Positions 1-62,751 of a stretch of DNA of 62,751 nt are shown in pieces; position 1 is the stretch's first letter, and each line of letters opens with the position of its first letter. Below the pieces are notes generated by a model. That model was not told the origin of the DNA. It ran no database searches and saw nothing but the letters and a program-made list of their open reading frames with translations. The stretch covers positions 1 to 62,751 of the forward strand of contig JAGXSD010000060.1 of assembly GCA_018333955.1 (NCBI GenBank), given 5' to 3'. The DNA is from Erysipelotrichia bacterium. Its GTDB lineage: Bacteria; Bacillota_I; Bacilli_A; Erysipelotrichales; Erysipelotrichaceae. The translations under genes were made by a program, and so were the position numbers.

Positions 1-152
1 GACGAAGAGAGAAAGTGGTACGCATATTTCCAAATGAGCAATCAGCACTACGTTTAATAGGATCAGTCCTTATTGATGTTCATGAAGAATGGCAATCCAG
101 TGCTCGCCAATATATAAAATTTACTGAGAAAACAAAAAAGTGGATCATTTAA
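1..152 (+). CDS. IS256 (mutator)-family transposase, C-terminal fragment
   Basis: An open frame enters from the left edge (reading from base 3) and stops with TAA at 150-152, giving about 49 residues. It contains FPNEQSALRLIGSVLIDVHE followed by EEW and a basic tail, which matches the C-terminus of IS256/mutator transposases (family pattern IFPNE.S..RL...L.E..EEW). The catalytic DDE part lies outside the window, so completeness cannot be judged. It is followed by a TIR-like sequence and an AT-rich gap. Confidence 0.85.
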   Translation, partial: RREKVVRIFPNEQSALRLIGSVLIDVHEEWQSSARQYIKFTEKTKKWII

Positions 153-172
153 ATGAATCCACTGACTAACTA

Positions 173-198
173 ATAGATTTTACACAAGATTCTGGACT
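173..198. repeat. Candidate right terminal inverted repeat of the IS256-type element
   Basis: About 20 bases after the transposase stop lies TTTTACACAAGATTCTGGAC. This resembles the TTTACACAAA...TTGGAC type ends of mutator-family elements. The matching left end is outside the window, so no target duplication can be checked. Confidence 0.5.
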
Positions 199-281
199 TG
201 ACAATTCAAAGTAAGGATAATCATTAAAAAAACATAAATTCAACATATAAACACAAATAATCATAAAAAATAACAAATATC

Positions 282-310
282 TTGCATATTTGAAATATTT
301 ATGTTATATA
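282..310 (+). promoter_or_regulatory. Sigma-A type promoter for the riboswitch/CAP transcript
   Basis: TTGCAT (282-287) is followed after 17 bases by TATATA (305-310), with a TG pair at 302-303 as in extended -10 elements. The predicted start near 317 falls at a small palindrome (GTACATT/AATGTAC), just upstream of the first riboswitch. Confidence 0.6.
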
Positions 311-350
311 AGGTGTAGTACATTAAATGTACGTCAATAGATTATCAGGT

Positions 351-450
351 AAGAACTTTTTACTGATAAAGGCAAACCACGAGTGATTGTGGGACGCAAA
401 ACTATAGGGTCTTCGAATGAAGACAGCCAGTTACCAAAGAATGTGTTCTT
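351..450 (+). promoter_or_regulatory. Cyclic-di-GMP-I (GEMM-I) riboswitch, first copy
   Basis: The conserved core is present: AAAGGCAAACC, then GGGACGCAAA, then AGGGTC...GAAGACAGCC and GTTACC. P1b is the stem CCACGA/TTGTGG closed by a GTGA (GNRA) tetraloop. P2 is GTCTTC/GAAGAC. P1 can extend to AAGAAC (351-356) with GTTCTT (445-450), followed directly by a T-rich run. Compared with the second copy, a C-G pair in P1b is replaced by T-A, a compensatory change that supports a functional RNA. Confidence 0.9.
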
Positions 451-487
451 TTTTCTTATTTTAAGACAATTGAATCATTCATCAGTG

Positions 488-584
488 CGAACAATTTACT
501 GATAAAGGCAAACCATGAGTGATCATGGGACGCAAAGCTACAGGGTCTTCGAAGGAAGACAGCCAGTTACCAAAGAAACTGTTC
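488..584 (+). promoter_or_regulatory. Cyclic-di-GMP-I (GEMM-I) riboswitch, second copy in tandem
   Basis: This is nearly identical to the copy about 135 bases upstream: AAAGGCAAACC, P1b CCATGA/TCATGG with a GTGA loop, GGGACGCAAAGC, P2 GTCTTC/GAAGAC and CAGTTACC. The outer P1 pairs GAACA (489-493) with TGTTC (580-584). That 3' strand can instead pair with AGAACAG (595-601) in a hairpin that ends just before the ribosome site AGGAGG (607-612) of the CAP gene. It therefore probably acts as the switch nearest the gene. Confidence 0.9.
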
Positions 585-616
585 TTTTTGTTGGAGAACA
601 GTAGGTAGGAGGAACG

Positions 617-1462
617 ATGTTAAAACATACGTTAATCACACTTGCTGCAGCTGTTATGTTAATCGCAACACCAAGTGTCATCAATCTACAAGCTCTACTC
701 AATACCGCACCCGTTGAATCTATGGTTCTTTATGATGTTGCTGAGCAACCTAATGAAATTGAACAACCAAAAACAACTCAAAATATTGAAGAAATCGAAC
801 AACCTTTAGAAGTTGAAACTCTAGAAGAAAAAGAAGTTGAAGTTGAAGCGCAACCTGAAGAAATGAAGGAAGAAGTTAAAACTGTTGAAGAAGTCAAAAC
901 AGTGACTCAACCTAAAGTTGAAACAACACCAGTACAACCAACACCAACTCCAGTGCAACCAACACCAACACCAACTCCTGTGCAACCAACACCAACACCG
1001 ACTCCTGTTGAGACTCAACCTAAAGAAGAAACTAAAGCTGTTGAAGTAGTTCAACCTGTTGAAGAAGTATCATCAACCCCAGCAGCGACTTGGGAACTTG
1101 AAATCCTCCGTTTAACAAACATTGAACGTCAAAAAGCAGGATTAAAATTACTTAAATACAATACCACTCTTGAAGAAGGCGCAAAAATTCGCTCAATCGA
1201 AATCATTACTCATTTCTCACACACTCGTCCAGACGGAACACGTTTCTTTACCGTATTTGGACCAGATTTCCTATATCGTAATATTGGTGAAAACTTAGCT
1301 TCTGGATTTAGATCTCCTGAGCAAGTTGTCGCAGCTTGGATGAACTCAACATCTCATCGCGCAAATATTCTTAATGAAAAATTTGAAGAACTATCAGTTG
1401 CGATTACTAAAGGTGAAGATGGTAAGTACCGTTGGGTCCAAATATTCTATCGTGCACGCTAA
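617..1462 (+). CDS. Secreted CAP/SCP-domain protein with Pro/Thr-rich linker
   Basis: This 281-residue protein begins with a signal-peptide-like segment (basic MLKH, then a hydrophobic stretch to about residue 25). A low-complexity Glu/Val-rich stretch follows, then a linker with repeated QPTPTP units (about residues 102-135), then a C-terminal CAP/SCP domain (about 160-281). Typical CAP positions are visible: H in FSHTRPDG, E in GENLA and H in SHRANIL. Such proteins act outside the cell or at the wall; their activity is usually unknown. AGGAGG sits 4 bases before the ATG. Two c-di-GMP riboswitches precede it, so expression probably follows c-di-GMP level. Confidence 0.85.
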   Translation: MLKHTLITLAAAVMLIATPSVINLQALLNTAPVESMVLYDVAEQPNEIEQPKTTQNIEEIEQPLEVETLEEKEVEVEAQPEEMKEEVKTVEEVKTVTQPKVETTPVQPTPTPVQPTPTPTPVQPTPTPTPVETQPKEETKAVEVVQPVEEVSSTPAATWELEILRLTNIERQKAGLKLLKYNTTLEEGAKIRSIEIITHFSHTRPDGTRFFTVFGPDFLYRNIGENLASGFRSPEQVVAAWMNSTSHRANILNEKFEELSVAITKGEDGKYRWVQIFYRAR

Positions 1463-1498
1463 AACGTCCAGAGTTTTCCTCTTTCTAACCATATCCTA

Positions 1499-1530
1499 GT
1501 AAAACTGCCTTAAATGGGCAGTTTTACTTT
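1499..1530 (+). terminator. Rho-independent terminator after the CAP gene
   Basis: GTAAAACTGCC and GGGCAGTTTTAC form an 11-bp stem with a 6-base loop, followed by TTT. The symmetric A/T flanks may let it work in both directions. Confidence 0.75.
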
Positions 1531-1550
1531 ACCTCCTTCTGTAAATCGTT

Positions 1551-1580
1551 TTCAAAAGTTTTCAACAAATGTTGTATAAT
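1551..1580 (+). promoter_or_regulatory. Probable promoter of gltX
   Basis: TATAAT at 1575-1580 lies 18 bases after TTCAAA (1551-1556). No T-box leader is visible between this site and the gltX start at 1609. Confidence 0.5.
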
Positions 1581-1608
1581 AAGTATGCACATAGTGAGGT
1601 ATTAACTT

Positions 1609-3051
1609 ATGACAAAGGTCCGCGTTCGATACGCACCATCCCCAACGGGGCATTTACACATTGGCAACGCCAGAACTGCTTTATTTAACTATTTATTCGC
1701 AAAACACTATCATGGTGATTTTATTTTACGTATTGAAGATACTGATTTAGAACGCAATGTTGCTGGGGGTGAAGAATCCCAAATGAAGTATCTTAATTGG
1801 TTAGGAATTACTCCAGATGAGTCTCCAACTAATCCTAATCCAAAGTATGCACCTTATCGTCAGATGGAACGTCTTGATTTATATCAAAAATATGCTCAAG
1901 AACTCATTGATGCAGGACATGCTTACAAGTGTTATTGCAGTGAAGAAGAGTTAGAAGCGGATTATGAAGCTCAAAAAGCACAAGGAGTTGTCGCAACTCA
2001 ATATAACCGCAAATGCTTACTACATCGCTCTAAAGAGGAATTAGCACAACTAGATGCTAATAATATACCGTTTACCATTCGTGTAAGGGTGCCCGAACAA
2101 GAAACCTACGTATTTGAAGATATGATTAGAGGAGAGGTCTCTTTTGAATCTAAGGATATTGGAGATTGGGTTCTTATAAAGGCCAATGGCATTCCAACCT
2201 ATAACTTTGCGGTAGTGATCGATGATCATACTATGGAAATAACTCATGTCTTTAGAGGCGAAGAGCATCTTTCTAATACCCCAAAACAGATGATGATTTA
2301 TCGCATGTTGAATTGGGATACTCCCAAATTTGGGCATATGACGCTCATCGTTAATGAACAACGTAAAAAACTATCAAAACGAGATAATTCAATTCTGCAA
2401 TTTATGTCTCAATATGAAGAACTTGGATATCTTCCTCATGCCATGTTTAACTTCATGAGTTTATTAGGATGGTCTCCAGTGGGGGAAGAAGAGATCTTTA
2501 CTCACCAAGAACTCATTGAACAATTCAGTGAAGAAAGACTTTCTAAGTCCCCGTCGATGTTTGATCCAGTGAAATTAAAATGGATTAATAATCGCTATAT
2601 TAAAGCATTATCCTTTGAAGAATTTAAAGCCTTAACACTTCCATTCCTTAATAAAGCTTATGATTTATCCACAAAATCTGAAACATGGGTAGATACTTTA
2701 CTTCATCTTTTCCAAGAACAATGTTCATATGGCCAAGAAATTGTGACTTTAACATCCATGTTCTTTGAAGAAGGAGTTACCTTAGAGAATGACGAAGCAG
2801 AAAGTATGTTTGCACTTGACTCAACTCAAGTCGTTGCACATACCTTCGCAGCCCATCGTCCTGAAGTTTGGAATGTCGACACTATTAAAGAAACGATTAA
2901 TAAAGTAAAAGAAGTGAGTGGCTTTAAAGGTAAACCACTCTTTATGGGACTACGGGTCGTCGCATCAGGTAAAGTTCATGGTCCAGATTTAGCATCAACC
3001 TTATATTTATTAGGAGAAGAGCGTGTCATATCAGCGTGCTTAGCACGATAG
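1609..3051 (+). CDS. gltX: Glutamyl-tRNA synthetase
   Basis: This 480-residue class I aminoacyl-tRNA synthetase has the HIGH-type motif [14 protein letters not shown] (residues 9-22) and the KMSKS-type motif KKLSKRD (about 249-255). It charges tRNA(Glu) in the cytoplasm. In many Bacillota the enzyme is non-discriminating and also loads tRNA(Gln) for GatCAB; the sequence alone does not settle this. It is the first gene of a run with the HD protein, whose ATG follows 9 bases after this stop. Confidence 0.95.
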
Positions 3052-3060
3052 GAGGACATC

Positions 3061-4278
3061 ATGTATCATCAAACTCTCGAAGAAAAAGTGTTAAGAGATC
3101 CCATTCATGAGTATATTCATGTGGACTTACAACTCATTTGGGATTTAATCAATTCAAGGGAAGTTCAACGGCTTCGTCGTATCCATCAATTAGGAGTTTC
3201 AATGATGGTATACCATACTGCAGAACATTCTCGATTTTCCCATTCTTTGGGGGTGTATGAAATTACACGTCGCATGATTGATGAAGTCAGTGGTTTAAAA
3301 GATCAACTCACAGACTTTGAACAAGTTGCGCTACTTTGCGCTGCCTTGCTACATGATGTTGGGCATGGCCCATTCTCACATGCATTTGAAAATGTGAGTC
3401 ATGTGCATCATGAATTACTTTCCATTCAACTCATTACTCAACCATCACACATTCATAGTATATTAATGGAAGCAGATCCTCGCCTTCCTGAAGCGATTGC
3501 GAAGATCTTAAGTCATCGCTATGAGAAACCTTTATTATCACAAATCATTTCAGGACCAATTGATGCGGATCGTATGGACTATCTATTAAGAGACGCTTAT
3601 TTTACCGGAACAAGTTATGGACAATTTGATATTGAGCGAATTCTAAGAACCTTACGAATTGAAGGTGAAAGACTTGTAGTGAAGGAGAGCGGTGTTCATG
3701 CGATTGAAGACTACATCATGGCAAGATATCACATGTACTGGCAGGTTTACTACCATCCAGTCTCTCGTAGTACAGAGGTCATGATTTCATCTTTATTTCA
3801 ACGCATGAAAGACTGCATTGAACAAGGCATTGAAACCTTTGACTCTGCTCCCTTTATTCAAGCCTTCTTATCTACTCAGAAGATTTCAAATGATACGATT
3901 ATGAACTTGGATGAAGTTTCATTCTTAAGTCTACTTATGACACTACAAACCCATCATGACAAGATTTTAAGTGATTTATCTTCCCGTGTCTTACATCGTC
4001 GCTTATTTGGATATGTAGACTTTAAATCAAACAAGCAAAAAGAAAAACTTATTGATAATATCAAAAAAGCAGGATATGACCCTCATTATTATTTTGATGA
4101 AGATAAAGCTACTCAAGCTCCATATCGTCCTTATAAAGAAGATCAACAATCTCAAATTTGGATTTTAACTCAACAAGGTCTTAAAGAACTTTCTACAGTG
4201 TCGGTGATTGTAGCTGCTATTGTGAAAGGCAAAGAAAAAGAAGACATTAAGCTATATGCCCCTAAGGAGTGTTTATGA
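3061..4278 (+). CDS. HD-domain phosphohydrolase (YwfO/dGTPase-like)
   Basis: This 405-residue cytoplasmic metal-dependent phosphohydrolase has the HD motifs in order: HSRFSHSLGV (about 56-65), HDVGHGPFSH (about 98-107) and DADRMDYLLRDA (about 167-178). The architecture matches YwfO-type relatives of dNTP triphosphohydrolases. The substrate cannot be read from sequence. The start has GGAGG 4-5 bases upstream, and the stop overlaps the next ATG (ATGA), so translation with pepP is probably coupled. Confidence 0.85.
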   Translation: MYHQTLEEKVLRDPIHEYIHVDLQLIWDLINSREVQRLRRIHQLGVSMMVYHTAEHSRFSHSLGVYEITRRMIDEVSGLKDQLTDFEQVALLCAALLHDVGHGPFSHAFENVSHVHHELLSIQLITQPSHIHSILMEADPRLPEAIAKILSHRYEKPLLSQIISGPIDADRMDYLLRDAYFTGTSYGQFDIERILRTLRIEGERLVVKESGVHAIEDYIMARYHMYWQVYYHPVSRSTEVMISSLFQRMKDCIEQGIETFDSAPFIQAFLSTQKISNDTIMNLDEVSFLSLLMTLQTHHDKILSDLSSRVLHRRLFGYVDFKSNKQKEKLIDNIKKAGYDPHYYFDEDKATQAPYRPYKEDQQSQIWILTQQGLKELSTVSVIVAAIVKGKEKEDIKLYAPKECL

Positions 4279-5510
4279 ATCAATACCAACAACGTCGTGA
4301 AGCATTATCAAAAACCATAGCACCATTTGGGTGCTTCATTAGTATTTCCAATGATCTCATTGTGAAGTCAGCGGATAGTCATTTTCCTTTTGAAGTGAAT
4401 AAAAACTTCTTCTACTTAACAGGAATCAACCAAGACAATTCAGTGCTGCTTATTGTTAAGGGAGAAAGTACTGTTAAGGAAATGATCTTTATAAAAGACA
4501 TTGATCCTGTCATGGAAAAATGGGTCGGTACATTCTTACCCTTTGAAGAGGCAAAAAGAATTAGTGGATGTGCGCAAGTTCTTCCTTTATCAACGCTACA
4601 ATCCACACTTAATCGCTTGATTACGCGTACACCAGTTCATACTCTATATCTTGACCATCATAAAAATGAAGTCAATGCGCAAGAATTACCAATGGATCGA
4701 TTTATGAATCAACATTTCTCTCATGTGTCACTTCAAACAAAGCTTCACCATCACGTCATTCATAACATGCGTGCCATTAAATCAGAGCAAGAAGTTCAAG
4801 CCATTAAAGCAGCGATTAATGTGACTCAACATGCTTTCGAACATATGTTGAAAGTTAAATCTAGTTTAAAGAACGAAAGTGAGATTCAAGCTCATTTAGA
4901 ATTCATGTTTAAAATGCATCAAGCAAAACCTGGTTTTGATACGATTGTGGCTGCTCACAAGCGAGCCACCATCTTACACTATGTAGAAAATAATCAGGAT
5001 ATTGAAAAAGATGCTTTGATTCTTGTGGATATGGGATCTCAACTCAATCACTACAGTTCAGATATTACACGTACATTTCCTCATGGGAAAACATTCACAC
5101 CAATTCAAAGAAAAGCCATGAATGTGGTTTTAGATGGAATGGAAGTTGTATTTAAGCTTTGCAAACCAGGAGTAGCAATAAGAGAACTCAATCAAGCCTT
5201 GGTTGAATTCTATAAAGTGAGACTTGTGGAAGATGGATTTATCAAGTCGGCTGAAGATGTCTCTAAAGTTTATTATCATGGAGTATCTCATTTCTTAGGA
5301 CTTGATATTCATGATGTAGGTCAATATGATGATACAATTCTTCAACCAGGACATGTGATTACTGTAGAACCTGGGTTATATATTGAAGAACTTAATCTAG
5401 GCATTCGTATTGAAGATAATGTTCTGATTACAGAACAAGGATATGAAAATCTATCGGCGAATATTATCAAATCTGTCGAAGCGATTGAGCATTTCCTTCA
5501 AGGTCAGTGA
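4275..5510 (+). CDS. pepP: M24 family metallopeptidase, Xaa-Pro aminopeptidase type
   Basis: This 411-residue protein has an N-terminal creatinase/prolidase-type domain (about 1-165) and a C-terminal pita-bread domain. The five metal ligands are visible: D in VDMGSQ, D in SSDITRTF, H in HGVSHFLGLDIH, E in TVEPGLY and E in RIEDN. It removes N-terminal residues before proline in cytoplasmic peptides. AAGGAG at 4264-4269 selects the ATG at 4275 rather than the upstream GTG at 4269. Confidence 0.9.
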   Translation: MNQYQQRREALSKTIAPFGCFISISNDLIVKSADSHFPFEVNKNFFYLTGINQDNSVLLIVKGESTVKEMIFIKDIDPVMEKWVGTFLPFEEAKRISGCAQVLPLSTLQSTLNRLITRTPVHTLYLDHHKNEVNAQELPMDRFMNQHFSHVSLQTKLHHHVIHNMRAIKSEQEVQAIKAAINVTQHAFEHMLKVKSSLKNESEIQAHLEFMFKMHQAKPGFDTIVAAHKRATILHYVENNQDIEKDALILVDMGSQLNHYSSDITRTFPHGKTFTPIQRKAMNVVLDGMEVVFKLCKPGVAIRELNQALVEFYKVRLVEDGFIKSAEDVSKVYYHGVSHFLGLDIHDVGQYDDTILQPGHVITVEPGLYIEELNLGIRIEDNVLITEQGYENLSANIIKSVEAIEHFLQGQ

Positions 5511-5518
5511 GGTACCCC

Positions 5519-6427
5519 ATGACCGATTGTTACGATCAAAACCTTTTGAATCAGTTGTTTGAAGGTGTATATGTTGTGGATAGAGAACGTAAAATTGTGT
5601 TTTGGAATAAAGGAAGTGAGCGTATTACGGGATATTCATCTGAAGAAGTTGTTAACAAATACTGTCATAATAACTTATTACAACATGTGGATGATCAAGG
5701 GAAGATGTTATGTTTTGCGGGATGTCCACTTCATTACACCATTCAAACTGGTGAACTCCAACAAGCCCATGTCTACTTAAAACATAAACAAGGACATCGA
5801 GTTCCAGTGAGTGTAAAATCAATTCCTTTATACAATGATAAGAAAAGTATCATCGGAGCAATTGAAGTATTTACCGATGAGCGTTTTCAAAAGGAAGTAA
5901 TTGATGAAAACGTTTCTCTAAAACATGAACTCATGAAGGATCCACTTACGCAAATTCCAAATCGCCGTTACTTTGAATTTGCACTGAAAAATATGATTGA
6001 AGAGTATCAGCAATTTAATCAACGCTTTGGGATTCTTATGTTTGATATCGATTATTTCAAAGTCATTAATGATACCTATGGACATATGTTAAAGGATGAA
6101 ATATTGAAACTAGTGTCTAAGTCACTTGTCTCAAATATAAAAAGACATGATGTAGTCAGTCGCTGGGGTGGTGAGGAATTCATTGGATTATTTGTGTTTG
6201 ATAATGAGAATGATTTAAGAGCAGTGGCGGAAAGATTAAGAAATATTGTGATGAAATCCTCTTATCTTCACGAAACTAAAGATATCCAAGTGACCGTTTC
6301 AATTGGTGGCGCAATGATCTATCCAAACCTTTCTATGGAAGGAATCATTGATTTAGCCGATCAAGCATTATATATGTCAAAAAGCTTAGGTCGAAATCAA
6401 ACGACGATTATTAATCAAATGAAATAA
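5519..6427 (+). CDS. PAS-GGDEF diguanylate cyclase
   Basis: This 302-residue soluble protein has one PAS sensor domain (about 7-122, with VYVVDRERKIVFWNKGSERI) and a C-terminal GGDEF domain (about 135-302). Catalytic signatures are intact: DPLTQIPNRRYFE, FDIDYFKVINDTYGH and the active loop GGEEF. It should make cyclic di-GMP from two GTP. The inhibitory-site position reads KRHD instead of RxxD, so product inhibition may be weakened. GAGGT overlapping the pepP stop precedes the ATG chosen here. The PAS ligand is unknown, and two Cys (MLCFAGC) are notable. Confidence 0.9.
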   Translation: MTDCYDQNLLNQLFEGVYVVDRERKIVFWNKGSERITGYSSEEVVNKYCHNNLLQHVDDQGKMLCFAGCPLHYTIQTGELQQAHVYLKHKQGHRVPVSVKSIPLYNDKKSIIGAIEVFTDERFQKEVIDENVSLKHELMKDPLTQIPNRRYFEFALKNMIEEYQQFNQRFGILMFDIDYFKVINDTYGHMLKDEILKLVSKSLVSNIKRHDVVSRWGGEEFIGLFVFDNENDLRAVAERLRNIVMKSSYLHETKDIQVTVSIGGAMIYPNLSMEGIIDLADQALYMSKSLGRNQTTIINQMK

Positions 6428-6429
6428 AA

Positions 6430-6454
6430 GACAAATCGAAAGATTTGTCTTTTT
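6430..6454 (+). terminator. Terminator after the diguanylate cyclase
   Basis: GACAAATC-GAAA-GATTTGTC forms a perfect 8-bp stem with a stable GAAA loop, followed by TTTTTAT. Confidence 0.85.
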
Positions 6455-6459
6455 ATAAC

Positions 6460-6484
6460 AACCTAGTTCATGATGAACTAGGTT
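6460..6484 (-). terminator. Hairpin at the end of the minus-strand mtlD gene
   Basis: AACCTAGTTCA and TGAACTAGGTT form an 11-bp stem with a 3-base loop, just past the mtlD stop. The U-run on the minus side is poor, so it may act as a 3' stabiliser as much as a terminator. Confidence 0.55.
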
Positions 6485-6485
6485 T

Positions 6486-7631
6486 CTAGTTGGTGTACTT
6501 TAGTTTGATGATAGATTGAACAAGTGGATGATCACTTGATACCTTCCACATATCTGTAAGAGTTCTTTCAAGTCCATTTTCCTTAATCTTCTCATTTAAA
6601 CTTACAGCTTCTTCATCTTCCACGTAATCATACTGTAAGGCATTGTAGACTGAGAGCTCGAAATGCTTACTTTCGCATTGGTATTCAAACATTTCAAGAA
6701 GTGGTTTAATAAAACGATCATTCAATGATAACTTTCTGATTGGTGATCGACCAACTCGATACACTGAATCTGTGATTTCAGGATTAGCAAATCGTTTTAG
6801 TGTTTTATTGGCATATTCACGTAATTCTTGCATATCAAACCCGTGTTTAAGAGATAGTAGTGTTGCGGCTTCAAGCATTTGAGCATAGACATGATCCATG
6901 ATTTCTTGGTCATTCAAAGATTCACTAATGGTTTCATATCTTTTTTGATAACCCATGTATGCAATTGCAGCATGCGCAGCATTCACCAAATATAACTTTC
7001 GCTCAATAAATGCTTCAAGTTTGTCTGTAAAGATAGCACCTTTAAAATTAAGCGCACCTTTCGCATTGACTGAATCGATCACCCATTCAACATATTCTTC
7101 AACCCTAACTAAAAGTGGTTCTTGATTATCTTGAATTGGCACAATGCGATCGACGGCTGAATTAGGGAATCCAACCCACTCATTCACAAAGTCTTTGACT
7201 GGTTCAGAAAGATAATTGAAGACTTCCCGTTTTAATAATTCACTTCCACCGATGACATTTTCACAGGCGATGATATTAAGATAAGAATATGAAGAATTCG
7301 TAAATTTCATTTCTAGTGCTTTTGCGAATAATGGAGCAATCTTTGGTAGTATGTGGGGACCCACCGCAGTCGTAAGGATATCCACGTTTGCCATGGTTTC
7401 AATTAACGCATCCGTATCTTCATTAATATCAAAACTTCGTTCAACATTCACCACATATCGTTGTGGTGAAACAGCGATAGTCTCAACAGGATATTGCTTA
7501 CTTTCATTAAGTTGTCTAATAAGAGAACTATTCACATCCGCAAATGAAACATCATATCCTGCATGATGAAGTATTAACCCTATAAACCCTCGTCCAATAT
7601 TGCCAGCTCCAAAATGACAAGCTTTTTTCAT
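6486..7631 (-). CDS. mtlD: Mannitol-1-phosphate 5-dehydrogenase family polyol-phosphate dehydrogenase
   Basis: This 381-residue NAD-dependent enzyme has the Rossmann start HFGAGNIGRGFIG (residues 5-17) followed by ADVN. Other family marks are TAVGPHILP, ACENVIGGSE, NSAVDRIVP and the catalytic region KLYLVNAAHAAIAYMG. Length fits the family (about 380). The usual product oxidises mannitol-1-phosphate to fructose-6-phosphate. The start at 7631 matches the family N-terminus; an ATG 18 bases earlier is in frame, but neither has a good ribosome site. One base separates it from the SIS gene stop. The neighbouring epimerase and isomerase leave open a different polyol phosphate. Confidence 0.85.
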   Translation of the reverse strand: MKKACHFGAGNIGRGFIGLILHHAGYDVSFADVNSSLIRQLNESKQYPVETIAVSPQRYVVNVERSFDINEDTDALIETMANVDILTTAVGPHILPKIAPLFAKALEMKFTNSSYSYLNIIACENVIGGSELLKREVFNYLSEPVKDFVNEWVGFPNSAVDRIVPIQDNQEPLLVRVEEYVEWVIDSVNAKGALNFKGAIFTDKLEAFIERKLYLVNAAHAAIAYMGYQKRYETISESLNDQEIMDHVYAQMLEAATLLSLKHGFDMQELREYANKTLKRFANPEITDSVYRVGRSPIRKLSLNDRFIKPLLEMFEYQCESKHFELSVYNALQYDYVEDEEAVSLNEKIKENGLERTLTDMWKVSSDHPLVQSIIKLKYTN

Positions 7632-7632
7632 A

Positions 7633-8199
7633 CTATTCAAGATTTGCATGATACTGCCACAAGGATTTTAAATTCACATCCTTCTGTTTGATAATCATTA
7701 AAGCAACAATATCTCCTAATAATAATAAAGACTGTTCAAATAGCGAGGTCATGGGTTGTTGGGATGTGATTTCATCTTCTAGGTAGTACTTAGTTTGGAC
7801 GGGAATTCTTACCATTAAACTTACCATTGAACTTAGTTCACTATTAGGATTAGATCCAATGTGAATCACTCGTGCTCCTAATTGATGCGCTTTTTTTGCG
7901 ATTGCGAGAGGGAATAAAGTTGATCCACTTCCTGATCCAACAATCAGTAAATCTTTATCAGTAAGGGCAGGTTCAGTAATCTCCCCAACACAATGGGCAT
8001 TTATCCCAAGATGAGATAGTCGTTTGCAGATAGATTGTAGTGATAACATGACTCTTCCTACTCCCACAAAGAAGACCTTTTCGGCAGAGGTAATTTCTGA
8101 GATGAGTTGTTGGATTGTGTCATCACTAATCATACTTAAAGCTTGATGGAGCTCACTTAATACAATATCTTTATGATTGTTAAATGTTATTTGTGTCAT
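7633..8199 (-). CDS. SIS-domain protein, 6-phospho-3-hexuloisomerase-like
   Basis: This 188-residue protein is a single SIS sugar-phosphate isomerase domain. FVGVGRV, GSGSGST (about 93-99), QPMTSLFEQSLLLLGDI and the C-terminal YHANLE match HxlB/PHI enzymes, which interconvert 3-hexulose-6-phosphate and fructose-6-phosphate. No hexulose-phosphate synthase is in the window, so the formaldehyde-fixing ribulose monophosphate route is not supported. It overlaps the epimerase gene by 20 bases and lies between it and mtlD, which suggests a role in a PTS-fed sugar phosphate pathway. Confidence 0.75.
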   Translation of the reverse strand: MTQITFNNHKDIVLSELHQALSMISDDTIQQLISEITSAEKVFFVGVGRVMLSLQSICKRLSHLGINAHCVGEITEPALTDKDLLIVGSGSGSTLFPLAIAKKAHQLGARVIHIGSNPNSELSSMVSLMVRIPVQTKYYLEDEITSQQPMTSLFEQSLLLLGDIVALMIIKQKDVNLKSLWQYHANLE

Positions 8200-8875
8200 G
8201 ATATTCTCCCAATTTCTTAATAGATTCCTTAAGATTCGTTCTTGATAAACAAGTCGTTCCTAATACAAAGATATCCACTAGACCATTTCCATAATCCGCA
8301 ATATTTTGTGGAGAGATTCTCCCATCAATTGAAATCTTGGTATTAAGTCCTCGTGATTGAATCATTGCTCTTAATTCTTTAATCTTGCGACCACCATAAT
8401 GAATTTGATCTTCTTTTCCACTTGATGCATACCCAGGATTAATAAGCATGAGGACCACGGTATCACATTTATCTAAAATGTAGTCTAATACTGACAGTGG
8501 AGTGGATGGTTTTAATGCTACCCCGGCTTTAATTCCTGCATTATGGATTTTATTAAGAAGCCCATCCACATGTTTTGCGGTTTCAATTTGAAAGACAATT
8601 TGTTGGACTCCAATTGAAATAAGTTCATCCACAAAGTAATCATAATCACTAGTCATCACATGGCAATCAAAAAATAAATCAGTCTTGTTTCGAAGTTGTT
8701 TTACGGTTTCAAATCCAAGTGGCATACTTGGACTAAAGTGTCCATCGAGAATATCCACATGAAGCATCTTAATTCCTGATGCTTCAAGGTCTCTGATTTG
8801 AGACTCTAAATTACACATATCTAGCGTAATCAGAGAAGGCGAATAGATCTTGGCTTCATTCCAAATGTTGTTCAT
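8180..8875 (-). CDS. Ribulose-phosphate 3-epimerase family protein (allulose-6-phosphate epimerase type possible)
   Basis: This 231-residue TIM barrel has the family metal and catalytic motifs: SPSLITLD, HVDILDGHFSPS (about 40-51), FDCHVM, VALKPSTP, VLMLINPGYA and ISIDGRI. Members invert carbon 3 of ribulose-5-phosphate or of the hexose analogue allulose-6-phosphate. Its place in a hexitol PTS cluster, away from pentose genes, favours a substrate-specific role over the housekeeping one. It starts 17 bases after the regulator stop. Confidence 0.8.
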   Translation of the reverse strand: MNNIWNEAKIYSPSLITLDMCNLESQIRDLEASGIKMLHVDILDGHFSPSMPLGFETVKQLRNKTDLFFDCHVMTSDYDYFVDELISIGVQQIVFQIETAKHVDGLLNKIHNAGIKAGVALKPSTPLSVLDYILDKCDTVVLMLINPGYASSGKEDQIHYGGRKIKELRAMIQSRGLNTKISIDGRISPQNIADYGNGLVDIFVLGTTCLSRTNLKESIKKLGEYHDTNNI

Positions 8876-8892
8876 ATATTTTCCTCATTTCT

Positions 8893-10926
8893 TTAATTCC
8901 TTAGTGCGAAATCACGAATATAGGCAATGACTTCATGTTCATCATTAAATGTAGCTATCAAATTCTTAAAGTCTGTTTCGCTAATGAGATTTGATATGGC
9001 AACTAATGCATCCAAATGTTCGTGATGATCTGCTGAGCAAAATGCAAAGAATGATGAGATGTGGTGGTCTCCATTAAATATAACAGGATGTTTACATATC
9101 GTTAGGACAATCCCGGTTTGGAATACATTGTCTTCATTTTTAGCATGTGGAATAGCTACTCCTTCATCAATCACCATATACGAGCCATAGTTTTCGAATG
9201 CTTCAATCATGCTTTCAACATATAGTTCATTCACATAGCCATTGGTCACTAGCATATCTCCGCATAGTGAAATGGCGGTTTGCCAATCAATCTTCTCTTC
9301 AATAATGAGAACATTATCAATCGATAAGAACTTCATTAGGTTTATATTGGGGGATTCTAGATCATTGATGAGAGTATTACCAAATCGAGAAATCAGATGA
9401 TCAACCATTTTCTTTCGATCATTAATATGAGCGTGTTCATCAATAATTTGAGTTAGTTCAGAAAGAAGAATTTGTGATTTTCGACTCACTAAGACTTCAT
9501 CCAATTTTTTGAAATCATCTGAAGACAAAATTGGCTTGACATAAATCATTGGAATTGGTTGTTCAAGAGTTAGTTCCTTGATTGTAGTTACGACTAAATC
9601 AATATCCGCGAGATTCTCATAAAATGGCAAGAAATGTGATGGAATGCATTCAGCTATATCTACCGAATAGACTTCATTAAGTTGTTGTTCAAGAAGACGA
9701 GAAGTACCATATCCTTGCGAACAAACAATTAACACTTTTAGCTGTTTATTATGGGTAGAATGATAACGATTCATAGCAGCTTTAAAATGTAAGGTTATTA
9801 AAGCAATCTCATCTTTATCTGCGTTGTGATTGGTAAAGAACTTTAACTCATTAAGAACACGTTGAGTGATTTCATACTCATACGCGAAATTTTGGATAAT
9901 TTCTTCCGTATCAATTTCACTCAACTTTATATTATGGAGCATCCGATACATAGTTGGTTTCAAATGAGTTAATAGACTATTAACGAGTAATTGATCTTGA
10001 TTAAGGTTGAGATTAATGTGTTTACTAAAATTAGCAATTAACTTAGTCACAAACAAATTATTCTCAAACCAAGTATTCTCTTTCAATTCATGATTGAATG
10101 AATAATGACTACCTATAAGCAGGTCAGTAATCTTCTCAATTTCATTTTGATTAAGTTCAACTTTGAATGTATCTTCTAAAAGATGTATGTAATGACTAAT
10201 GATTTTGAATTCAGGACTCTTCAAAAGAAAATCCAGATGATTTGAAAAACTTAGAACTCTTTGTTTTTGGATTCTTCTTAATGCAATGATCAAATAATTC
10301 CTACATATTTGGAATGAATAATCAGTTAAAATTGAGTTCATTTCACTTTGAACATTTTTTAGAAATTCATCAATCGGGATAAAATGATTAAAATCTGTGT
10401 AGTGAAAAGTAATATCATGTAGAGAACGCCGTTTTATCTCACTAAAACTGTGATAATCAAGCAGTATTTGAAGCTGCACACTTCGTATCGCTTCTTCTGA
10501 ACCAATGAGTGAGATACCATTATTATCAAACTTAGTTTTAAGTGAGTATTGAGCTAATTGATTTTCTATTTCCAATAGATACTGTTTCGCGGTAACTCGA
10601 CTAATATCCAATTCTTGCGCCATACGTGATAGATTAATTGATTCGTCAAATGCAAAAGCAAACAACATACGAAATTTCTTAATACTAGTCAGTGATGAAA
10701 TATTTTTTGGATCAGCAAGAAATGATCGAATGGCTTCAATATTACCGATAGTATATGTGCCACGATCTAATTCAATGTGTGCATTCTTCAGTTCCTGCAT
10801 AATAAAATCCATGTAATAACGAATACTTCTTGGATTTAAATGAAACTTGTCACAAAGTTCATCTAAGGTTAGTGTGTTACCACATTCAATCACATACTCT
10901 AGAATTTCAAGTTCTTTGTTTTTCAT
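8893..10926 (-). CDS. mtlR: PRD-containing transcriptional regulator (MtlR/BglG type)
   Basis: This 677-residue protein has two N-terminal helix-turn-helix regions (about 1-60 and 80-130), two PTS regulation domains (roughly 180-390), an EIIB-like domain (VLIVCSQGYGTSRLLEQQL, about 397-415, with Cys) and a C-terminal EIIA(Mtl/Fru)-like domain with the phospho-His in VAIPHAK. This is the layout of MtlR activators, which are switched by PTS phosphorylation. It is divergent from the EIIA gene and co-directional with the epimerase, isomerase and dehydrogenase genes. The start has AAGG 6 bases upstream. Confidence 0.9.
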   Translation of the reverse strand: MKNKELEILEYVIECGNTLTLDELCDKFHLNPRSIRYYMDFIMQELKNAHIELDRGTYTIGNIEAIRSFLADPKNISSLTSIKKFRMLFAFAFDESINLSRMAQELDISRVTAKQYLLEIENQLAQYSLKTKFDNNGISLIGSEEAIRSVQLQILLDYHSFSEIKRRSLHDITFHYTDFNHFIPIDEFLKNVQSEMNSILTDYSFQICRNYLIIALRRIQKQRVLSFSNHLDFLLKSPEFKIISHYIHLLEDTFKVELNQNEIEKITDLLIGSHYSFNHELKENTWFENNLFVTKLIANFSKHINLNLNQDQLLVNSLLTHLKPTMYRMLHNIKLSEIDTEEIIQNFAYEYEITQRVLNELKFFTNHNADKDEIALITLHFKAAMNRYHSTHNKQLKVLIVCSQGYGTSRLLEQQLNEVYSVDIAECIPSHFLPFYENLADIDLVVTTIKELTLEQPIPMIYVKPILSSDDFKKLDEVLVSRKSQILLSELTQIIDEHAHINDRKKMVDHLISRFGNTLINDLESPNINLMKFLSIDNVLIIEEKIDWQTAISLCGDMLVTNGYVNELYVESMIEAFENYGSYMVIDEGVAIPHAKNEDNVFQTGIVLTICKHPVIFNGDHHISSFFAFCSADHHEHLDALVAISNLISETDFKNLIATFNDEHEVIAYIRDFALRN

Positions 10927-10942
10927 GGCTTACCTTAAGGTC

Positions 10943-10951
10943 ATTATAGCA
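10943..10951 (-). promoter_or_regulatory. Extended -10 promoter of the regulator operon
   Basis: On the minus strand TGCTATAAT fits TGnTATAAT, 17 bases before the start codon. No good -35 is seen, as is usual for extended -10 promoters. The transcript would have a very short leader. Confidence 0.5.
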
Positions 10952-10981
10952 TCATCCCAAAATAGATGAAGTATAAGAAGA

Positions 10982-11040
10982 TTTCAAAAAAATTTGAAAC
11001 ATTCTTTGTATTCGCACAAATTAAAGACCATGTTACACTG
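10982..11040 (+). promoter_or_regulatory. Divergent control region with two inverted repeats upstream of EIIA
   Basis: TTTCAAA/TTTGAAA (10982-10999) and TTTGT-N6-ACAAA (11005-11020) are inverted repeats. A weak TACACT -10 (11034-11039) with a poor -35 follows. This looks like an activator-dependent promoter, and the repeats are candidate sites for the PRD regulator. The TTTGT repeat also covers the expected -35 region. Confidence 0.45.
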
Positions 11041-11064
11041 TGATTGTCTAGAAAAGAGGTTGCC

Positions 11065-11496
11065 ATGAATAACGTTTCTTACTTTAAAAAGGTTTCGGTG
11101 AAAGAAAGTGTTAACAACTGGACCGAATCAATCATCGTTGCAGCAACCCCTCTACTTGAAGCGGGGTGTATCACAGATAACTACGTGAATGCAATGATTG
11201 ACAACGTTAAGAACAATGGTTCCTATATTGTAATTATGCCCCATGTGGCATTACCGCATTCTAGAGCAGAGATGGGGGTTATGAAAACGGGAGTATCAAT
11301 ATTAAAACTTGATCAACCAGTGATGTACCCTGATGATAAGTCTGTGAAGTTGATTATTGCATTCTCAGCGAATGACAATAACCAACATATGGAACTCTTA
11401 TCAGTCCTTGCGGAAGTATTAATGGATGAATCACGTTTAAAAGAAATCCTTAATGCAAATGATACTAATGAGATTGAGAATTTGTTTTTTAACTAA
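11065..11496 (+). CDS. mtlF: PTS EIIA component, mannitol/fructose type
   Basis: This 143-residue cytoplasmic phosphocarrier has its phospho-His in HVALPHSRAE (about residue 65-70), the hallmark of EIIA(Mtl/Fru). It passes phosphate from HPr to the EIIB domain of the next gene. AGAGG 6 bases before the ATG at 11065 supports this start over a TTG 21 bases upstream. It is a free-standing EIIA, separated by 135 bases from the EIICB gene. Confidence 0.88.
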   Translation: MNNVSYFKKVSVKESVNNWTESIIVAATPLLEAGCITDNYVNAMIDNVKNNGSYIVIMPHVALPHSRAEMGVMKTGVSILKLDQPVMYPDDKSVKLIIAFSANDNNQHMELLSVLAEVLMDESRLKEILNANDTNEIENLFFN

Positions 11497-11631
11497 ATTG
11501 GGAAAGATGACATCATCTTTAACATAAATCACTCTTAATCATAATAAGAAGTTAACTGGCCACTAACTTTAGGACATTAAGATTAAGATGAAACGTCATT
11601 GATCGAATCATGAAATTAAAGGAGAAATTGA

Positions 11632-13011
11632 ATGAGCGTAAATAGAGCAAAAGTTCAAGCTTTTGGTGGATTTCTTACTGCTATGGTCATTCCTAATATG
11701 GGAGCATTCATAGCATGGGGATTTCTAACCGCACTATTCATCCCAACTGGATGGATTCCAAATGAAGCATTTTCAAGCATCGTAGGTCCAATGATTATCT
11801 ATGTGCTACCACTATTATTAGCCTATACAGGGGGACGACTAGTTCATCAAGATCGTGGTGCTGTGGCGGGGGTCATAGGTACGATTGGTTTAATTGTCGG
11901 AGCAAGTATCCCAATGTTCTTAGGAGCTATGATCATGGGACCATTGAGTGCATATATTATTAAGAAGTTTGACGAATTTTTGGAGGGGAAAATTCCTGTC
12001 GGCTTTGAAATGGTAGTGAATAATTTCAGTTTGGGGATCATTGGTTTATTATTAATATTAGGGTCCTTCACAGTGGTGGGACCACTCATCGAAAGTGCAA
12101 ATACACTTGTTACAACTTTAATTGAAGCATTGGTCAAAACAGGATTTCTTCCTATTTTAGCTTTGATTAATGAGCCTGCAAAAGTATTGTTCTTAAACAA
12201 CGTCATCGACCAAGGGATCTACTATCCACTTGGGATGCAAGAAGCAGTTAATCTTGGGAAATCAATCTACTTTACCGTAGCTTCTAACCCAGGATCAGGT
12301 TTAGGTCTATTATTAGCCTTTATGTTCTTTGGCGAAGGTATGCCAAAGAAATCAGCCTCTGGTGCTATCATCATTCACTTCTTTGGGGGTATCCATGAGA
12401 TTTACTTCCCATATGTATTAATGAGACCGATTATGATTATTCCAATGATCGTCGGTTCTGCTTCAGGGATCTTCATGTTTAATTTATTCAATGCAGGATT
12501 AGTGGCAGGACCAAGTCCAGGATCAATCTTTGCATACCTTGCATTAACTCCACGTGGTAACTTTGTCGGAATCATTGCTGGGGTCTTAACCGCTACTGTA
12601 GTAAGTTTCTTACTAGCATCATTTATTCTAAAAACTTCAAAGAGAAAAGAAGAAAACTTCGAAGAATACAAGGCAACTGCCAAGGAAATGAAAGCTGAAG
12701 GCAAAGCGGTATTAGAAGGTGCATTATCAGCTAAATCAGTTGAACTCATCGCCTTTGCGTGTGACGCTGGATTAGGAAGCAGTGCTTTAGGAGCTAATGC
12801 ATTTAGAAAACGTTTAGAAAATGCAGGTAAAAAAGTAAAAGTCACAAACTATCCAATTGAGAAGATACCTCATGAAGCAGGAGTTGTGGTTACACATCAA
12901 AGTCTTGTGGAACGTACCCGTTTGAAATATCCTGATGTACGTATCGTGGCTATCGAAAACTTCTTAAATGATAGTGCACTTGATCAACTATTCAAAGAGT
13001 TAACAGCATAA
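11632..13011 (+). CDS. mtlA: PTS EIICB component, mannitol type
   Basis: This 459-residue membrane protein has a multi-spanning EIIC domain (about 1-335) with the mannitol-type signature HFFGGIHEIYFPYVLM (about 250-265). A charged linker leads to a C-terminal EIIB domain with the phospho-Cys in ACDAGLGSSALGA (about 379-391). It imports and phosphorylates a hexitol, most simply mannitol. The ATG has AAGGAG 8 bases upstream. It pairs with the EIIA gene before it and needs the divergent regulator. Confidence 0.9.
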   Translation: MSVNRAKVQAFGGFLTAMVIPNMGAFIAWGFLTALFIPTGWIPNEAFSSIVGPMIIYVLPLLLAYTGGRLVHQDRGAVAGVIGTIGLIVGASIPMFLGAMIMGPLSAYIIKKFDEFLEGKIPVGFEMVVNNFSLGIIGLLLILGSFTVVGPLIESANTLVTTLIEALVKTGFLPILALINEPAKVLFLNNVIDQGIYYPLGMQEAVNLGKSIYFTVASNPGSGLGLLLAFMFFGEGMPKKSASGAIIIHFFGGIHEIYFPYVLMRPIMIIPMIVGSASGIFMFNLFNAGLVAGPSPGSIFAYLALTPRGNFVGIIAGVLTATVVSFLLASFILKTSKRKEENFEEYKATAKEMKAEGKAVLEGALSAKSVELIAFACDAGLGSSALGANAFRKRLENAGKKVKVTNYPIEKIPHEAGVVVTHQSLVERTRLKYPDVRIVAIENFLNDSALDQLFKELTA

Positions 13012-13024
13012 AGAGGTTAATATA

Positions 13025-13060
13025 AACTTAGTCAATAAAACCTGACTAAGTTTTTCTTTT
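13025..13060 (+). terminator. Terminator of the PTS transcript
   Basis: AACTTAGTCA and TGACTAAGTT form a 10-bp stem with an 8-base loop, followed by TTTCTTTT. Confidence 0.85.
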
Positions 13061-13204
13061 GGAATAATTCAGAAACTAGGATGAAAGAATTCAATCAATT
13101 ACGTTTAAATATTGTTAAAAATGCATTTATTTAATAAAAAATCACTAAAAAAACTTGCGTTTATGGATAGTTGTGTTAAAGTGGTGTAACTTTGTTTAAA
13201 TAAC

Positions 13205-13232
13205 TTGACAACTGCGCCGTTGTCATTATAAT
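13205..13232 (+). promoter_or_regulatory. Strong promoter with embedded palindrome (ywiB-argS-rpoE operon)
   Basis: TTGACA (13205-13210) and TATAAT (13227-13232) are both perfect consensus, spaced 16 bases. The inverted repeat TGACAAC-N6-GTTGTCA (13206-13225) overlaps the -35 and fills the spacer, as expected for a repressor operator. The predicted start near 13239 leaves only about 13 bases before the ywiB ATG. Confidence 0.75.
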
Positions 13233-13251
13233 TTTACAAGATAAACAACAC

Positions 13252-13632
13252 ATGAAACAAAAGAAAATCAAACTCAACTACACCATGCATTCTACTCACT
13301 CAAAGTTTCAGAGTGAGTTTGAAGGCTTTGCGATTAAAGAGATTGATCATCATTGTATAACATACATTTATACACATGATGATGTGAAAACCTTTGTATG
13401 TATCGATCAAAATTCAATAGCCTTAATGAGACTAGATGATGGCATGACGGCAGTTTGGATGAATGAATTTGATGAAGGATTAATCTATAAATCAACATCC
13501 ATGGGAGAATGGCAAATTCCAATTAAAAAAGATTTTCTTCATATCAGTGATGATGAGGTCACCTTATCCTATCATTTACTTGATCATGATGAGATTGTCG
13601 ATACGATTACACAAACGTGGGAGGAACTATGA
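13252..13632 (+). CDS. DUF1934 (YwiB-like) protein
   Basis: This 126-residue small cytoplasmic protein is rich in beta-strand-type alternation and matches the DUF1934/YwiB family by size and by position directly before argS, as in Bacillus. The role is unknown; the family fold is a calycin-like barrel. No Shine-Dalgarno sequence precedes the ATG. The stop overlaps the argS ATG (ATGA), so argS translation is probably coupled. Confidence 0.75.
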   Translation: MKQKKIKLNYTMHSTHSKFQSEFEGFAIKEIDHHCITYIYTHDDVKTFVCIDQNSIALMRLDDGMTAVWMNEFDEGLIYKSTSMGEWQIPIKKDFLHISDDEVTLSYHLLDHDEIVDTITQTWEEL

Positions 13633-15260
13633 ATCATTTAGAACATCAATTAAAAGAGGTATTGATTCAAAGTGCAGCCCAAGCCTTTGAACTCACTCTT
13701 AATCACCATGATGTGGTGATTGAAATCCCTAAGGATTCTTCTTTAGGAGATTATGCAACCAACCTTGCGATGCGCTTAACAAAACCGTTGAAAATGAAAC
13801 CTGTGGATATTGCGCAAGCCCTCATTCAAAACTTACCACAAGATCAAAGTCTTGTGGAGACTATGACACTAGCTGGTCCAGGATTCATTAATATTGTTCT
13901 TAAGAAAGAAGTCTTATTTAATGTTGTGTCCACAATCTTAAAAGAAGATAATGACTATGGCTCTAGTAACTATGGACAAAATGAAAAAATCAATTTAGAA
14001 TATGTTTCCGCCAACCCTACAGGGGATCTACATCCAGGGCATGCACGAGGTGCAGCCATTGGGGATAGTGTTGCTCGTATTTTAAAATTTGCTGGATATG
14101 ATGTCACACGTGAATATTATGTTAACGATGCTGGTAATCAAATCCATAACATGGCCCTTTCACTCCAAGCTCGTGTAAAACAAGCTTGTGGATTAGAAGC
14201 AAGTATTCCTCAAGATGGTTATCATGGTCAAGACCTCATTGATATTGCGAAAGAACTTGTGGAAGAAGAAGGCGTTGATATTGTCAATCAACCACTTGAA
14301 TACTTTAGACAAGTCGGTTTAGTGAAAGAACTTGATAAAATCAAACGTGATCTAAAAACATTTAACGTTGAGTTTGATGTCTTTAGTTCAGAACAAAGTA
14401 TCTATGATGCGCATATGGTTGAAACCACATTACAAAGACTGAAAGATTTAGGATCAGTCTATGAAAGTGAAGGAGCGATTTGGCTTAAAACTACCGAACA
14501 TGGGGATGATAAAGACCGTGTCCTTGTAAAGAGTGATGGTTCATATACCTATCTACTACCTGATATTGCGTATCATAAAGATAAATATGATCGTGGATTT
14601 AAAAAATGTGTTAACTTTCTAGGAGCTGACCATCATGGGTATATTGCACGATTGAAAGCTTCTATGATTCTACTAGGCATTGATATGGATCTTCATGTGG
14701 AAATCATTCAGATGGCGCGTATGATGAAAGATGGACAAGAATTTAAACTATCTAAACGCTCAGGAAAAAGCATCTCGCTTCTTGATCTTATTGAAGAAGC
14801 AGGATCAGATGCAATACGATACTTCTTTACAGCCCGTGCAGCGGATACCCAAATGGAACTTGACTTGGATATGGCCACAAAGCAATCCAATGAAAATCCG
14901 GTGTATTATGCCCAATATGCTCATGCGCGAGTATGTTCTATCTTACGATCAGGAAGTGAGTATCCAGTTGTGGAAAAGATTGAAGAGCTTACTCATCCTA
15001 AAGAGATTGAACTTATTAAGTATTTAAATGAGTTTCCATCCGTGGTTGTGGATGCCGCAAGCAGTATGCAACCTCATAAAATTGTGAACTATCTTTCTAA
15101 GGTAGCGGCACTATTCCATAGTTTCTATGGTGAATGTTATGTATTAGATTCGTCTAACGTTTCACTCAGTGCAAATCGACTTGCGCTCACAAAAGCAGTC
15201 GCCATTACACTACGAAATGCATTGAATTTGGTGGGGGTCAGTGCCCCGGAAAAAATGTAA
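13629..15260 (+). CDS. argS: Arginyl-tRNA synthetase
   Basis: This 543-residue class I synthetase has an N-terminal Add-1 domain (about 1-90), the HIGH region NPTGDLHPGHARGAA (about 127-141), a KMSKS-like KLSKRSGKSIS and a C-terminal anticodon-binding helical domain ending in a hydrophobic VGVSAPEKM tail. It charges tRNA(Arg). GGGAGGAA inside the end of ywiB provides the ribosome site for the ATG at 13629. Confidence 0.95.
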   Translation: MNHLEHQLKEVLIQSAAQAFELTLNHHDVVIEIPKDSSLGDYATNLAMRLTKPLKMKPVDIAQALIQNLPQDQSLVETMTLAGPGFINIVLKKEVLFNVVSTILKEDNDYGSSNYGQNEKINLEYVSANPTGDLHPGHARGAAIGDSVARILKFAGYDVTREYYVNDAGNQIHNMALSLQARVKQACGLEASIPQDGYHGQDLIDIAKELVEEEGVDIVNQPLEYFRQVGLVKELDKIKRDLKTFNVEFDVFSSEQSIYDAHMVETTLQRLKDLGSVYESEGAIWLKTTEHGDDKDRVLVKSDGSYTYLLPDIAYHKDKYDRGFKKCVNFLGADHHGYIARLKASMILLGIDMDLHVEIIQMARMMKDGQEFKLSKRSGKSISLLDLIEEAGSDAIRYFFTARAADTQMELDLDMATKQSNENPVYYAQYAHARVCSILRSGSEYPVVEKIEELTHPKEIELIKYLNEFPSVVVDAASSMQPHKIVNYLSKVAALFHSFYGECYVLDSSNVSLSANRLALTKAVAITLRNALNLVGVSAPEKM

Positions 15261-15269
15261 GGAGACCTT

Positions 15270-15620
15270 ATGAGTAATAAATCAATGACAGACATTGCAT
15301 ATGAATTCATTAAAACAAAAAAGGAAGTTCCCTTTTCTGCAATATGGTCAGAAGTATGTATTCAATTAGGATTCAACCAACAAGTAGCGGAAAGGAAGAT
15401 TGCAACCTTCTATTCAGCACTCATGTTAGATGCTCGCTTCATCGCACTTCCAGACAATAAATGGGATTTAAGAAAAAACTATAAATTTTCAGAAGTTCAT
15501 GTGGATACATCAAAACTTTTAATTGATGATAGTGAACTAGATGAAGATACAGACTTACTTGATTTTGATGATGAATTCTCTGAAGATGATGAAAAATCAT
15601 CGGATGATGACCAAGAATAA
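15270..15620 (+). CDS. rpoE: RNA polymerase delta subunit
   Basis: This 116-residue protein has an N-terminal HARE-HTH domain (about 1-75, with FIKTKKEVPFSAIWSEV) and a highly acidic C-terminal tail (repeated D/E from about residue 86). That is the form of the Bacillota delta subunit, which speeds RNA polymerase recycling. GGAG lies 5 bases before the ATG. It follows argS by 9 bases; pyrG comes after one intervening gene, close to the rpoE-pyrG order in Bacillus. Confidence 0.93.
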   Translation: MSNKSMTDIAYEFIKTKKEVPFSAIWSEVCIQLGFNQQVAERKIATFYSALMLDARFIALPDNKWDLRKNYKFSEVHVDTSKLLIDDSELDEDTDLLDFDDEFSEDDEKSSDDDQE

Positions 15621-15644
15621 TCCACTGAGGTGGATTTTTTCTTT
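15619..15644 (+). terminator. Terminator after rpoE
   Basis: AATCCAC and GTGGATT form a 7-bp stem with a TGAG loop, followed by TTTTCTTT. Confidence 0.8.
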
Positions 15645-15757
15645 GATTTAACAGCATAAATATTATAAATAAGAAAAATAAGATTTCGACAAAAAACTCT
15701 ATAATACTAATCATAGTCTTGGTATAATGGAAACAGAAAATATTGTGGGGAACTAAC

Positions 15758-16537
15758 GTGGGTAAGAAACAAGTTGAATTTGAAGAGTTTGATACGATTG
15801 AAGAGAATTTAAAAGATTATAAGAAAAAAAGAGCAAATCCATTTGTGATTATATTTGGTATAGTTTCCTTCTTAGCATCTTTGCATAGTCTCGCTAGAAT
15901 ATTCCCACTTCATGTTGAGTCAATTATTCCTGGTGTGATTGCGCCTGGGATATACTTAAATCATGGATACGAGGGTTTGAATTTAGGTTCACCTACAGAA
16001 GGCTCAATGATCATTGATGGAGTCGAAGTTGATTTAAATTCCCTCAAAGAAGAATATGGAATATTCTATCAACTTGTGATCCCAATGAGTCAAAAAGAGG
16101 TAGACAATCAAAGTTTTAAAATAAGACTGTTTGAGCGCTATCAGAATTATCAAGTGACTCCTCACTTTGGATATGCGATTCAACTTGATTTTGATGAACA
16201 AAAAGAATATTACAAGCTTATCTCAGACTATGTTAGAGTTTTAAAAGACATGAATTTTACACATAATCATGAGTTTATGACTTTAATTCAAGACATTATC
16301 TCGTGTCAATATAATGAGTACTTAAAATTAGATCAGTGTGGGTTTAGTTTATATTGGTTTAGAGAGAATTATCCATATCATCCACTTCTTTCTACACCAC
16401 TGTTTGAGCGTTATGAAGATGAAATAGAACTTAAATCAAAACTTTTCTTTTTTGAAGTATTTAAAGAATTCGTGACATCAAAAGGAATTGACTTAAAAGA
16501 GTCACTTCCTAATCCTAATGTTTGGTCAAGACGATAA
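15758..16537 (+). CDS. Hypothetical single-pass membrane protein
   Basis: This 260-residue protein is of no family I recognise. An acidic/basic N-terminal segment (about 1-30) is followed by one hydrophobic helix (PFVIIFGIVSFLASLHSL, about 29-46) and a soluble part of about 200 residues rich in aromatic residues. A GTG start at 15758 with GGGGA 6-7 bases upstream is preferred to a TTG 15 bases earlier. It lies between the rpoE terminator and the pyrG attenuator and is probably its own transcription unit, with TATAAT-like boxes at 15700 and 15723. Confidence 0.6.
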   Translation: MGKKQVEFEEFDTIEENLKDYKKKRANPFVIIFGIVSFLASLHSLARIFPLHVESIIPGVIAPGIYLNHGYEGLNLGSPTEGSMIIDGVEVDLNSLKEEYGIFYQLVIPMSQKEVDNQSFKIRLFERYQNYQVTPHFGYAIQLDFDEQKEYYKLISDYVRVLKDMNFTHNHEFMTLIQDIISCQYNEYLKLDQCGFSLYWFRENYPYHPLLSTPLFERYEDEIELKSKLFFFEVFKEFVTSKGIDLKESLPNPNVWSRR

Positions 16538-16562
16538 TGAGCATGATGCTCGTTTTCTTTTT
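16538..16562 (+). terminator. Terminator after the hypothetical membrane protein
   Basis: GAGCA-TGA-TGCTC followed by GTTTTCTTTTT is a short stem with a good T-run. Confidence 0.65.
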
Positions 16563-16592
16563 CTAAAGAACATGTGAAAACACAATTGTCTA

Positions 16593-18302
<1,710 letters not shown>

Positions 18303-18326
18303 AGGCGACACTATGAGGAGGAAAAC

Positions 18327-19196
18327 ATGGGACTAGTATCTGCAAAAGAGATGTTACAACGTGCAAGAAAGCATGGTTATGCGGTCGGGCAGTTCAACAT
18401 CAATAACTTAGAATGGACTAAAGCCGTCTTATTTACAGCTCAAGAAATGAAATCACCAGTTATTTTAGGGGTTTCTGAAGGAGCGGGTAAATACATGGGA
18501 GGATATCGTGCTGTCGTAGGTATGGTTAAAGGAATGATTGAAGATCAAAACATCACCGTTGATGTTGCGCTTCACTTAGACCATGGATCATATGAAGGCG
18601 CACAAAAAGCGATTGCGGCTGGATTCTCATCCGTTATGTTTGATGGATCTCATTATCCAATTGAAGAAAACGTTCAAAAGACTAAAGAAATCGTCGCATT
18701 AGCGCATGCTCAAGGCATTAGCGTTGAAGCTGAAGTGGGTGCGATTGGTGGAGAAGAAGATGGCGTTATTGGAAGTGGTGAAGTTGCGGATCCAAAAGAA
18801 TGTAAGATGATTGCGGACTTAGGGGTAGACTTATTAGCAGCAGGCATTGGAAATATTCATGGTAAATATCCAGCAAACTGGAAAGGTTTAGATTTTGATG
18901 TATTAAAACAAATCCAAGAACTTACTGGGCAAATGCCATTAGTCCTACATGGAGGAAGTGGTATTCCTACGGACATGATTAAGACATCCATTTCATTAGG
19001 AGTATCAAAGATCAACGTGAATACTGAACTTCAAGTCGACTTTGCGGCAGCCACTCGAAAGTACATTGAATCAGGTAAAGATTTAGAAGGAAAAGGATTT
19101 GATCCTCGTAAACTTCTAAAACCTGGATACGATGCAATTTGCGCAACCATCAAAGAAAAAATGATTGAGTTTGGAAGCGCAGGACAAGCAGAATAA
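18327..19196 (+). CDS. fba: Fructose-bisphosphate aldolase, class II
   Basis: This 289-residue zinc-dependent aldolase has ligands in LDHGSYE, GNIHGKYP and VLHGGSG, plus the phosphate-binding SKINVNTELQ. It splits fructose-1,6-bisphosphate in glycolysis and works in reverse in gluconeogenesis. It starts 24 bases after pyrG with GAGGA 7 bases before ATG, so it may share that transcript. Confidence 0.94.
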   Translation: MGLVSAKEMLQRARKHGYAVGQFNINNLEWTKAVLFTAQEMKSPVILGVSEGAGKYMGGYRAVVGMVKGMIEDQNITVDVALHLDHGSYEGAQKAIAAGFSSVMFDGSHYPIEENVQKTKEIVALAHAQGISVEAEVGAIGGEEDGVIGSGEVADPKECKMIADLGVDLLAAGIGNIHGKYPANWKGLDFDVLKQIQELTGQMPLVLHGGSGIPTDMIKTSISLGVSKINVNTELQVDFAAATRKYIESGKDLEGKGFDPRKLLKPGYDAICATIKEKMIEFGSAGQAE

Positions 19197-19201
19197 TTAA
19201 C

Positions 19202-19229
19202 AGATGATGGGCAACCATCATCTTTTTAA
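19202..19229 (+). terminator. Terminator after fba
   Basis: AGATGATGG-GCAA-CCATCATCT forms a perfect 9-bp stem followed by TTTTTAAT. Confidence 0.9.
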
Positions 19230-19282
19230 TTAATGACCATCATTTCAAATTAGTGTATAATTATATGAACTGAGGCACCATT

Positions 19283-20551
19283 ATGACACAAGTACTAAAA
19301 ATCGAAGGACAACATCCTCTTAAAGGAGTCGTACGAATCAGCGGCTCAAAAAATGCCACCGTTGCACTTATTCCCGCAACAATCTTATCTTCACTTGGAC
19401 CCATTTCAATTATTGGGGTTCCTCACATTTCAGATGTGGAATCATTAAATCATTTACTTGAGTTTTTAAATGTGGAAGTGAATACACCATCTGATGGGCA
19501 TCTAGTGATTGACCCAACTCATTTGAAGAACATTTCACTCGATCATCCCGCTGTGAATAAATTACGAGCGTCATACTATTTTATGGGAGCTCTTTTAGGT
19601 CGATTTAAAGAAGTAAAAATGAAAATGCCTGGAGGTTGTTATTTAGGACCTCGTCCCATTGATTTACATTTAAAAGGATTCGAAGCATTAGGAGCTCACG
19701 TAGAATACACACAAGGGTATTACCATATTAAAGCTGAGAAACTAGTGGGAGCTAAAATATTCCTTGATATTTCTTCAGTGGGGGCAACCATCAACATCAT
19801 GCTTGCGGCAACTTTAGCGCAAGGAAGAACGACCATTGAGAATGCGGCGAAAGAACCCGAGATTATTGATGTGGCCACGATGTTGAACCGTATGGGTGCG
19901 AATATTAAAGGTGCTGGTACCAATGTCATTACGATTGAAGGAGTGGAACAACTTGGAGGAACATTCCATGAAATCATTCCTGATCGTATTGAAGCTGGGA
20001 CCTATATGATTATTGCGGCTGCCGCAGCTGAAGAAATGATTATTGAAAACGTCATTCCACAACACGTTGAGAGTTTAATATCTAAACTTAAAGACATGGG
20101 AGTGAGTGTTGAAGTTGAAAGAGATCATGTGATTATTAAAAAAGGAATAGATTTAAAGCCAGTGGATGTCAAGACCTTGCCATATCCTGGTTTTGCGACA
20201 GATCTTCAACAACCACTGACCACACTGCTTACTCAAGCTAAAGGTGAATCTATAGTCAATGAGACGATCTATACTGAGCGTTTTAAACACTGTTTAGAAC
20301 TTCAAAGACTTGGTGCCAATATTAGTTTATCTCCTGCAACGGCGACGATTAAAGGTGAAACATCACTCTTTGGAGATCATGTCACCGCGACGGATTTACG
20401 ATGTGGTGCAGCACTTGTTGTGGCAGGACTCATTGCGCAAGGCACAACAACAATCCATGATGTGTATCATATTGATCGTGGATATGATGAATTAGATCAT
20501 AAACTCATTGCGTTAGGGGCGAAGATTACACGAGTAGAACTCAATGATTAA
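19283..20551 (+). CDS. murA: UDP-N-acetylglucosamine 1-carboxyvinyltransferase
   Basis: This 422-residue EPSP-synthase-fold enzyme makes the first committed step of peptidoglycan synthesis. [13 protein letters not shown] near the N-terminus and the catalytic loop [13 protein letters not shown] are present. The active-site Cys that fosfomycin targets is retained. The start is preceded only by weak GAGGC. Its end overlaps the next lipoprotein gene by 8 bases. Confidence 0.95.
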
Positions 20552-21320
20552 GGAAGTATCAATTAAATTCATTAGTTTATTCTTGATATTTGCACTACTC
20601 TTTGGATGTGCCCCAACCAATCCAAATCCTGATGATCCTAATTTAACCCCTAAGATGTTTGAATTAAATGAGATATTAAAAGATAGTTATATTGTTCAGA
20701 AGGATGATTCACCCTTACAATCAATCGTTCGCTCATACCAATATCGACCCCTCACACTTCAACCCCACCAGTTTAATATGATTTATATTTCATCATTAAA
20801 CGTAGATGAGGTAGTTTCCTATTATAAAGAAACATTTAACGCAGAGGCTGTCATCGAAAACAATACCACTCAACTTAGTTTTTCAGATGAAGAAAGAGAG
20901 ATTAGCGTTAATGTAGTCTATTTCTTATTCACAATGGTGACAGTCACTATAGAATCAGAAACGTCTTGGACAAATAATGTCTTAGTGAATATTGAAATCC
21001 CTGTTGAATTTGAAGGTAGTATTGTTTCGATGAGCTCGATAAATGCTTTCCTAGAAGAAGATATGAAAGTAGACATTGTTATCTTTATTCCTGTAGACTC
21101 TATCGATCTCACTATGGAAGCCTACAAGAATACCAACAAAGACAAAGAAGGCTTTCAAGAACATCCTGAAAATAAAGGAATGCAATGGATAGAAAACGGG
21201 ATGAGTATCATAATCACTCGTGCACTATATTCAGAACTACTTGAAGAAGAATCCCTCAAAGATAATGAAGTTGATCAAGAAATGATTATGATTGTTTATA
21301 CTTCAACACCATTAGAATAA
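20544..21320 (+). CDS. Putative lipoprotein of unknown function
   Basis: This 258-residue protein has a signal peptide ending in a lipobox (LIFALLFGC, Cys at about residue 22) followed by [10 protein letters not shown], so it should be lipid-anchored outside the membrane. The rest is acidic with no domain I recognise; IVYTSTP lies at the C-terminus. It overlaps the murA end and is probably co-transcribed with it. Confidence 0.7.
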
Positions 21321-21420
21321 TTGTAAGTTCCCATCTTGTGTAAAGTATTAAAAGATGTTATTATAGTCAAGCAAAACTTACTTTGGTAATCCATAAATTA
21401 TCAAGGCGGAAGGAGAACAT

Positions 21421-21624
21421 ATGAAAAACGGAATTCATCCTGTGCTCAACAAGATCACCGTTGTATGCCAATCATGTGGAACTGAGTTTGAATCATTATC
21501 AACAGCTAAACAAATTCGCGTTGATACTTGCTCAAACTGTCATCCATTCTATACTGGTAAACAACGCTTCGCGCAAGCAGCTGGACGTGTAGAACGCTTC
21601 AACAAAAAATACGGCATCAAATAA
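21421..21624 (+). CDS. rpmE: Ribosomal protein bL31, zinc-binding form
   Basis: This 67-residue protein matches bL31: [20 protein letters not shown] and [11 protein letters not shown]. Two CxxC pairs (CQSC and CSNC) mark the zinc-binding (C+) form. AGGAG lies 5 bases before the ATG. The 100-base upstream gap contains a possible promoter but no clear ribosomal-protein leader. Confidence 0.95.
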
Positions 21625-21646
21625 GGGTAAACCCCTTATTTTTTGT
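21620..21646 (+). terminator. Terminator after rpmE
   Basis: AATAAGGG-TAAAC-CCCTTATT is followed by TTTTG. Confidence 0.8.
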
Positions 21647-21680
21647 GTATAATTAAAGAGAAGTTTAAGAGGGTTAAGTT

Positions 21681-22271
21681 ATGATGTATCACCAATATAA
21701 AGCAGGTTGGCTTGAAGTTATTTCAGGATGTATGTTTGCGGGTAAGACTGAAGAATTGATTCGAAGAATCAATGTTTTACGCTTTGCGAAGAAGAATATC
21801 CTAGTCTTTAAACCAGCCATTGATAATCGATATTCAAATACCAAAGTGGTATCCCATGCGGGAAGTAGTGTGGATTCTATAGTGGTGGCGAAAGCTCGTG
21901 ATATCCTCAATCATGTGAATGATGATGTGGATGTTGTGGCGATTGATGAGGTTCAATTCTTTGATAGTGATATTGTCGCGGTATGTGATCAACTTGCCCT
22001 AGAAGGTAAACGTGTCATGGTGGCTGGACTTGATATGGACTTTAGAGGAGAACCCTTTAATGTTATGCCTATCCTTATTACATGTGCTGAATTTGTAACA
22101 AAACTTACGGCTGTTTGCACTACATGTGGTGCTCCAGCAACTCGTACACAACGCTTAGTGAATGGTCAAGCTGCATCATATCATGATCCAATTATTCTTG
22201 TGGGTGCTGCAGAAAGCTATGAAGCACGTTGTCGACATTGCCATATTGTGAAAGATAAACCGACACTTTAG
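21681..22271 (+). CDS. tdk: Thymidine kinase, type II
   Basis: This 196-residue protein has the P-loop [14 protein letters not shown] (about 17-30), DEVQFFD and the C-terminal zinc ribbon (CTTCG...CRHC). It phosphorylates thymidine for salvage. Two adjacent ATG codons (21681, 21684) are possible starts. A MATE gene begins directly after the stop. Confidence 0.94.
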
Positions 22272-23636
22272 ATGAACTCACACTCAATTAAAAAATACCT
22301 TGCGCCAGCAAGGTTTTATAAGCGTATGGCCATTGTGGGATTACCCATCATGATTCAACAAATGCTTAACTCAATTATGGGGATTGTAGACTCCATCATG
22401 GTGTCAAGTATAAGTCAAGGCGTGAGTGCTGTTGGGAATGCGACGCAAATTGAAAACCTCATGATGACCATTTCTTTTGGAGCGGCTTCTGGAGCAAGTA
22501 TTTTTATTGCCCAGTATTTTGGCGCAAAAGATCAAGTTCATCAACGTAAATCATTCTTTGTGGGCATTGGCTTTACGTTAATGATCGCTTTGGCCATGTT
22601 AACTATTGCATCGTTCTTTCCACGTCAACTTATGGGTTTCTTTATCAATGATGTGAGTGTGATTGAGAATTCAATGGTGTATCTTGATGTCGTGAAATGG
22701 TCATACATCCCGTTTGTTATCACGATGATGTTTAGCTTTGCCTATCGCTCAATTCAAAAGACCATGGTGTCTTTAGGCATTGGTATTATCGCTATGATCA
22801 CCAATGTCTCACTTAATGCAATCCTCATCTTTGGTTTACTTGGTTTTCCTGCATTAGGCATTCAAGGTGCGGCCATTGCCACACTCACTGCCCATAGTCT
22901 AAGTGCCATCCTTCACGTGATTTATGCACTATGGTCAAAGCAACCTTTCTTTAGTATAAAATTAAGTCATATGAGTGTAGAACCGCTTTTAGTGAAGAAG
23001 ATTTCCTCAAGAGCAGTACCACTAATGTTTAATGAATTGTTTTTTGGAGTAGGGATGACCTTATTTATTCGCTTTTATGGATTATTTGGTCCAGAAAGTT
23101 TAGAAAGTTATTATGTTGCGAACCAACTCTCAATGTTTTTCTTTTTTGCGATTATGGGAGTCAATGCGGCTTCTTCCGCAATCTTAGGAGCTATCCTAGG
23201 AGAAGGAAAACTTGATGAAGCGAAAGTAACGATGCACTACTTCTATGGAGTAGGAATCTTCTTAGCCTTCACCTTGAGTTTGATGGTGTTAGGCTTAGCT
23301 CCATGGTTAGTGAGCTTATATGGAAGTGGAGTTGCGAATCCAAGCTTAGCGGTACTTATTCTAAGAGTATTATCACTACGCTTAGCGTTAAGAGTATTTA
23401 ATGTATTGATTTTCTCAGCGTTAAGAGCGGGTGGAGATGCAAAGTTCTTAACTTGGTTGGATGCGGGATTAGTTTGGGGAATAGGACTTCCTCTCACTGC
23501 ATTTTTAGTGCTCGTGGTTAAGATTGAATCCTTAGCTCTAGTCTTACTTTTAGTCCAGGTTGAACAAATCATACGAGTAGTGATAGGATTAATGCGAGTC
23601 TCACAAGGCCGTTGGTTAATGAATTTAACTCGATAG
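22272..23636 (+). CDS. MATE family efflux transporter
   Basis: This 454-residue membrane protein has about 12 hydrophobic segments. MATE features include IVGLPIMIQQMLNSIMGIVDSIMVS near the N-terminus (written here as two overlapping pieces of the first helix) and FGAASGASIFIAQYFGAKD. It should export organic cations or drugs in exchange for Na+ or H+; the substrate is unknown. The start is immediately after the tdk stop, with no clear ribosome site, so coupling is likely. Confidence 0.85.
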   Translation: MNSHSIKKYLAPARFYKRMAIVGLPIMIQQMLNSIMGIVDSIMVSSISQGVSAVGNATQIENLMMTISFGAASGASIFIAQYFGAKDQVHQRKSFFVGIGFTLMIALAMLTIASFFPRQLMGFFINDVSVIENSMVYLDVVKWSYIPFVITMMFSFAYRSIQKTMVSLGIGIIAMITNVSLNAILIFGLLGFPALGIQGAAIATLTAHSLSAILHVIYALWSKQPFFSIKLSHMSVEPLLVKKISSRAVPLMFNELFFGVGMTLFIRFYGLFGPESLESYYVANQLSMFFFFAIMGVNAASSAILGAILGEGKLDEAKVTMHYFYGVGIFLAFTLSLMVLGLAPWLVSLYGSGVANPSLAVLILRVLSLRLALRVFNVLIFSALRAGGDAKFLTWLDAGLVWGIGLPLTAFLVLVVKIESLALVLLLVQVEQIIRVVIGLMRVSQGRWLMNLTR

Positions 23637-23647
23637 GAGATGAAGTT

Positions 23648-24733
23648 ATGAGTATATTATTAAATAGATGTCAGAAAGTCGTGGATCGTTATCATACCCT
23701 AGATGCCTTATTACAAGATCCAGCCACATTATCTGAACCTAAAAAACTCGCAAAATATGCGAAAGAACAATCGACCCTTCAAGAAGTGGTGGATACCTTC
23801 AATGAATATCAAGGAGTTGTCGAGCACTTAAAACAAGCTCAAACTTTACTGAATGAAGATGATGTGGACCTTAAAGAAATGGCACAACTTGAAATCAGTG
23901 AATTAACACCACAACTTGAAGAGTTAGAAGCAAAACTTCAACTACTTTTACTTCCTAAAGATCCAGATGATGATAAAAACGTCATCATGGAAATCCGTGG
24001 TGCAGCCGGTGGGGATGAAGGAAACATTTTTGCGGGGGACTTATTTCGCATGTATTCCAAGTTTGCGGAAACTAAAGGATGGAAAGTTGAAGTCCTTGAT
24101 GCGAATGAAGCCGAAGCTGGTGGATATACACTGATTTCTTTTGTGATCAAAGGCAGTGATGTGTATCGATTCTTAAAGTTTGAGTCAGGGGCTCATCGTG
24201 TTCAACGAGTTCCAAAAACTGAAACCCAAGGCCGCATTCATACCTCAACCGCAACGGTACTAGCTATGGCCGAAGTTGAAGCCGAAGACTTTGAGATTAA
24301 TGATAATGATCTTATTTTTGAAACTCACCGCTCATCAGGTGCTGGGGGACAATCAGTCAATAAAACAGACTCCGCTGTGCGTGTGACTCACGTGCCAACA
24401 GGGATTAGTGTCAACATGCAAGAAGGTCGTTCTCAACATGATAACCGCGACAAAGCATTAAAAATGGTTCGCGCAAGAGTCTACGAAGCCCACATGGAAA
24501 AAATTGAAGAAGCTAAAGGGAAAGAAAGACAATCGAAGATTGGACGTGGAAGTCGTTCTGAAAAGATTAGAACTTATAACTATCCACAAAATCGCTTAAC
24601 CGATCATCGTATTGGGTTTACTTTGGTTCAACTGGATCGAGTCATGGAAGGCAAACTTGATGATGTATGTGATGCTTTACTGGCCTTTGAACAAACCATG
24701 AAGATGGAACAACCTCTTGATGATGACCTATAA
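23648..24733 (+). CDS. prfA: Peptide chain release factor 1
   Basis: This 361-residue factor has the catalytic GGQ in SSGAGGQSVNKTDSAV and the stop-codon recognition region around HVPTGISV. It releases peptides at UAG and UAA. AGGAG 8 bases upstream chooses the ATG at 23648. The end overlaps prmC, whose product methylates the GGQ glutamine. Confidence 0.95.
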   Translation: MSILLNRCQKVVDRYHTLDALLQDPATLSEPKKLAKYAKEQSTLQEVVDTFNEYQGVVEHLKQAQTLLNEDDVDLKEMAQLEISELTPQLEELEAKLQLLLLPKDPDDDKNVIMEIRGAAGGDEGNIFAGDLFRMYSKFAETKGWKVEVLDANEAEAGGYTLISFVIKGSDVYRFLKFESGAHRVQRVPKTETQGRIHTSTATVLAMAEVEAEDFEINDNDLIFETHRSSGAGGQSVNKTDSAVRVTHVPTGISVNMQEGRSQHDNRDKALKMVRARVYEAHMEKIEEAKGKERQSKIGRGSRSEKIRTYNYPQNRLTDHRIGFTLVQLDRVMEGKLDDVCDALLAFEQTMKMEQPLDDDL

Positions 24734-25568
24734 TCAAGTATTAAGACAAGCGTATAAGAAAGCTAGGGATGATTTTGATGCCTTAGCTTTTAAGCGTTTT
24801 CTTGTTGAGTTATGTCAAGAACAAGGCATAGACTTATACCTTAATATGGATGAAGTCATGGATGAAGCACTTCAAAATGTCTTCAATCAAGGGGTTATAC
24901 AACTCCTTGAAGATATGCCATTAGCCCATGTGTTAGGGTACGAATGGTTTTATGGACGAAAATTTAAGGTAAATTCAGATGTCTTAATCCCTCGTCCTGA
25001 AACTGAAGAACTTGTAGTGCATGTCCTTGATCGTATTGAAATGCATTTTGAAGAACCGTATACATTAGATGTAGCGGATGTGGCTTGTGGATCTGGCATT
25101 ATTGGATGCACTCTTAAGGCAGAAATGCCTTCACTTCAAGTGACATGTAGTGATATATCAGAAGCAGCCCTCATCGTTGCGAAAGAGAATGCTTCAATAT
25201 TAAATCTTGACATTACCTTTAAATCTGGAGACATGCTAGAACCACTCTTTGATCAAACGTGGGATGTGATTGTTTGTAATCCTCCGTATATTGAAGAGAG
25301 CGAAGATTTAGAGCGTAGTGTGAAAGATTATGAACCTCATTTAGCTTTGTTTGGAGGTGTGGATGGACTTTGTTTAGTACGTCGTTTTCTTGACCAACTT
25401 CCACAAGTTTGCAAAGCAAGAACATTAGTAGCCTTTGAAATGGGGCACCAACAACGCACATCTATTACCCGGGAAATTCTTGAGCGATTCCCATCCGTGA
25501 ATGTAGAATGTGAATTAGATTTAAATGGCAAAGAGCGCATGCTGTTTTTTGTCATCGAGAAACCGTGA
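24720..25568 (+). CDS. prmC: Release factor glutamine methyltransferase
   Basis: This 282-residue SAM-dependent enzyme has the catalytic NPPY in VIVCNPPYIEES (about 180-191) and a SAM-binding VADVACGSGIIG. It methylates the GGQ Gln of RF1/RF2. Starts at 24720 or 24723 overlap the prfA end by 11-14 bases. Function is supported by the adjacent prfA. Confidence 0.92.
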   Translation: MMTYNQVLRQAYKKARDDFDALAFKRFLVELCQEQGIDLYLNMDEVMDEALQNVFNQGVIQLLEDMPLAHVLGYEWFYGRKFKVNSDVLIPRPETEELVVHVLDRIEMHFEEPYTLDVADVACGSGIIGCTLKAEMPSLQVTCSDISEAALIVAKENASILNLDITFKSGDMLEPLFDQTWDVIVCNPPYIEESEDLERSVKDYEPHLALFGGVDGLCLVRRFLDQLPQVCKARTLVAFEMGHQQRTSITREILERFPSVNVECELDLNGKERMLFFVIEKP

Positions 25569-25584
25569 GGTTTCTCTTTCTTTT
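25557..25584 (+). terminator. Terminator after prmC
   Basis: GAGAAACC-GTGA-GGTTTCTC forms an 8-bp stem that overlaps the last codons, followed by TTTCTTTT. Confidence 0.8.
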
Positions 25585-25635
25585 AACCTCAAGCAGTCGT
25601 TTCATATGGTAAAATAAAAGTTAGGAGAGTTGACT

Positions 25636-26085
25636 ATGAAACATTTAAAAATTGGGATTGCGACCGATCATGGAGCATTCCTACACAAAGAAGCTTTAAA
25701 AGCACATCTTACATTTCAAGGGTATGATGTCGTGGATTTTGGATGCTTTGATGAGTCAAGTGTTGATTATCCAGACACTATTTATCCATGTGCGCTTGCG
25801 GTAGCTTCACAAGAAGTGGATGCAGGAATTATATTTTGTGGCACTGGGATTGGCGCAAGCATTGTTGCGAATAAGGTTAAAGGGATACGTTGTGCCTTAA
25901 TCCATAACCAGTGGCTAGCACAAGTGACTAAAGAACATAACAATTCCAACATGATTGCGATGGGAGGACGAGTTGTGGATATTCCATTAGCGTTAGAATG
26001 TGCCGATATTTGGCTTAAGACATCATTCTCTTTTGATGAGCGTCATCAAAAGCGCATTGATAAAGTCAGTGCTTTGGAGGATTAA
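25636..26085 (+). CDS. rpiB: Ribose-5-phosphate isomerase B
   Basis: This 149-residue RpiB/LacAB-family protein has ATDHGA (about 9-14), the catalytic Cys in [14 protein letters not shown] and [10 protein letters not shown]. It interconverts ribose-5- and ribulose-5-phosphate. The ATG at 25636 follows AGGAGA. glyA starts 1 base after its stop, as in many Bacillota. Confidence 0.92.
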
Positions 26086-26086
26086 G

Positions 26087-27319
26087 ATGAAAGATACGCT
26101 CATACAATCATTAATTCAAAAAGAACATCATCGCCAATCCAATACGATTGAACTTATTGCCTCTGAAAACTTTGTGTCACATGATGTACTTGAAGCTGCA
26201 GGATCAGTGCTCACCAATAAATACGCGGAAGGTTATCCAAATAAGCGATATTATGGTGGCTGTGATGTGGTGGATGAAGTTGAAGATTTAGCACGCCAAC
26301 GTCTTTGTGAACTCTTTGGGGCTGAACATGCGAATGTGCAACCTCATAGTGGATCAAGTGCGAATATGGCGGTTTACATGAGTGTTGTTAAACCTGGGGA
26401 AACCATTTTAGGAATGGATTTAAAAGCTGGGGGCCATTTAACTCATGGGCATCCATTAAGTTTTAGTGGTCAACTGTATAACTTTGTATCCTATGGGGTT
26501 GATTCACTCACCCATAGAATTGATTATGATGAAGTTAGACGCTTAGCACTTGAACATCGCCCAAAACTGATTGTGGCTGGCGCAAGTGCCTACTCACGAT
26601 TTATTGATTTTGAGAAATTCAAAGCCATTTGTGATGAAGTGAATGCTTACCTTATGGTGGATATGGCTCATATTGCGGGACTTGTGGCTGCGAAACTTCA
26701 TCCAGATCCAGTTCCTTATGCGGATTTTGTGACGTCCACAACGCATAAAACACTACGAGGACCTCGTGGAGGAATTATTCTTTGTAAGAAAGAACATGCG
26801 CCACTCCTTGATCGCGAAGTATTTCCAGGCGTTCAAGGGGGACCGCTCATGCATATTATTGCGGCTAAAGCCGTCGCCTTTCATGAAGCACTTCAGCCTG
26901 AATTTGTCTCCTATCAAAAACAAGTGGTTAAGAATGCGCAAGTGTTTGCGCAAACACTCATGGACCATGGCGTCAAAGTCGTGACTGATGGAACGGATAA
27001 TCATCTTGTGCTCTTTGATGTCAAGACAAGTTTTGATATCAGTGGTAAAGAAGCGCAAATTCGCTTAGAAGCAATGGGGATTACCACTAATAAAAATAGT
27101 GTACCCTTTGACCCGTTACCACCACTTGTAACTTCTGGAATAAGAATAGGAACTCCAGCCATGACCACTAAAGGGTATAAGGAAGACGATTTCATCAAGA
27201 TTGCTCAATGGATAGTGACGATTCTAAAAGCATCCAAAGAAGACGATTTAAGTCATATACAAGCAGACATTCAAACATTTATTCAAAAAAAGGAGAAAGA
27301 ACATGCTGACCGTACTTAA
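26087..27319 (+). CDS. glyA: Serine hydroxymethyltransferase
   Basis: This 410-residue PLP enzyme has [11 protein letters not shown] near the N-terminus, the PLP lysine in [14 protein letters not shown] (about 221-234) and HIAGLVAA. It converts serine and tetrahydrofolate to glycine and methylene-tetrahydrofolate. GGAGG 6 bases upstream fixes the start. Its end overlaps upp by 17 bases. Confidence 0.96.
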
Positions 27320-27923
27320 CCACCCCCTGATTACTCATAAACTCACTGTGATGAGATCCATTAACACTGGAACCAAGGATTTCCGTGAAAATCTAGATGA
27401 AGTTGCGGGGCTTATGGCCTATGAGATTTCTCGTGACTTACCATTATCCAAAGTTCGCATTGAAACACCAATGCAGATTACTGAAAGCTATGAACTCGCG
27501 AAATCTGTGGTTCTTATTCCTATCTTAAGAGCTGGACTTGGCATGGTCGATGGTATTCTTAATCTTATTCCTACCGCAAAGGTAGGCCATGTTGGGTTAT
27601 ATCGTAATGAAGAAACCTTAGAACCGCAACAATACTATGCGAAGTTTCCACCTAATCTAGAAGATGCTGTGGTGATGGTGCTTGATCCTATGTTGGCCAC
27701 TGGAGGGAGTGCTTCGGCGGCGATCACCATTCTTAAAGAAAAAGGCGCAAAAACCATTAAACTTGTATGCTTAGTGGGTGTTCCTGAAGGGGTGGCTCGT
27801 ATTGAAAAAGATCATCCAGATGTGGATATTGTCTTAGCTGCACTCGATGAGAAACTTAATGAAATTGGCTATATTGTTCCTGGTTTAGGGGATGCAGGAG
27901 ATCGCATCTTTGGAACCAAGTAA
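27303..27923 (+). CDS. upp: Uracil phosphoribosyltransferase
   Basis: This 206-residue type I PRTase has the PRPP-binding loop [12 protein letters not shown] (about 123-134), [10 protein letters not shown]-like [10 protein letters not shown] and the uracil-binding [13 protein letters not shown]. It salvages uracil to UMP. The glyA-upp-atp order is common in Bacillota. AAAGGAG precedes the ATG. Its 3' end overlaps the next small gene. Confidence 0.95.
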
Positions 27924-28107
27924 TTCCTCATATTTATTTAAAGCCCTAGGTTTAGGGGTCCAGATTGCCTTAACGCTACTTGCGTGTGTTTTGATAGGGT
28001 ACAATCTTGATCGTTGGTTAAATACCACACCATGGTTTTTGATTCTTGGAGTCATTGTGGGGATTGCCAATGTATTTAAGATACTCTTTGATTGGAGTAA
28101 GTCATGA
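27892..28107 (+). CDS. AtpZ/AtpI-like small membrane protein
   Basis: This 71-residue protein has two hydrophobic helices ([20 protein letters not shown] and [19 protein letters not shown]) separated by an LDRWLNT turn. That is the pattern of AtpZ/AtpQ-type proteins at the head of ATP synthase operons, linked to Mg2+ supply or c-ring assembly. A TTG at 27910 with AGGAG 10 bases upstream is an alternative start and may be the real one. It overlaps the upp end and the atpI start. Confidence 0.7.
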
Positions 28108-28463
28108 CATCCCATCCAATGATTCATTTAAAAAGTATTAAAATCTTATATGCGATTGCATTCATTGTGGCCTTAATAAAATTCAATCTTGGCTTTGGAT
28201 TTGTGGTTGGCTTAAGTGCTGCACTGATTCATCAAGTCCTTTTTGTGAAGTACGTGGATGCGATGTTGTTTAAAGAGAAATTTTCAGTAATTGGATTTAT
28301 TATTGGCTATGTATTCAGATTTATGGTATTAATTTTAGCCATCGCAAGTGCATTTATATGGCCGGACTTTGTCAGCATATTTAGTGTTATCTTTGGTTTA
28401 TTTGTGCTAAAATTACTGTTGTATGTGAAAGAATTATCATTAAAGAAAGGAGAAAACCGTTGA
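28104..28463 (+). CDS. atpI: ATP synthase protein I
   Basis: This 119-residue protein has four predicted membrane segments and a basic C-terminus (KELSLKKGENR). Size, topology and position before atpB match AtpI, an assembly factor for the c-ring. It overlaps both neighbours by 4 bases (ATGA and TTGA types), which indicates tight translational coupling. Confidence 0.75.
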   Translation: MTSHPMIHLKSIKILYAIAFIVALIKFNLGFGFVVGLSAALIHQVLFVKYVDAMLFKEKFSVIGFIIGYVFRFMVLILAIASAFIWPDFVSIFSVIFGLFVLKLLLYVKELSLKKGENR

Positions 28464-29182
28464 ATCAAATTCTAGAGTGGTTATTTGCGACACCTCTACA
28501 GGTTGAAATCATATCCATTTGGATCGTGACTGGACTGATTATTGGTCTTGTCTTCATGGTCCATCGTGCAGTAAAAAATGCGGATGTGATGGCCAAACCT
28601 ACCGGACTTGTCTTAATTGGGGTTCTGATTGTGCAAACCTTCAGTAACATCACCAAAGACAACATGGGTGCAAATCACTATAAGAACTATGCTCCTTATG
28701 TCGGTGCCTTAGCTTTGTATTTATTCATTAGTAATATTTCAGGGTTGTTTGGCTTAGCACAACCTACAGCGAATTATAGTGTAACATTGACGTTGGCTTT
28801 AATTACTTTCTTTTTAATCCAACGAGCTGTCTATAGAACCAATGGATTTGTAAAGTTCTTTACTCGCTTCTTTGATCCTCATCCTGCATTCTTTGTGATG
28901 AATTTCTTTGGAACGATTGCTCCATTAGTCTCAATGTCACTTCGTTTGTTTGGAAACATTACTGGTGGAACGATTATTATGATGTTGTTTTATTCCTTTT
29001 CAGGATATATCGCTAGTTTTGTTCCTGTGATAGGTCAATTTGATTTTATTGGACCTCTCATTGCACCATTCCTCCACGCCTACTTTGATTTATTTGTAGG
29101 TTTCATCCAAATGTTCGTCTTCATCTCACTCACCACCGTCTTTGTCGGTAATGAGTTACCATCTGAACCAGAAACAAATTAA
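28460..29182 (+). CDS. atpB: ATP synthase F0 subunit a
   Basis: This 240-residue polytopic membrane protein has the essential Arg in MSLRLFGNITGG (about 156-167). The C-terminal helix region LHAYFDLFVGFIQMFVFISL matches subunit a. It forms the ion half-channels next to the c-ring. The start is TTG, with AAGGAG 9 bases upstream. Confidence 0.92.
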   Translation: MNQILEWLFATPLQVEIISIWIVTGLIIGLVFMVHRAVKNADVMAKPTGLVLIGVLIVQTFSNITKDNMGANHYKNYAPYVGALALYLFISNISGLFGLAQPTANYSVTLTLALITFFLIQRAVYRTNGFVKFFTRFFDPHPAFFVMNFFGTIAPLVSMSLRLFGNITGGTIIMMLFYSFSGYIASFVPVIGQFDFIGPLIAPFLHAYFDLFVGFIQMFVFISLTTVFVGNELPSEPETN

Positions 29183-29434
<252 letters not shown>

Positions 29435-29458
29435 AACACTCAATGAAGGAGGATGCAC

Positions 29459-29968
29459 ATGATCAATATTGATATCATGGGCAAATTGTTTCCTGATTTG
29501 AGAACGATGTTGGTGCAACTTGCCGCGACTGGGGTGTTATTTTACTTGTTCCGTAAATATTTATGGGATACAGTGAGTAACTACCTTAATCAAAGAGCGG
29601 AGTTTCTTCAACAACAACTTCTTGATGCGAAACAAGCCAACGAAGAAGCCCAAACTACCTTAGATGAATCCAAAGAACAACTACAACGTGCCGCTTCTGA
29701 AGCTTCACGTATTATTGAACGTGGTAGTAATGAGGGTAAACGAATAAAAGAAGAATTAGTGAATGTTGCCAAGCAAGAGGCGGCATTCAAATTAGAATCT
29801 GCTCGTCAACAAATCGAAGCTGAACGTGCTTCAATGATGAGTGATGTTCAAAAAGAAATTGTGGATGTTGCGATTCTTGCGAGTGAAAAACTATTAAAGA
29901 ATGTTGTGGATGCAAAGGCTGATGAAGCTTTACTAGAAGCGTATGTAAAGGATGTGCTTAAGTCGTGA
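29459..29968 (+). CDS. atpF: ATP synthase F0 subunit b
   Basis: This 169-residue protein has an N-terminal membrane helix (LVQLAATGVLFYLFRKYLW) and a long charged coiled coil typical of the peripheral stalk. AAGGAGG 6 bases before the ATG at 29459 favours this start over an ATG 6 bases earlier. The stop overlaps the atpH GTG. Confidence 0.92.
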   Translation: MINIDIMGKLFPDLRTMLVQLAATGVLFYLFRKYLWDTVSNYLNQRAEFLQQQLLDAKQANEEAQTTLDESKEQLQRAASEASRIIERGSNEGKRIKEELVNVAKQEAAFKLESARQQIEAERASMMSDVQKEIVDVAILASEKLLKNVVDAKADEALLEAYVKDVLKS

Positions 29969-30513
29969 GTACGATTGCGAAACGTTACGCGAGTGCCCTT
30001 GTAGAGTTAGCTCGAGAAAGTGATTTAATCGAGACTTTTCATGAGCAGTTTCAAACGCTTCATCACATTATTGAAGCTTCATCATTAGAAGATTTCTTAA
30101 GCGCGCCACAAATTAGTGGAAGTGAAAAGAAAGCTCTTATTGATTCCACATTAGGATCATTTCATCCATATGTGATTCGTTTTCTCTATGTAAGCATCGA
30201 TAAAAAACGAACGAGTCAACTCAGTGCCATTTGTGCTGAGGTAACTCATCAACTTGATCTTGTCCTCAATATTAAACGAGGAGTTGTTAAGTCACCACGT
30301 TTAATGGATTCATCACAACTTCAAGTATTAGTGGATGCCTTATCCTCAAAATGGGGATGCAAAATCATTCTCACCAATGAAGTCGACCCTTCACTCATTG
30401 GGGGATATAAAATCGAAATGGATGACGCTATCCTTGATGGCAGTCTTAAGGGGCAACTTGATGAGTTGCGCTCATATTTAAATCAAGAAAGAAGGACAAC
30501 TCATGGAACTTAG
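29965..30513 (+). CDS. atpH: ATP synthase F1 subunit delta
   Basis: This 182-residue protein matches OSCP/delta: [12 protein letters not shown] at the N-terminus and a C-terminal [21 protein letters not shown]. It joins F1 to the b stalk. The GTG start overlaps the atpF stop; its end overlaps atpA by 11 bases. Confidence 0.92.
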
Positions 30514-32023
30514 ACCTGAAGAAATAAGTGCCTTAATTAAAGACCAAATTAAAAATTATGATACCCGCTTGGTTCTAGAGGACGTGGGAACAGTCATTAA
30601 AGTTGGTGATGGGATTGCCCTCATCAATGGATTATCTCAAGCGATGGCTGGAGAGCTTTTACTATTCCCTCATGATGTTGTGGGAATGGTCCTTAACCTT
30701 GAAGAAGATCATGTTGGGGCCGTGCTCATTGGACAAGATTCACTGATTAAAGAAGGTGATGAAGTTAAACGTAGTGGTCGCATCGTGGAAGTTAATGTTG
30801 GGGATGCTTTACTTGGTCGTGTTGTGAATGCACTTGGTCAAGCTATTGATGGTGGCCCTGCGATTGATTCTAAAACATTTAGACCAGTTGAGCGTGTAGC
30901 ACCCGGGGTTATGACCCGTCAATCAGTCAATCAACCGTTGCAAACTGGATTAAAAATCATTGACTCCATGATTCCTATTGGACGTGGTCAACGTGAACTT
31001 ATCATTGGTGATCGTCAAACTGGGAAGACTGCGATTGCGATTGATACGATTATTAATCAAAAAAATCAAAATGTGATTTGTATCTATGTAGCGATTGGAC
31101 AAAAAGCATCGACAGTGGCTCAGATTGTAGAAAAACTACGTAATCATGGGGCGATGAGTTATACTACAGTCGTCTCCGCAACAGCTTCTGAAATGGCTCC
31201 ACTTCAATATCTTGCGCCATACACTGGATGTGCTATTGGTGAAGAATGGATGGAACAAGGCAAAGATGTTCTCATTATTTATGATGACTTATCTAAACAT
31301 GCGGTAGCTTATCGTACTATGTCTTTACTACTTCGTCGCCCACCAGGACGTGAAGCGTATCCTGGGGATGTATTCTATTTACATTCACGCTTACTTGAGC
31401 GTGCTGCGAAACTTAATGCGGATTATGGTGGAGGATCACTCACAGCTCTTCCTATCATTGAAACCTTAGCAGGAGATATCTCAGCGTATATTCCTACTAA
31501 TGTTATTTCAATTACGGATGGCCAATTATTCCTACAAACCGAACTATTCAATTCCGGGGTAAGACCTGCGGTTGATAGCCGTTTATCAGTGTCACGCGTT
31601 GGATCAGCGGCACAAACTAAAGCGATGAAACAAGTCTCAGGATCATTAAAACTTGAGTTAGCGCAATACCAAGAACTAATAGCCTTTGCGCAGTTTGGTT
31701 CAGACTTAGATCCAGCCACAAAGAAAATCATTGACCATGGGGCACGCCTCATGCAACTACTCAAACAAAAACAATATAGCCCAATGCCATTAAGTATCTT
31801 GGTGTTGAGTCTTTTCAGTGCAAAATTCAAATTCTTAGAAACAATTGAAGTGCACGAAGTGGTGGAATTTGAGAACCAACTCCATAGTTTCTTTAAAGAA
31901 GAATATCCTCATGTTCTTGAAGAAATTGAAACTAAGAAAATGATTTCAGAGGAACTTCAAGCCACGATGATGCAAGCGTGTGAACGTTGTGTAACCCTCT
32001 TTCATCAAATGAAAGGTCATTAA
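30503..32023 (+). CDS. atpA: ATP synthase F1 subunit alpha
   Basis: This 506-residue protein has the P-loop [11 protein letters not shown] (about 168-178) and the alpha signature [17 protein letters not shown] (written with its core). It holds the non-catalytic nucleotide sites of F1. Confidence 0.96.
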
Positions 32024-32026
32024 TTC

Positions 32027-34268
<2,242 letters not shown>

Positions 34269-34269
<1 letters not shown>

Positions 34270-34652
34270 TGTTTAAAGTTAATATTATGACGCCATCTGG
34301 AGAAAACAAGGTACTTGAAACATCGATTTTGAATGTGCGCACAACGACCGGAGATATGGGGATCTTAACGAACCATATGCCGATTGTTGCCATGCTTCAA
34401 ATTTCAATGATGAGTACGATTGAGTCTGATGGACGACATCGATATGCGATTGCGGGTGGTGTAGTTTATTTTGCGAATAATGTGGCAACTATCTTAACGG
34501 ACGCGATTGAGCGTAGTGATGAAATTGATATTGAGCGTGCTAGAAGAGCTAAAGAACGTGCGGAGAAAGCTCTTAAAGATCCAAACATGGATATTAAGAA
34601 AGCCGAAGTTTCATTAAAACGAGCAATTAACCGCATTAACGTCGCATCATGA
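34269..34652 (+). CDS. atpC: ATP synthase F1 subunit epsilon
   Basis: This 127-residue protein has an N-terminal beta sandwich (TTTGDMGILTNHMPIVAML) and a C-terminal pair of helices rich in Arg/Lys/Glu. It couples gamma rotation and regulates ATPase activity. Its stop overlaps the next small gene by 4 bases. Confidence 0.93.
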
Positions 34653-34849
34653 ATCCATTAGGTCCTATTGCGAATATTGCGATTCATTTTCTAGGATTCT
34701 TTATCGCAATGTTTGGGTTAACAGCACTTAATTTTGAGAAAGCTTTACGTCAAGGAAAAGTTGCTCAAGCTCAAGTGCTCTATATCGCTTGTAGTATGGC
34801 ATTAGGATATTTAATTGCTCAGTTTCTTATTCAACTTTTAATTCCTTAA
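34649..34849 (+). CDS. DUF1146 (YwzB-like) membrane protein
   Basis: This 66-residue protein has two hydrophobic helices flanking a polar segment (NFEKALRQGKVAQAQ). Size, topology and place right after atpC match DUF1146/YwzB of Bacillus. The function is unknown. Confidence 0.75.
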   Translation: MNPLGPIANIAIHFLGFFIAMFGLTALNFEKALRQGKVAQAQVLYIACSMALGYLIAQFLIQLLIP

Positions 34850-34850
34850 A

Positions 34851-34883
34851 AACATGAGTTCACATTTTTGCTCATGTTTTTTT
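34851..34883 (+). terminator. Terminator of the atp operon
   Basis: AACATGAG and CTCATGTT form an 8-bp stem with a 12-base loop, followed by a T-run of at least 5. Confidence 0.85.
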
Positions 34884-34930
34884 AAAACTTAATTTATGAT
34901 ATAATAAATCCTGCAAGTGAGGTCGTTCCC

Positions 34931-35914
34931 ATGTTATTTTCTAAATCAGTCGGTATCGATTTAGGTACCGCAAACATCCTAATTTACGTTAAAGGTCAAG
35001 GTGTAGTCCTTGATGAACCTTCAGTCGTTGCTTTAGAAGCAGAAACAAAAAAATGTTTATCCGTCGGTCAATCCGCGAAAGATATGTTAGGTCGTACACC
35101 TGGTCGAATTTTAGCGGTTCGTCCTTTAAAAGACGGAGTTATTGCGGATTTTGAAGTGACTGAAATTATGCTTCAACATTTCATTCGTAAACTAAAATTA
35201 AAAGGTATCTTTTCTCGTCCGACCATCTTAATCTGCTGCCCATCCAACATTACTTCAGTTGAGCGTAATGCGATTCGTGATGCGGCATATCGTGCTGGGG
35301 CTAAAAAAGTATATATTGAAGAAGAACCAAAAGTAGCGGCAATTGGAGCTGGATTAGATATCTCTAAACCTAATGGAAACATGGTTTTAGACATTGGTGG
35401 TGGAACCACCGATGTTGCAATCTTATCATTAGGTGAAATTGTGACTTCAACGTCATTAAAAATTGCTGGGGATCGATTAGATCGCGATATCATTAAATAC
35501 ATTAAAGAATCATATAAACTCTTAATCGGAGATCGTACCGCGGAAGAAGTTAAAAAACGTATTGGTACTGCTTGGCGTGGATCTTCTCAAGAAACCATGG
35601 ATGTGAGTGGTCGTGACTTAGTCACTGGACTTCCACACACGATTACTATGAATTCTGAAGAAACTGAACTTGCGATGCGTGAATCTTTACAAGATATTGT
35701 GAGAGCATGCCGTACGGTTTTAGAACAAACTCCACCTGAATTATCTGCGGATATTGTGACACGTGGGGTTGTCCTTACTGGAGGTGGCGCACTACTTCGT
35801 GGTATTGATGAACTTCTCATGAATGAACTTAATGTTCCTGTATACATTGCCGAAAATGCATTAACATGTGTTGCGGAAGGTACAGGCATTATGTTAGAGA
35901 ACTTACACAAATAA
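34931..35914 (+). CDS. mreB: Rod-shape-determining protein, MreB/Mbl family
   Basis: This 327-residue actin-like ATPase has phosphate-1 VGIDLGTANILIYV (about 7-20), phosphate-2 LDIGGGTTDVAILS and adenosine motif GVVLTGGGALLRG. It directs lateral wall synthesis from the inner membrane face. Position after the atp operon and DUF1146 gene suggests the Mbl paralogue of Bacillus. TATAAT at 34900-34905 is a probable -10. Confidence 0.92.
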   Translation: MLFSKSVGIDLGTANILIYVKGQGVVLDEPSVVALEAETKKCLSVGQSAKDMLGRTPGRILAVRPLKDGVIADFEVTEIMLQHFIRKLKLKGIFSRPTILICCPSNITSVERNAIRDAAYRAGAKKVYIEEEPKVAAIGAGLDISKPNGNMVLDIGGGTTDVAILSLGEIVTSTSLKIAGDRLDRDIIKYIKESYKLLIGDRTAEEVKKRIGTAWRGSSQETMDVSGRDLVTGLPHTITMNSEETELAMRESLQDIVRACRTVLEQTPPELSADIVTRGVVLTGGGALLRGIDELLMNELNVPVYIAENALTCVAEGTGIMLENLHK

Positions 35915-35920
35915 GATATA

Positions 35921-35948
35921 AGCTCATGAATCATTCATGAGCTTTTTT
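35921..35948 (+). terminator. Terminator after mreB/mbl
   Basis: AGCTCATGAA-TCA-TTCATGAGCT forms a perfect 10-bp stem, followed by TTTTT. Confidence 0.9.
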
Positions 35949-35993
35949 AGGACTTTCATGGATTAAGTCAAATGTTAAATCATAGGAGGTTCT

Positions 35994-36503
35994 ATGATTG
36001 AATTTGAAGTTATCCAAAAAGCTTATCAGTGTCAAAGTAAGGAAGAAGGTATACGTTTTTATAAAGGGTTATGGTTTGAGTATATCTCGAATATGTCACT
36101 TCCTCAAATCAAGATGGAATGTGTTTCTCTTATCAATCGCCATCAACGACAGTCTTTAAAACTTGACCTAGACTTAAAAATTGGAGATGTATGCTACATT
36201 GATTATGGTCCGATGTATCGTTATGAAGCAGGTTATCAACACTTTGGTATCATCCTAAAACTATCTCATTATAAAGCGTTTGTGGTGCCATTAACCTCAA
36301 ACACCCAACCCCATCATTGTGACAAAGATCATGTCTTTAAACTTGGTTCTATTCAAGGCTTAACCAAACATTCGATATGTTTTCTTAATGATGCGAAGTT
36401 TATTAATACATCTAGAATCATTGATGTGTATGGACATCTATGCATCAGTGATGAGCGATTCATTCAACTTCGCCGCAAAGTTTTTGAAACAATCTTTGGC
36501 TGA
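35994..36503 (+). CDS. PemK/MazF-like protein with N-terminal extension, no antitoxin gene
   Basis: This 169-residue protein has a C-terminal half (about 55-169) that resembles the PemK/MazF fold: IGDVCYIDYGPMYRYEAGYQ, HFGIILKLS and VVPLTSN. The N-terminal 55 residues are predicted helical and not typical of toxins. No small antitoxin gene lies before it: AGGAGG and the mreB terminator precede it directly, and tilS overlaps its end. This argues for a housekeeping or RNA-related role. It could still be a divergent endoribonuclease. Confidence 0.65.
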   Translation: MIEFEVIQKAYQCQSKEEGIRFYKGLWFEYISNMSLPQIKMECVSLINRHQRQSLKLDLDLKIGDVCYIDYGPMYRYEAGYQHFGIILKLSHYKAFVVPLTSNTQPHHCDKDHVFKLGSIQGLTKHSICFLNDAKFINTSRIIDVYGHLCISDERFIQLRRKVFETIFG

Positions 36504-37708
36504 TGTGGTATTCTATACCCATGAATCCTTTAACTCAATTTCAACATCAAAAATGTGTCCTTTTAGTCTCTGGAGGACCCGATTCAATGGCATTAGCCCA
36601 TATGGCGATCACCCACCAAGTGGAGGTGTTTTTAGTCAGTGTTAACTACCATAAGCGAGAACAATCCCATCAAGATATTGCCTTAGTACAAAGGTTTGCC
36701 CTTCAACATGGGTGTCCACTTTTTGTCTTTGATGCGTATGATTTAGTGGGTAACTTTCAAGCAAAGGCAAGAGACTTTCGTTATCAAAAAGCCATGGAAG
36801 TCGCAAAGCAAGTGAATGCGAGTATCATCATGAGTGCTCATCATCTTGATGACCATCTTGAAACGTATCTATGGCAATTAAAGCGTAATCATAAGCCACT
36901 ATATTATGGCATTAAACCTTCAACATGGTTATCAGAGTTTACCTTAATCAGACCTTGTTTAGAATACTCTAAAGAACAACTCATAGACTACAACCATCAA
37001 CATCACGTTGACTATGTGATTGATGAATCGAACTCATCACCCATGTATACACGCAATGTTATTCGTCAAGAAATTCAAGGCATGAGTCAAGAGGATAAAC
37101 TAAAACTTCTTGAGTCCATAAAACATGCCAATCAAGGACTAAAAGCTTCTTTAGATTCCTTTAAGCCCCATTTTACACCTCAAGGGATTGATGTGAACTG
37201 GTTTAAAACATTAACTCAAGAGGAGCAACATGCATGTCTGAGAGTCTATCTTAACAGGCACAAAGCGACTAAAGCTTCTATGGATGCCTTAGAACAGTTT
37301 GTGCTTCACGTTGATCATAAAGATTATCATCAATTCTTTTCACCAGTGTACTTACTAGTGCATCATGGTTGGATTAAAGTCTTTCATCCACCAGTTCCAC
37401 TTCAGGTTACAGTCACTTCAATGAGTGAATGGCAAAACCTATCACTGGATGTTTTTGGATCACCACTTCAATCATTAAAACTAAATCTAACTGAATCAGA
37501 CTTTCCACTGACGTTAAGATATGCGAAACCTAAAGATCGAATGCAAATCAAAGTGGGAAGAAAGAAAGTATTTAACTGGTTTAGTGAAAAGAAGATTCCA
37601 CGAATCATTCGTCAGTACTGGCCACTCATTGTAAACGCAGAAAAAGCGATTATTTATGTGAAAGAATGGGGTGCTGATATGGTTCATAGGACTAACAATA
37701 ACCCTTAA
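36503..37708 (+). CDS. tilS: tRNA(Ile)-lysidine synthase
   Basis: This protein of up to 401 residues has the PP-loop SGGPDSMAL (about 24-32) and ARDFRYQKAME, followed by TilS C-terminal domains. It adds lysine to C34 of the AUA-reading tRNA(Ile). The ATG at 36503 overlaps the upstream stop; an ATG at 36521 is an alternative. It heads the conserved tilS-hpt-ftsH block. Confidence 0.9.
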   Translation: MWYSIPMNPLTQFQHQKCVLLVSGGPDSMALAHMAITHQVEVFLVSVNYHKREQSHQDIALVQRFALQHGCPLFVFDAYDLVGNFQAKARDFRYQKAMEVAKQVNASIIMSAHHLDDHLETYLWQLKRNHKPLYYGIKPSTWLSEFTLIRPCLEYSKEQLIDYNHQHHVDYVIDESNSSPMYTRNVIRQEIQGMSQEDKLKLLESIKHANQGLKASLDSFKPHFTPQGIDVNWFKTLTQEEQHACLRVYLNRHKATKASMDALEQFVLHVDHKDYHQFFSPVYLLVHHGWIKVFHPPVPLQVTVTSMSEWQNLSLDVFGSPLQSLKLNLTESDFPLTLRYAKPKDRMQIKVGRKKVFNWFSEKKIPRIIRQYWPLIVNAEKAIIYVKEWGADMVHRTNNNP

Positions 37709-37741
37709 ATTGTGATAAAATAAAGCGAACGCGGAGGAATT

Positions 37742-38290
37742 ATGACACAAATTCATAAGGATATTAAACGTGTATTCGTGGATGAAGCATCCATTGTGAC
37801 ACGAACAAAAGAACTAGGGCAACAAATTAGTGAAGACTACGCCAAACGAGGTAAAACTCCACTGCTTGTGGCGGTATTAAAAGGGTCAATCCCATTCATG
37901 GCTGAGCTCATGAAACATATAACTCTTGATGTCGAAATGGATTTTATGGCGGTATCTTCGTATGAAGGAACACGCTCAATTGGAGATGTAAAGATTCTTA
38001 AAGACTTAGATCGCTCTATCAAAGGCGTGGATATACTGCTGGTTGAGGATATTGTCGATACAGGCCGCACCATTGATCAAGTGGTTCAACTTTTACTAAA
38101 TAAAGGTGCAAATGAAGTTAAAATAGTCTCATTACTTGACAAACCAAGTCGTCGGGTATTAGATATGAATGCGGACTACATTGGGTTTACCATAGAGGAT
38201 GCATTTGTGGTCGGATTTGGTTTGGATTTCAATGAAAAGTATCGTAATTTACCGTATATTGGCGTTTTAAAGGATGAACTTTACAAATAA
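37742..38290 (+). CDS. hpt: Hypoxanthine phosphoribosyltransferase
   Basis: This 182-residue type I PRTase has the PRPP loop LLVEDIVDTGRTIDQ (about 101-115) and VAVLKGSIPFMAEL. It salvages hypoxanthine and guanine. GGAGG 5 bases upstream marks the start. Confidence 0.95.
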   Translation: MTQIHKDIKRVFVDEASIVTRTKELGQQISEDYAKRGKTPLLVAVLKGSIPFMAELMKHITLDVEMDFMAVSSYEGTRSIGDVKILKDLDRSIKGVDILLVEDIVDTGRTIDQVVQLLLNKGANEVKIVSLLDKPSRRVLDMNADYIGFTIEDAFVVGFGLDFNEKYRNLPYIGVLKDELYK

Positions 38291-38315
38291 CACACTCTTT
38301 GAAAGGAGATAAAGG

Positions 38316-40145
38316 ATGAAAGGAAATCGTTTTTTCAATCTCATTCCTTGGATCATTGTATTGCTTGCGGTGATTAGTATTTCATCAGTACTCAATACAC
38401 CAAATATCAAGCGTTTAAATTATAACGAATTCAATTCACTAGTTGATCGTGGCGTCATTACTGAGATTAGTGTTTCAGTGGCGAACGTGGTTGTGGATGT
38501 GAGAGGAACTTATAAAGAAGGTAATGAAACCATTACCTTTGTTTCACGTATTCCGAATACTGAACAAGCTACCAATAGTTTAGTTGAAAAACTTCAAACT
38601 TCTGGGGCTAAGGTGACGATTGTAAACCCATATGAATCGAATGCATTTGTGGATGCACTTATTCAAATCATTCCATTTTTACTCTTTGGGGGATTTGCCT
38701 TCTTCTTATTAACACGAATGAATGGTGGCAATAACAACAAAGCTTTCGAATTTGGACGCTCTAAAGCTCGTCTAGAAGGCAACATTCGTGTTCGCTTTGA
38801 TGATGTAGCTGGTGCTGATGAAGAAAAAGAAGAAATGGTTGAACTTATTGAATACCTTAAAAATCCTAAGAAATTCGTAAAGATGGGAGCACGTATTCCA
38901 AAAGGAATCTTGCTTTCAGGAGCTCCTGGAACAGGTAAAACATTACTTGCGAAAGCAGTTGCAGGGGAAGCTGATGTTCCATTCTATTCCATTTCTGGAT
39001 CTGACTTTGTGGAAATGTTTGTCGGGGTCGGTGCAAGCCGAGTTCGTGACATGTTTAAGAAAGCACAAGCAACGGCTCCATGCATTGTCTTCATTGATGA
39101 AATTGATGCGGTTGGTCGTCAACGTGGAACTGGTTTAGGTGGTGGTCATGATGAGCGTGAACAAACCCTTAACCAACTTCTTGTCGAAATGGATGGAATT
39201 GGAGAAAATACTGGGGTTGTCATTATTGCGGCAACCAATAGACCTGATGTTCTTGACCCTGCATTATTAAGACCTGGTCGATTTGATCGTCAAATTACGG
39301 TGTCTTTACCTGATAAACGTGGACGTCATGCGATTTTAAAAGTTCATGCTCGTAATAAACAAATTTCAAGTGAAGTAGATTTAGAAGGACTTGCTCGTCG
39401 CACTCCAGGTTTCTCTGGAGCTGACTTAGAAAACGTCCTCAATGAAGCGGCAATCTTAGCGGTTCGTGATCAAAAAGATGTCATTGAAATGCATCACCTT
39501 GATGAAGCCGTGGATCGTGTCATGATGGGACCTGCGAAGAAATCTCGTAAGTACACTGAGCGTGAGAAATACCTAGTTGCGGTTCATGAAACAGGACATG
39601 CGGTGATTGGTTTATTAGTTGAAGAAGCGGACATGGTTCAAAAGGTAACGATTATTCCTCGTGGGTTGGCCGGAGGCTATAACTTAATGACTCCTAAAGA
39701 AGAGCGTATGATGGCGACTAAATCTGATTTAATGGCTAAGATTACAGGTCTACTTGGTGGTCGTGTTGCGGAAGAAATTGTGCTTAATGAAATTTCCAGT
39801 GGCGCATACAATGATATTGAGCGTGCAACGAATATTGCGCGTGATATGGTCATGAGTTATGGTATGAGTAAACTAGGTCCAATCCAATATGAAAAATCAG
39901 GAGGAAATGTCTTCTTAGGCCGTGATTATTCTTCTTCACGTAACTATTCAGGACAAATTGCCTTTGAAATTGATAAAGAAGTTCGTGCTATCATTGATGG
40001 ATGTTATGAGAAAGCTAGAGAGTTGATTGCGAATAATCGCCCTCTCCTTGATCGTATTACAGCGGCGTTAATGGAATATGAAACCCTCACTCATGAACAA
40101 ATCATGAAACTCTATAACAACGAGGAAGCACTAGTTCAAGGATAA
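38316..40145 (+). CDS. ftsH: ATP-dependent zinc metalloprotease FtsH
   Basis: This 609-residue protein has two N-terminal membrane helices (about 8-26 and 108-128) and an AAA domain with P-loop [13 protein letters not shown] (about 201-213). The second region of homology is [13 protein letters not shown]. The protease motif is HETGHAVIG (about 424-432). It degrades membrane and regulatory proteins. AAAGGAG precedes the ATG. Confidence 0.97.
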
Positions 40146-40148
40146 AAT

Positions 40149-40173
40149 AATCCCCTGGAGACAGGGGATTTTA
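40149..40173 (+). terminator. Hairpin after ftsH, weak terminator
   Basis: AATCCCCTG-GAGA-CAGGGGATT is a strong 9-bp stem, but only TTT follows, so read-through into hslO is likely. Confidence 0.6.
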
Positions 40174-40195
40174 AAGCGAAAGGAAAGGTGACACA

Positions 40196-41092
40196 ATGAC
40201 TGATATTCTTGTAAAGGCCTTAGCACATCAAGGAAATATTCGAATCATGGCGGTTAACACCAAAGAAAGTGTTAATCATCTTGTGACACTCTTTGATTTA
40301 TACCCTACTTCAGCGGCAGCTCTAGGTCGATTTATTTCGATTGGCTATATTATGGGAGGAATGTTGAAGGCGAAGGAAGAATCGATTTCTGCTACACTAA
40401 AAGGCTCAAATGAAATAAAACAACTGGTGATGGTTGCTAGAAGTGATGGGACTTTAAAAGCGACTATTTCTAATCCCCATGTAACCATGGTTCATCCAAT
40501 TACTGGTAAACTGGATGTGGGTGGAGCGATTGGAGAAGGAACATTAAGTGTTGTAAAGAATCTTGGATTAAAACATAATTTCGCCTCTACAGTAGACTTA
40601 ACCACCTCCGAAATCGGAGATGACTTCACAACTTATTTCGCAACATCTGAACAAACACCCACTGCGATTTCCGTAGGAGTCTTAGTGAATGAAGATGGAA
40701 CTGTAGAAAGTGCTGGCGCATTATGTATCCAATTGATGCCAGGGCATGATGAAGCTGATATTCTCATGGTTGAACATATCCTAGAGAACCTAAAACCAAT
40801 CTCCACGATTCTTAAAGAAGATGGTGATGTCATTTCGCTTGTGAAGATGCTATTTGATGATACTTCTATCTTAGAAACCAAAGAAGTTAAATATGAATGT
40901 GATTGTTCATACGAGCGTATGCGAAAAGGATTATCACTCATCGATATGGTGGATTTAAAAGATATTATTCGTGAAGATCAAGAAGCTCATATTGAGTGTC
41001 AATTCTGTCGTGAGCAATATCATTTTACACTTGATGATTTATTAGAAATTAAGAAAGAAAAAGAAGCAGTGCATGAACATAGGATCCATTAA
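40196..41092 (+). CDS. hslO: Redox-regulated chaperone Hsp33
   Basis: This 298-residue protein has the C-terminal redox switch CDC (about 234-236) and CQFC (about 267-270), which bind zinc when reduced. Oxidation releases zinc and turns on holdase activity. AAAGGAAAGG precedes the ATG. The last 20 bases overlap dusB. Confidence 0.93.
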   Translation: MTDILVKALAHQGNIRIMAVNTKESVNHLVTLFDLYPTSAAALGRFISIGYIMGGMLKAKEESISATLKGSNEIKQLVMVARSDGTLKATISNPHVTMVHPITGKLDVGGAIGEGTLSVVKNLGLKHNFASTVDLTTSEIGDDFTTYFATSEQTPTAISVGVLVNEDGTVESAGALCIQLMPGHDEADILMVEHILENLKPISTILKEDGDVISLVKMLFDDTSILETKEVKYECDCSYERMRKGLSLIDMVDLKDIIREDQEAHIECQFCREQYHFTLDDLLEIKKEKEAVHEHRIH

Positions 41093-42041
41093 ACTAAAAA
41101 ATAAGGTGATTGTAGGACCCATGGCTGGAGTGAGTGATCGCTCATTTAGGTCGTTGTTGGCACGATATGAACCTGGTTTAGTGTATTCTGAAATGATTTC
41201 TGATAAAGGGATTCTATACAAAAACCAAAACACTTTAGATATGTGTGTTAAAGATCCTCATGAAGGATTAGTGGCGATGCAGCTCTTTGGTCGTGAGATT
41301 AAAGATATGATTGTGGCAGCTCGCTATCTCAATGATTTTAGTGAGTGTGACATCATTGATATTAATATGGGATGTCCTGTGAGTAAAGTGGTGAAAACCA
41401 ATGGTGGGGCATCACTCATGAAAGAAGAAGATCATGCGGCAGAACTTGTCTATGCGATCAAAAAAGTCATTACAAAGCCACTAACCGTCAAGATACGAAA
41501 AGGTTGGGATCATCAAAGTGTCAATGCGGTATCCATGGCTAAGAAACTTGAAGCTGCAGGAGCAGATGCATTAGCAATCCATGGTCGGACGCGCTCTGAT
41601 ATGTACTCACATCACGTTGATTTAGAGATTATCCGCAAAGTCAAAGCAGCATTAACTATTCCAGTCATTGGTAATGGGGATATCACTAGTGTTGCCAAGG
41701 CTAAAGAAATGTTTGAAACAACCGGGGTGGATGCGATTATGATCGCACGAGGTGTGTGGGGACAACCTTGGTTTGTGAAGGAGATTATCGAAGGACTAGA
41801 AGATCGAGCGTACATCCCGCACGAACATGAACGTTTTTCAGTTTTTCTTGAACACATTGACGCAATATGTGAAGATAAAGGCGAATACATTGGAGTACGA
41901 GAAATGAGAACCCATGCAGCGATGATGCTTAAAGGGTTACCTAATTCAGCCCAAGTTAAAAATGCTTTAGTCAATGCGCAAAGCAAACTTGAAATGATTG
42001 ATATTATGCATTCATATTTAATGAAAGGAACAAGTTTATGA
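41073..42041 (+). CDS. dusB: tRNA-dihydrouridine synthase B
   Basis: This 322-residue FMN TIM-barrel enzyme has [12 protein letters not shown] near the N-terminus, the catalytic Cys in [11 protein letters not shown] and the FMN-binding GNGDI and ARGVWGQPW. It reduces uridines in tRNA D-loops. It overlaps hslO and touches lysS (ATGA). Confidence 0.93.
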
Positions 42042-43534
42042 GTGAACACCATTTAAATGATCAAGAAATCGTCCGTCGTGAGAAGATGAGACAATTAAAA
42101 GAAAAAGGAATTGATCCTTTTGGTCGAGCATTTAAAAAAGATGCTTACTCAAAAGAAATTTTAAATCGCTATGAAGCGCTTGATAAAGCAGCGATTGAAG
42201 CTATTCCATCCTCAGAAAAAACATTTGTGATTGCAGGTCGAGTGATGACCAAACGTGTGATGGGGAAAGCAGGATTTTTCCATCTTCAAGATCAAGAAGG
42301 ACAAATCCAAGTTTATGTGAAGAAAGATGTTGTCTTAGAAGATGCTTTCAATTATTTTGAACATCTTGATTTAGGTGATATTGTGGGGGTTGAAGGATAT
42401 GCCTTTAGAACTAACCACGGTGAAATCTCCATCTTTGCGACGACCATCACGCATTTAACCAAAGCATTACGCCCACTTCCAAGTAAATTCCATGGTTTAG
42501 AAGATAAAGAAGAGCGTTATCGTCGTCGTTATGTGGATCTGATTATGAATCCTGATTCCTTTGAGATTGCACGTAAACGACCTAAGATACTAAAAGCGAT
42601 GCGTGAATACTTTGATTCGATTGGATGTGTGGAAGTTGAGACACCTGTGTTAACCCCAATTCTTGGTGGTGCAGCTGCTCGTCCATTTGTCACGCATCAT
42701 AATACATTAGATATGGATTTCTATTTACGAATTGCGACTGAACTTCCATTAAAACGCTTGATTGTGGGTGGATTTGAAGGAGTTTATGAAATAGGACGAC
42801 TCTTTAGAAATGAAGGGATGTCTCCTAAACATAATCCTGAATTCACCACCATTGAAGCATACATTGCCTATTCAGATATGCAAGGGATGATGGTGGTTAT
42901 CGAAGATTGTTTAGAATACATTGCGAAGCAAGTCAACAACTCAACAGAGACTCCTTGGAATGATAAAGTTATTTCATTAAAAGGGCCATTCAAACGTATC
43001 CATATGGTGGATGCGATTAAAGAAGCCATGGGAGTAGATTTCTATGAAGTTAAGAGCACCGAAGAAGCACTTGCGTTGGCAGACAAACATGGTGTTAATG
43101 TTCAAAAACATCAACGCTCCTATGGTCATATTGTGAACTTATTCTTTGAAGAGTTTGCGGAAAGCACACTCATTCAACCAACTTTTGTCTTTGGACATCC
43201 TCTTGAAATTTCACCATTAGCGAAGATCGATGATCATGATCCTCGATTTACACAACGTTTTGAACTATTTATTGATGGAAGAGAATATGCGAATGCCTTC
43301 TCTGAACTTAATGATCCAATTGATCAACGAGAACGCTTTGAAGATCAAGTTAAAGAAAAGGAACAAGGCAACGCAGAAGCATCGGAAATGGATGTGGATT
43401 ATGTGGAGGCGCTAGAATATGGTATGCCTCCTACAGGCGGTTTAGGTATTGGGATTGATCGCTTAGTTATGTTACTCACTAATCAAGAAACGATTAGAGA
43501 AGTTATCTTATTCCCTCATATGAAGCATAAATAA
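42038..43534 (+). CDS. lysS: Lysyl-tRNA synthetase, class II
   Basis: This 498-residue protein has an N-terminal OB-fold anticodon domain (about 60-150) and a class II catalytic domain: motif 2 region [20 protein letters not shown] and motif 3 [12 protein letters not shown]. It charges tRNA(Lys). AAAGGAAC 4-5 bases upstream marks the ATG. It is the last gene of the block that begins with tilS. Confidence 0.96.
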
Positions 43535-43584
43535 GTGATTAAAGTTAAGAATTAGCATAAATACAACTTTGAGGAGTTTCATTT

Positions 43585-43647
43585 ATGAGAAAAGCAATTT
43601 ATTCCCTTAATATAAACCTAAATTTTGAAGAAATATTTAAGGCATAA
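43585..43647 (+). CDS. Possible 20-residue small ORF between lysS and its terminator
   Basis: ATG at 43585 has GAGGAG 8 bases upstream and reads 20 codons (MRKAIYSLNINLNFEEIFKA) to a TAA. It ends 8 bases before the terminator stem. It could be a small protein, or the stub of a gene lost by deletion. No homologue is recognised. Confidence 0.35.
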   Translation: MRKAIYSLNINLNFEEIFKA

Positions 43648-43655
43648 AACATTTA

Positions 43656-43680
43656 GAGCTAGGAATAGCTCTTTTTTTAG
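43656..43680 (+). terminator. Terminator of the lysS transcript
   Basis: AGAGCTA-GGAA-TAGCTCT forms a 7-bp stem followed by TTTTTT. Confidence 0.85.
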
Positions 43681-43828
43681 ATTGAATGTATAATGGAATT
43701 AATTTAACTTGATTTCATTTTCTAATCAAAACTAAGTACTGATAGAATATCTCATATTGCTTTATAATTGATAGATGTAACTTATGGGGCAGATAGTAAT
43801 AAATTAATTCATGGAAAGGAAAGAATGT

Positions 43829-44728
43829 ATGACAATGAGTTTTTATTGCATTAAGCAAAAAAGAGTTAACAAACTACGATTAATGGATGATTATAATAGT
43901 GATACTATACAAATTGGGATTCCTGTACTAAATGATGAAGCGGCTAATATCGGATTGAAGAATGTTGGAGATGTAACGTTGCCTTCTCAACATTATGGTC
44001 CTGCTTGTAGAAAAAATGCTGATGGATATTCATGGGCTGATAAGTCTAAAGAAAAGGAAAATCGTTATGTTTCTACGATATGGAGTAAACCATATGGAAA
44101 TGAGAATGCATCTGAACAAGCTGTAGATATATTTAAAGAATGTTATCCGAAGGCAGAAGTAGAACCAACAGAGATAGAAATGATGTTATATGAAGATAAA
44201 GATAACAACAAGTATGTAATTGCAAATTTAACTACAGAAACAAGAGAAAAGCATCTAAAAGAAGCCATAAATATTTTTTTGGAAGTTTTTGGTTATTGCA
44301 ATATTTATAAGTACAAGGTAGTTGCAACAAATGACATTATTGTTAGAAAATGCAATTGGGAAATATTAAAATCCGGTGAGCTTCCAAGTCGAAATATTGT
44401 CAGGAATATTGCAGGAACAAAACGTGATTTTGATGCTTATCATATTAAACGATTGGAAGTTTTAGAGAGTTATTCTGCGAATGAAATGGTGGAAGGAATA
44501 AGAGGTTATTCTGGATATTATGCATTTGTATTTGACGATTATTGCATTTTTGAATCAGCAAAATATGGTAATGCAACTTATATTGTGGATGCTAAAGATT
44601 GGGAAACATTGAGTCAACTTACAAAGAGAGAATTATTTGAATTAAGTGCCGTTGAGGAAAGAATTGTTCACAATAAATGTTGGGAAAAAACCCTAAGAAG
44701 AATTCTTAATACACGAGGTATTAATTAA
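43829..44728 (+). CDS. Accessory protein of unknown function
   Basis: This 299-residue soluble protein is one I do not recognise. It is unlike its neighbours in codon use (many AGA, ATA, TTA) and base composition. The N-terminal 80 residues look like a substrate- or nucleotide-facing fold with no known motif. The C-terminus has a compact pattern (GYYAFVFDDYCIFESAKYGN, then W..LSQLTKREL, then ERIVHNKCW) that, from memory, recurs at the ends of uncharacterised accessory and defence-type proteins. The start at 43829 follows GAAAGGAAAG; an earlier ATG at 43811 lacks a site. It is bracketed by two terminators, which indicates a single-gene cassette. Confidence 0.65.
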   Translation: MTMSFYCIKQKRVNKLRLMDDYNSDTIQIGIPVLNDEAANIGLKNVGDVTLPSQHYGPACRKNADGYSWADKSKEKENRYVSTIWSKPYGNENASEQAVDIFKECYPKAEVEPTEIEMMLYEDKDNNKYVIANLTTETREKHLKEAINIFLEVFGYCNIYKYKVVATNDIIVRKCNWEILKSGELPSRNIVRNIAGTKRDFDAYHIKRLEVLESYSANEMVEGIRGYSGYYAFVFDDYCIFESAKYGNATYIVDAKDWETLSQLTKRELFELSAVEERIVHNKCWEKTLRRILNTRGIN

Positions 44729-44730
44729 AA

Positions 44731-44763
44731 AAACGAGTAGCTAAGTATTCTACTCGTTTTCGA
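44731..44763 (+). terminator. Terminator after the accessory gene
   Basis: AAACGAGTAG and CTACTCGTTT form a 10-bp stem with a 9-base loop, followed by TT. Confidence 0.8.
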
Positions 44764-45277
44764 TATTAATGAATGATAAGGTTCTATTCTTTTGATGGTT
44801 CTTGTTAGTAAGGTGTTGTCCATAATGAAATACCTTCTTCTTGATGGAATTCCAATATCTGTCCAATTGTCATAAAAATCATATTAGAAAATAATGAGCT
44901 AATAGAACTAGTTCTTTTATAAGTTGGGAAAAGAAAATGCTAGTCATAGACTGGATTAGAAAGAAGTATCACATTTAATTCTATTTTGTTAGGAATGATG
45001 AAGAGTTTGCATTTTCTGAGTGCCAAGTTTTCGCTTATTGCTTGATAATTTATGTTGACATATAAAGTATTTTACCATGTGATTCTTCATGCGAGGCATA
45101 AGCAAGCACTAACTCATGAATATAATCACTCAATGAATGTATTTTTTATTAAGTATAAAATATTAACAAGGATATAAGTTAACCCACAAGCAATGGAAAT
45201 AGAAAAAAATTATGGGTAAAAGAAGAAACATGATGTCAATCTTTTGTGGAATTTAAAAGAAAAACTAAAGTGAAATT
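44764..45277. other. Gene-free AT-rich stretch, probably decayed sequence
   Basis: No reading frame with a ribosome site is seen on either strand. The minus strand holds a 25-codon stub (44805-44882) starting MIFMTIGQILEFHQEEG, with no recognisable family. TTGACA at 45055 has no good -10 partner. The composition resembles the accessory gene before it, which suggests remains of an insertion. Confidence 0.5.
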
Positions 45278-45493
45278 TTGATTCGCAAAATGATTAAACT
45301 AAAGGTTAGTGATAACAGTTCGAGGAAGCATTTTGAAAAAATTAATGAGTACGAGTATTTAATTTTAAAATACAGGAAAAGCAGTAAAGCGGTGACTGAG
45401 TACATTGGATCTGTTTACAAGTTTGAACTTGACAAACAAAAGAAGGAAATTGATAAGACTAATGAACTTAGATGTGTTTTAGGTAGAATATAA
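45278..45493 (+). pseudogene. Small AT-rich ORF, probable gene remnant
   Basis: This 71-codon frame opens at a TTG without a ribosome site. Its middle (YEYLILKYRKSSKAVTEYIG) resembles the YYYL.YR...KV.S.YIG pattern of small accessory proteins, but the similarity is weak. It lies in decayed sequence and ends before the VOC gene. It may be the C-terminal remnant of a lost gene. Confidence 0.3.
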
Positions 45494-45568
45494 TTATTTT
45501 TGAGAAAAGTGATCAAGGTTTTTAGTGTGGTATACAATAAAAAAGCAAGTTAATTCAAAATCACCTCT

Positions 45569-45943
45569 TTATTTATCTAAATTCAACTGCCATACAGTCT
45601 TAAACTTATCCACCACGATACCATAAGCTTCACTCCAGAAAGTAGGCCCAAGAGGCGTAAGAATAGTGCCTCCTTCACTGAGACGATGATAAAGCGTTGT
45701 GAGTTGTTCTAAGTCTGTTGTGTTAATGGATAGGGTAATATGATTACCAATCACTAAATCATATCCTTCAGGAATATCACTAAAAGACACATGAGATCCA
45801 AGCAGGTTCATAGAACCATGAAGAACTTGTGTGGATTGTTCATTGGCAAACATGACGTCGTAGGTTGTATTGAAGACATCAGCATAAAACTTCATAACTT
45901 CAAAAGATTGATGATCAAAATTAAAGTAGATTTGGACTGGCAT
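45569..45943 (-). CDS. VOC-superfamily (glyoxalase/PhnB-like) protein
   Basis: This 124-residue protein opens MPVQIYFNFDHQSFEVMKFY, typical of PhnB-like VOC proteins (family start .....Y..F.g...EA..FY). It ends WSEAYGIVVDKFKTVWQLNL, as in that family (...YG...D.FGV.W.i). Substrate and metal are unknown. AAAAGGAG 7 bases upstream marks the start. It is transcribed towards the accessory patch. Confidence 0.85.
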   Translation of the reverse strand: MPVQIYFNFDHQSFEVMKFYADVFNTTYDVMFANEQSTQVLHGSMNLLGSHVSFSDIPEGYDLVIGNHITLSINTTDLEQLTTLYHRLSEGGTILTPLGPTFWSEAYGIVVDKFKTVWQLNLDK

Positions 45944-46043
45944 AAAATACTCCTTTTAAGGTTATCTTTATTTTATCACTCTTAAAATATGAATAAAATA
46001 GGATATTAATGGGCATGAACTACCACAATTAATTAACTTAGAG

Positions 46044-46089
46044 TATAATAGTCTTGTAATTCATACCAATAAAAAAGGGTTGTACCAAA
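46044..46089 (+). promoter_or_regulatory. gntR promoter with TACCAA operator elements
   Basis: TATAAT (46044-46049) is followed by AATTCATACCAATAAA (46058-46073) and TGTACCAAAA (46081-46090) touching the start codon. The first element is repeated exactly at 48921-48936, before the GH4 gene. This is good evidence for autorepression and a shared operator. Confidence 0.65.
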
Positions 46090-46791
46090 ATGTCAAAATA
46101 TAAAACAGTCGCAGAATCAATAGAAAAAGATATACAAAATGGGGTTTATCATGATGTGGATAAATTACCTACTGAAGATGAACTCATTGAAACATTTAAA
46201 GTAAGTCGTAATACCATTCGTAATGCTATTGAAATCCTAACCAAGAAAGGGCTTGTTTTCTCGATTCAAGGAAGTGGGTTATTTGTGCGCCGCTCTTCTT
46301 GTGAAGGATGTGTTAACCTAGAAAACTTCCATGGTTTAACGGCAGTCTTTAAAGACAATGTAAGCTCTAAAGTTATCGATTTCCAACAAATGAGCGCTAC
46401 TGAATGGATTGCTTCGAAACTAAATTGTCGTGTTGGAGCACAAATCTACTATATTGAGCGTGTTCGATATTTAAATAAGAAACCTTATGTTTATGAGTAT
46501 TCTTACTACAATAAAGAAGTCATTCCTTATTTAAGTAAAGAACTCATTGCGGGATCGATTTATAAGTATATTACTGAAGACTTAAACTTACAGATTGGAT
46601 ATGTTGATCGAATTATATTCGCAGATAAATTAACTTCCAAACAAGCGATTGCGCTTGATCTAAATGAAGGCGATCCTGCACTGGTGACTCATAACGTAGC
46701 GATGCTAAAAAGTGGTGTTGTCTTTGATTATTCCATCGACATCCACCACTATAAGGAAACTAAATTTTTAAAACTTGCGAACTTCTTCTAA
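46090..46791 (+). CDS. GntR/HutC-family transcriptional regulator
   Basis: This 233-residue protein has an N-terminal winged helix (about 5-70, with LPTEDELIETFKVSRNTIR) and a C-terminal UTRA effector domain (about 85-230). Such regulators often respond to sugar phosphates. It lies at the edge of the PTS regulon, convergent with the 72-residue gene (overlap of 4 bases). Shared operator sequences point to control of celB-type EIIC and GH4 genes and of itself. Confidence 0.88.
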   Translation: MSKYKTVAESIEKDIQNGVYHDVDKLPTEDELIETFKVSRNTIRNAIEILTKKGLVFSIQGSGLFVRRSSCEGCVNLENFHGLTAVFKDNVSSKVIDFQQMSATEWIASKLNCRVGAQIYYIERVRYLNKKPYVYEYSYYNKEVIPYLSKELIAGSIYKYITEDLNLQIGYVDRIIFADKLTSKQAIALDLNEGDPALVTHNVAMLKSGVVFDYSIDIHHYKETKFLKLANFF

Positions 46792-47006
46792 ACAACCTCA
46801 GTGTTAAAATAGAGTGCTACTCCAAATTCAGACGATTTAATCGTCTTTTTTGCGACTGAAGCAGCTTTCTCTGCATCCCCATCATGATTGAAATATAGTC
46901 TCATACCATCTTGTTTTTCAAACTCGAAAGTAATGCCTTCAATGGTTTTATGATTAAGAAGTTCAATAATATAGTCTCTTTTCAAAGGGGCATTCACACG
47001 AATCAT
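46788..47006 (-). CDS. Small conserved-looking protein of unknown function
   Basis: This 72-residue soluble protein has no recognised domain. The sequence (MIRVNAPLKRDYIIELLNHK...) looks well folded, with alternating charge. The start overlaps the upstream stop as ATGA, with AAAGGAATG as ribosome site. It is the last gene of the EIIC operon, so a role in the same sugar pathway is likely but unknown. Confidence 0.6.
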   Translation of the reverse strand: MIRVNAPLKRDYIIELLNHKTIEGITFEFEKQDGMRLYFNHDGDAEKAASVAKKTIKSSEFGVALYFNTEVV

Positions 47007-47428
47007 AATTCATTCCTTTCAAATTGATATTTCATCGCAAGCAAACGATTCTTAATTTGGGACTTAGAAAATAGATTTAATCCTGGAAGTGAAAGTAGTA
47101 AGTAATTTAATGAGCGAAAGATCGCTTTAGATGAGGCATGTTCAATCATGGTAATCTTAGAATGACGTTCATCAATCGCTTCACAGCGATAGATAGTGAG
47201 AATCTTATCTAGATTCATGTGACTTTCAAACGCAATCTTTTCGTTATGAATCATCTCAACTACTTTTTGAGTAACCATCACAGGTTTACCTTGAATGTTT
47301 AAAGTTGTTTCAAAGCTTCTTTGATCTAACTCATGAGGTTCACATTGAAGTGAACCGGCAAGTGCTTGGACAAGTTGATTGTATAAAGATTCAACAGAAA
47401 TGGATAGATGTATTGAATTATGAGGCAT
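47003..47428 (-). CDS. DUF3284-like protein of a cellobiose-type PTS operon
   Basis: This 141-residue protein has size, pattern and placement that fit DUF3284, a family found beside lactose/cellobiose PTS genes. It has a START/SRPBCC-like layout with a long C-terminal helix region (SKSQIKNRLLAMKYQFE). The biochemical role is unknown. AAGGAGC precedes the ATG at 47428. An upstream extension of the frame into the EIIC end lacks a site. Confidence 0.6.
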   Translation of the reverse strand: MPHNSIHLSISVESLYNQLVQALAGSLQCEPHELDQRSFETTLNIQGKPVMVTQKVVEMIHNEKIAFESHMNLDKILTIYRCEAIDERHSKITMIEHASSKAIFRSLNYLLLSLPGLNLFSKSQIKNRLLAMKYQFERNEL

Positions 47429-47440
47429 AGAGTGCTCCTT

Positions 47441-47470
47441 GAGAAAAAAGACATAATTGCTTATGTCTTT
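47441..47470 (-). terminator. Terminator or attenuator after the EIIC gene
   Basis: On minus, AAAGACATA and TATGTCTTT pair around a short loop, then TTTTTTCTC follows. It would reduce transcription into the DUF3284 gene. Confidence 0.75.
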
Positions 47471-47477
47471 ATTATAA

Positions 47478-48785
47478 TTAGTCTTTTTGGTTGTTGGCAA
47501 TATAGACGAATGGTAAGAAGATGACGAATGCAATGGCTACGTTGAGTAATGCAATGAATGCAGCTCCAATTGAACCGTTGGTTGCTAAGTATGCATTAAG
47601 AACTGGAGGAGTTGTCCAAGGTACTGAGTTAACGATTGGTCCAGCAATGCCTGCCACTGTCGCAAAGTAAGCAACAAGCGTTAAGACTGGTTGAACGAGA
47701 ATGAATGGAATAAAGTAAATTGGATTTAACACAACTGGTAAACCAAACAAGACTGGTTCATTAATCATGAAGATTCCTGGAGGCAATGCCAATTTAGCAA
47801 TTTCACGATCTTGTTTACGCTTAGATACTAAGAGAATCGCAATGATAAGGGCAAGTGTTGCACCTGAACCACCAGCAAATACATAAGCATCCCATGAACC
47901 ACGAACCCAAACCGCAAGTTGATCAGCCCCACTACCGACAACACGGATACCATTTTTATAAAGGTCAATGTTCATAAGTCCTAATGTACCATACACTGGA
48001 GACATGAAGGCTTCAAGCATGTTCGCACCATGAAGACCAAAGAACCAAAGCAGAGGAATAAGTGTAGAAACTAATAGAATTGAGAAGATGTTTTGACCTA
48101 AGCTCATTAAACTTGTAGAGATTGTAGTTTCAAACCAAGTAAATAAGCTAGCCCCTGCAAATACATTGAAGACATAAGCGACTAAAGCCCAAGCAAATAC
48201 AGCGATGAAACCAGGAATAACTGCTGAGAATCCACGAGCTACTGCAGGAGGAACGGAGTCAGGCATTTTAATAACCCAGTTTTTTCTAACAACATAGAAA
48301 TAGATTTCTGGAGTGATAAGACCAACAAGTAATGCAACGAAGATCCCTTGTGCAGCTAAGTAGTTTCCAACCCAACTTGCAACTTCTTGACTACGTGATA
48401 GTGCACCTAATGAAATGAACACTGCAACGTTAATTAAGGAAGTTGATAAAGCATCTTGTTTTTCATAAGTAGCACGGTTGTATCCAACTGAGAATACAAG
48501 ACCTAATGCTAAGATTGAAAGTGTACCACTGTCCATGATTCCGAAGAGTGGAGCTAAGTTAGTGTTAGCCCAAACGATGAATGGATGTTCTCCGCCAATA
48601 AATCCAGCTAAGAGTGACCAAGGAACAAAGAAGACGTTGTTCATTAGAACAGCTAATGCTCCAACGAGTACAAGTGGCATCAATCCAGCAAACGCATCAC
48701 GGATTGCAAGTAGATGTTTTTGCCCACCAATCTTCGCAGCGATCGGGACAAACTTTTCTTCTAGAAATGAAACAAATCCTGACAT
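47478..48785 (-). CDS. celB: PTS EIIC, lactose/cellobiose (chitobiose) type
   Basis: This 435-residue multi-spanning permease of the Lac family begins MSGFVSFLEEKFVPIAAKIGGQKHLLA and has the family region INEPVLFGLPVVLNPIYFIP (about 340-359). It works with the free EIIB and EIIA encoded at 51076-51686. Nearby ChbG, GH4 and NagB favour chitobiose or diacetylchitobiose as the substrate. It is divergent from the GH4 operon; a TACCAA inverted repeat lies 38 bases before the start. Confidence 0.88.
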   Translation of the reverse strand: MSGFVSFLEEKFVPIAAKIGGQKHLLAIRDAFAGLMPLVLVGALAVLMNNVFFVPWSLLAGFIGGEHPFIVWANTNLAPLFGIMDSGTLSILALGLVFSVGYNRATYEKQDALSTSLINVAVFISLGALSRSQEVASWVGNYLAAQGIFVALLVGLITPEIYFYVVRKNWVIKMPDSVPPAVARGFSAVIPGFIAVFAWALVAYVFNVFAGASLFTWFETTISTSLMSLGQNIFSILLVSTLIPLLWFFGLHGANMLEAFMSPVYGTLGLMNIDLYKNGIRVVGSGADQLAVWVRGSWDAYVFAGGSGATLALIIAILLVSKRKQDREIAKLALPPGIFMINEPVLFGLPVVLNPIYFIPFILVQPVLTLVAYFATVAGIAGPIVNSVPWTTPPVLNAYLATNGSIGAAFIALLNVAIAFVIFLPFVYIANNQKD

Positions 48786-48822
48786 AAAACCTCTTTCCTT
48801 TCCGATTACTTGTTGTAATCAT

Positions 48823-48848
48823 TGTACCAAATAATATTTATTGGTACA
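48823..48848. promoter_or_regulatory. Inverted-repeat operator upstream of the EIIC gene
   Basis: TGTACCAA (48823-48830) and TTGGTACA (48841-48848) are perfect inverted arms with a 10-base AT centre. The same TACCAA core occurs before gntR and before the GH4 gene, so this is a likely GntR site. Confidence 0.7.
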
Positions 48849-48920
48849 TCTGTATATCATTTTATCAAAGAAAATGAGTTTGTAAACCCTTTCTTAACAT
48901 TTTTTTACAAAAAGTGGAAA

Positions 48921-48936
48921 AATTCATACCAATAAA
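48921..48936 (+). promoter_or_regulatory. Operator element upstream of the GH4 operon
   Basis: AATTCATACCAATAAA is identical over 16 bases to the element in front of gntR (46058-46073). It overlaps the likely promoter spacer (TTTACA at 48905, TAATACT near 48937). Confidence 0.65.
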
Positions 48937-48999
48937 TAATACTTGAATCATGGAAGATTATCATGTAAGATAAGATTATTAAAGATGAAGGAGACATTT

Positions 49000-50337
49000 A
49001 TGGTAAAAATCGTAACAATTGGAGGAGGATCATCCTATACTCCAGAACTCATTGAAGGAATACTTAAACGTTATCACATCATGCCAGTCAAAGAATTATG
49101 GCTAGTAGATATTGAAGAAGGACTTGAGAAACTAAAGATTATCACTGATTTGGCGAAGCGTATGGTGAAGAAAGCCAATGTGGATATGAAGATTTTCGCA
49201 ACCACTGATCGTAGAGAAGCGATGAAAGATGCGGACTTCATTACAACGCAATTTAGAGTCGGACAAAATGAAGCACGCTATCTTGATGAAAGTATTCCTG
49301 CGAAACATGGAGTGATTGGACAAGAGACCAATGGAGCAGGTGGACTCTTCAAAGCTTTAAGAACCATACCAGTGATTCTTGATATTATTATAGATGCAAA
49401 GGAAGTTGCCCCTAATGCATGGATTATCAATTTTACTAATCCTGCAGGGATGGTTACTGAAGCAGTATTAGAACATGGTCAATGGAATCGCTTTATTGGA
49501 GTATGCAATGTACCACATGGCATGCAAAAAATGGTCGCTGACTTATTAGGTGAACCAATGGAAGATGTTCGCATTGACTTTGCAGGTCTAAATCATATGG
49601 TCTTTGGACTAGACATTTACTTAAGAGGAGTGAGTGTAAAAGACAAAGTGCTTAATGAACTTATGGGCAAACAATCGTATTCCATGAAAAACATCACTGA
49701 TATTCCATGGACGAAAGAATTCATTCAAGGAAGTAAAGTATTGCCTTGTTTCTATCATCGTTATTATTTCCAAAAAGAAGAGATGTTAGAACACTTACTT
49801 GAAGACTATAAGAATCATAAAACACGTGCTGAAGTCGTGATGCAAGTTGAAAAATCATTATTTGAAAAATATAAAGATGAGAATCTTGCGGAAAAACCAG
49901 TAGAACTTCAACTTCGTGGAGGAGCATATTATTCAGATGCTGCGTGCAATCTAATGGTTGGATTGTATAATGATGATAAGAGCATTCAAGTGGTGAATAC
50001 TAAAAATAATGGGGCCATCTCATCTTTACCTGATGATGTTGTGGTGGAAGTCTCATGTATTATTACTAAAGAAGGACCAAAACCATTAAGTATGGGAGCA
50101 TTACCTCCGATTGCACAAGGTATTGTTAGTCAAATCAAAGCCTTTGAACAACAAGGGATCCTTGCGGCAATCAGTGGCCAATATGAAGATGCATTAGTAG
50201 CGATGGTTATGAATCCACTTGTAGCTAGTGAGAGAATTGGAAAAGTACTCCTTGATGAAATGTTACTTGCGAATAAAAAACATTTACCACAATTTAAAAA
50301 GGCAATAGAAAAACTTGAACATGAAACTAATCATTAA
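49000..50337 (+). CDS. chbF: GH4 family 6-phospho-beta-glycosidase (ChbF/CelF-like)
   Basis: This 445-residue NAD- and metal-dependent glycosidase has the Rossmann start VKIVTIGGGSSYTPELIEG, QFRVGQNEARYLDE, NFTNPAGMVTEA and the metal-binding VCNVPHGMQ. GH4 enzymes cleave phosphorylated disaccharides by an oxidation-elimination route. AAGGAG 6 bases upstream picks the ATG at 49000. ChbG adjacency suggests it cleaves deacetylated chitobiose-6-phosphate, as in E. coli. Confidence 0.88.
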   Translation: MVKIVTIGGGSSYTPELIEGILKRYHIMPVKELWLVDIEEGLEKLKIITDLAKRMVKKANVDMKIFATTDRREAMKDADFITTQFRVGQNEARYLDESIPAKHGVIGQETNGAGGLFKALRTIPVILDIIIDAKEVAPNAWIINFTNPAGMVTEAVLEHGQWNRFIGVCNVPHGMQKMVADLLGEPMEDVRIDFAGLNHMVFGLDIYLRGVSVKDKVLNELMGKQSYSMKNITDIPWTKEFIQGSKVLPCFYHRYYFQKEEMLEHLLEDYKNHKTRAEVVMQVEKSLFEKYKDENLAEKPVELQLRGGAYYSDAACNLMVGLYNDDKSIQVVNTKNNGAISSLPDDVVVEVSCIITKEGPKPLSMGALPPIAQGIVSQIKAFEQQGILAAISGQYEDALVAMVMNPLVASERIGKVLLDEMLLANKKHLPQFKKAIEKLEHETNH

Positions 50338-51079
50338 TTCAGATGACTTTGGATATTCTAGAGGTCACAATTATGGGATTATTCGAGCCCATACTCATGG
50401 AGTTTTAACAAGTACCACACTTATGGCGAACGGGACTGAAGTTCTTCACGCAATTAAACTTGCACATGAGCATCCTACCCTTGATGTTGGAATTCATGTG
50501 GTGCTTGATTTTAAGAAACCGCTGAGCGATCCTTCACTTATTTCAAGTTGTGTTGACTCACATGGAAACTTTAGAAAACTTAAGTTAGAAGAAGTAAATT
50601 CACTTAACTTAACTGAAGTTGAGATTGAAGTAGAAAATCAGATTCAATTTCTTTTGAATCAAGGCCTTCAACTCTCTCATATGGATTCCCATCATCATAT
50701 TCATTTGCATCCTCATCTGTTTCCATTATTTGTCAAGTTGGCTAAGAAATATGATTTGACACTTCGTATTGTACTTGGTGATCATGATGATTACATCACT
50801 TTATGCAAAGAAGCTAAGGTGAACTATGTGTTATGTAATGCAACATTTTACCAAGATTTAGTGTCACTCGATTTTTTTAATCCATATTCATCACGCTTTG
50901 AAGTGGAAGAAGTGATGGCTCATCCAGCGTATTGTGATGAAGTCATATTGAATGAAAGTAGTTATGCATTTGATCGAGTGAAAGAACTAAGTGTCTTAAC
51001 TCATCCTGCACTAAAGCAAATCTTAGATTCACAAGCGATTACCTTGGTGAATTATCAAAAACTTAAGGAGAAAGTATGA
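50321..51079 (+). CDS. chbG: ChbG/YdjC-family carbohydrate deacetylase
   Basis: This 252-residue protein has the metal-binding NSDDFGYSRG (about 6-15), DVGIHVVLDF and MDSHHHIHLHP (about 120-130). In E. coli ChbG removes one acetyl group from diacetylchitobiose phosphate so that ChbF can act. The ATG at 50321 overlaps the end of the GH4 gene, and its end overlaps the EIIB gene. Confidence 0.88.
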   Translation: MKLIINSDDFGYSRGHNYGIIRAHTHGVLTSTTLMANGTEVLHAIKLAHEHPTLDVGIHVVLDFKKPLSDPSLISSCVDSHGNFRKLKLEEVNSLNLTEVEIEVENQIQFLLNQGLQLSHMDSHHHIHLHPHLFPLFVKLAKKYDLTLRIVLGDHDDYITLCKEAKVNYVLCNATFYQDLVSLDFFNPYSSRFEVEEVMAHPAYCDEVILNESSYAFDRVKELSVLTHPALKQILDSQAITLVNYQKLKEKV

Positions 51080-51378
51080 AAACCATTATCTTGTTATGTT
51101 CAGCAGGCATGAGCACAAGCCTACTTGTTAGTAAAATGGAAAAAGAAGCTAAAGAACGAGGATTAGAACTTCATATTGAAGCTTTTGGGACAAGCATGGT
51201 GGATGAAGCCGCACGCGTTGCGGATGTCATTTTACTTGGGCCTCAAGTTCGTTTCCAACTCAATGATGTGAAAAGAAGAGTGAGTGTTCCTGTGGATGCT
51301 ATTAATATGAGAGATTATGGCACTATGAATGGGAAAGCAGTCTTAGACCAAGCTTTACAATTATTAGGAGATCTTTAA
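51076..51378 (+). CDS. chbB: PTS EIIB, lactose/cellobiose type
   Basis: This 100-residue phosphocarrier has its active Cys in IILLCSAGMSTS (residues 4-15) and VILLGPQVRFQ. It receives phosphate from EIIA and phosphorylates sugar at the EIIC encoded at 47478-48785. GGAGAAAG lies before the ATG; coupled overlaps join it to both neighbours. Confidence 0.92.
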   Translation: MKTIILLCSAGMSTSLLVSKMEKEAKERGLELHIEAFGTSMVDEAARVADVILLGPQVRFQLNDVKRRVSVPVDAINMRDYGTMNGKAVLDQALQLLGDL

Positions 51379-51686
51379 TGGAAGGGTTGGAACTTGTAAG
51401 TTTTGAAATTATTTCCGCTGTGGGGATGGCGCGCTCTTGTTTTATTGAAGCAATGAAGAAAGCAAGAGAAGGAAACTTTGATGAAGCAAGGTTACTCATT
51501 GTTGAAGGTGAAGGATATTTTATTGAAGGGCATAAAGCTCATACAAAACTCATTCACTATGAAGCCGGTGGAGAGAAGCTTGTATTAACAATCCTGCTTA
51601 CTCACGCGCAAGATCAGCTCATGAGTGCTGAGACCTTTAAAATTATTGCGGAAGAATTTATACATACATATCAAAAAGTAAACTAA
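51378..51686 (+). CDS. chbA: PTS EIIA, lactose/cellobiose type
   Basis: This 102-residue trimeric helical phosphocarrier has the phospho-His in LLTHAQDQLMSAETFK (about 75-90). It transfers phosphate from HPr to EIIB. Its ATG overlaps the EIIB stop by one base. Confidence 0.92.
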   Translation: MEGLELVSFEIISAVGMARSCFIEAMKKAREGNFDEARLLIVEGEGYFIEGHKAHTKLIHYEAGGEKLVLTILLTHAQDQLMSAETFKIIAEEFIHTYQKVN

Positions 51687-51712
51687 CATACACACCGTGT
51701 ATGTTTTGTTTG
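51685..51712 (+). terminator. Hairpin between EIIA and nagB
   Basis: AACATACAC-ACC-GTGTATGTT forms a 9-bp stem, then TTGTTTG follows. It may partly terminate or set the level of nagB. Confidence 0.7.
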
Positions 51713-51728
51713 AAATGAAAGGGTTAAT

Positions 51729-52460
51729 ATGAAGATTATTGTCTGTGAAAGTGCTCATGAAGTGGCTTTAAAGGCATATGAGGTGTTTAAAAATCAAATA
51801 ACAGTAAAACCACAAAGTATCTTAGGCTTAGCCACTGGTTCTAGTCCTATTCTACTTTATAAAGAATTAATACAAGGATACATAAGAAAAGAAATTTCCT
51901 TTAAAGATGTCATTACTTTTAATCTTGATGAATATGTTGGCATGGATATTTCACATCCACAATCCTATGCCTATTTCATGAAACATTATTTATTTAATCA
52001 TGTGGATATTAATGTTGATAACACACATATCCCTAATGGACTTGCAGAGAATCTAGATTTAGAATGTGCACAGTACCATCAAGCTCTCAGTGAACGTGGT
52101 GTGGATCTTCAATTGTTAGGGATAGGATCTAATGGGCATATTGGATTTAATGAACCTCACACAACATTTGAGAGTAGTGTGCATGTTGTGAAGTTAAAAG
52201 ATAGTACAAGAAATGATAATGCGATTTTCTTTCAATCTATCGAAGAGGTTCCTACTCATGCGTTGAGTATGGGTATACAAGATATTCTTAAATCTAAGAA
52301 AATTGTTTTACTTGCCTGTGGGAAAAAGAAAGCTGAAGCAATTAAGGCTATGATTTTAGGACCCATTGATGAATCATGTCCTGGATCTATCCTACAAACT
52401 CACAATGATGTGACACTAATTCTTGATGAGGAAGCAGCATCCCTCCTAAAGCAGAAGTAA
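51729..52460 (+). CDS. nagB: Glucosamine-6-phosphate deaminase
   Basis: This 243-residue protein has ATGSSPILLYKEL (about 36-48), FNLDEYVGM and GIGSNGHIGFNEP. It turns glucosamine-6-phosphate into fructose-6-phosphate and ammonia. AAAGGG precedes the ATG. It handles the GlcN-6-phosphate released by the GH4 enzyme. No nagA is in the window. Confidence 0.94.
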   Translation: MKIIVCESAHEVALKAYEVFKNQITVKPQSILGLATGSSPILLYKELIQGYIRKEISFKDVITFNLDEYVGMDISHPQSYAYFMKHYLFNHVDINVDNTHIPNGLAENLDLECAQYHQALSERGVDLQLLGIGSNGHIGFNEPHTTFESSVHVVKLKDSTRNDNAIFFQSIEEVPTHALSMGIQDILKSKKIVLLACGKKKAEAIKAMILGPIDESCPGSILQTHNDVTLILDEEAASLLKQK

Positions 52461-52586
52461 TTTTCTTTATATTGCCTAAGTCAATGTCACAAAGATGCGA
52501 AATAGATTATGATTAAGTAAGACAGAGTTCTAGAATAAATAAAAGCATTAATAGAAACTATCCTTAAACGTTGAAAGGAAATAATA

Positions 52587-53501
52587 ATGAACCTTTATTT
52601 AGCATTCGATTTAGGTGGAACATACCTTAAATATGGAATTATTAATGAAGAAGGAATAATCCTTGAAAAAGGAAAGGTTAAAACACCTCAATCAGGTGTT
52701 GAAGAACTATTGTCAACCATTCATTCCATTACTGAAACATTTAAGAAGAAATACAATATAAAGCTAATTGCGATGAGTTCTCCCGGTGCCGTCGATAGTA
52801 AGACTGGAATGATTGGTGGGGAGTCCGCAGTAGAATATATCCATGGTCCAAATATGATGGAGTTAATTAAGAAAGCCACTAACTTAGATGTTTATATTGA
52901 AAATGATGCGAAATGTGCGGCCTTGGCAGAAGTATGGCTAGGACAGGCGAAAGAATATAACGATGTAATCATTGTGGTAATAGGATCAGGTATTGGGGGA
53001 GCGATTGTCAAGGATCGAAAAATCCACTATGGTAAGAATCTTCATGGTGGTGAATTTGGATATATGTTGATCAAGAAGGAGTTAGGAAGCGATCGTTATA
53101 TGAACTGGAGTGAAACCAGTTCAACCATTTCTTTAATCGAAAAAGTCGCAAGAAGAAAGAATGTCTCTATAGATTCCTTAAGTGGAGAAATGATATTTAA
53201 GTTGGCGAGTGAGAATGATATGGATTGCATCATTGAACTCAATGAATGGTATCAAACCTTAGCTATGGGAATATTTAACCTTCAGTATATTTATGATCCT
53301 GAAGTCATCATTATTGGGGGTGGTGTGAGTGAACAACCTAACCTCATCAATGAGATAACCAAGAGAACCAATGATCTAGTAACAAACAATGGATATGCAA
53401 CCGTGTATCCAGTCATTAAACGATGCTTATTTCATAATGATGCGAATTTAATCGGAGCTGTATTTGGTGCAATAAGACACTTGAAAGAACATCAAGTTTA
53501 G
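52587..53501 (+). CDS. ROK-family sugar kinase without the usual zinc cluster
   Basis: This 304-residue protein has the ATP-binding LAFDLGGTYLKYGI (about 4-17), END in YIENDAKCAALAE, GSGIGGAIV and HGGEFGYM. The CxCGxxGC zinc motif of most ROK kinases is absent after EFGYM. It may phosphorylate the GlcNAc or another free sugar released by the GH4 enzyme. AAAGGAAA lies before the ATG. Confidence 0.82.
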   Translation: MNLYLAFDLGGTYLKYGIINEEGIILEKGKVKTPQSGVEELLSTIHSITETFKKKYNIKLIAMSSPGAVDSKTGMIGGESAVEYIHGPNMMELIKKATNLDVYIENDAKCAALAEVWLGQAKEYNDVIIVVIGSGIGGAIVKDRKIHYGKNLHGGEFGYMLIKKELGSDRYMNWSETSSTISLIEKVARRKNVSIDSLSGEMIFKLASENDMDCIIELNEWYQTLAMGIFNLQYIYDPEVIIIGGGVSEQPNLINEITKRTNDLVTNNGYATVYPVIKRCLFHNDANLIGAVFGAIRHLKEHQV

Positions 53502-53519
53502 TAACTTTTTAATAATTTA

Positions 53520-53544
53520 AAAGGAAAGCACAAGCTTTCCTTTA
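53520..53544. terminator. Bidirectional terminator between the ROK and nrdJ genes
   Basis: GGAAAGC and GCTTTCC pair with flanking AAA/TTT, so the stem can serve both convergent genes. Confidence 0.8.
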
Positions 53545-56058
53545 TAATCCACATTTTAACTGAGCATTACAGTTGGTGCATGTATTGCATCCACCAATTT
53601 CCTCCACAACACCTTCAAGACAAATTGGACAAATATCGCCAACTTCATTTCCAATGTCACGGTCTTGACGATCAGCTCTTAAGTCTGTTTTCTTCTTAGG
53701 TTCTTGTTGAGCCTTCACGTCTACTCCAAAGTCTTTCACAATATCAAGTTGTGACCATGTCACTTCTTCATCATTAGTGAGGGATAAGACTTGTGATTCA
53801 CGGGAACCATCCACATAGACTGTTCCACCTTTTGCGCCATTTTTGTATAGACGCTCATAGATAGTTTGAACTTGACGAACTGAGTATCCACGAGGAGCAT
53901 TCACAGTCTTAGATATTGAGGAATCAATCCAGCGTTGAATAGCACATTGTGTATCCGCATGTTCTTCAGGAGATAATTCCATTGCGGCCACAAAGTAATC
54001 AGGGAGTGTTTGTTTTGTGTATTGAGGATTGTAAGATAAGAATTCATCCACAATCGCTGCATTCACTTCGATAAACTTACCAAGACGACCTGAGCGGTAG
54101 TAAGAGAAACTGAAGTAAGGTTCTAAACCAGTTGAGACCCCCACCATAGTTCCGGTTGAACCCGTAGGTGCAATCGTGAGTAAGTGAGAATTACGAATGC
54201 CATATTTTAAGATATCTTCACGAATATCTTGAGATAAGGTTTGCATATAACCAGAGTTAATAAATGCTTCGCGATCAGTAAGGAATGGGAATGAACCTTT
54301 TTCCTTTGCGATATCCACGGAGGTACGATATGCGGTTTCCGCAATGGTTTGGAAAACCGTATTAATCACATCAATGGATTCAGGAGCACCATAGCGTACA
54401 CGAGCCCAGATAAGCATATCATGAAGTCCCATGACTCCTAGACCAACACGACGTTCTCCTAAAGCTTGAACTTTGTTAGGTTCTAAGAAATAAGGTGTAT
54501 CATCAATGACGTTATCTTGCATACGAACACAAGTTGCGACACTAGTTTTTAGATCATCAAGTAATAGCTTACCTGTAGCTTTGTCGACGAAGTTTGCTAG
54601 GTTAATGGCCGCTAAGTTACATACCGAGTATGGTGCAAGTGGTTGTTCACCACAAGGATTGGTGGCGACAACTTTTTGACCATAAGCACGGGCATTCGTC
54701 TTCTCATTCGCATTATCAATAAAGAAGATACCAGGTTCTGCACTATAGGTCGCACAGAAGTTAATAAGATCCCAAATATCACGAGCACGTACAGTGCGAT
54801 AGACCTTCACAGGATAACCTAGTGAAGCCCATTCACGGACATCTCCAATCTTATACCATTCTTTATCATAAAACTCTTTTTGTTCAGGAGTTAAGTGTTC
54901 TAAGTCCGGGAAACGTAAGTCATAAGTGGTGTCATGTTCAACAGCTTGCATAAACTCATCTGTGAGAGTGACGGAAATATTTGCTCCAGATAAGAACTCT
55001 GGATTCACAACTTCTAGATTTCCACCATTAAGTAACATTTCACGGGCATGAGATGCAATATGTTCAGGAACGCTCTTGTTTTCCGCAAGCGATTCATACA
55101 TTTCCTTTTCAATTTTTGAAAGAGGATTAAATTTAAGTTTACGATGAGCTTCTTCACGAACCACCACATCATTAGAATGCTCGGATAACCATTTTAATAC
55201 ACGTGGATTTTGCATCTTAGAAATAATAAATTCAATGATATCAGGATGCCAATCCGCAAGCATAATCATTTGAGCCCCACGGCGAGATCCACCTTGTTCC
55301 ACAAGATGAGTCAAGTTCGCAATATCATTAAGCCAAGAAACTGCGCCACTTGATTTGCCACCGACTCCTTTTGCGGGAGCAGCTTTAGGACGCAGTGTAG
55401 AACCATTGGTTCCGACACCACCCCCACGAGACATGATCTCCATGACTTCTTTACGATGATCTGCGATACCTCCACGAGCATCTTTCACAAAAGGCATGAC
55501 GAAACAGTTAAAGTAGGTGACTTGAGTTCCACTTCCAGCACCATAAAGAACACGTCCAGCCGGAATGATGTTTAATTTTTCAAGTTCTTGTGCGAATATA
55601 TTGCCGTAATGAACACGGGATTCACTCGTTTTTTCGGTGGATGCGAGCGCATGACCAACACGACGAGCGATTTGTTCATAGAATATTTCAAGTGGTTTCT
55701 CAACTTTTTTAAATGGACGAGTGATAATCCCGGTGGCAGCTTCAGATTCACTCTCTAAAGAACCACGCCATTCCTCTTCCAGTTTAATCACCACAACCTC
55801 ATCTTTGCGATCAATCGCAATGACTTCCCCAATACCACGAGACGGGAATTTTGGATCATCCTTCACAATGGTGACGACAATATCATGAACTCCAAGAGTC
55901 TTTAGACTGCGGTCTCTTTGCGAATATCGATCAAGCATAACAAGACGAGACACCCCTTCGTGAGTCGTTTTGAAGCTTTCTTCAATGGGGGAGATATGAG
56001 GGAAATGTGACGAAATATCCTCGTTGAGTTTTGTTAAAGTTTCTAATGAATATTTCAT
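53542..56058 (-). CDS. nrdJ: Adenosylcobalamin-dependent ribonucleotide reductase, class II
   Basis: This 838-residue protein has an N-terminal segment with a KOW-like stretch (about 45-90) and the reductase barrel. PAGRVLYG...YFNCF, NPCGEQPL with the radical Cys and APTGSTGTMVG are present. A C-terminal zinc ribbon (CPIC...CNTCTNC) is typical of NrdJ. It makes deoxynucleotides with B12 and needs no oxygen. AAGGAG 6-11 bases before the ATG at 56058 supports this start over one 36 bases earlier. It lies 77 bases after the adenosyltransferase gene. Confidence 0.94.
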   Translation of the reverse strand: MKYSLETLTKLNEDISSHFPHISPIEESFKTTHEGVSRLVMLDRYSQRDRSLKTLGVHDIVVTIVKDDPKFPSRGIGEVIAIDRKDEVVVIKLEEEWRGSLESESEAATGIITRPFKKVEKPLEIFYEQIARRVGHALASTEKTSESRVHYGNIFAQELEKLNIIPAGRVLYGAGSGTQVTYFNCFVMPFVKDARGGIADHRKEVMEIMSRGGGVGTNGSTLRPKAAPAKGVGGKSSGAVSWLNDIANLTHLVEQGGSRRGAQMIMLADWHPDIIEFIISKMQNPRVLKWLSEHSNDVVVREEAHRKLKFNPLSKIEKEMYESLAENKSVPEHIASHAREMLLNGGNLEVVNPEFLSGANISVTLTDEFMQAVEHDTTYDLRFPDLEHLTPEQKEFYDKEWYKIGDVREWASLGYPVKVYRTVRARDIWDLINFCATYSAEPGIFFIDNANEKTNARAYGQKVVATNPCGEQPLAPYSVCNLAAINLANFVDKATGKLLLDDLKTSVATCVRMQDNVIDDTPYFLEPNKVQALGERRVGLGVMGLHDMLIWARVRYGAPESIDVINTVFQTIAETAYRTSVDIAKEKGSFPFLTDREAFINSGYMQTLSQDIREDILKYGIRNSHLLTIAPTGSTGTMVGVSTGLEPYFSFSYYRSGRLGKFIEVNAAIVDEFLSYNPQYTKQTLPDYFVAAMELSPEEHADTQCAIQRWIDSSISKTVNAPRGYSVRQVQTIYERLYKNGAKGGTVYVDGSRESQVLSLTNDEEVTWSQLDIVKDFGVDVKAQQEPKKKTDLRADRQDRDIGNEVGDICPICLEGVVEEIGGCNTCTNCNAQLKCGL

Positions 56059-56094
56059 ACTCTTCTCCTTAGTTACCTTTTCTAATTCTATCAT

Positions 56095-56116
56095 AAAGTG
56101 GGAACTATCCCACTTT
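56095..56116 (-). repeat. Stable hairpin between the adenosyltransferase and nrdJ genes
   Basis: AAAGTGGGA and TCCCACTTT form a perfect 9-bp stem with a 4-base loop. No U-run follows on minus, so it is more likely an mRNA processing or stability element than a terminator. Confidence 0.55.
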
Positions 56117-56135
56117 GAAAATGATTACATTAAGA

Positions 56136-56603
56136 TTATTTGTTGATCAAAATAAAAACATAATCAGATAAACGATTTAAATAAATACGAATAAGAGGTC
56201 GATCTCCGTGTTCTTTAAATGCTCGAATAGCGACGCGCTCTAGTCGTCGGACTACTGTTCTTAAAATGTTAAGTCGAGCACGGTAAGGGTCATCAAATGG
56301 CCATACAAAACCATTACATTGATCTGCCACTTCTTTGATTCTTGTTTCTAAGGTGTCGATATAGGATTGTGTGAATTCACGCTCATCAATGAATCCAGCT
56401 AAGATGGATGCAATCATACTGAGTTCTTTTTGACGATCTTTAAACTCATCCAGCTTGTCAGGAGCCATGGATTGGTTATAAATGAGGTGGGCCATCACTT
56501 CATCAAGATGTCCAATACAATCCACTAAAGCACTATCTTTTTCAACTCGTGCATTCTTAACCCCGGTTTCCCCTTGATCACCGGTTTTTGTCATGACTTT
56601 CAT
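56136..56603 (-). CDS. ATP:cob(I)alamin adenosyltransferase, PduO type
   Basis: This 155-residue protein opens TKTGDQGETG (phosphate-binding TGD.G.T), has GHLDEVMAH and the ATP/cobalamin-binding TVVRRLERVA and NRLSDYVFI. It adds the adenosyl group that NrdJ needs. It is a little short for the family (about 170-190). Its start overlaps the S-component gene by 26 bases. Confidence 0.85.
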   Translation of the reverse strand: MKVMTKTGDQGETGVKNARVEKDSALVDCIGHLDEVMAHLIYNQSMAPDKLDEFKDRQKELSMIASILAGFIDEREFTQSYIDTLETRIKEVADQCNGFVWPFDDPYRARLNILRTVVRRLERVAIRAFKEHGDRPLIRIYLNRLSDYVFILINK

Positions 56604-57114
56604 ATTTTTCTCCTTGGTACTTCGAGGCTAACTTACACACCACCACTGAAAGTGGGGTAAAAGCTAAACTCGTAATTATATAATTAGATACTGCATGAAT
56701 GATGTCAAAACTTATGCCCTGAATATAATATGCAATCATGGTATTGAAACCATAGAGTACACCATGGTGAAGTGCAAATAGTGCTCCAAATAAAAACCCC
56801 CATAAACCACTTAAGACAGCCCAACGTTCCACATGACTTTTATTGAGTGGTTTAAAAGCATAAATAATGAAGACCCAAACAGGCCAAATCCAAAAATAAC
56901 CAAGAACCCAATCCCCCATACCCCAAATCATCATTTGAAGAATAGTGAATATAAAAGAAACAAGTAAAGTTGCAGTGAGTGGTAAGAACAAGGAAATCAA
57001 AATAAAGAGTAAACTTACAAGTTCGACATTTGGGATGGATGCGAGTGCGACTTGCGCAACAAAAAGCCCAACCGCAAGAAAACTTATGAGAATCCAAGTT
57101 CTTACGCTACGCAT
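56578..57114 (-). CDS. ECF transporter S component, probably for cobalamin
   Basis: This 178-residue protein has about five to six hydrophobic segments and a short basic N-terminus (MRSVRTWILISFLAVG). It resembles S components of energy-coupling-factor transporters. The preceding cobalamin riboswitch and adjacent adenosyltransferase point to vitamin B12 or a precursor, as for CbrT. The shared EcfA/T module is elsewhere in the genome. Confidence 0.75.
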   Translation of the reverse strand: MRSVRTWILISFLAVGLFVAQVALASIPNVELVSLLFILISLFLPLTATLLVSFIFTILQMMIWGMGDWVLGYFWIWPVWVFIIYAFKPLNKSHVERWAVLSGLWGFLFGALFALHHGVLYGFNTMIAYYIQGISFDIIHAVSNYIITSLAFTPLSVVVCKLASKYQGEKYESHDKNR

Positions 57115-57548
57115 TATTCGAAACCTTTAAATGAAAATACAAAGATATTGCCATCTTCTAAAGTCTGATAATCCACGCCTAAACAATAGCCATCTTGCAC
57201 ACATTTTGTGTTATTCTCTGATGTCCATCCCCACCACTTGGGACCTGCAGACATGTTTTCAGTAATTACAGTGTTAATTCCTTGTAGACCACGTCCAAAA
57301 GGATCTGTTTTTGAGCCTGAGAATGTGATTGTGAGTTTTTGTGTCTGGTGTAACTCTTCAAAGAGTTCACCAAGAGTTAATGCATTGGTGTTCACATTAA
57401 GGGTTTGACCAATAGTATCATCTTCAATGATGATGGTAATGTTTTTATCCCCTTCAATGCCTTGTGGTCTTAATAGATATTGCGTTCCTAGAAACAACGC
57501 TATCCCAAGAACCAAAACGGAAACTAATTTTATCCATTGTTTGTTCAT
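57114..57548 (-). CDS. DUF4430-domain (transcobalamin-like) extracytoplasmic protein
   Basis: This 144-residue protein has an N-terminal membrane anchor (WIKLVSVLVLGIALFLGTQY) and then one DUF4430 domain: ITIIIED..., LGELFEEL and KWWGWTSENN. DUF4430 occurs in cobalamin-binding proteins. It probably presents B12 to the ECF S component. AAGGAGT 5 bases before the ATG at 57548 fixes the start. The gene is the first after the riboswitch. Confidence 0.8.
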   Translation of the reverse strand: MNKQWIKLVSVLVLGIALFLGTQYLLRPQGIEGDKNITIIIEDDTIGQTLNVNTNALTLGELFEELHQTQKLTITFSGSKTDPFGRGLQGINTVITENMSAGPKWWGWTSENNTKCVQDGYCLGVDYQTLEDGNIFVFSFKGFE

Positions 57549-57564
57549 ATGGACTCCTTTCGAT

Positions 57565-57587
57565 AAAAAACACATCCAGTGGATGTG
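57565..57587 (-). terminator. Expression-platform terminator of the cobalamin riboswitch
   Basis: On minus, CACATCC-ACT-GGATGTG is followed by TTTTTT, between the aptamer and the first start codon. This indicates control by premature termination when cobalamin is bound. Confidence 0.85.
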
Positions 57588-57611
57588 CAAAAAGACAAGA
57601 GTGTTGCCTTT

Positions 57612-57797
57612 ATAATCTTGCACCCAGAAGATTAAAGATGTCAGTCCATGGCAGGTCTACTGGCTAAAACGTCGTCCTTGCTACTCCCTTCCCATGTCTA
57701 GGCACAGTGGATTGAGTAGGTTGTCAGTTTTACAGTTGCTGGGGCAGCTTTGGCGATCCAAATTCCCTATGAAGCACGTTGTGCACCGTGGCTGATA
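57612..57797 (-). promoter_or_regulatory. Cobalamin riboswitch
   Basis: On minus, the conserved blocks are GGGAATTTGG, GCTGCCCCAGCAACTGTAA (57731-57749) and the B12 box AGCCAGTAGACCTGCC (57650-57665). Spacing and order match the AdoCbl riboswitch family, about 185 bases. It precedes the terminator above and controls the DUF4430, S-component and adenosyltransferase genes, and probably nrdJ. Confidence 0.93.
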
Positions 57798-57802
57798 TCA
57801 TT

Positions 57803-57832
57803 ATTATAGGGTTGAAGTGTCATGCTAAGCAA
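57803..57832 (-). promoter_or_regulatory. Promoter of the cobalamin regulon
   Basis: On minus, TTGCTT (57827-57832) is followed after 18 bases by TATAAT (57803-57808), directly upstream of the riboswitch. Confidence 0.6.
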
Positions 57833-57903
57833 TATGAAAAAGATAATTTATGCATTTCACATATTTTGAACCAGGTATGTTAAAATAGGGGCGAGGTAAA
57901 TGT

Positions 57904-58536
57904 ATGAATTATGCTGTATTGCTTTTAGCTGCTGGAAAAGGAACACGATCGGGATTAGGCTACGATAAGATGTTTATGGTGCTTAAAAACGGTAAAACGG
58001 TATTACAACATTCCATGGAACTTTTCTTATCTGATCCACGTTGTCAAGAGATTGTTGTGGTGACGAATAAAAAAGACATGCCAAAAATATTGAAGTCTGC
58101 TGAGAGTGGCCATGTGGTCATGGTGAATGGGGGTGTTCGTCGTCAAGATTCCGTGATTAATGGACTTATGGCGATTAAGGAAGAAACCGTGCTTATTCAT
58201 GATGGTGCACGTCCTTATTTATCCCTTGATGAAATCGATGCTTTGCTTGAAGCAATGAACACTGAGGAAGCAGCTATTCTTGGAGTTGCGCCACGAGGAT
58301 CAGTAAAGAAAGTTGTCGATGGGTATATATCAAAATCTATTGATAAAACCACCCATGTGATTGCTCAGACGCCTCAAGCATTTAGAACACAGTTTATTAT
58401 TAAGTGTTACTTAAAAGCTGAACAAATGAGACTTGAAGCGGATGATGATGCTGAGATTGTTGAACTTGTATCACAAGCCAAGATTAAAGTGGTATTAGGC
58501 TCACGAAATAATGAGCGAATCAATGTGGTGAGTTAA
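57904..58536 (+). CDS. ispD: 2-C-methyl-D-erythritol 4-phosphate cytidylyltransferase
   Basis: This 210-residue protein has the nucleotidyltransferase start LLLAAGKGTRSG (about 6-17), HDGARPYLS and AQTPQAFRTQ. It makes CDP-methylerythritol in the MEP isoprenoid route. The family relative TarI is less likely because teichoic-acid genes are absent nearby. GAGG lies 8 bases before the ATG. Confidence 0.85.
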   Translation: MNYAVLLLAAGKGTRSGLGYDKMFMVLKNGKTVLQHSMELFLSDPRCQEIVVVTNKKDMPKILKSAESGHVVMVNGGVRRQDSVINGLMAIKEETVLIHDGARPYLSLDEIDALLEAMNTEEAAILGVAPRGSVKKVVDGYISKSIDKTTHVIAQTPQAFRTQFIIKCYLKAEQMRLEADDDAEIVELVSQAKIKVVLGSRNNERINVVS

Positions 58537-58550
58537 AAGGAGAATAATTA

Positions 58551-60374
58551 ATGTGTGGTTTTACTGGATTTATTGATGGAAGTATAGACAAAAAGCAGAT
58601 TATTAAATCGATGAATGATACTATAATTCATCGTGGTCCAGATGGAGAAGGATTTTATATTGATGACTCTATAGCAATGGGGTTTAGACGATTATCTATC
58701 ATTGACTTAAGCCATGGGGATCAACCCATTTTCAATGAAGATCATACCAAAGTGTTAAATTTCAATGGAGAAATCTATAATTATCAAGAACTTAGAGAAG
58801 TTCTAATTCAGCGAGGACATATTTTTAGAACTCACTCAGATTCTGAGGTCATTCTTCATGGGTATGAAGAATTTGGAGAAGACATAGTAAGTCATTTAAG
58901 AGGAATGTTTGCTTTTGTGGTCTACGATATTGAACAAAAGACATTCTTTGCGGCACGTGATCATTTCGGAATTAAACCATTTTACTATGCGCTTCAAGAT
59001 GATTTATTTATATATGGATCAGAAATTAAATCATTTTTAAAGCATCCATCATTCAAAAAACAATTTAATAAGGATGCCCTTCAACCTTACCTCACCTTTC
59101 AAACATCTGTTTTAGATGAAACTTTCTTTAAGGGTGTAAAACCATTATTACCTGGACACACTCTTCGGTATTCAAATGGAGTCATCAATGTACAATCTTA
59201 CCATGAATTAACTTTTGAACCAAAAATCAAAGTCAGTAAAGACATGATCAATGATATTATGCGTGATAGTGTGAAAGCTCATCAAATCGCAGATGTCGAG
59301 GTAGGTAGTTTTCTATCTTCTGGTGTTGATTCAAGTTATATTGCTTCTATTAGTGACGTTCATAAAACATTCACAGTGGGTTTTCAACGAGACGGATTCA
59401 ATGAATGTGATGAGGCTAAGGAATTAGCTTCAATCCTAGAAACTGAGCATTATTCGAAGGTTATTACTCCAGATGAGTTTTTTAGTGTTTTGTCTGATAT
59501 TCAATATCATGCGGATGAACCTCATTCAAACCTATCAGCTGTTCCATTGTTCTTCTTATCTAAAATGGCAGCAGAGCATGTTAAAGTTGTGTTATCGGGG
59601 GAAGGTGCAGATGAACTGTTTGGTGGCTATGAATCATATCTTCCCACTAAGAAATGGGGATTATCACGTAGATTCCCAAGTGGGATTCGCTACCCGATTG
59701 GGTATGTCTTGCGTAAGCTTTCAAATTATGTGAGTAAGATTCAACCCTGGGCTGATGCTTTCAGTCCAATTGAAAAAGTATTTATAGGTCAAGCCATGAT
59801 TATGAGTGAAAAAGAATCGAAATCACTTTTAAAGAAACCATATCATTCAAAAGTATCAGTTGAAACTATTGTGTCCCCATGGTTTAAGATCAGTAAAGGA
59901 TTATCTGGACCCCATCGTAAAATGCATCTGGATATGAATCTATGGTTAAATCGAGATATTTTAACAAAAGCGGACAAAATGACGATGGCACATTCTTTGG
60001 AGTTAAGAGTTCCTTTCCTTGACATAAAAGTTTGGAATGTCGCAAGAGAAATTGAATCTTCGCAAAATATTGATAAGACAAAGACAAAAAAACTATTCCG
60101 AGAAGCAGCACTAGAAAAAATTCCACAAGCATGGGCTAACCGTAAAAAACTTGGTTTTCTTGTCCCATTCAAATTTTGGATTTTGGATGAACATATCATG
60201 CTTTGGATTAAAGAGAAATTTTCATTGCCATTTGTTGAAGAATTCTTTAATCAAGAGAAATTATTGAGTTTACTAAACAAACATTCACACTCCATTAGTG
60301 AAGGCAGAAAGATTTATACCATTCTTTGTTTTATCTTATGGTATGAGCGATATTTTGTTGAGGATTTTCATTAA
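58551..60374 (+). CDS. asnB: Asparagine synthase, glutamine-hydrolysing
   Basis: This 607-residue protein has an N-terminal class II glutaminase domain with Cys2 (MCGFTGFIDG), RGPDGEG and FNGEIYNYQEL. The C-terminal synthetase domain has SSGVDSSYIAS (about 254-264). It makes asparagine from aspartate. Related AsnB proteins in some Gram-positives amidate peptidoglycan, and the murT/gatD neighbours make that an alternative here. AAAGGAG precedes the ATG. Confidence 0.88.
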   Translation: MCGFTGFIDGSIDKKQIIKSMNDTIIHRGPDGEGFYIDDSIAMGFRRLSIIDLSHGDQPIFNEDHTKVLNFNGEIYNYQELREVLIQRGHIFRTHSDSEVILHGYEEFGEDIVSHLRGMFAFVVYDIEQKTFFAARDHFGIKPFYYALQDDLFIYGSEIKSFLKHPSFKKQFNKDALQPYLTFQTSVLDETFFKGVKPLLPGHTLRYSNGVINVQSYHELTFEPKIKVSKDMINDIMRDSVKAHQIADVEVGSFLSSGVDSSYIASISDVHKTFTVGFQRDGFNECDEAKELASILETEHYSKVITPDEFFSVLSDIQYHADEPHSNLSAVPLFFLSKMAAEHVKVVLSGEGADELFGGYESYLPTKKWGLSRRFPSGIRYPIGYVLRKLSNYVSKIQPWADAFSPIEKVFIGQAMIMSEKESKSLLKKPYHSKVSVETIVSPWFKISKGLSGPHRKMHLDMNLWLNRDILTKADKMTMAHSLELRVPFLDIKVWNVAREIESSQNIDKTKTKKLFREAALEKIPQAWANRKKLGFLVPFKFWILDEHIMLWIKEKFSLPFVEEFFNQEKLLSLLNKHSHSISEGRKIYTILCFILWYERYFVEDFH

Positions 60375-60402
60375 GAAAGGTGTATTCACATCTTTCTTTT
60401 TT
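60373..60402 (+). terminator. Terminator after asnB
   Basis: AAGAAAGGTG and CATCTTTCTT (with one G-T pair) form a 10-bp stem with a T-run, overlapping the asnB stop. Confidence 0.85.
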
Positions 60403-60432
60403 TCTTAATCATTTTTTTGATAGAATATAGTC

Positions 60433-61827
60433 ATGAACACAATCACAAAAATTCGTTTTTTTATGGCTTTATGGATTTCTAAGAGTGTCGTCATTTTGAT
60501 GAAACTTTTAAAACGTAATGCAACTCATTTTCCTGGAGATGTCGCACTAAAGATTGATCCACAATTCTTAAAACATATTTCATCTCCTAAGAAAATAATC
60601 ATGATTACTGGTACCAATGGTAAGACAAGTGTTACTAATATGGTTCTTGATGTGTTTGCACTTGATAAGACCCCAGTGATTCATAATGCATTAGGAAGTA
60701 ATATCCTTCAAGGGATAGCCTCCAGTATTTTAACAGGCACGACATTCCTCAATAAAAGCAAACATGATCTTGCGGTACTTGAAGTGGACGAGCGAAGCTC
60801 ACGCTTAATCATGCCTTATCTGAAACCTGATTATTTGATTGTGAATAATCTTTTTAGAGATTCCTATCGTCGTAATGCGCATGTGGAGTTTATCATCAAG
60901 ATCCTTCAAAACACCATTCCTTCATCCACGCATGTGATTGTGAATGGGGATGATATGTTTGCGACACAAGTAATTCAAAATCGAAAACATACCATCTTCT
61001 CATTACAACCCATCAGTGATGAAGTGACTCGTCATGACTCGAGAATTCATGATGGACAAATATGTCCACGATGCTTCCATCCTATGACTTTTTCCTTCGT
61101 GAGATATCATCATCTTTCACATTTCATGTGTCCTCAATGTGAACTTCAAAATCCACCGAGTGATGTCGTCGCCATGTTGACATCGTTAAAGAGTCATCAA
61201 CTGCATTTAAATGTCCATCAAAAACTATATGTGATAGAGCGACCTCAACCAAGTGTCAATGATGCTTATAATACCGCTGCCGTTTTTGGCTTGTTTGCGG
61301 CTATGGGTGATGACTTAGATCATCGTGCACAACAACTTTCCACCATCAAAACGGTATCATCACGCTTTAGTGAAATGATGGTTAAAAATAAACGTATTGT
61401 GGGGTTACTTGCGAAAGATCAAAATCCTGTGGCGAATTCTCGTTTGTGCGATTTCCTGACCACTCAACCTCATTGGGGAAGACTAGGGTTATGTTTCATG
61501 AATGAAGTGCATGCGCATGAAGATCATCCTCACGAAGTAGAAAACATGGCGTATTTGTATGATACTGATTTTGAATACTTGAATGAATGTCAAGTCACAC
61601 AGTTTATGTTAGGAGGACATCGTCGTTTTGAATTTAGAAGTCGATTATTACTGGCAGGATGTGATCCACAAAGTATGGTCATGGTAAAAACAGAAGATGA
61701 TGAAATTGATGCGATTGATTTAAACAAAGTGGATACGATTGTTTTGATGTATTCCACTAAGAATATCCCTGAAGGCCTGATGCTTAGAGAAAAACTCATT
61801 GCGCGTATCAATAAGGAGGTCATATGA
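60433..61827 (+). CDS. murT: MurT-like Mur ligase, divergent
   Basis: This 464-residue protein has the P-loop MITGTNGKTSVTN (about 57-69), EVDERSS and a zinc ribbon (CPRC...CPQC, about 214-237). The C-terminal domain matches DUF1727. MurT activates the D-Glu alpha-carboxyl of lipid II with ATP. Several family signatures have changed: FRDQMDRFGE reads FRDSYRRNAHVE, NPAGMN reads NPVANS, and DGRDTSWIYD reads HPHEVENMAYLYD. YDTDFE keeps the partner Asp. It overlaps gatD by 4 bases. The true acceptor chemistry is uncertain. Confidence 0.8.
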   Translation: MNTITKIRFFMALWISKSVVILMKLLKRNATHFPGDVALKIDPQFLKHISSPKKIIMITGTNGKTSVTNMVLDVFALDKTPVIHNALGSNILQGIASSILTGTTFLNKSKHDLAVLEVDERSSRLIMPYLKPDYLIVNNLFRDSYRRNAHVEFIIKILQNTIPSSTHVIVNGDDMFATQVIQNRKHTIFSLQPISDEVTRHDSRIHDGQICPRCFHPMTFSFVRYHHLSHFMCPQCELQNPPSDVVAMLTSLKSHQLHLNVHQKLYVIERPQPSVNDAYNTAAVFGLFAAMGDDLDHRAQQLSTIKTVSSRFSEMMVKNKRIVGLLAKDQNPVANSRLCDFLTTQPHWGRLGLCFMNEVHAHEDHPHEVENMAYLYDTDFEYLNECQVTQFMLGGHRRFEFRSRLLLAGCDPQSMVMVKTEDDEIDAIDLNKVDTIVLMYSTKNIPEGLMLREKLIARINKEVI

Positions 61828-62537
61828 TCATTGAATGGTTAAATCCTCAAGGAACCATGTTATTTGGTGATCGTGGTAATCTTGATATACTACTTAGAAT
61901 ATTTCCTCATGCGACCTTACTCAATACATCTTTATTTGATATTCCAGCCTTTACAAAGACTCATGTGGATTTAGTCTGTGTGGGTTCCATGAATGAGCGT
62001 ATGCAAGATCAAATGATTGCGTGGTTAACTCCTTATAAAGATGATCTTTCACAACGCATTCGAAATGATTATGGATTATTATGGTTTGGTAACAGTTGGG
62101 AGATATTAGGACACAAGATTAAAAGAAAAGATGAAGAAATTTTAGGATTACATCTTTATCCTTTTGAAGTCAATCAAGAATCCATTAAGCGATATAATGC
62201 CTTAGTTGGTTTAGAAACACAATATGGTTTAATTCTTGGTCATAAAAGCACATTCTCAATGATAACTAATACGGATTCTATCCCAAGTTTTGGGAAGGTT
62301 GTGAATGGATTTGGCCATAATTTAGACGATCCCCTTGATGGCTTACATGATCATCATATGATTGCATCTTCACTCATGGGACCACTACTCGTACTCAATC
62401 CACACTTCACACAACAATACTTACAAAAGATCACCAAGCAGGAGATTGTTATTCCATATGAGGAAGATTTAATCTTAGCTTATGAAGCAAAGAAACAAGA
62501 ATTTGAAAATACTAAGCATTTCATCTATGACAAGTAA
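61824..62537 (+). CDS. gatD: GatD-like amidotransferase subunit lacking catalytic Cys and His
   Basis: This 237-residue homologue of the class I glutaminase GatD is recognised by GDRGNLDILLRIF near the N-terminus, VGLETQYG, NGFGHNLDD and MGPLLVLNP. The nucleophile elbow CGGYQ of Staphylococcus GatD aligns with GNSWE (residues 89-93), and the catalytic-His motif YLHGP with SLMGP (M185). The only Cys (C52) is elsewhere. Glutamine hydrolysis by this protein is therefore not expected. AAGGAGG 6 bases before the ATG shows it is well translated and not a decayed gene. Confidence 0.8.
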   Translation: MIIEWLNPQGTMLFGDRGNLDILLRIFPHATLLNTSLFDIPAFTKTHVDLVCVGSMNERMQDQMIAWLTPYKDDLSQRIRNDYGLLWFGNSWEILGHKIKRKDEEILGLHLYPFEVNQESIKRYNALVGLETQYGLILGHKSTFSMITNTDSIPSFGKVVNGFGHNLDDPLDGLHDHHMIASSLMGPLLVLNPHFTQQYLQKITKQEIVIPYEEDLILAYEAKKQEFENTKHFIYDK

Positions 62538-62586
62538 AAAAGACTCCTCGAAGATATATCTTCAAAACGGACACAATAAAAAAAGG

Positions 62587-62616
62587 CACTAGTGTAAAAT
62601 TACATTAGTGTTTTTC
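62587..62616. terminator. Hairpin with T-run before the IS3-type gene
   Basis: CACTAGTGTAA and TTACATTAGTG pair with one G-T, flanked by AAAAAA and TTTTT, so it can act as a terminator in both directions. It may shield the element from outside transcription. GGACACAA just upstream (62565) could belong to the element end. Confidence 0.65.
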
Positions 62617-62631
62617 TTTAGGAGGAATGAA

Positions 62632-62751
62632 ATGAGAAAAACGAAGAAACATAAAGTCTATAGTATTGAGGAAAAGAATGAAATTGTAAAGGAGTATTTA
62701 GGAGGATTGAGTCGTAGAAATGATTTAATCCGAAAGTATGATCTTGGATCT
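62632..62751 (+). CDS. IS3-family transposase OrfA (helix-turn-helix), 5' part
   Basis: The 40 codons to the window edge read MRKTKKHKVYSIEEKNEIVK, then EYLGGLSRRNDLIRKYDLGS. This fits the helix-turn-helix N-terminus of IS3/IS150-type OrfA (..Y..E.K..iv..yl.G.s...l...y.i.s). GGAGGAA 6 bases upstream. OrfB would lie outside the window. Confidence 0.75.
   Translation, partial: MRKTKKHKVYSIEEKNEIVKEYLGGLSRRNDLIRKYDLGS

Follow-up and report, generated by a model that had tools for sequence, protein, structure and literature searches.

A clade of MurT/GatD homologues with a glutaminase-dead GatD in Erysipelotrichaceae, a candidate for the attachment of residues other than GatD-derived ammonia to the cell wall

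Several pathogens cannot live without the MurT/GatD isoglutaminyl synthase, whose product, D-isoglutamine, governs cross-linking. The window analyzed here, a stretch of 62,751 nucleotides from an Erysipelotrichia bacterium, carries a murT gene and a gatD-like gene whose product has lost the residues required for glutamine hydrolysis. This locus raises the question of what such a pair may attach to the cell wall, and what role is left for a GatD that is no longer a glutaminase.

The murT gene is located at positions 60433..61827 of the forward strand and encodes a protein of 464 residues with a Mur ligase middle domain, a zinc ribbon, and a MurT_C domain. In a profile search the product was matched by Pfam MurT_C (1.7e-12, above the cut-off) and Mur_ligase_M (1.7e-7). 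The NCBIfam MurT profile was matched with an E-value of 8.6e-46, yet the score is 156.7 bits against an equivalog cut-off of 800. The predicted structure superposes on MurT structures with Z scores of 28-30, for a model of moderate quality (pLDDT 81, pTM 0.69). The gatD-like gene (61824..62537, forward strand) encodes 237 residues and was identified using phmmer, an AlphaFold2 model, and structural superposition. An E-value of 4.4e-9 was obtained with phmmer against GatD from S. aureus, and the NCBIfam GatD score is 44.9 bits against an equivalog cut-off of 450. The GatD fold was confirmed by superposition of the AlphaFold2 model (pLDDT 90.4) on S. aureus GatD (6h5e_A), with a Z score of 25.5 over 226 residues at 2.4 Å.

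The frames of murT and the gatD-like gene share the sequence ATGA, and from this 4-base overlap we infer that the two genes are co-transcribed. A ribosome-binding site for gatD, AAGGAGG, is found at 61813..61819 of the forward strand, and the gatD-like open reading frame is uninterrupted. The intact frame, the strong ribosome site, and the overlap with murT reported in an earlier note on this DNA are thus all seen in the sequence. No second, active MurT/GatD was found in the genome from which the window is taken (G000); only one MurT_C is present there, and rescue by another active pair was ruled out on this basis.

The segment GNSWE of the GatD-like protein (residues 89-93; 62088-62102, forward strand) places Gly89 (62088..62090) at the position of the nucleophile Cys94, as judged from alignment and structure. 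In the segment SLMGP (residues 183-187), Met185 (62376..62378, forward strand) is the equivalent of His189. This register agrees across phmmer, MAFFT, and the predicted-structure superposition, with GatD from S. aureus and S. pneumoniae as the references. The third residue of the triad is contributed by MurT, where Asn371 (61543..61545, forward strand) is aligned with Asp349. The earlier note had proposed the loss of both the Cys and the His of GatD, which is borne out by the three methods and by 71 related sequences, and had overlooked the change in MurT.

A family search of about 200 genomes (Erysipelotrichaceae), many of which are metagenome assemblies, provided two kinds of MurT, denoted here as class A and class B. 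The window pair falls in class B. For comparison, 71 distinct class B pairs were set against 51 class A pairs, which include those from S. aureus, S. pneumoniae, and Leifsonia. The Cys column of GatD contains Gly in 70/71 class B sequences, Asn in the one other, and Cys in none, whereas class A contains Cys in 51/51 and His in every sequence tabulated. At the His189 position class B is never His and presents Ile, Leu, Thr, Val, Met, or Asn. The loss of Asp349 from MurT is not universal since Asp is still found in 20/71 class B pairs. The same loss of Cys and His across 71 distinct GatD sequences is neither chance nor a sequencing slip, and the change from Cys to Gly is one of only three GatD columns that separate the two classes at 85% in each.

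A conserved Cys and His elsewhere in the active site, which the earlier note had recognized as evidence against its reading, are not seen in the alignment of the 71 class B sequences. No other Cys or His column of GatD is conserved above 50% in this set, and a shifted catalytic Cys or His was ruled out. The equivalent of the glutamine-capturing Arg128, Arg123 in the window protein (62190..62192, forward strand), is kept in 65/73 class B rows of the alignment. The Gln of the elbow is replaced by Glu or Asp in 66/73 rows.

Class B hosts are found in the Erysipelotrichaceae, in another family of Bacilli with genomes of 0.8-0.9 Mb (L058-L060), and in Vescimonas fastidiosa of the class Clostridia. 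No genome in the family search contained class A and class B together, with class assigned by sequence where this was read and otherwise by score. In the class B loci examined, a gatD comes after murT. Class B forms a single group in the MurT, GatD, and joint trees, which requires one change by parsimony. With support values calculated by FastTree only, this clade is well supported in the GatD tree (0.95), moderately so in the joint tree (0.74), and poorly in the tree of MurT by itself (0.17). Because the pairs from S. aureus, S. pneumoniae, and Leifsonia all belong to class A, a GatD without the Cys represents the derived state. No description of this glutaminase-dead clade was found in a literature search of open-access papers.

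Within the genus of the window, dN for gatD is about 0.21-0.27 and dS about 1.6-2.6, and the values for murT are alike. The omega of about 0.1 for gatD is indicative of purifying selection. A locally degenerate GatD was ruled out by this value together with the conservation across the clade. Multiple class B pairs are found in the same genome in G028, G128, G136, G181, G193, and others. In genus g24, the genomes G100, G126, G186, and G194 (L107-L118) each carry 2-4 diverged class B murT-gatD pairs.

The catalytic core of MurT is kept in class B. In the window protein, the alignment identifies the ATP-binding motif GTNGKT (60610..60627), the motif LEVDE with the Mg-binding acidic pair D119-E120 (60778..60792), and the Cys4 zinc ribbon formed by C211, C214, C233, and C236 (61063..61140), all on the forward strand. 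The ATP loop, the Mg acids, the Asn for the acceptor carboxylate, the hinge Arg, the Lys preceding Asn-Pro, and the zinc ribbon are all retained, and residues G60, G63, K64, N90, D119, E120, R311, and K328 together with the zinc cysteines reach 93% conservation or more across class B. Judged from these residues, the MurT partner of the dead GatD is apparently active. In GatD, G186-P187 and N192-P193, which are located at the MurT contact in the S. aureus structure, are conserved in at least 69/70 class B sequences.

The gate loop of MurT is rebuilt. In S. pneumoniae MurT this loop sits at the interface with GatD and was proposed as an ammonia channel (PMC6085368). The window sequence is NLFRDSYRRNAH (60847..60882, forward strand; alignment and PMC6085368) in place of the canonical N-x-F-RDQ-x-DR-x-x-E. 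Within this loop, RDQ-x-DR-x-x-E is changed to RD-[S/Q]-x-x-RN-[G/A]-[H/N] in class B MurT, and the window version reads RDSYRRNAH.

A role for GatD apart from glutamine hydrolysis was previously seen in S. aureus. The C94G mutant of GatD is dead with glutamine, and the NH3-dependent amidation by MurT still requires GatD (Munch 2012, PMC3266927). MurT with GatD C94G amidates lipid II using free NH3 when the pH is 8.5 but fails to do so at pH 7.5, and MurT by itself is inactive (PMC3266927). A structural role for GatD is well founded because C94G supports amidation with NH3 and MurT alone is inactive (PMC3266927). The earlier note had suggested that GatD is kept as a structural or substrate-binding subunit; the loss of the glutaminase and the retention of GatD as the partner of MurT stand (PMC3266927), and the tie to a B-type wall is not supported. 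The activity of S. aureus MurT is abolished or severely reduced by the D349N mutation (PMC6113224).

These observations are consistent with a class B pair in which MurT would still form the acyl-phosphate at the α-carboxyl of D-Glu in lipid II, with lipid II assumed as the acceptor from homology. GatD would keep MurT in the active form, and the attacking nucleophile would come from solution rather than from glutamine hydrolyzed by GatD. The class B family probably attaches to the wall either something other than GatD-made ammonia, or free ammonia. We give an even chance to the fuller reading of a MurT ligase with a noncatalytic GatD that joins, at the expense of ATP, the α-carboxyl of D-Glu to a nucleophile that GatD does not produce, with an amino acid or amine likelier than ammonia. 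An amino acid or amine is favored by the rebuilt gate loop, by the 2-4 pairs in some genomes, and by known walls with Gly (PMC3035309) or with cadaverine and putrescine (PMC10628300) on the α-carboxyl of D-Glu. What counts against this preference is that NH3-dependent amide formation would give the same sequence signature. The Asp349 still found in 20/71 class B pairs also speaks against the fuller reading. We would more tentatively suggest a repurposed class B MurT/GatD that places an amino acid or amine on the D-Glu of lipid II, with the former glutaminase serving as a scaffold or amine-binding subunit and the paralogues serving for different residues.

The pair could instead be an ammonia-dependent isoglutamine synthase that makes ordinary D-isoglutamine from free NH3/NH4+ and not from glutamine. 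S. aureus MurT with GatD C94G does so at pH 8.5, and the class B change is the same replacement of Cys by Gly, but the reaction failed at pH 7.5 (PMC3266927) and this explanation leaves the rebuilt gate loop and the 2-4 pairs per genome unaccounted for. We regard it as unlikely, although still to be taken seriously. If the assumption of D-Glu is wrong, the acceptor could be another carboxylate of the wall precursor or a recycled muropeptide; MurT is only 25-30% identical to characterized MurT and the loop near the acceptor site is altered. The Asn of Mur ligases for the acceptor carboxylate and the Mg acids are invariant, however, and a different acceptor appears improbable.

Ammonia could also be fed to MurT by another protein, such as the AsnB-type glutamine-dependent amidotransferase encoded upstream (58551..60374, forward strand; TIGR01536, 1.2e-151). 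In three genomes from the genus of the window, asnB is located upstream of murT (synteny in L024 and L025). AsnB carries a synthase domain of its own, however, and a terminator at 60373-60398 separates asnB from murT, so that asnB is probably transcribed separately from murT-gatD. In addition, the roughly 10 kb ahead of the pair in Vescimonas contain no asnB, and this supply of ammonia is considered highly improbable.

In the model drawn from the earlier note, this pair would attach to D-Glu the amino acid with which the cross-bridge of a B-type wall begins. The wall of Erysipelothrix rhusiopathiae is reported to be of type B1δ with D-Glu-Gly-L-Lys, and that of Holdemania filiformis contains D-Glu-L-Asp-L-Lys (PMC4062643). 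The B1δ bridge begins at the α-carboxyl of D-Glu with Gly or L-Asp (PMC4062643), and the activation of that carboxyl is the chemistry of MurT. FemAB is missing from the genome of the window and from 17/28 class B genomes and is present in 16/16 class A genomes (Fisher p 5e-5, for genomes that are not independent). It is found in 0/7 Erysipelothrix genomes, where two class B Erysipelothrix genomes are counted in both the Erysipelothrix and the class B groups. Such a pattern would fit an unusual bridge in many of the class B genomes, but does not prove one.

Against the proposal, E. rhusiopathiae has neither a class A nor a class B pair and no spare Mur ligase. The genome G155 was taken as this species from exact matches of the species primer ER1F at nine sites, and it comprises 1.77 Mb in one contig; the Erysipelothrix genus primer MO101 gave no match. 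Of the five Mur-ligase genes of G155, four read as those for MurC, MurD, MurE, and MurF, and one encodes a 411-residue protein taken as FolC. The B-type wall of E. rhusiopathiae is thus made independently of the pair, and the expectation that the loss of Cys and His tracks B-type walls fails in the one verified B-type species (PMC4062643; G155 without the pair). In addition, class B is found in only 2/13 Erysipelothrix genomes, the class B pair is missing from genus g51, FemAB is present in 11/28 class B genomes, and the genus of the window contains a racemase and ATP-grasp module. It is possible that class B MurT/GatD attaches a bridge amino acid; that it does so as the first residue of a B-type bridge is quite doubtful.

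The specificity motifs of MurE, considered as an indicator of wall type and of whether stem residue 3 could carry the bridge, vary among class B genomes and are not translatable into an amino acid. Two MurE paralogues with different specificity motifs are encoded in G000 (C6:15701-17077 and C11:14888-16243; L193, L199) and in several relatives. G000 (C30, L235) and G107 (L236) encode a ligase resembling MurF, about 530 residues long, whose hydrophobic N-terminal region probably spans the membrane; it was seen in G000 and g51 and is absent among the E. rhusiopathiae matches. The pair on a plasmid of Leifsonia shinshuensis (Microbacteriaceae) is class A. In this plasmid (NZ_CP043642.1, L221:6001-8950) murT-gatD is followed by an M15 (VanY-like) peptidase and sits among metal-resistance genes.

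The racemase and ATP-grasp module is located next to the pair in two loci of the genus of the window. In L024 and L025, murT-gatD is followed by convergent genes for an amino-acid racemase (TIGR00035, above the cut-off) and an ATP-grasp ligase. In G000 these two genes are found on contig C44 (L263 = C44:46000-54006) and not on the contig of the window. The ATP-grasp and Asp/Glu-type racemase pair was located at L025:6737-8604 (reverse strand), L263:5868-7735 (forward strand), L264:3114-4996, L265:4760-6644, and L267:6067-9481. The same genes are beside FemAB in G063 and flank MurE in Acetoanaerobium noterae, and the pair looks like a module for the incorporation of a D-amino acid into the cell wall. 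In enterococci, a D-Asp ligase and a racemase serve the wall bridge. By analogy, the position of the module beside murT-gatD suggests that the interpeptide bridge in the genus of the window contains a D-amino acid and is not of the B type.

The end of the window (62546-62751) and the end of C44 carry similar sequence, which in both cases reads as DNA of an insertion sequence. The C44 end, read by eye, reads as the C-terminus of an IS3-family transposase; the short stretch in the window (62546-62751) gave no Pfam match to a transposase. The locus from gatD to the racemase is uninterrupted in L024 and L025, and an insertion sequence between these two genes probably broke the assembly of G000.

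The class B pair is a homologue of the MurT/GatD isoglutaminyl synthase from S. aureus and S. pneumoniae and may work partly alike. The overlapping gene order, the domain plan of MurT, the Cys4 zinc ribbon, the ATP/Mg residues, the GatD fold, and the interface residues are shared. The window pair differs in all three triad residues (the equivalents of C94G, H189M, and D349N), in the RDSYRRNAH gate loop, in its placement in a separate clade, and in NCBIfam scores far below the cut-offs. The class B pair is not to be filed as isoglutaminyl synthase because the catalytic features of the glutamine-hydrolyzing enzyme are missing. The S. aureus GatD C94G mutant (Munch 2012) contains the same change from Cys to Gly and is still needed as a partner, but it was made in the laboratory and still has His189 and Asp349, whereas the class B state is natural, ancient, and selected.

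The archaeal MurT-like and pMurC pseudomurein ligases (PMC11915815) are also related to MurT and work without a glutaminase; they have no GatD, whereas class B retains a conserved one. The stem peptide would likewise be modified by Fem transferases and by ATP-grasp bridge ligases, but these have unrelated folds and build on the amino group of residue 3 and not on the D-Glu carboxyl.

A natural and conserved glutaminase-dead clade indicates that the link between MurT and glutamine can be broken, and it cautions against the annotation of class B genes as isoglutaminyl synthase. The class B pair is a gene candidate for the non-amide residues on D-Glu, for which a literature search found no named enzyme. 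If the attachment of an amino acid or amine by this pair is true, it would provide an ATP-dependent, tRNA-independent route to the substitution of D-Glu.
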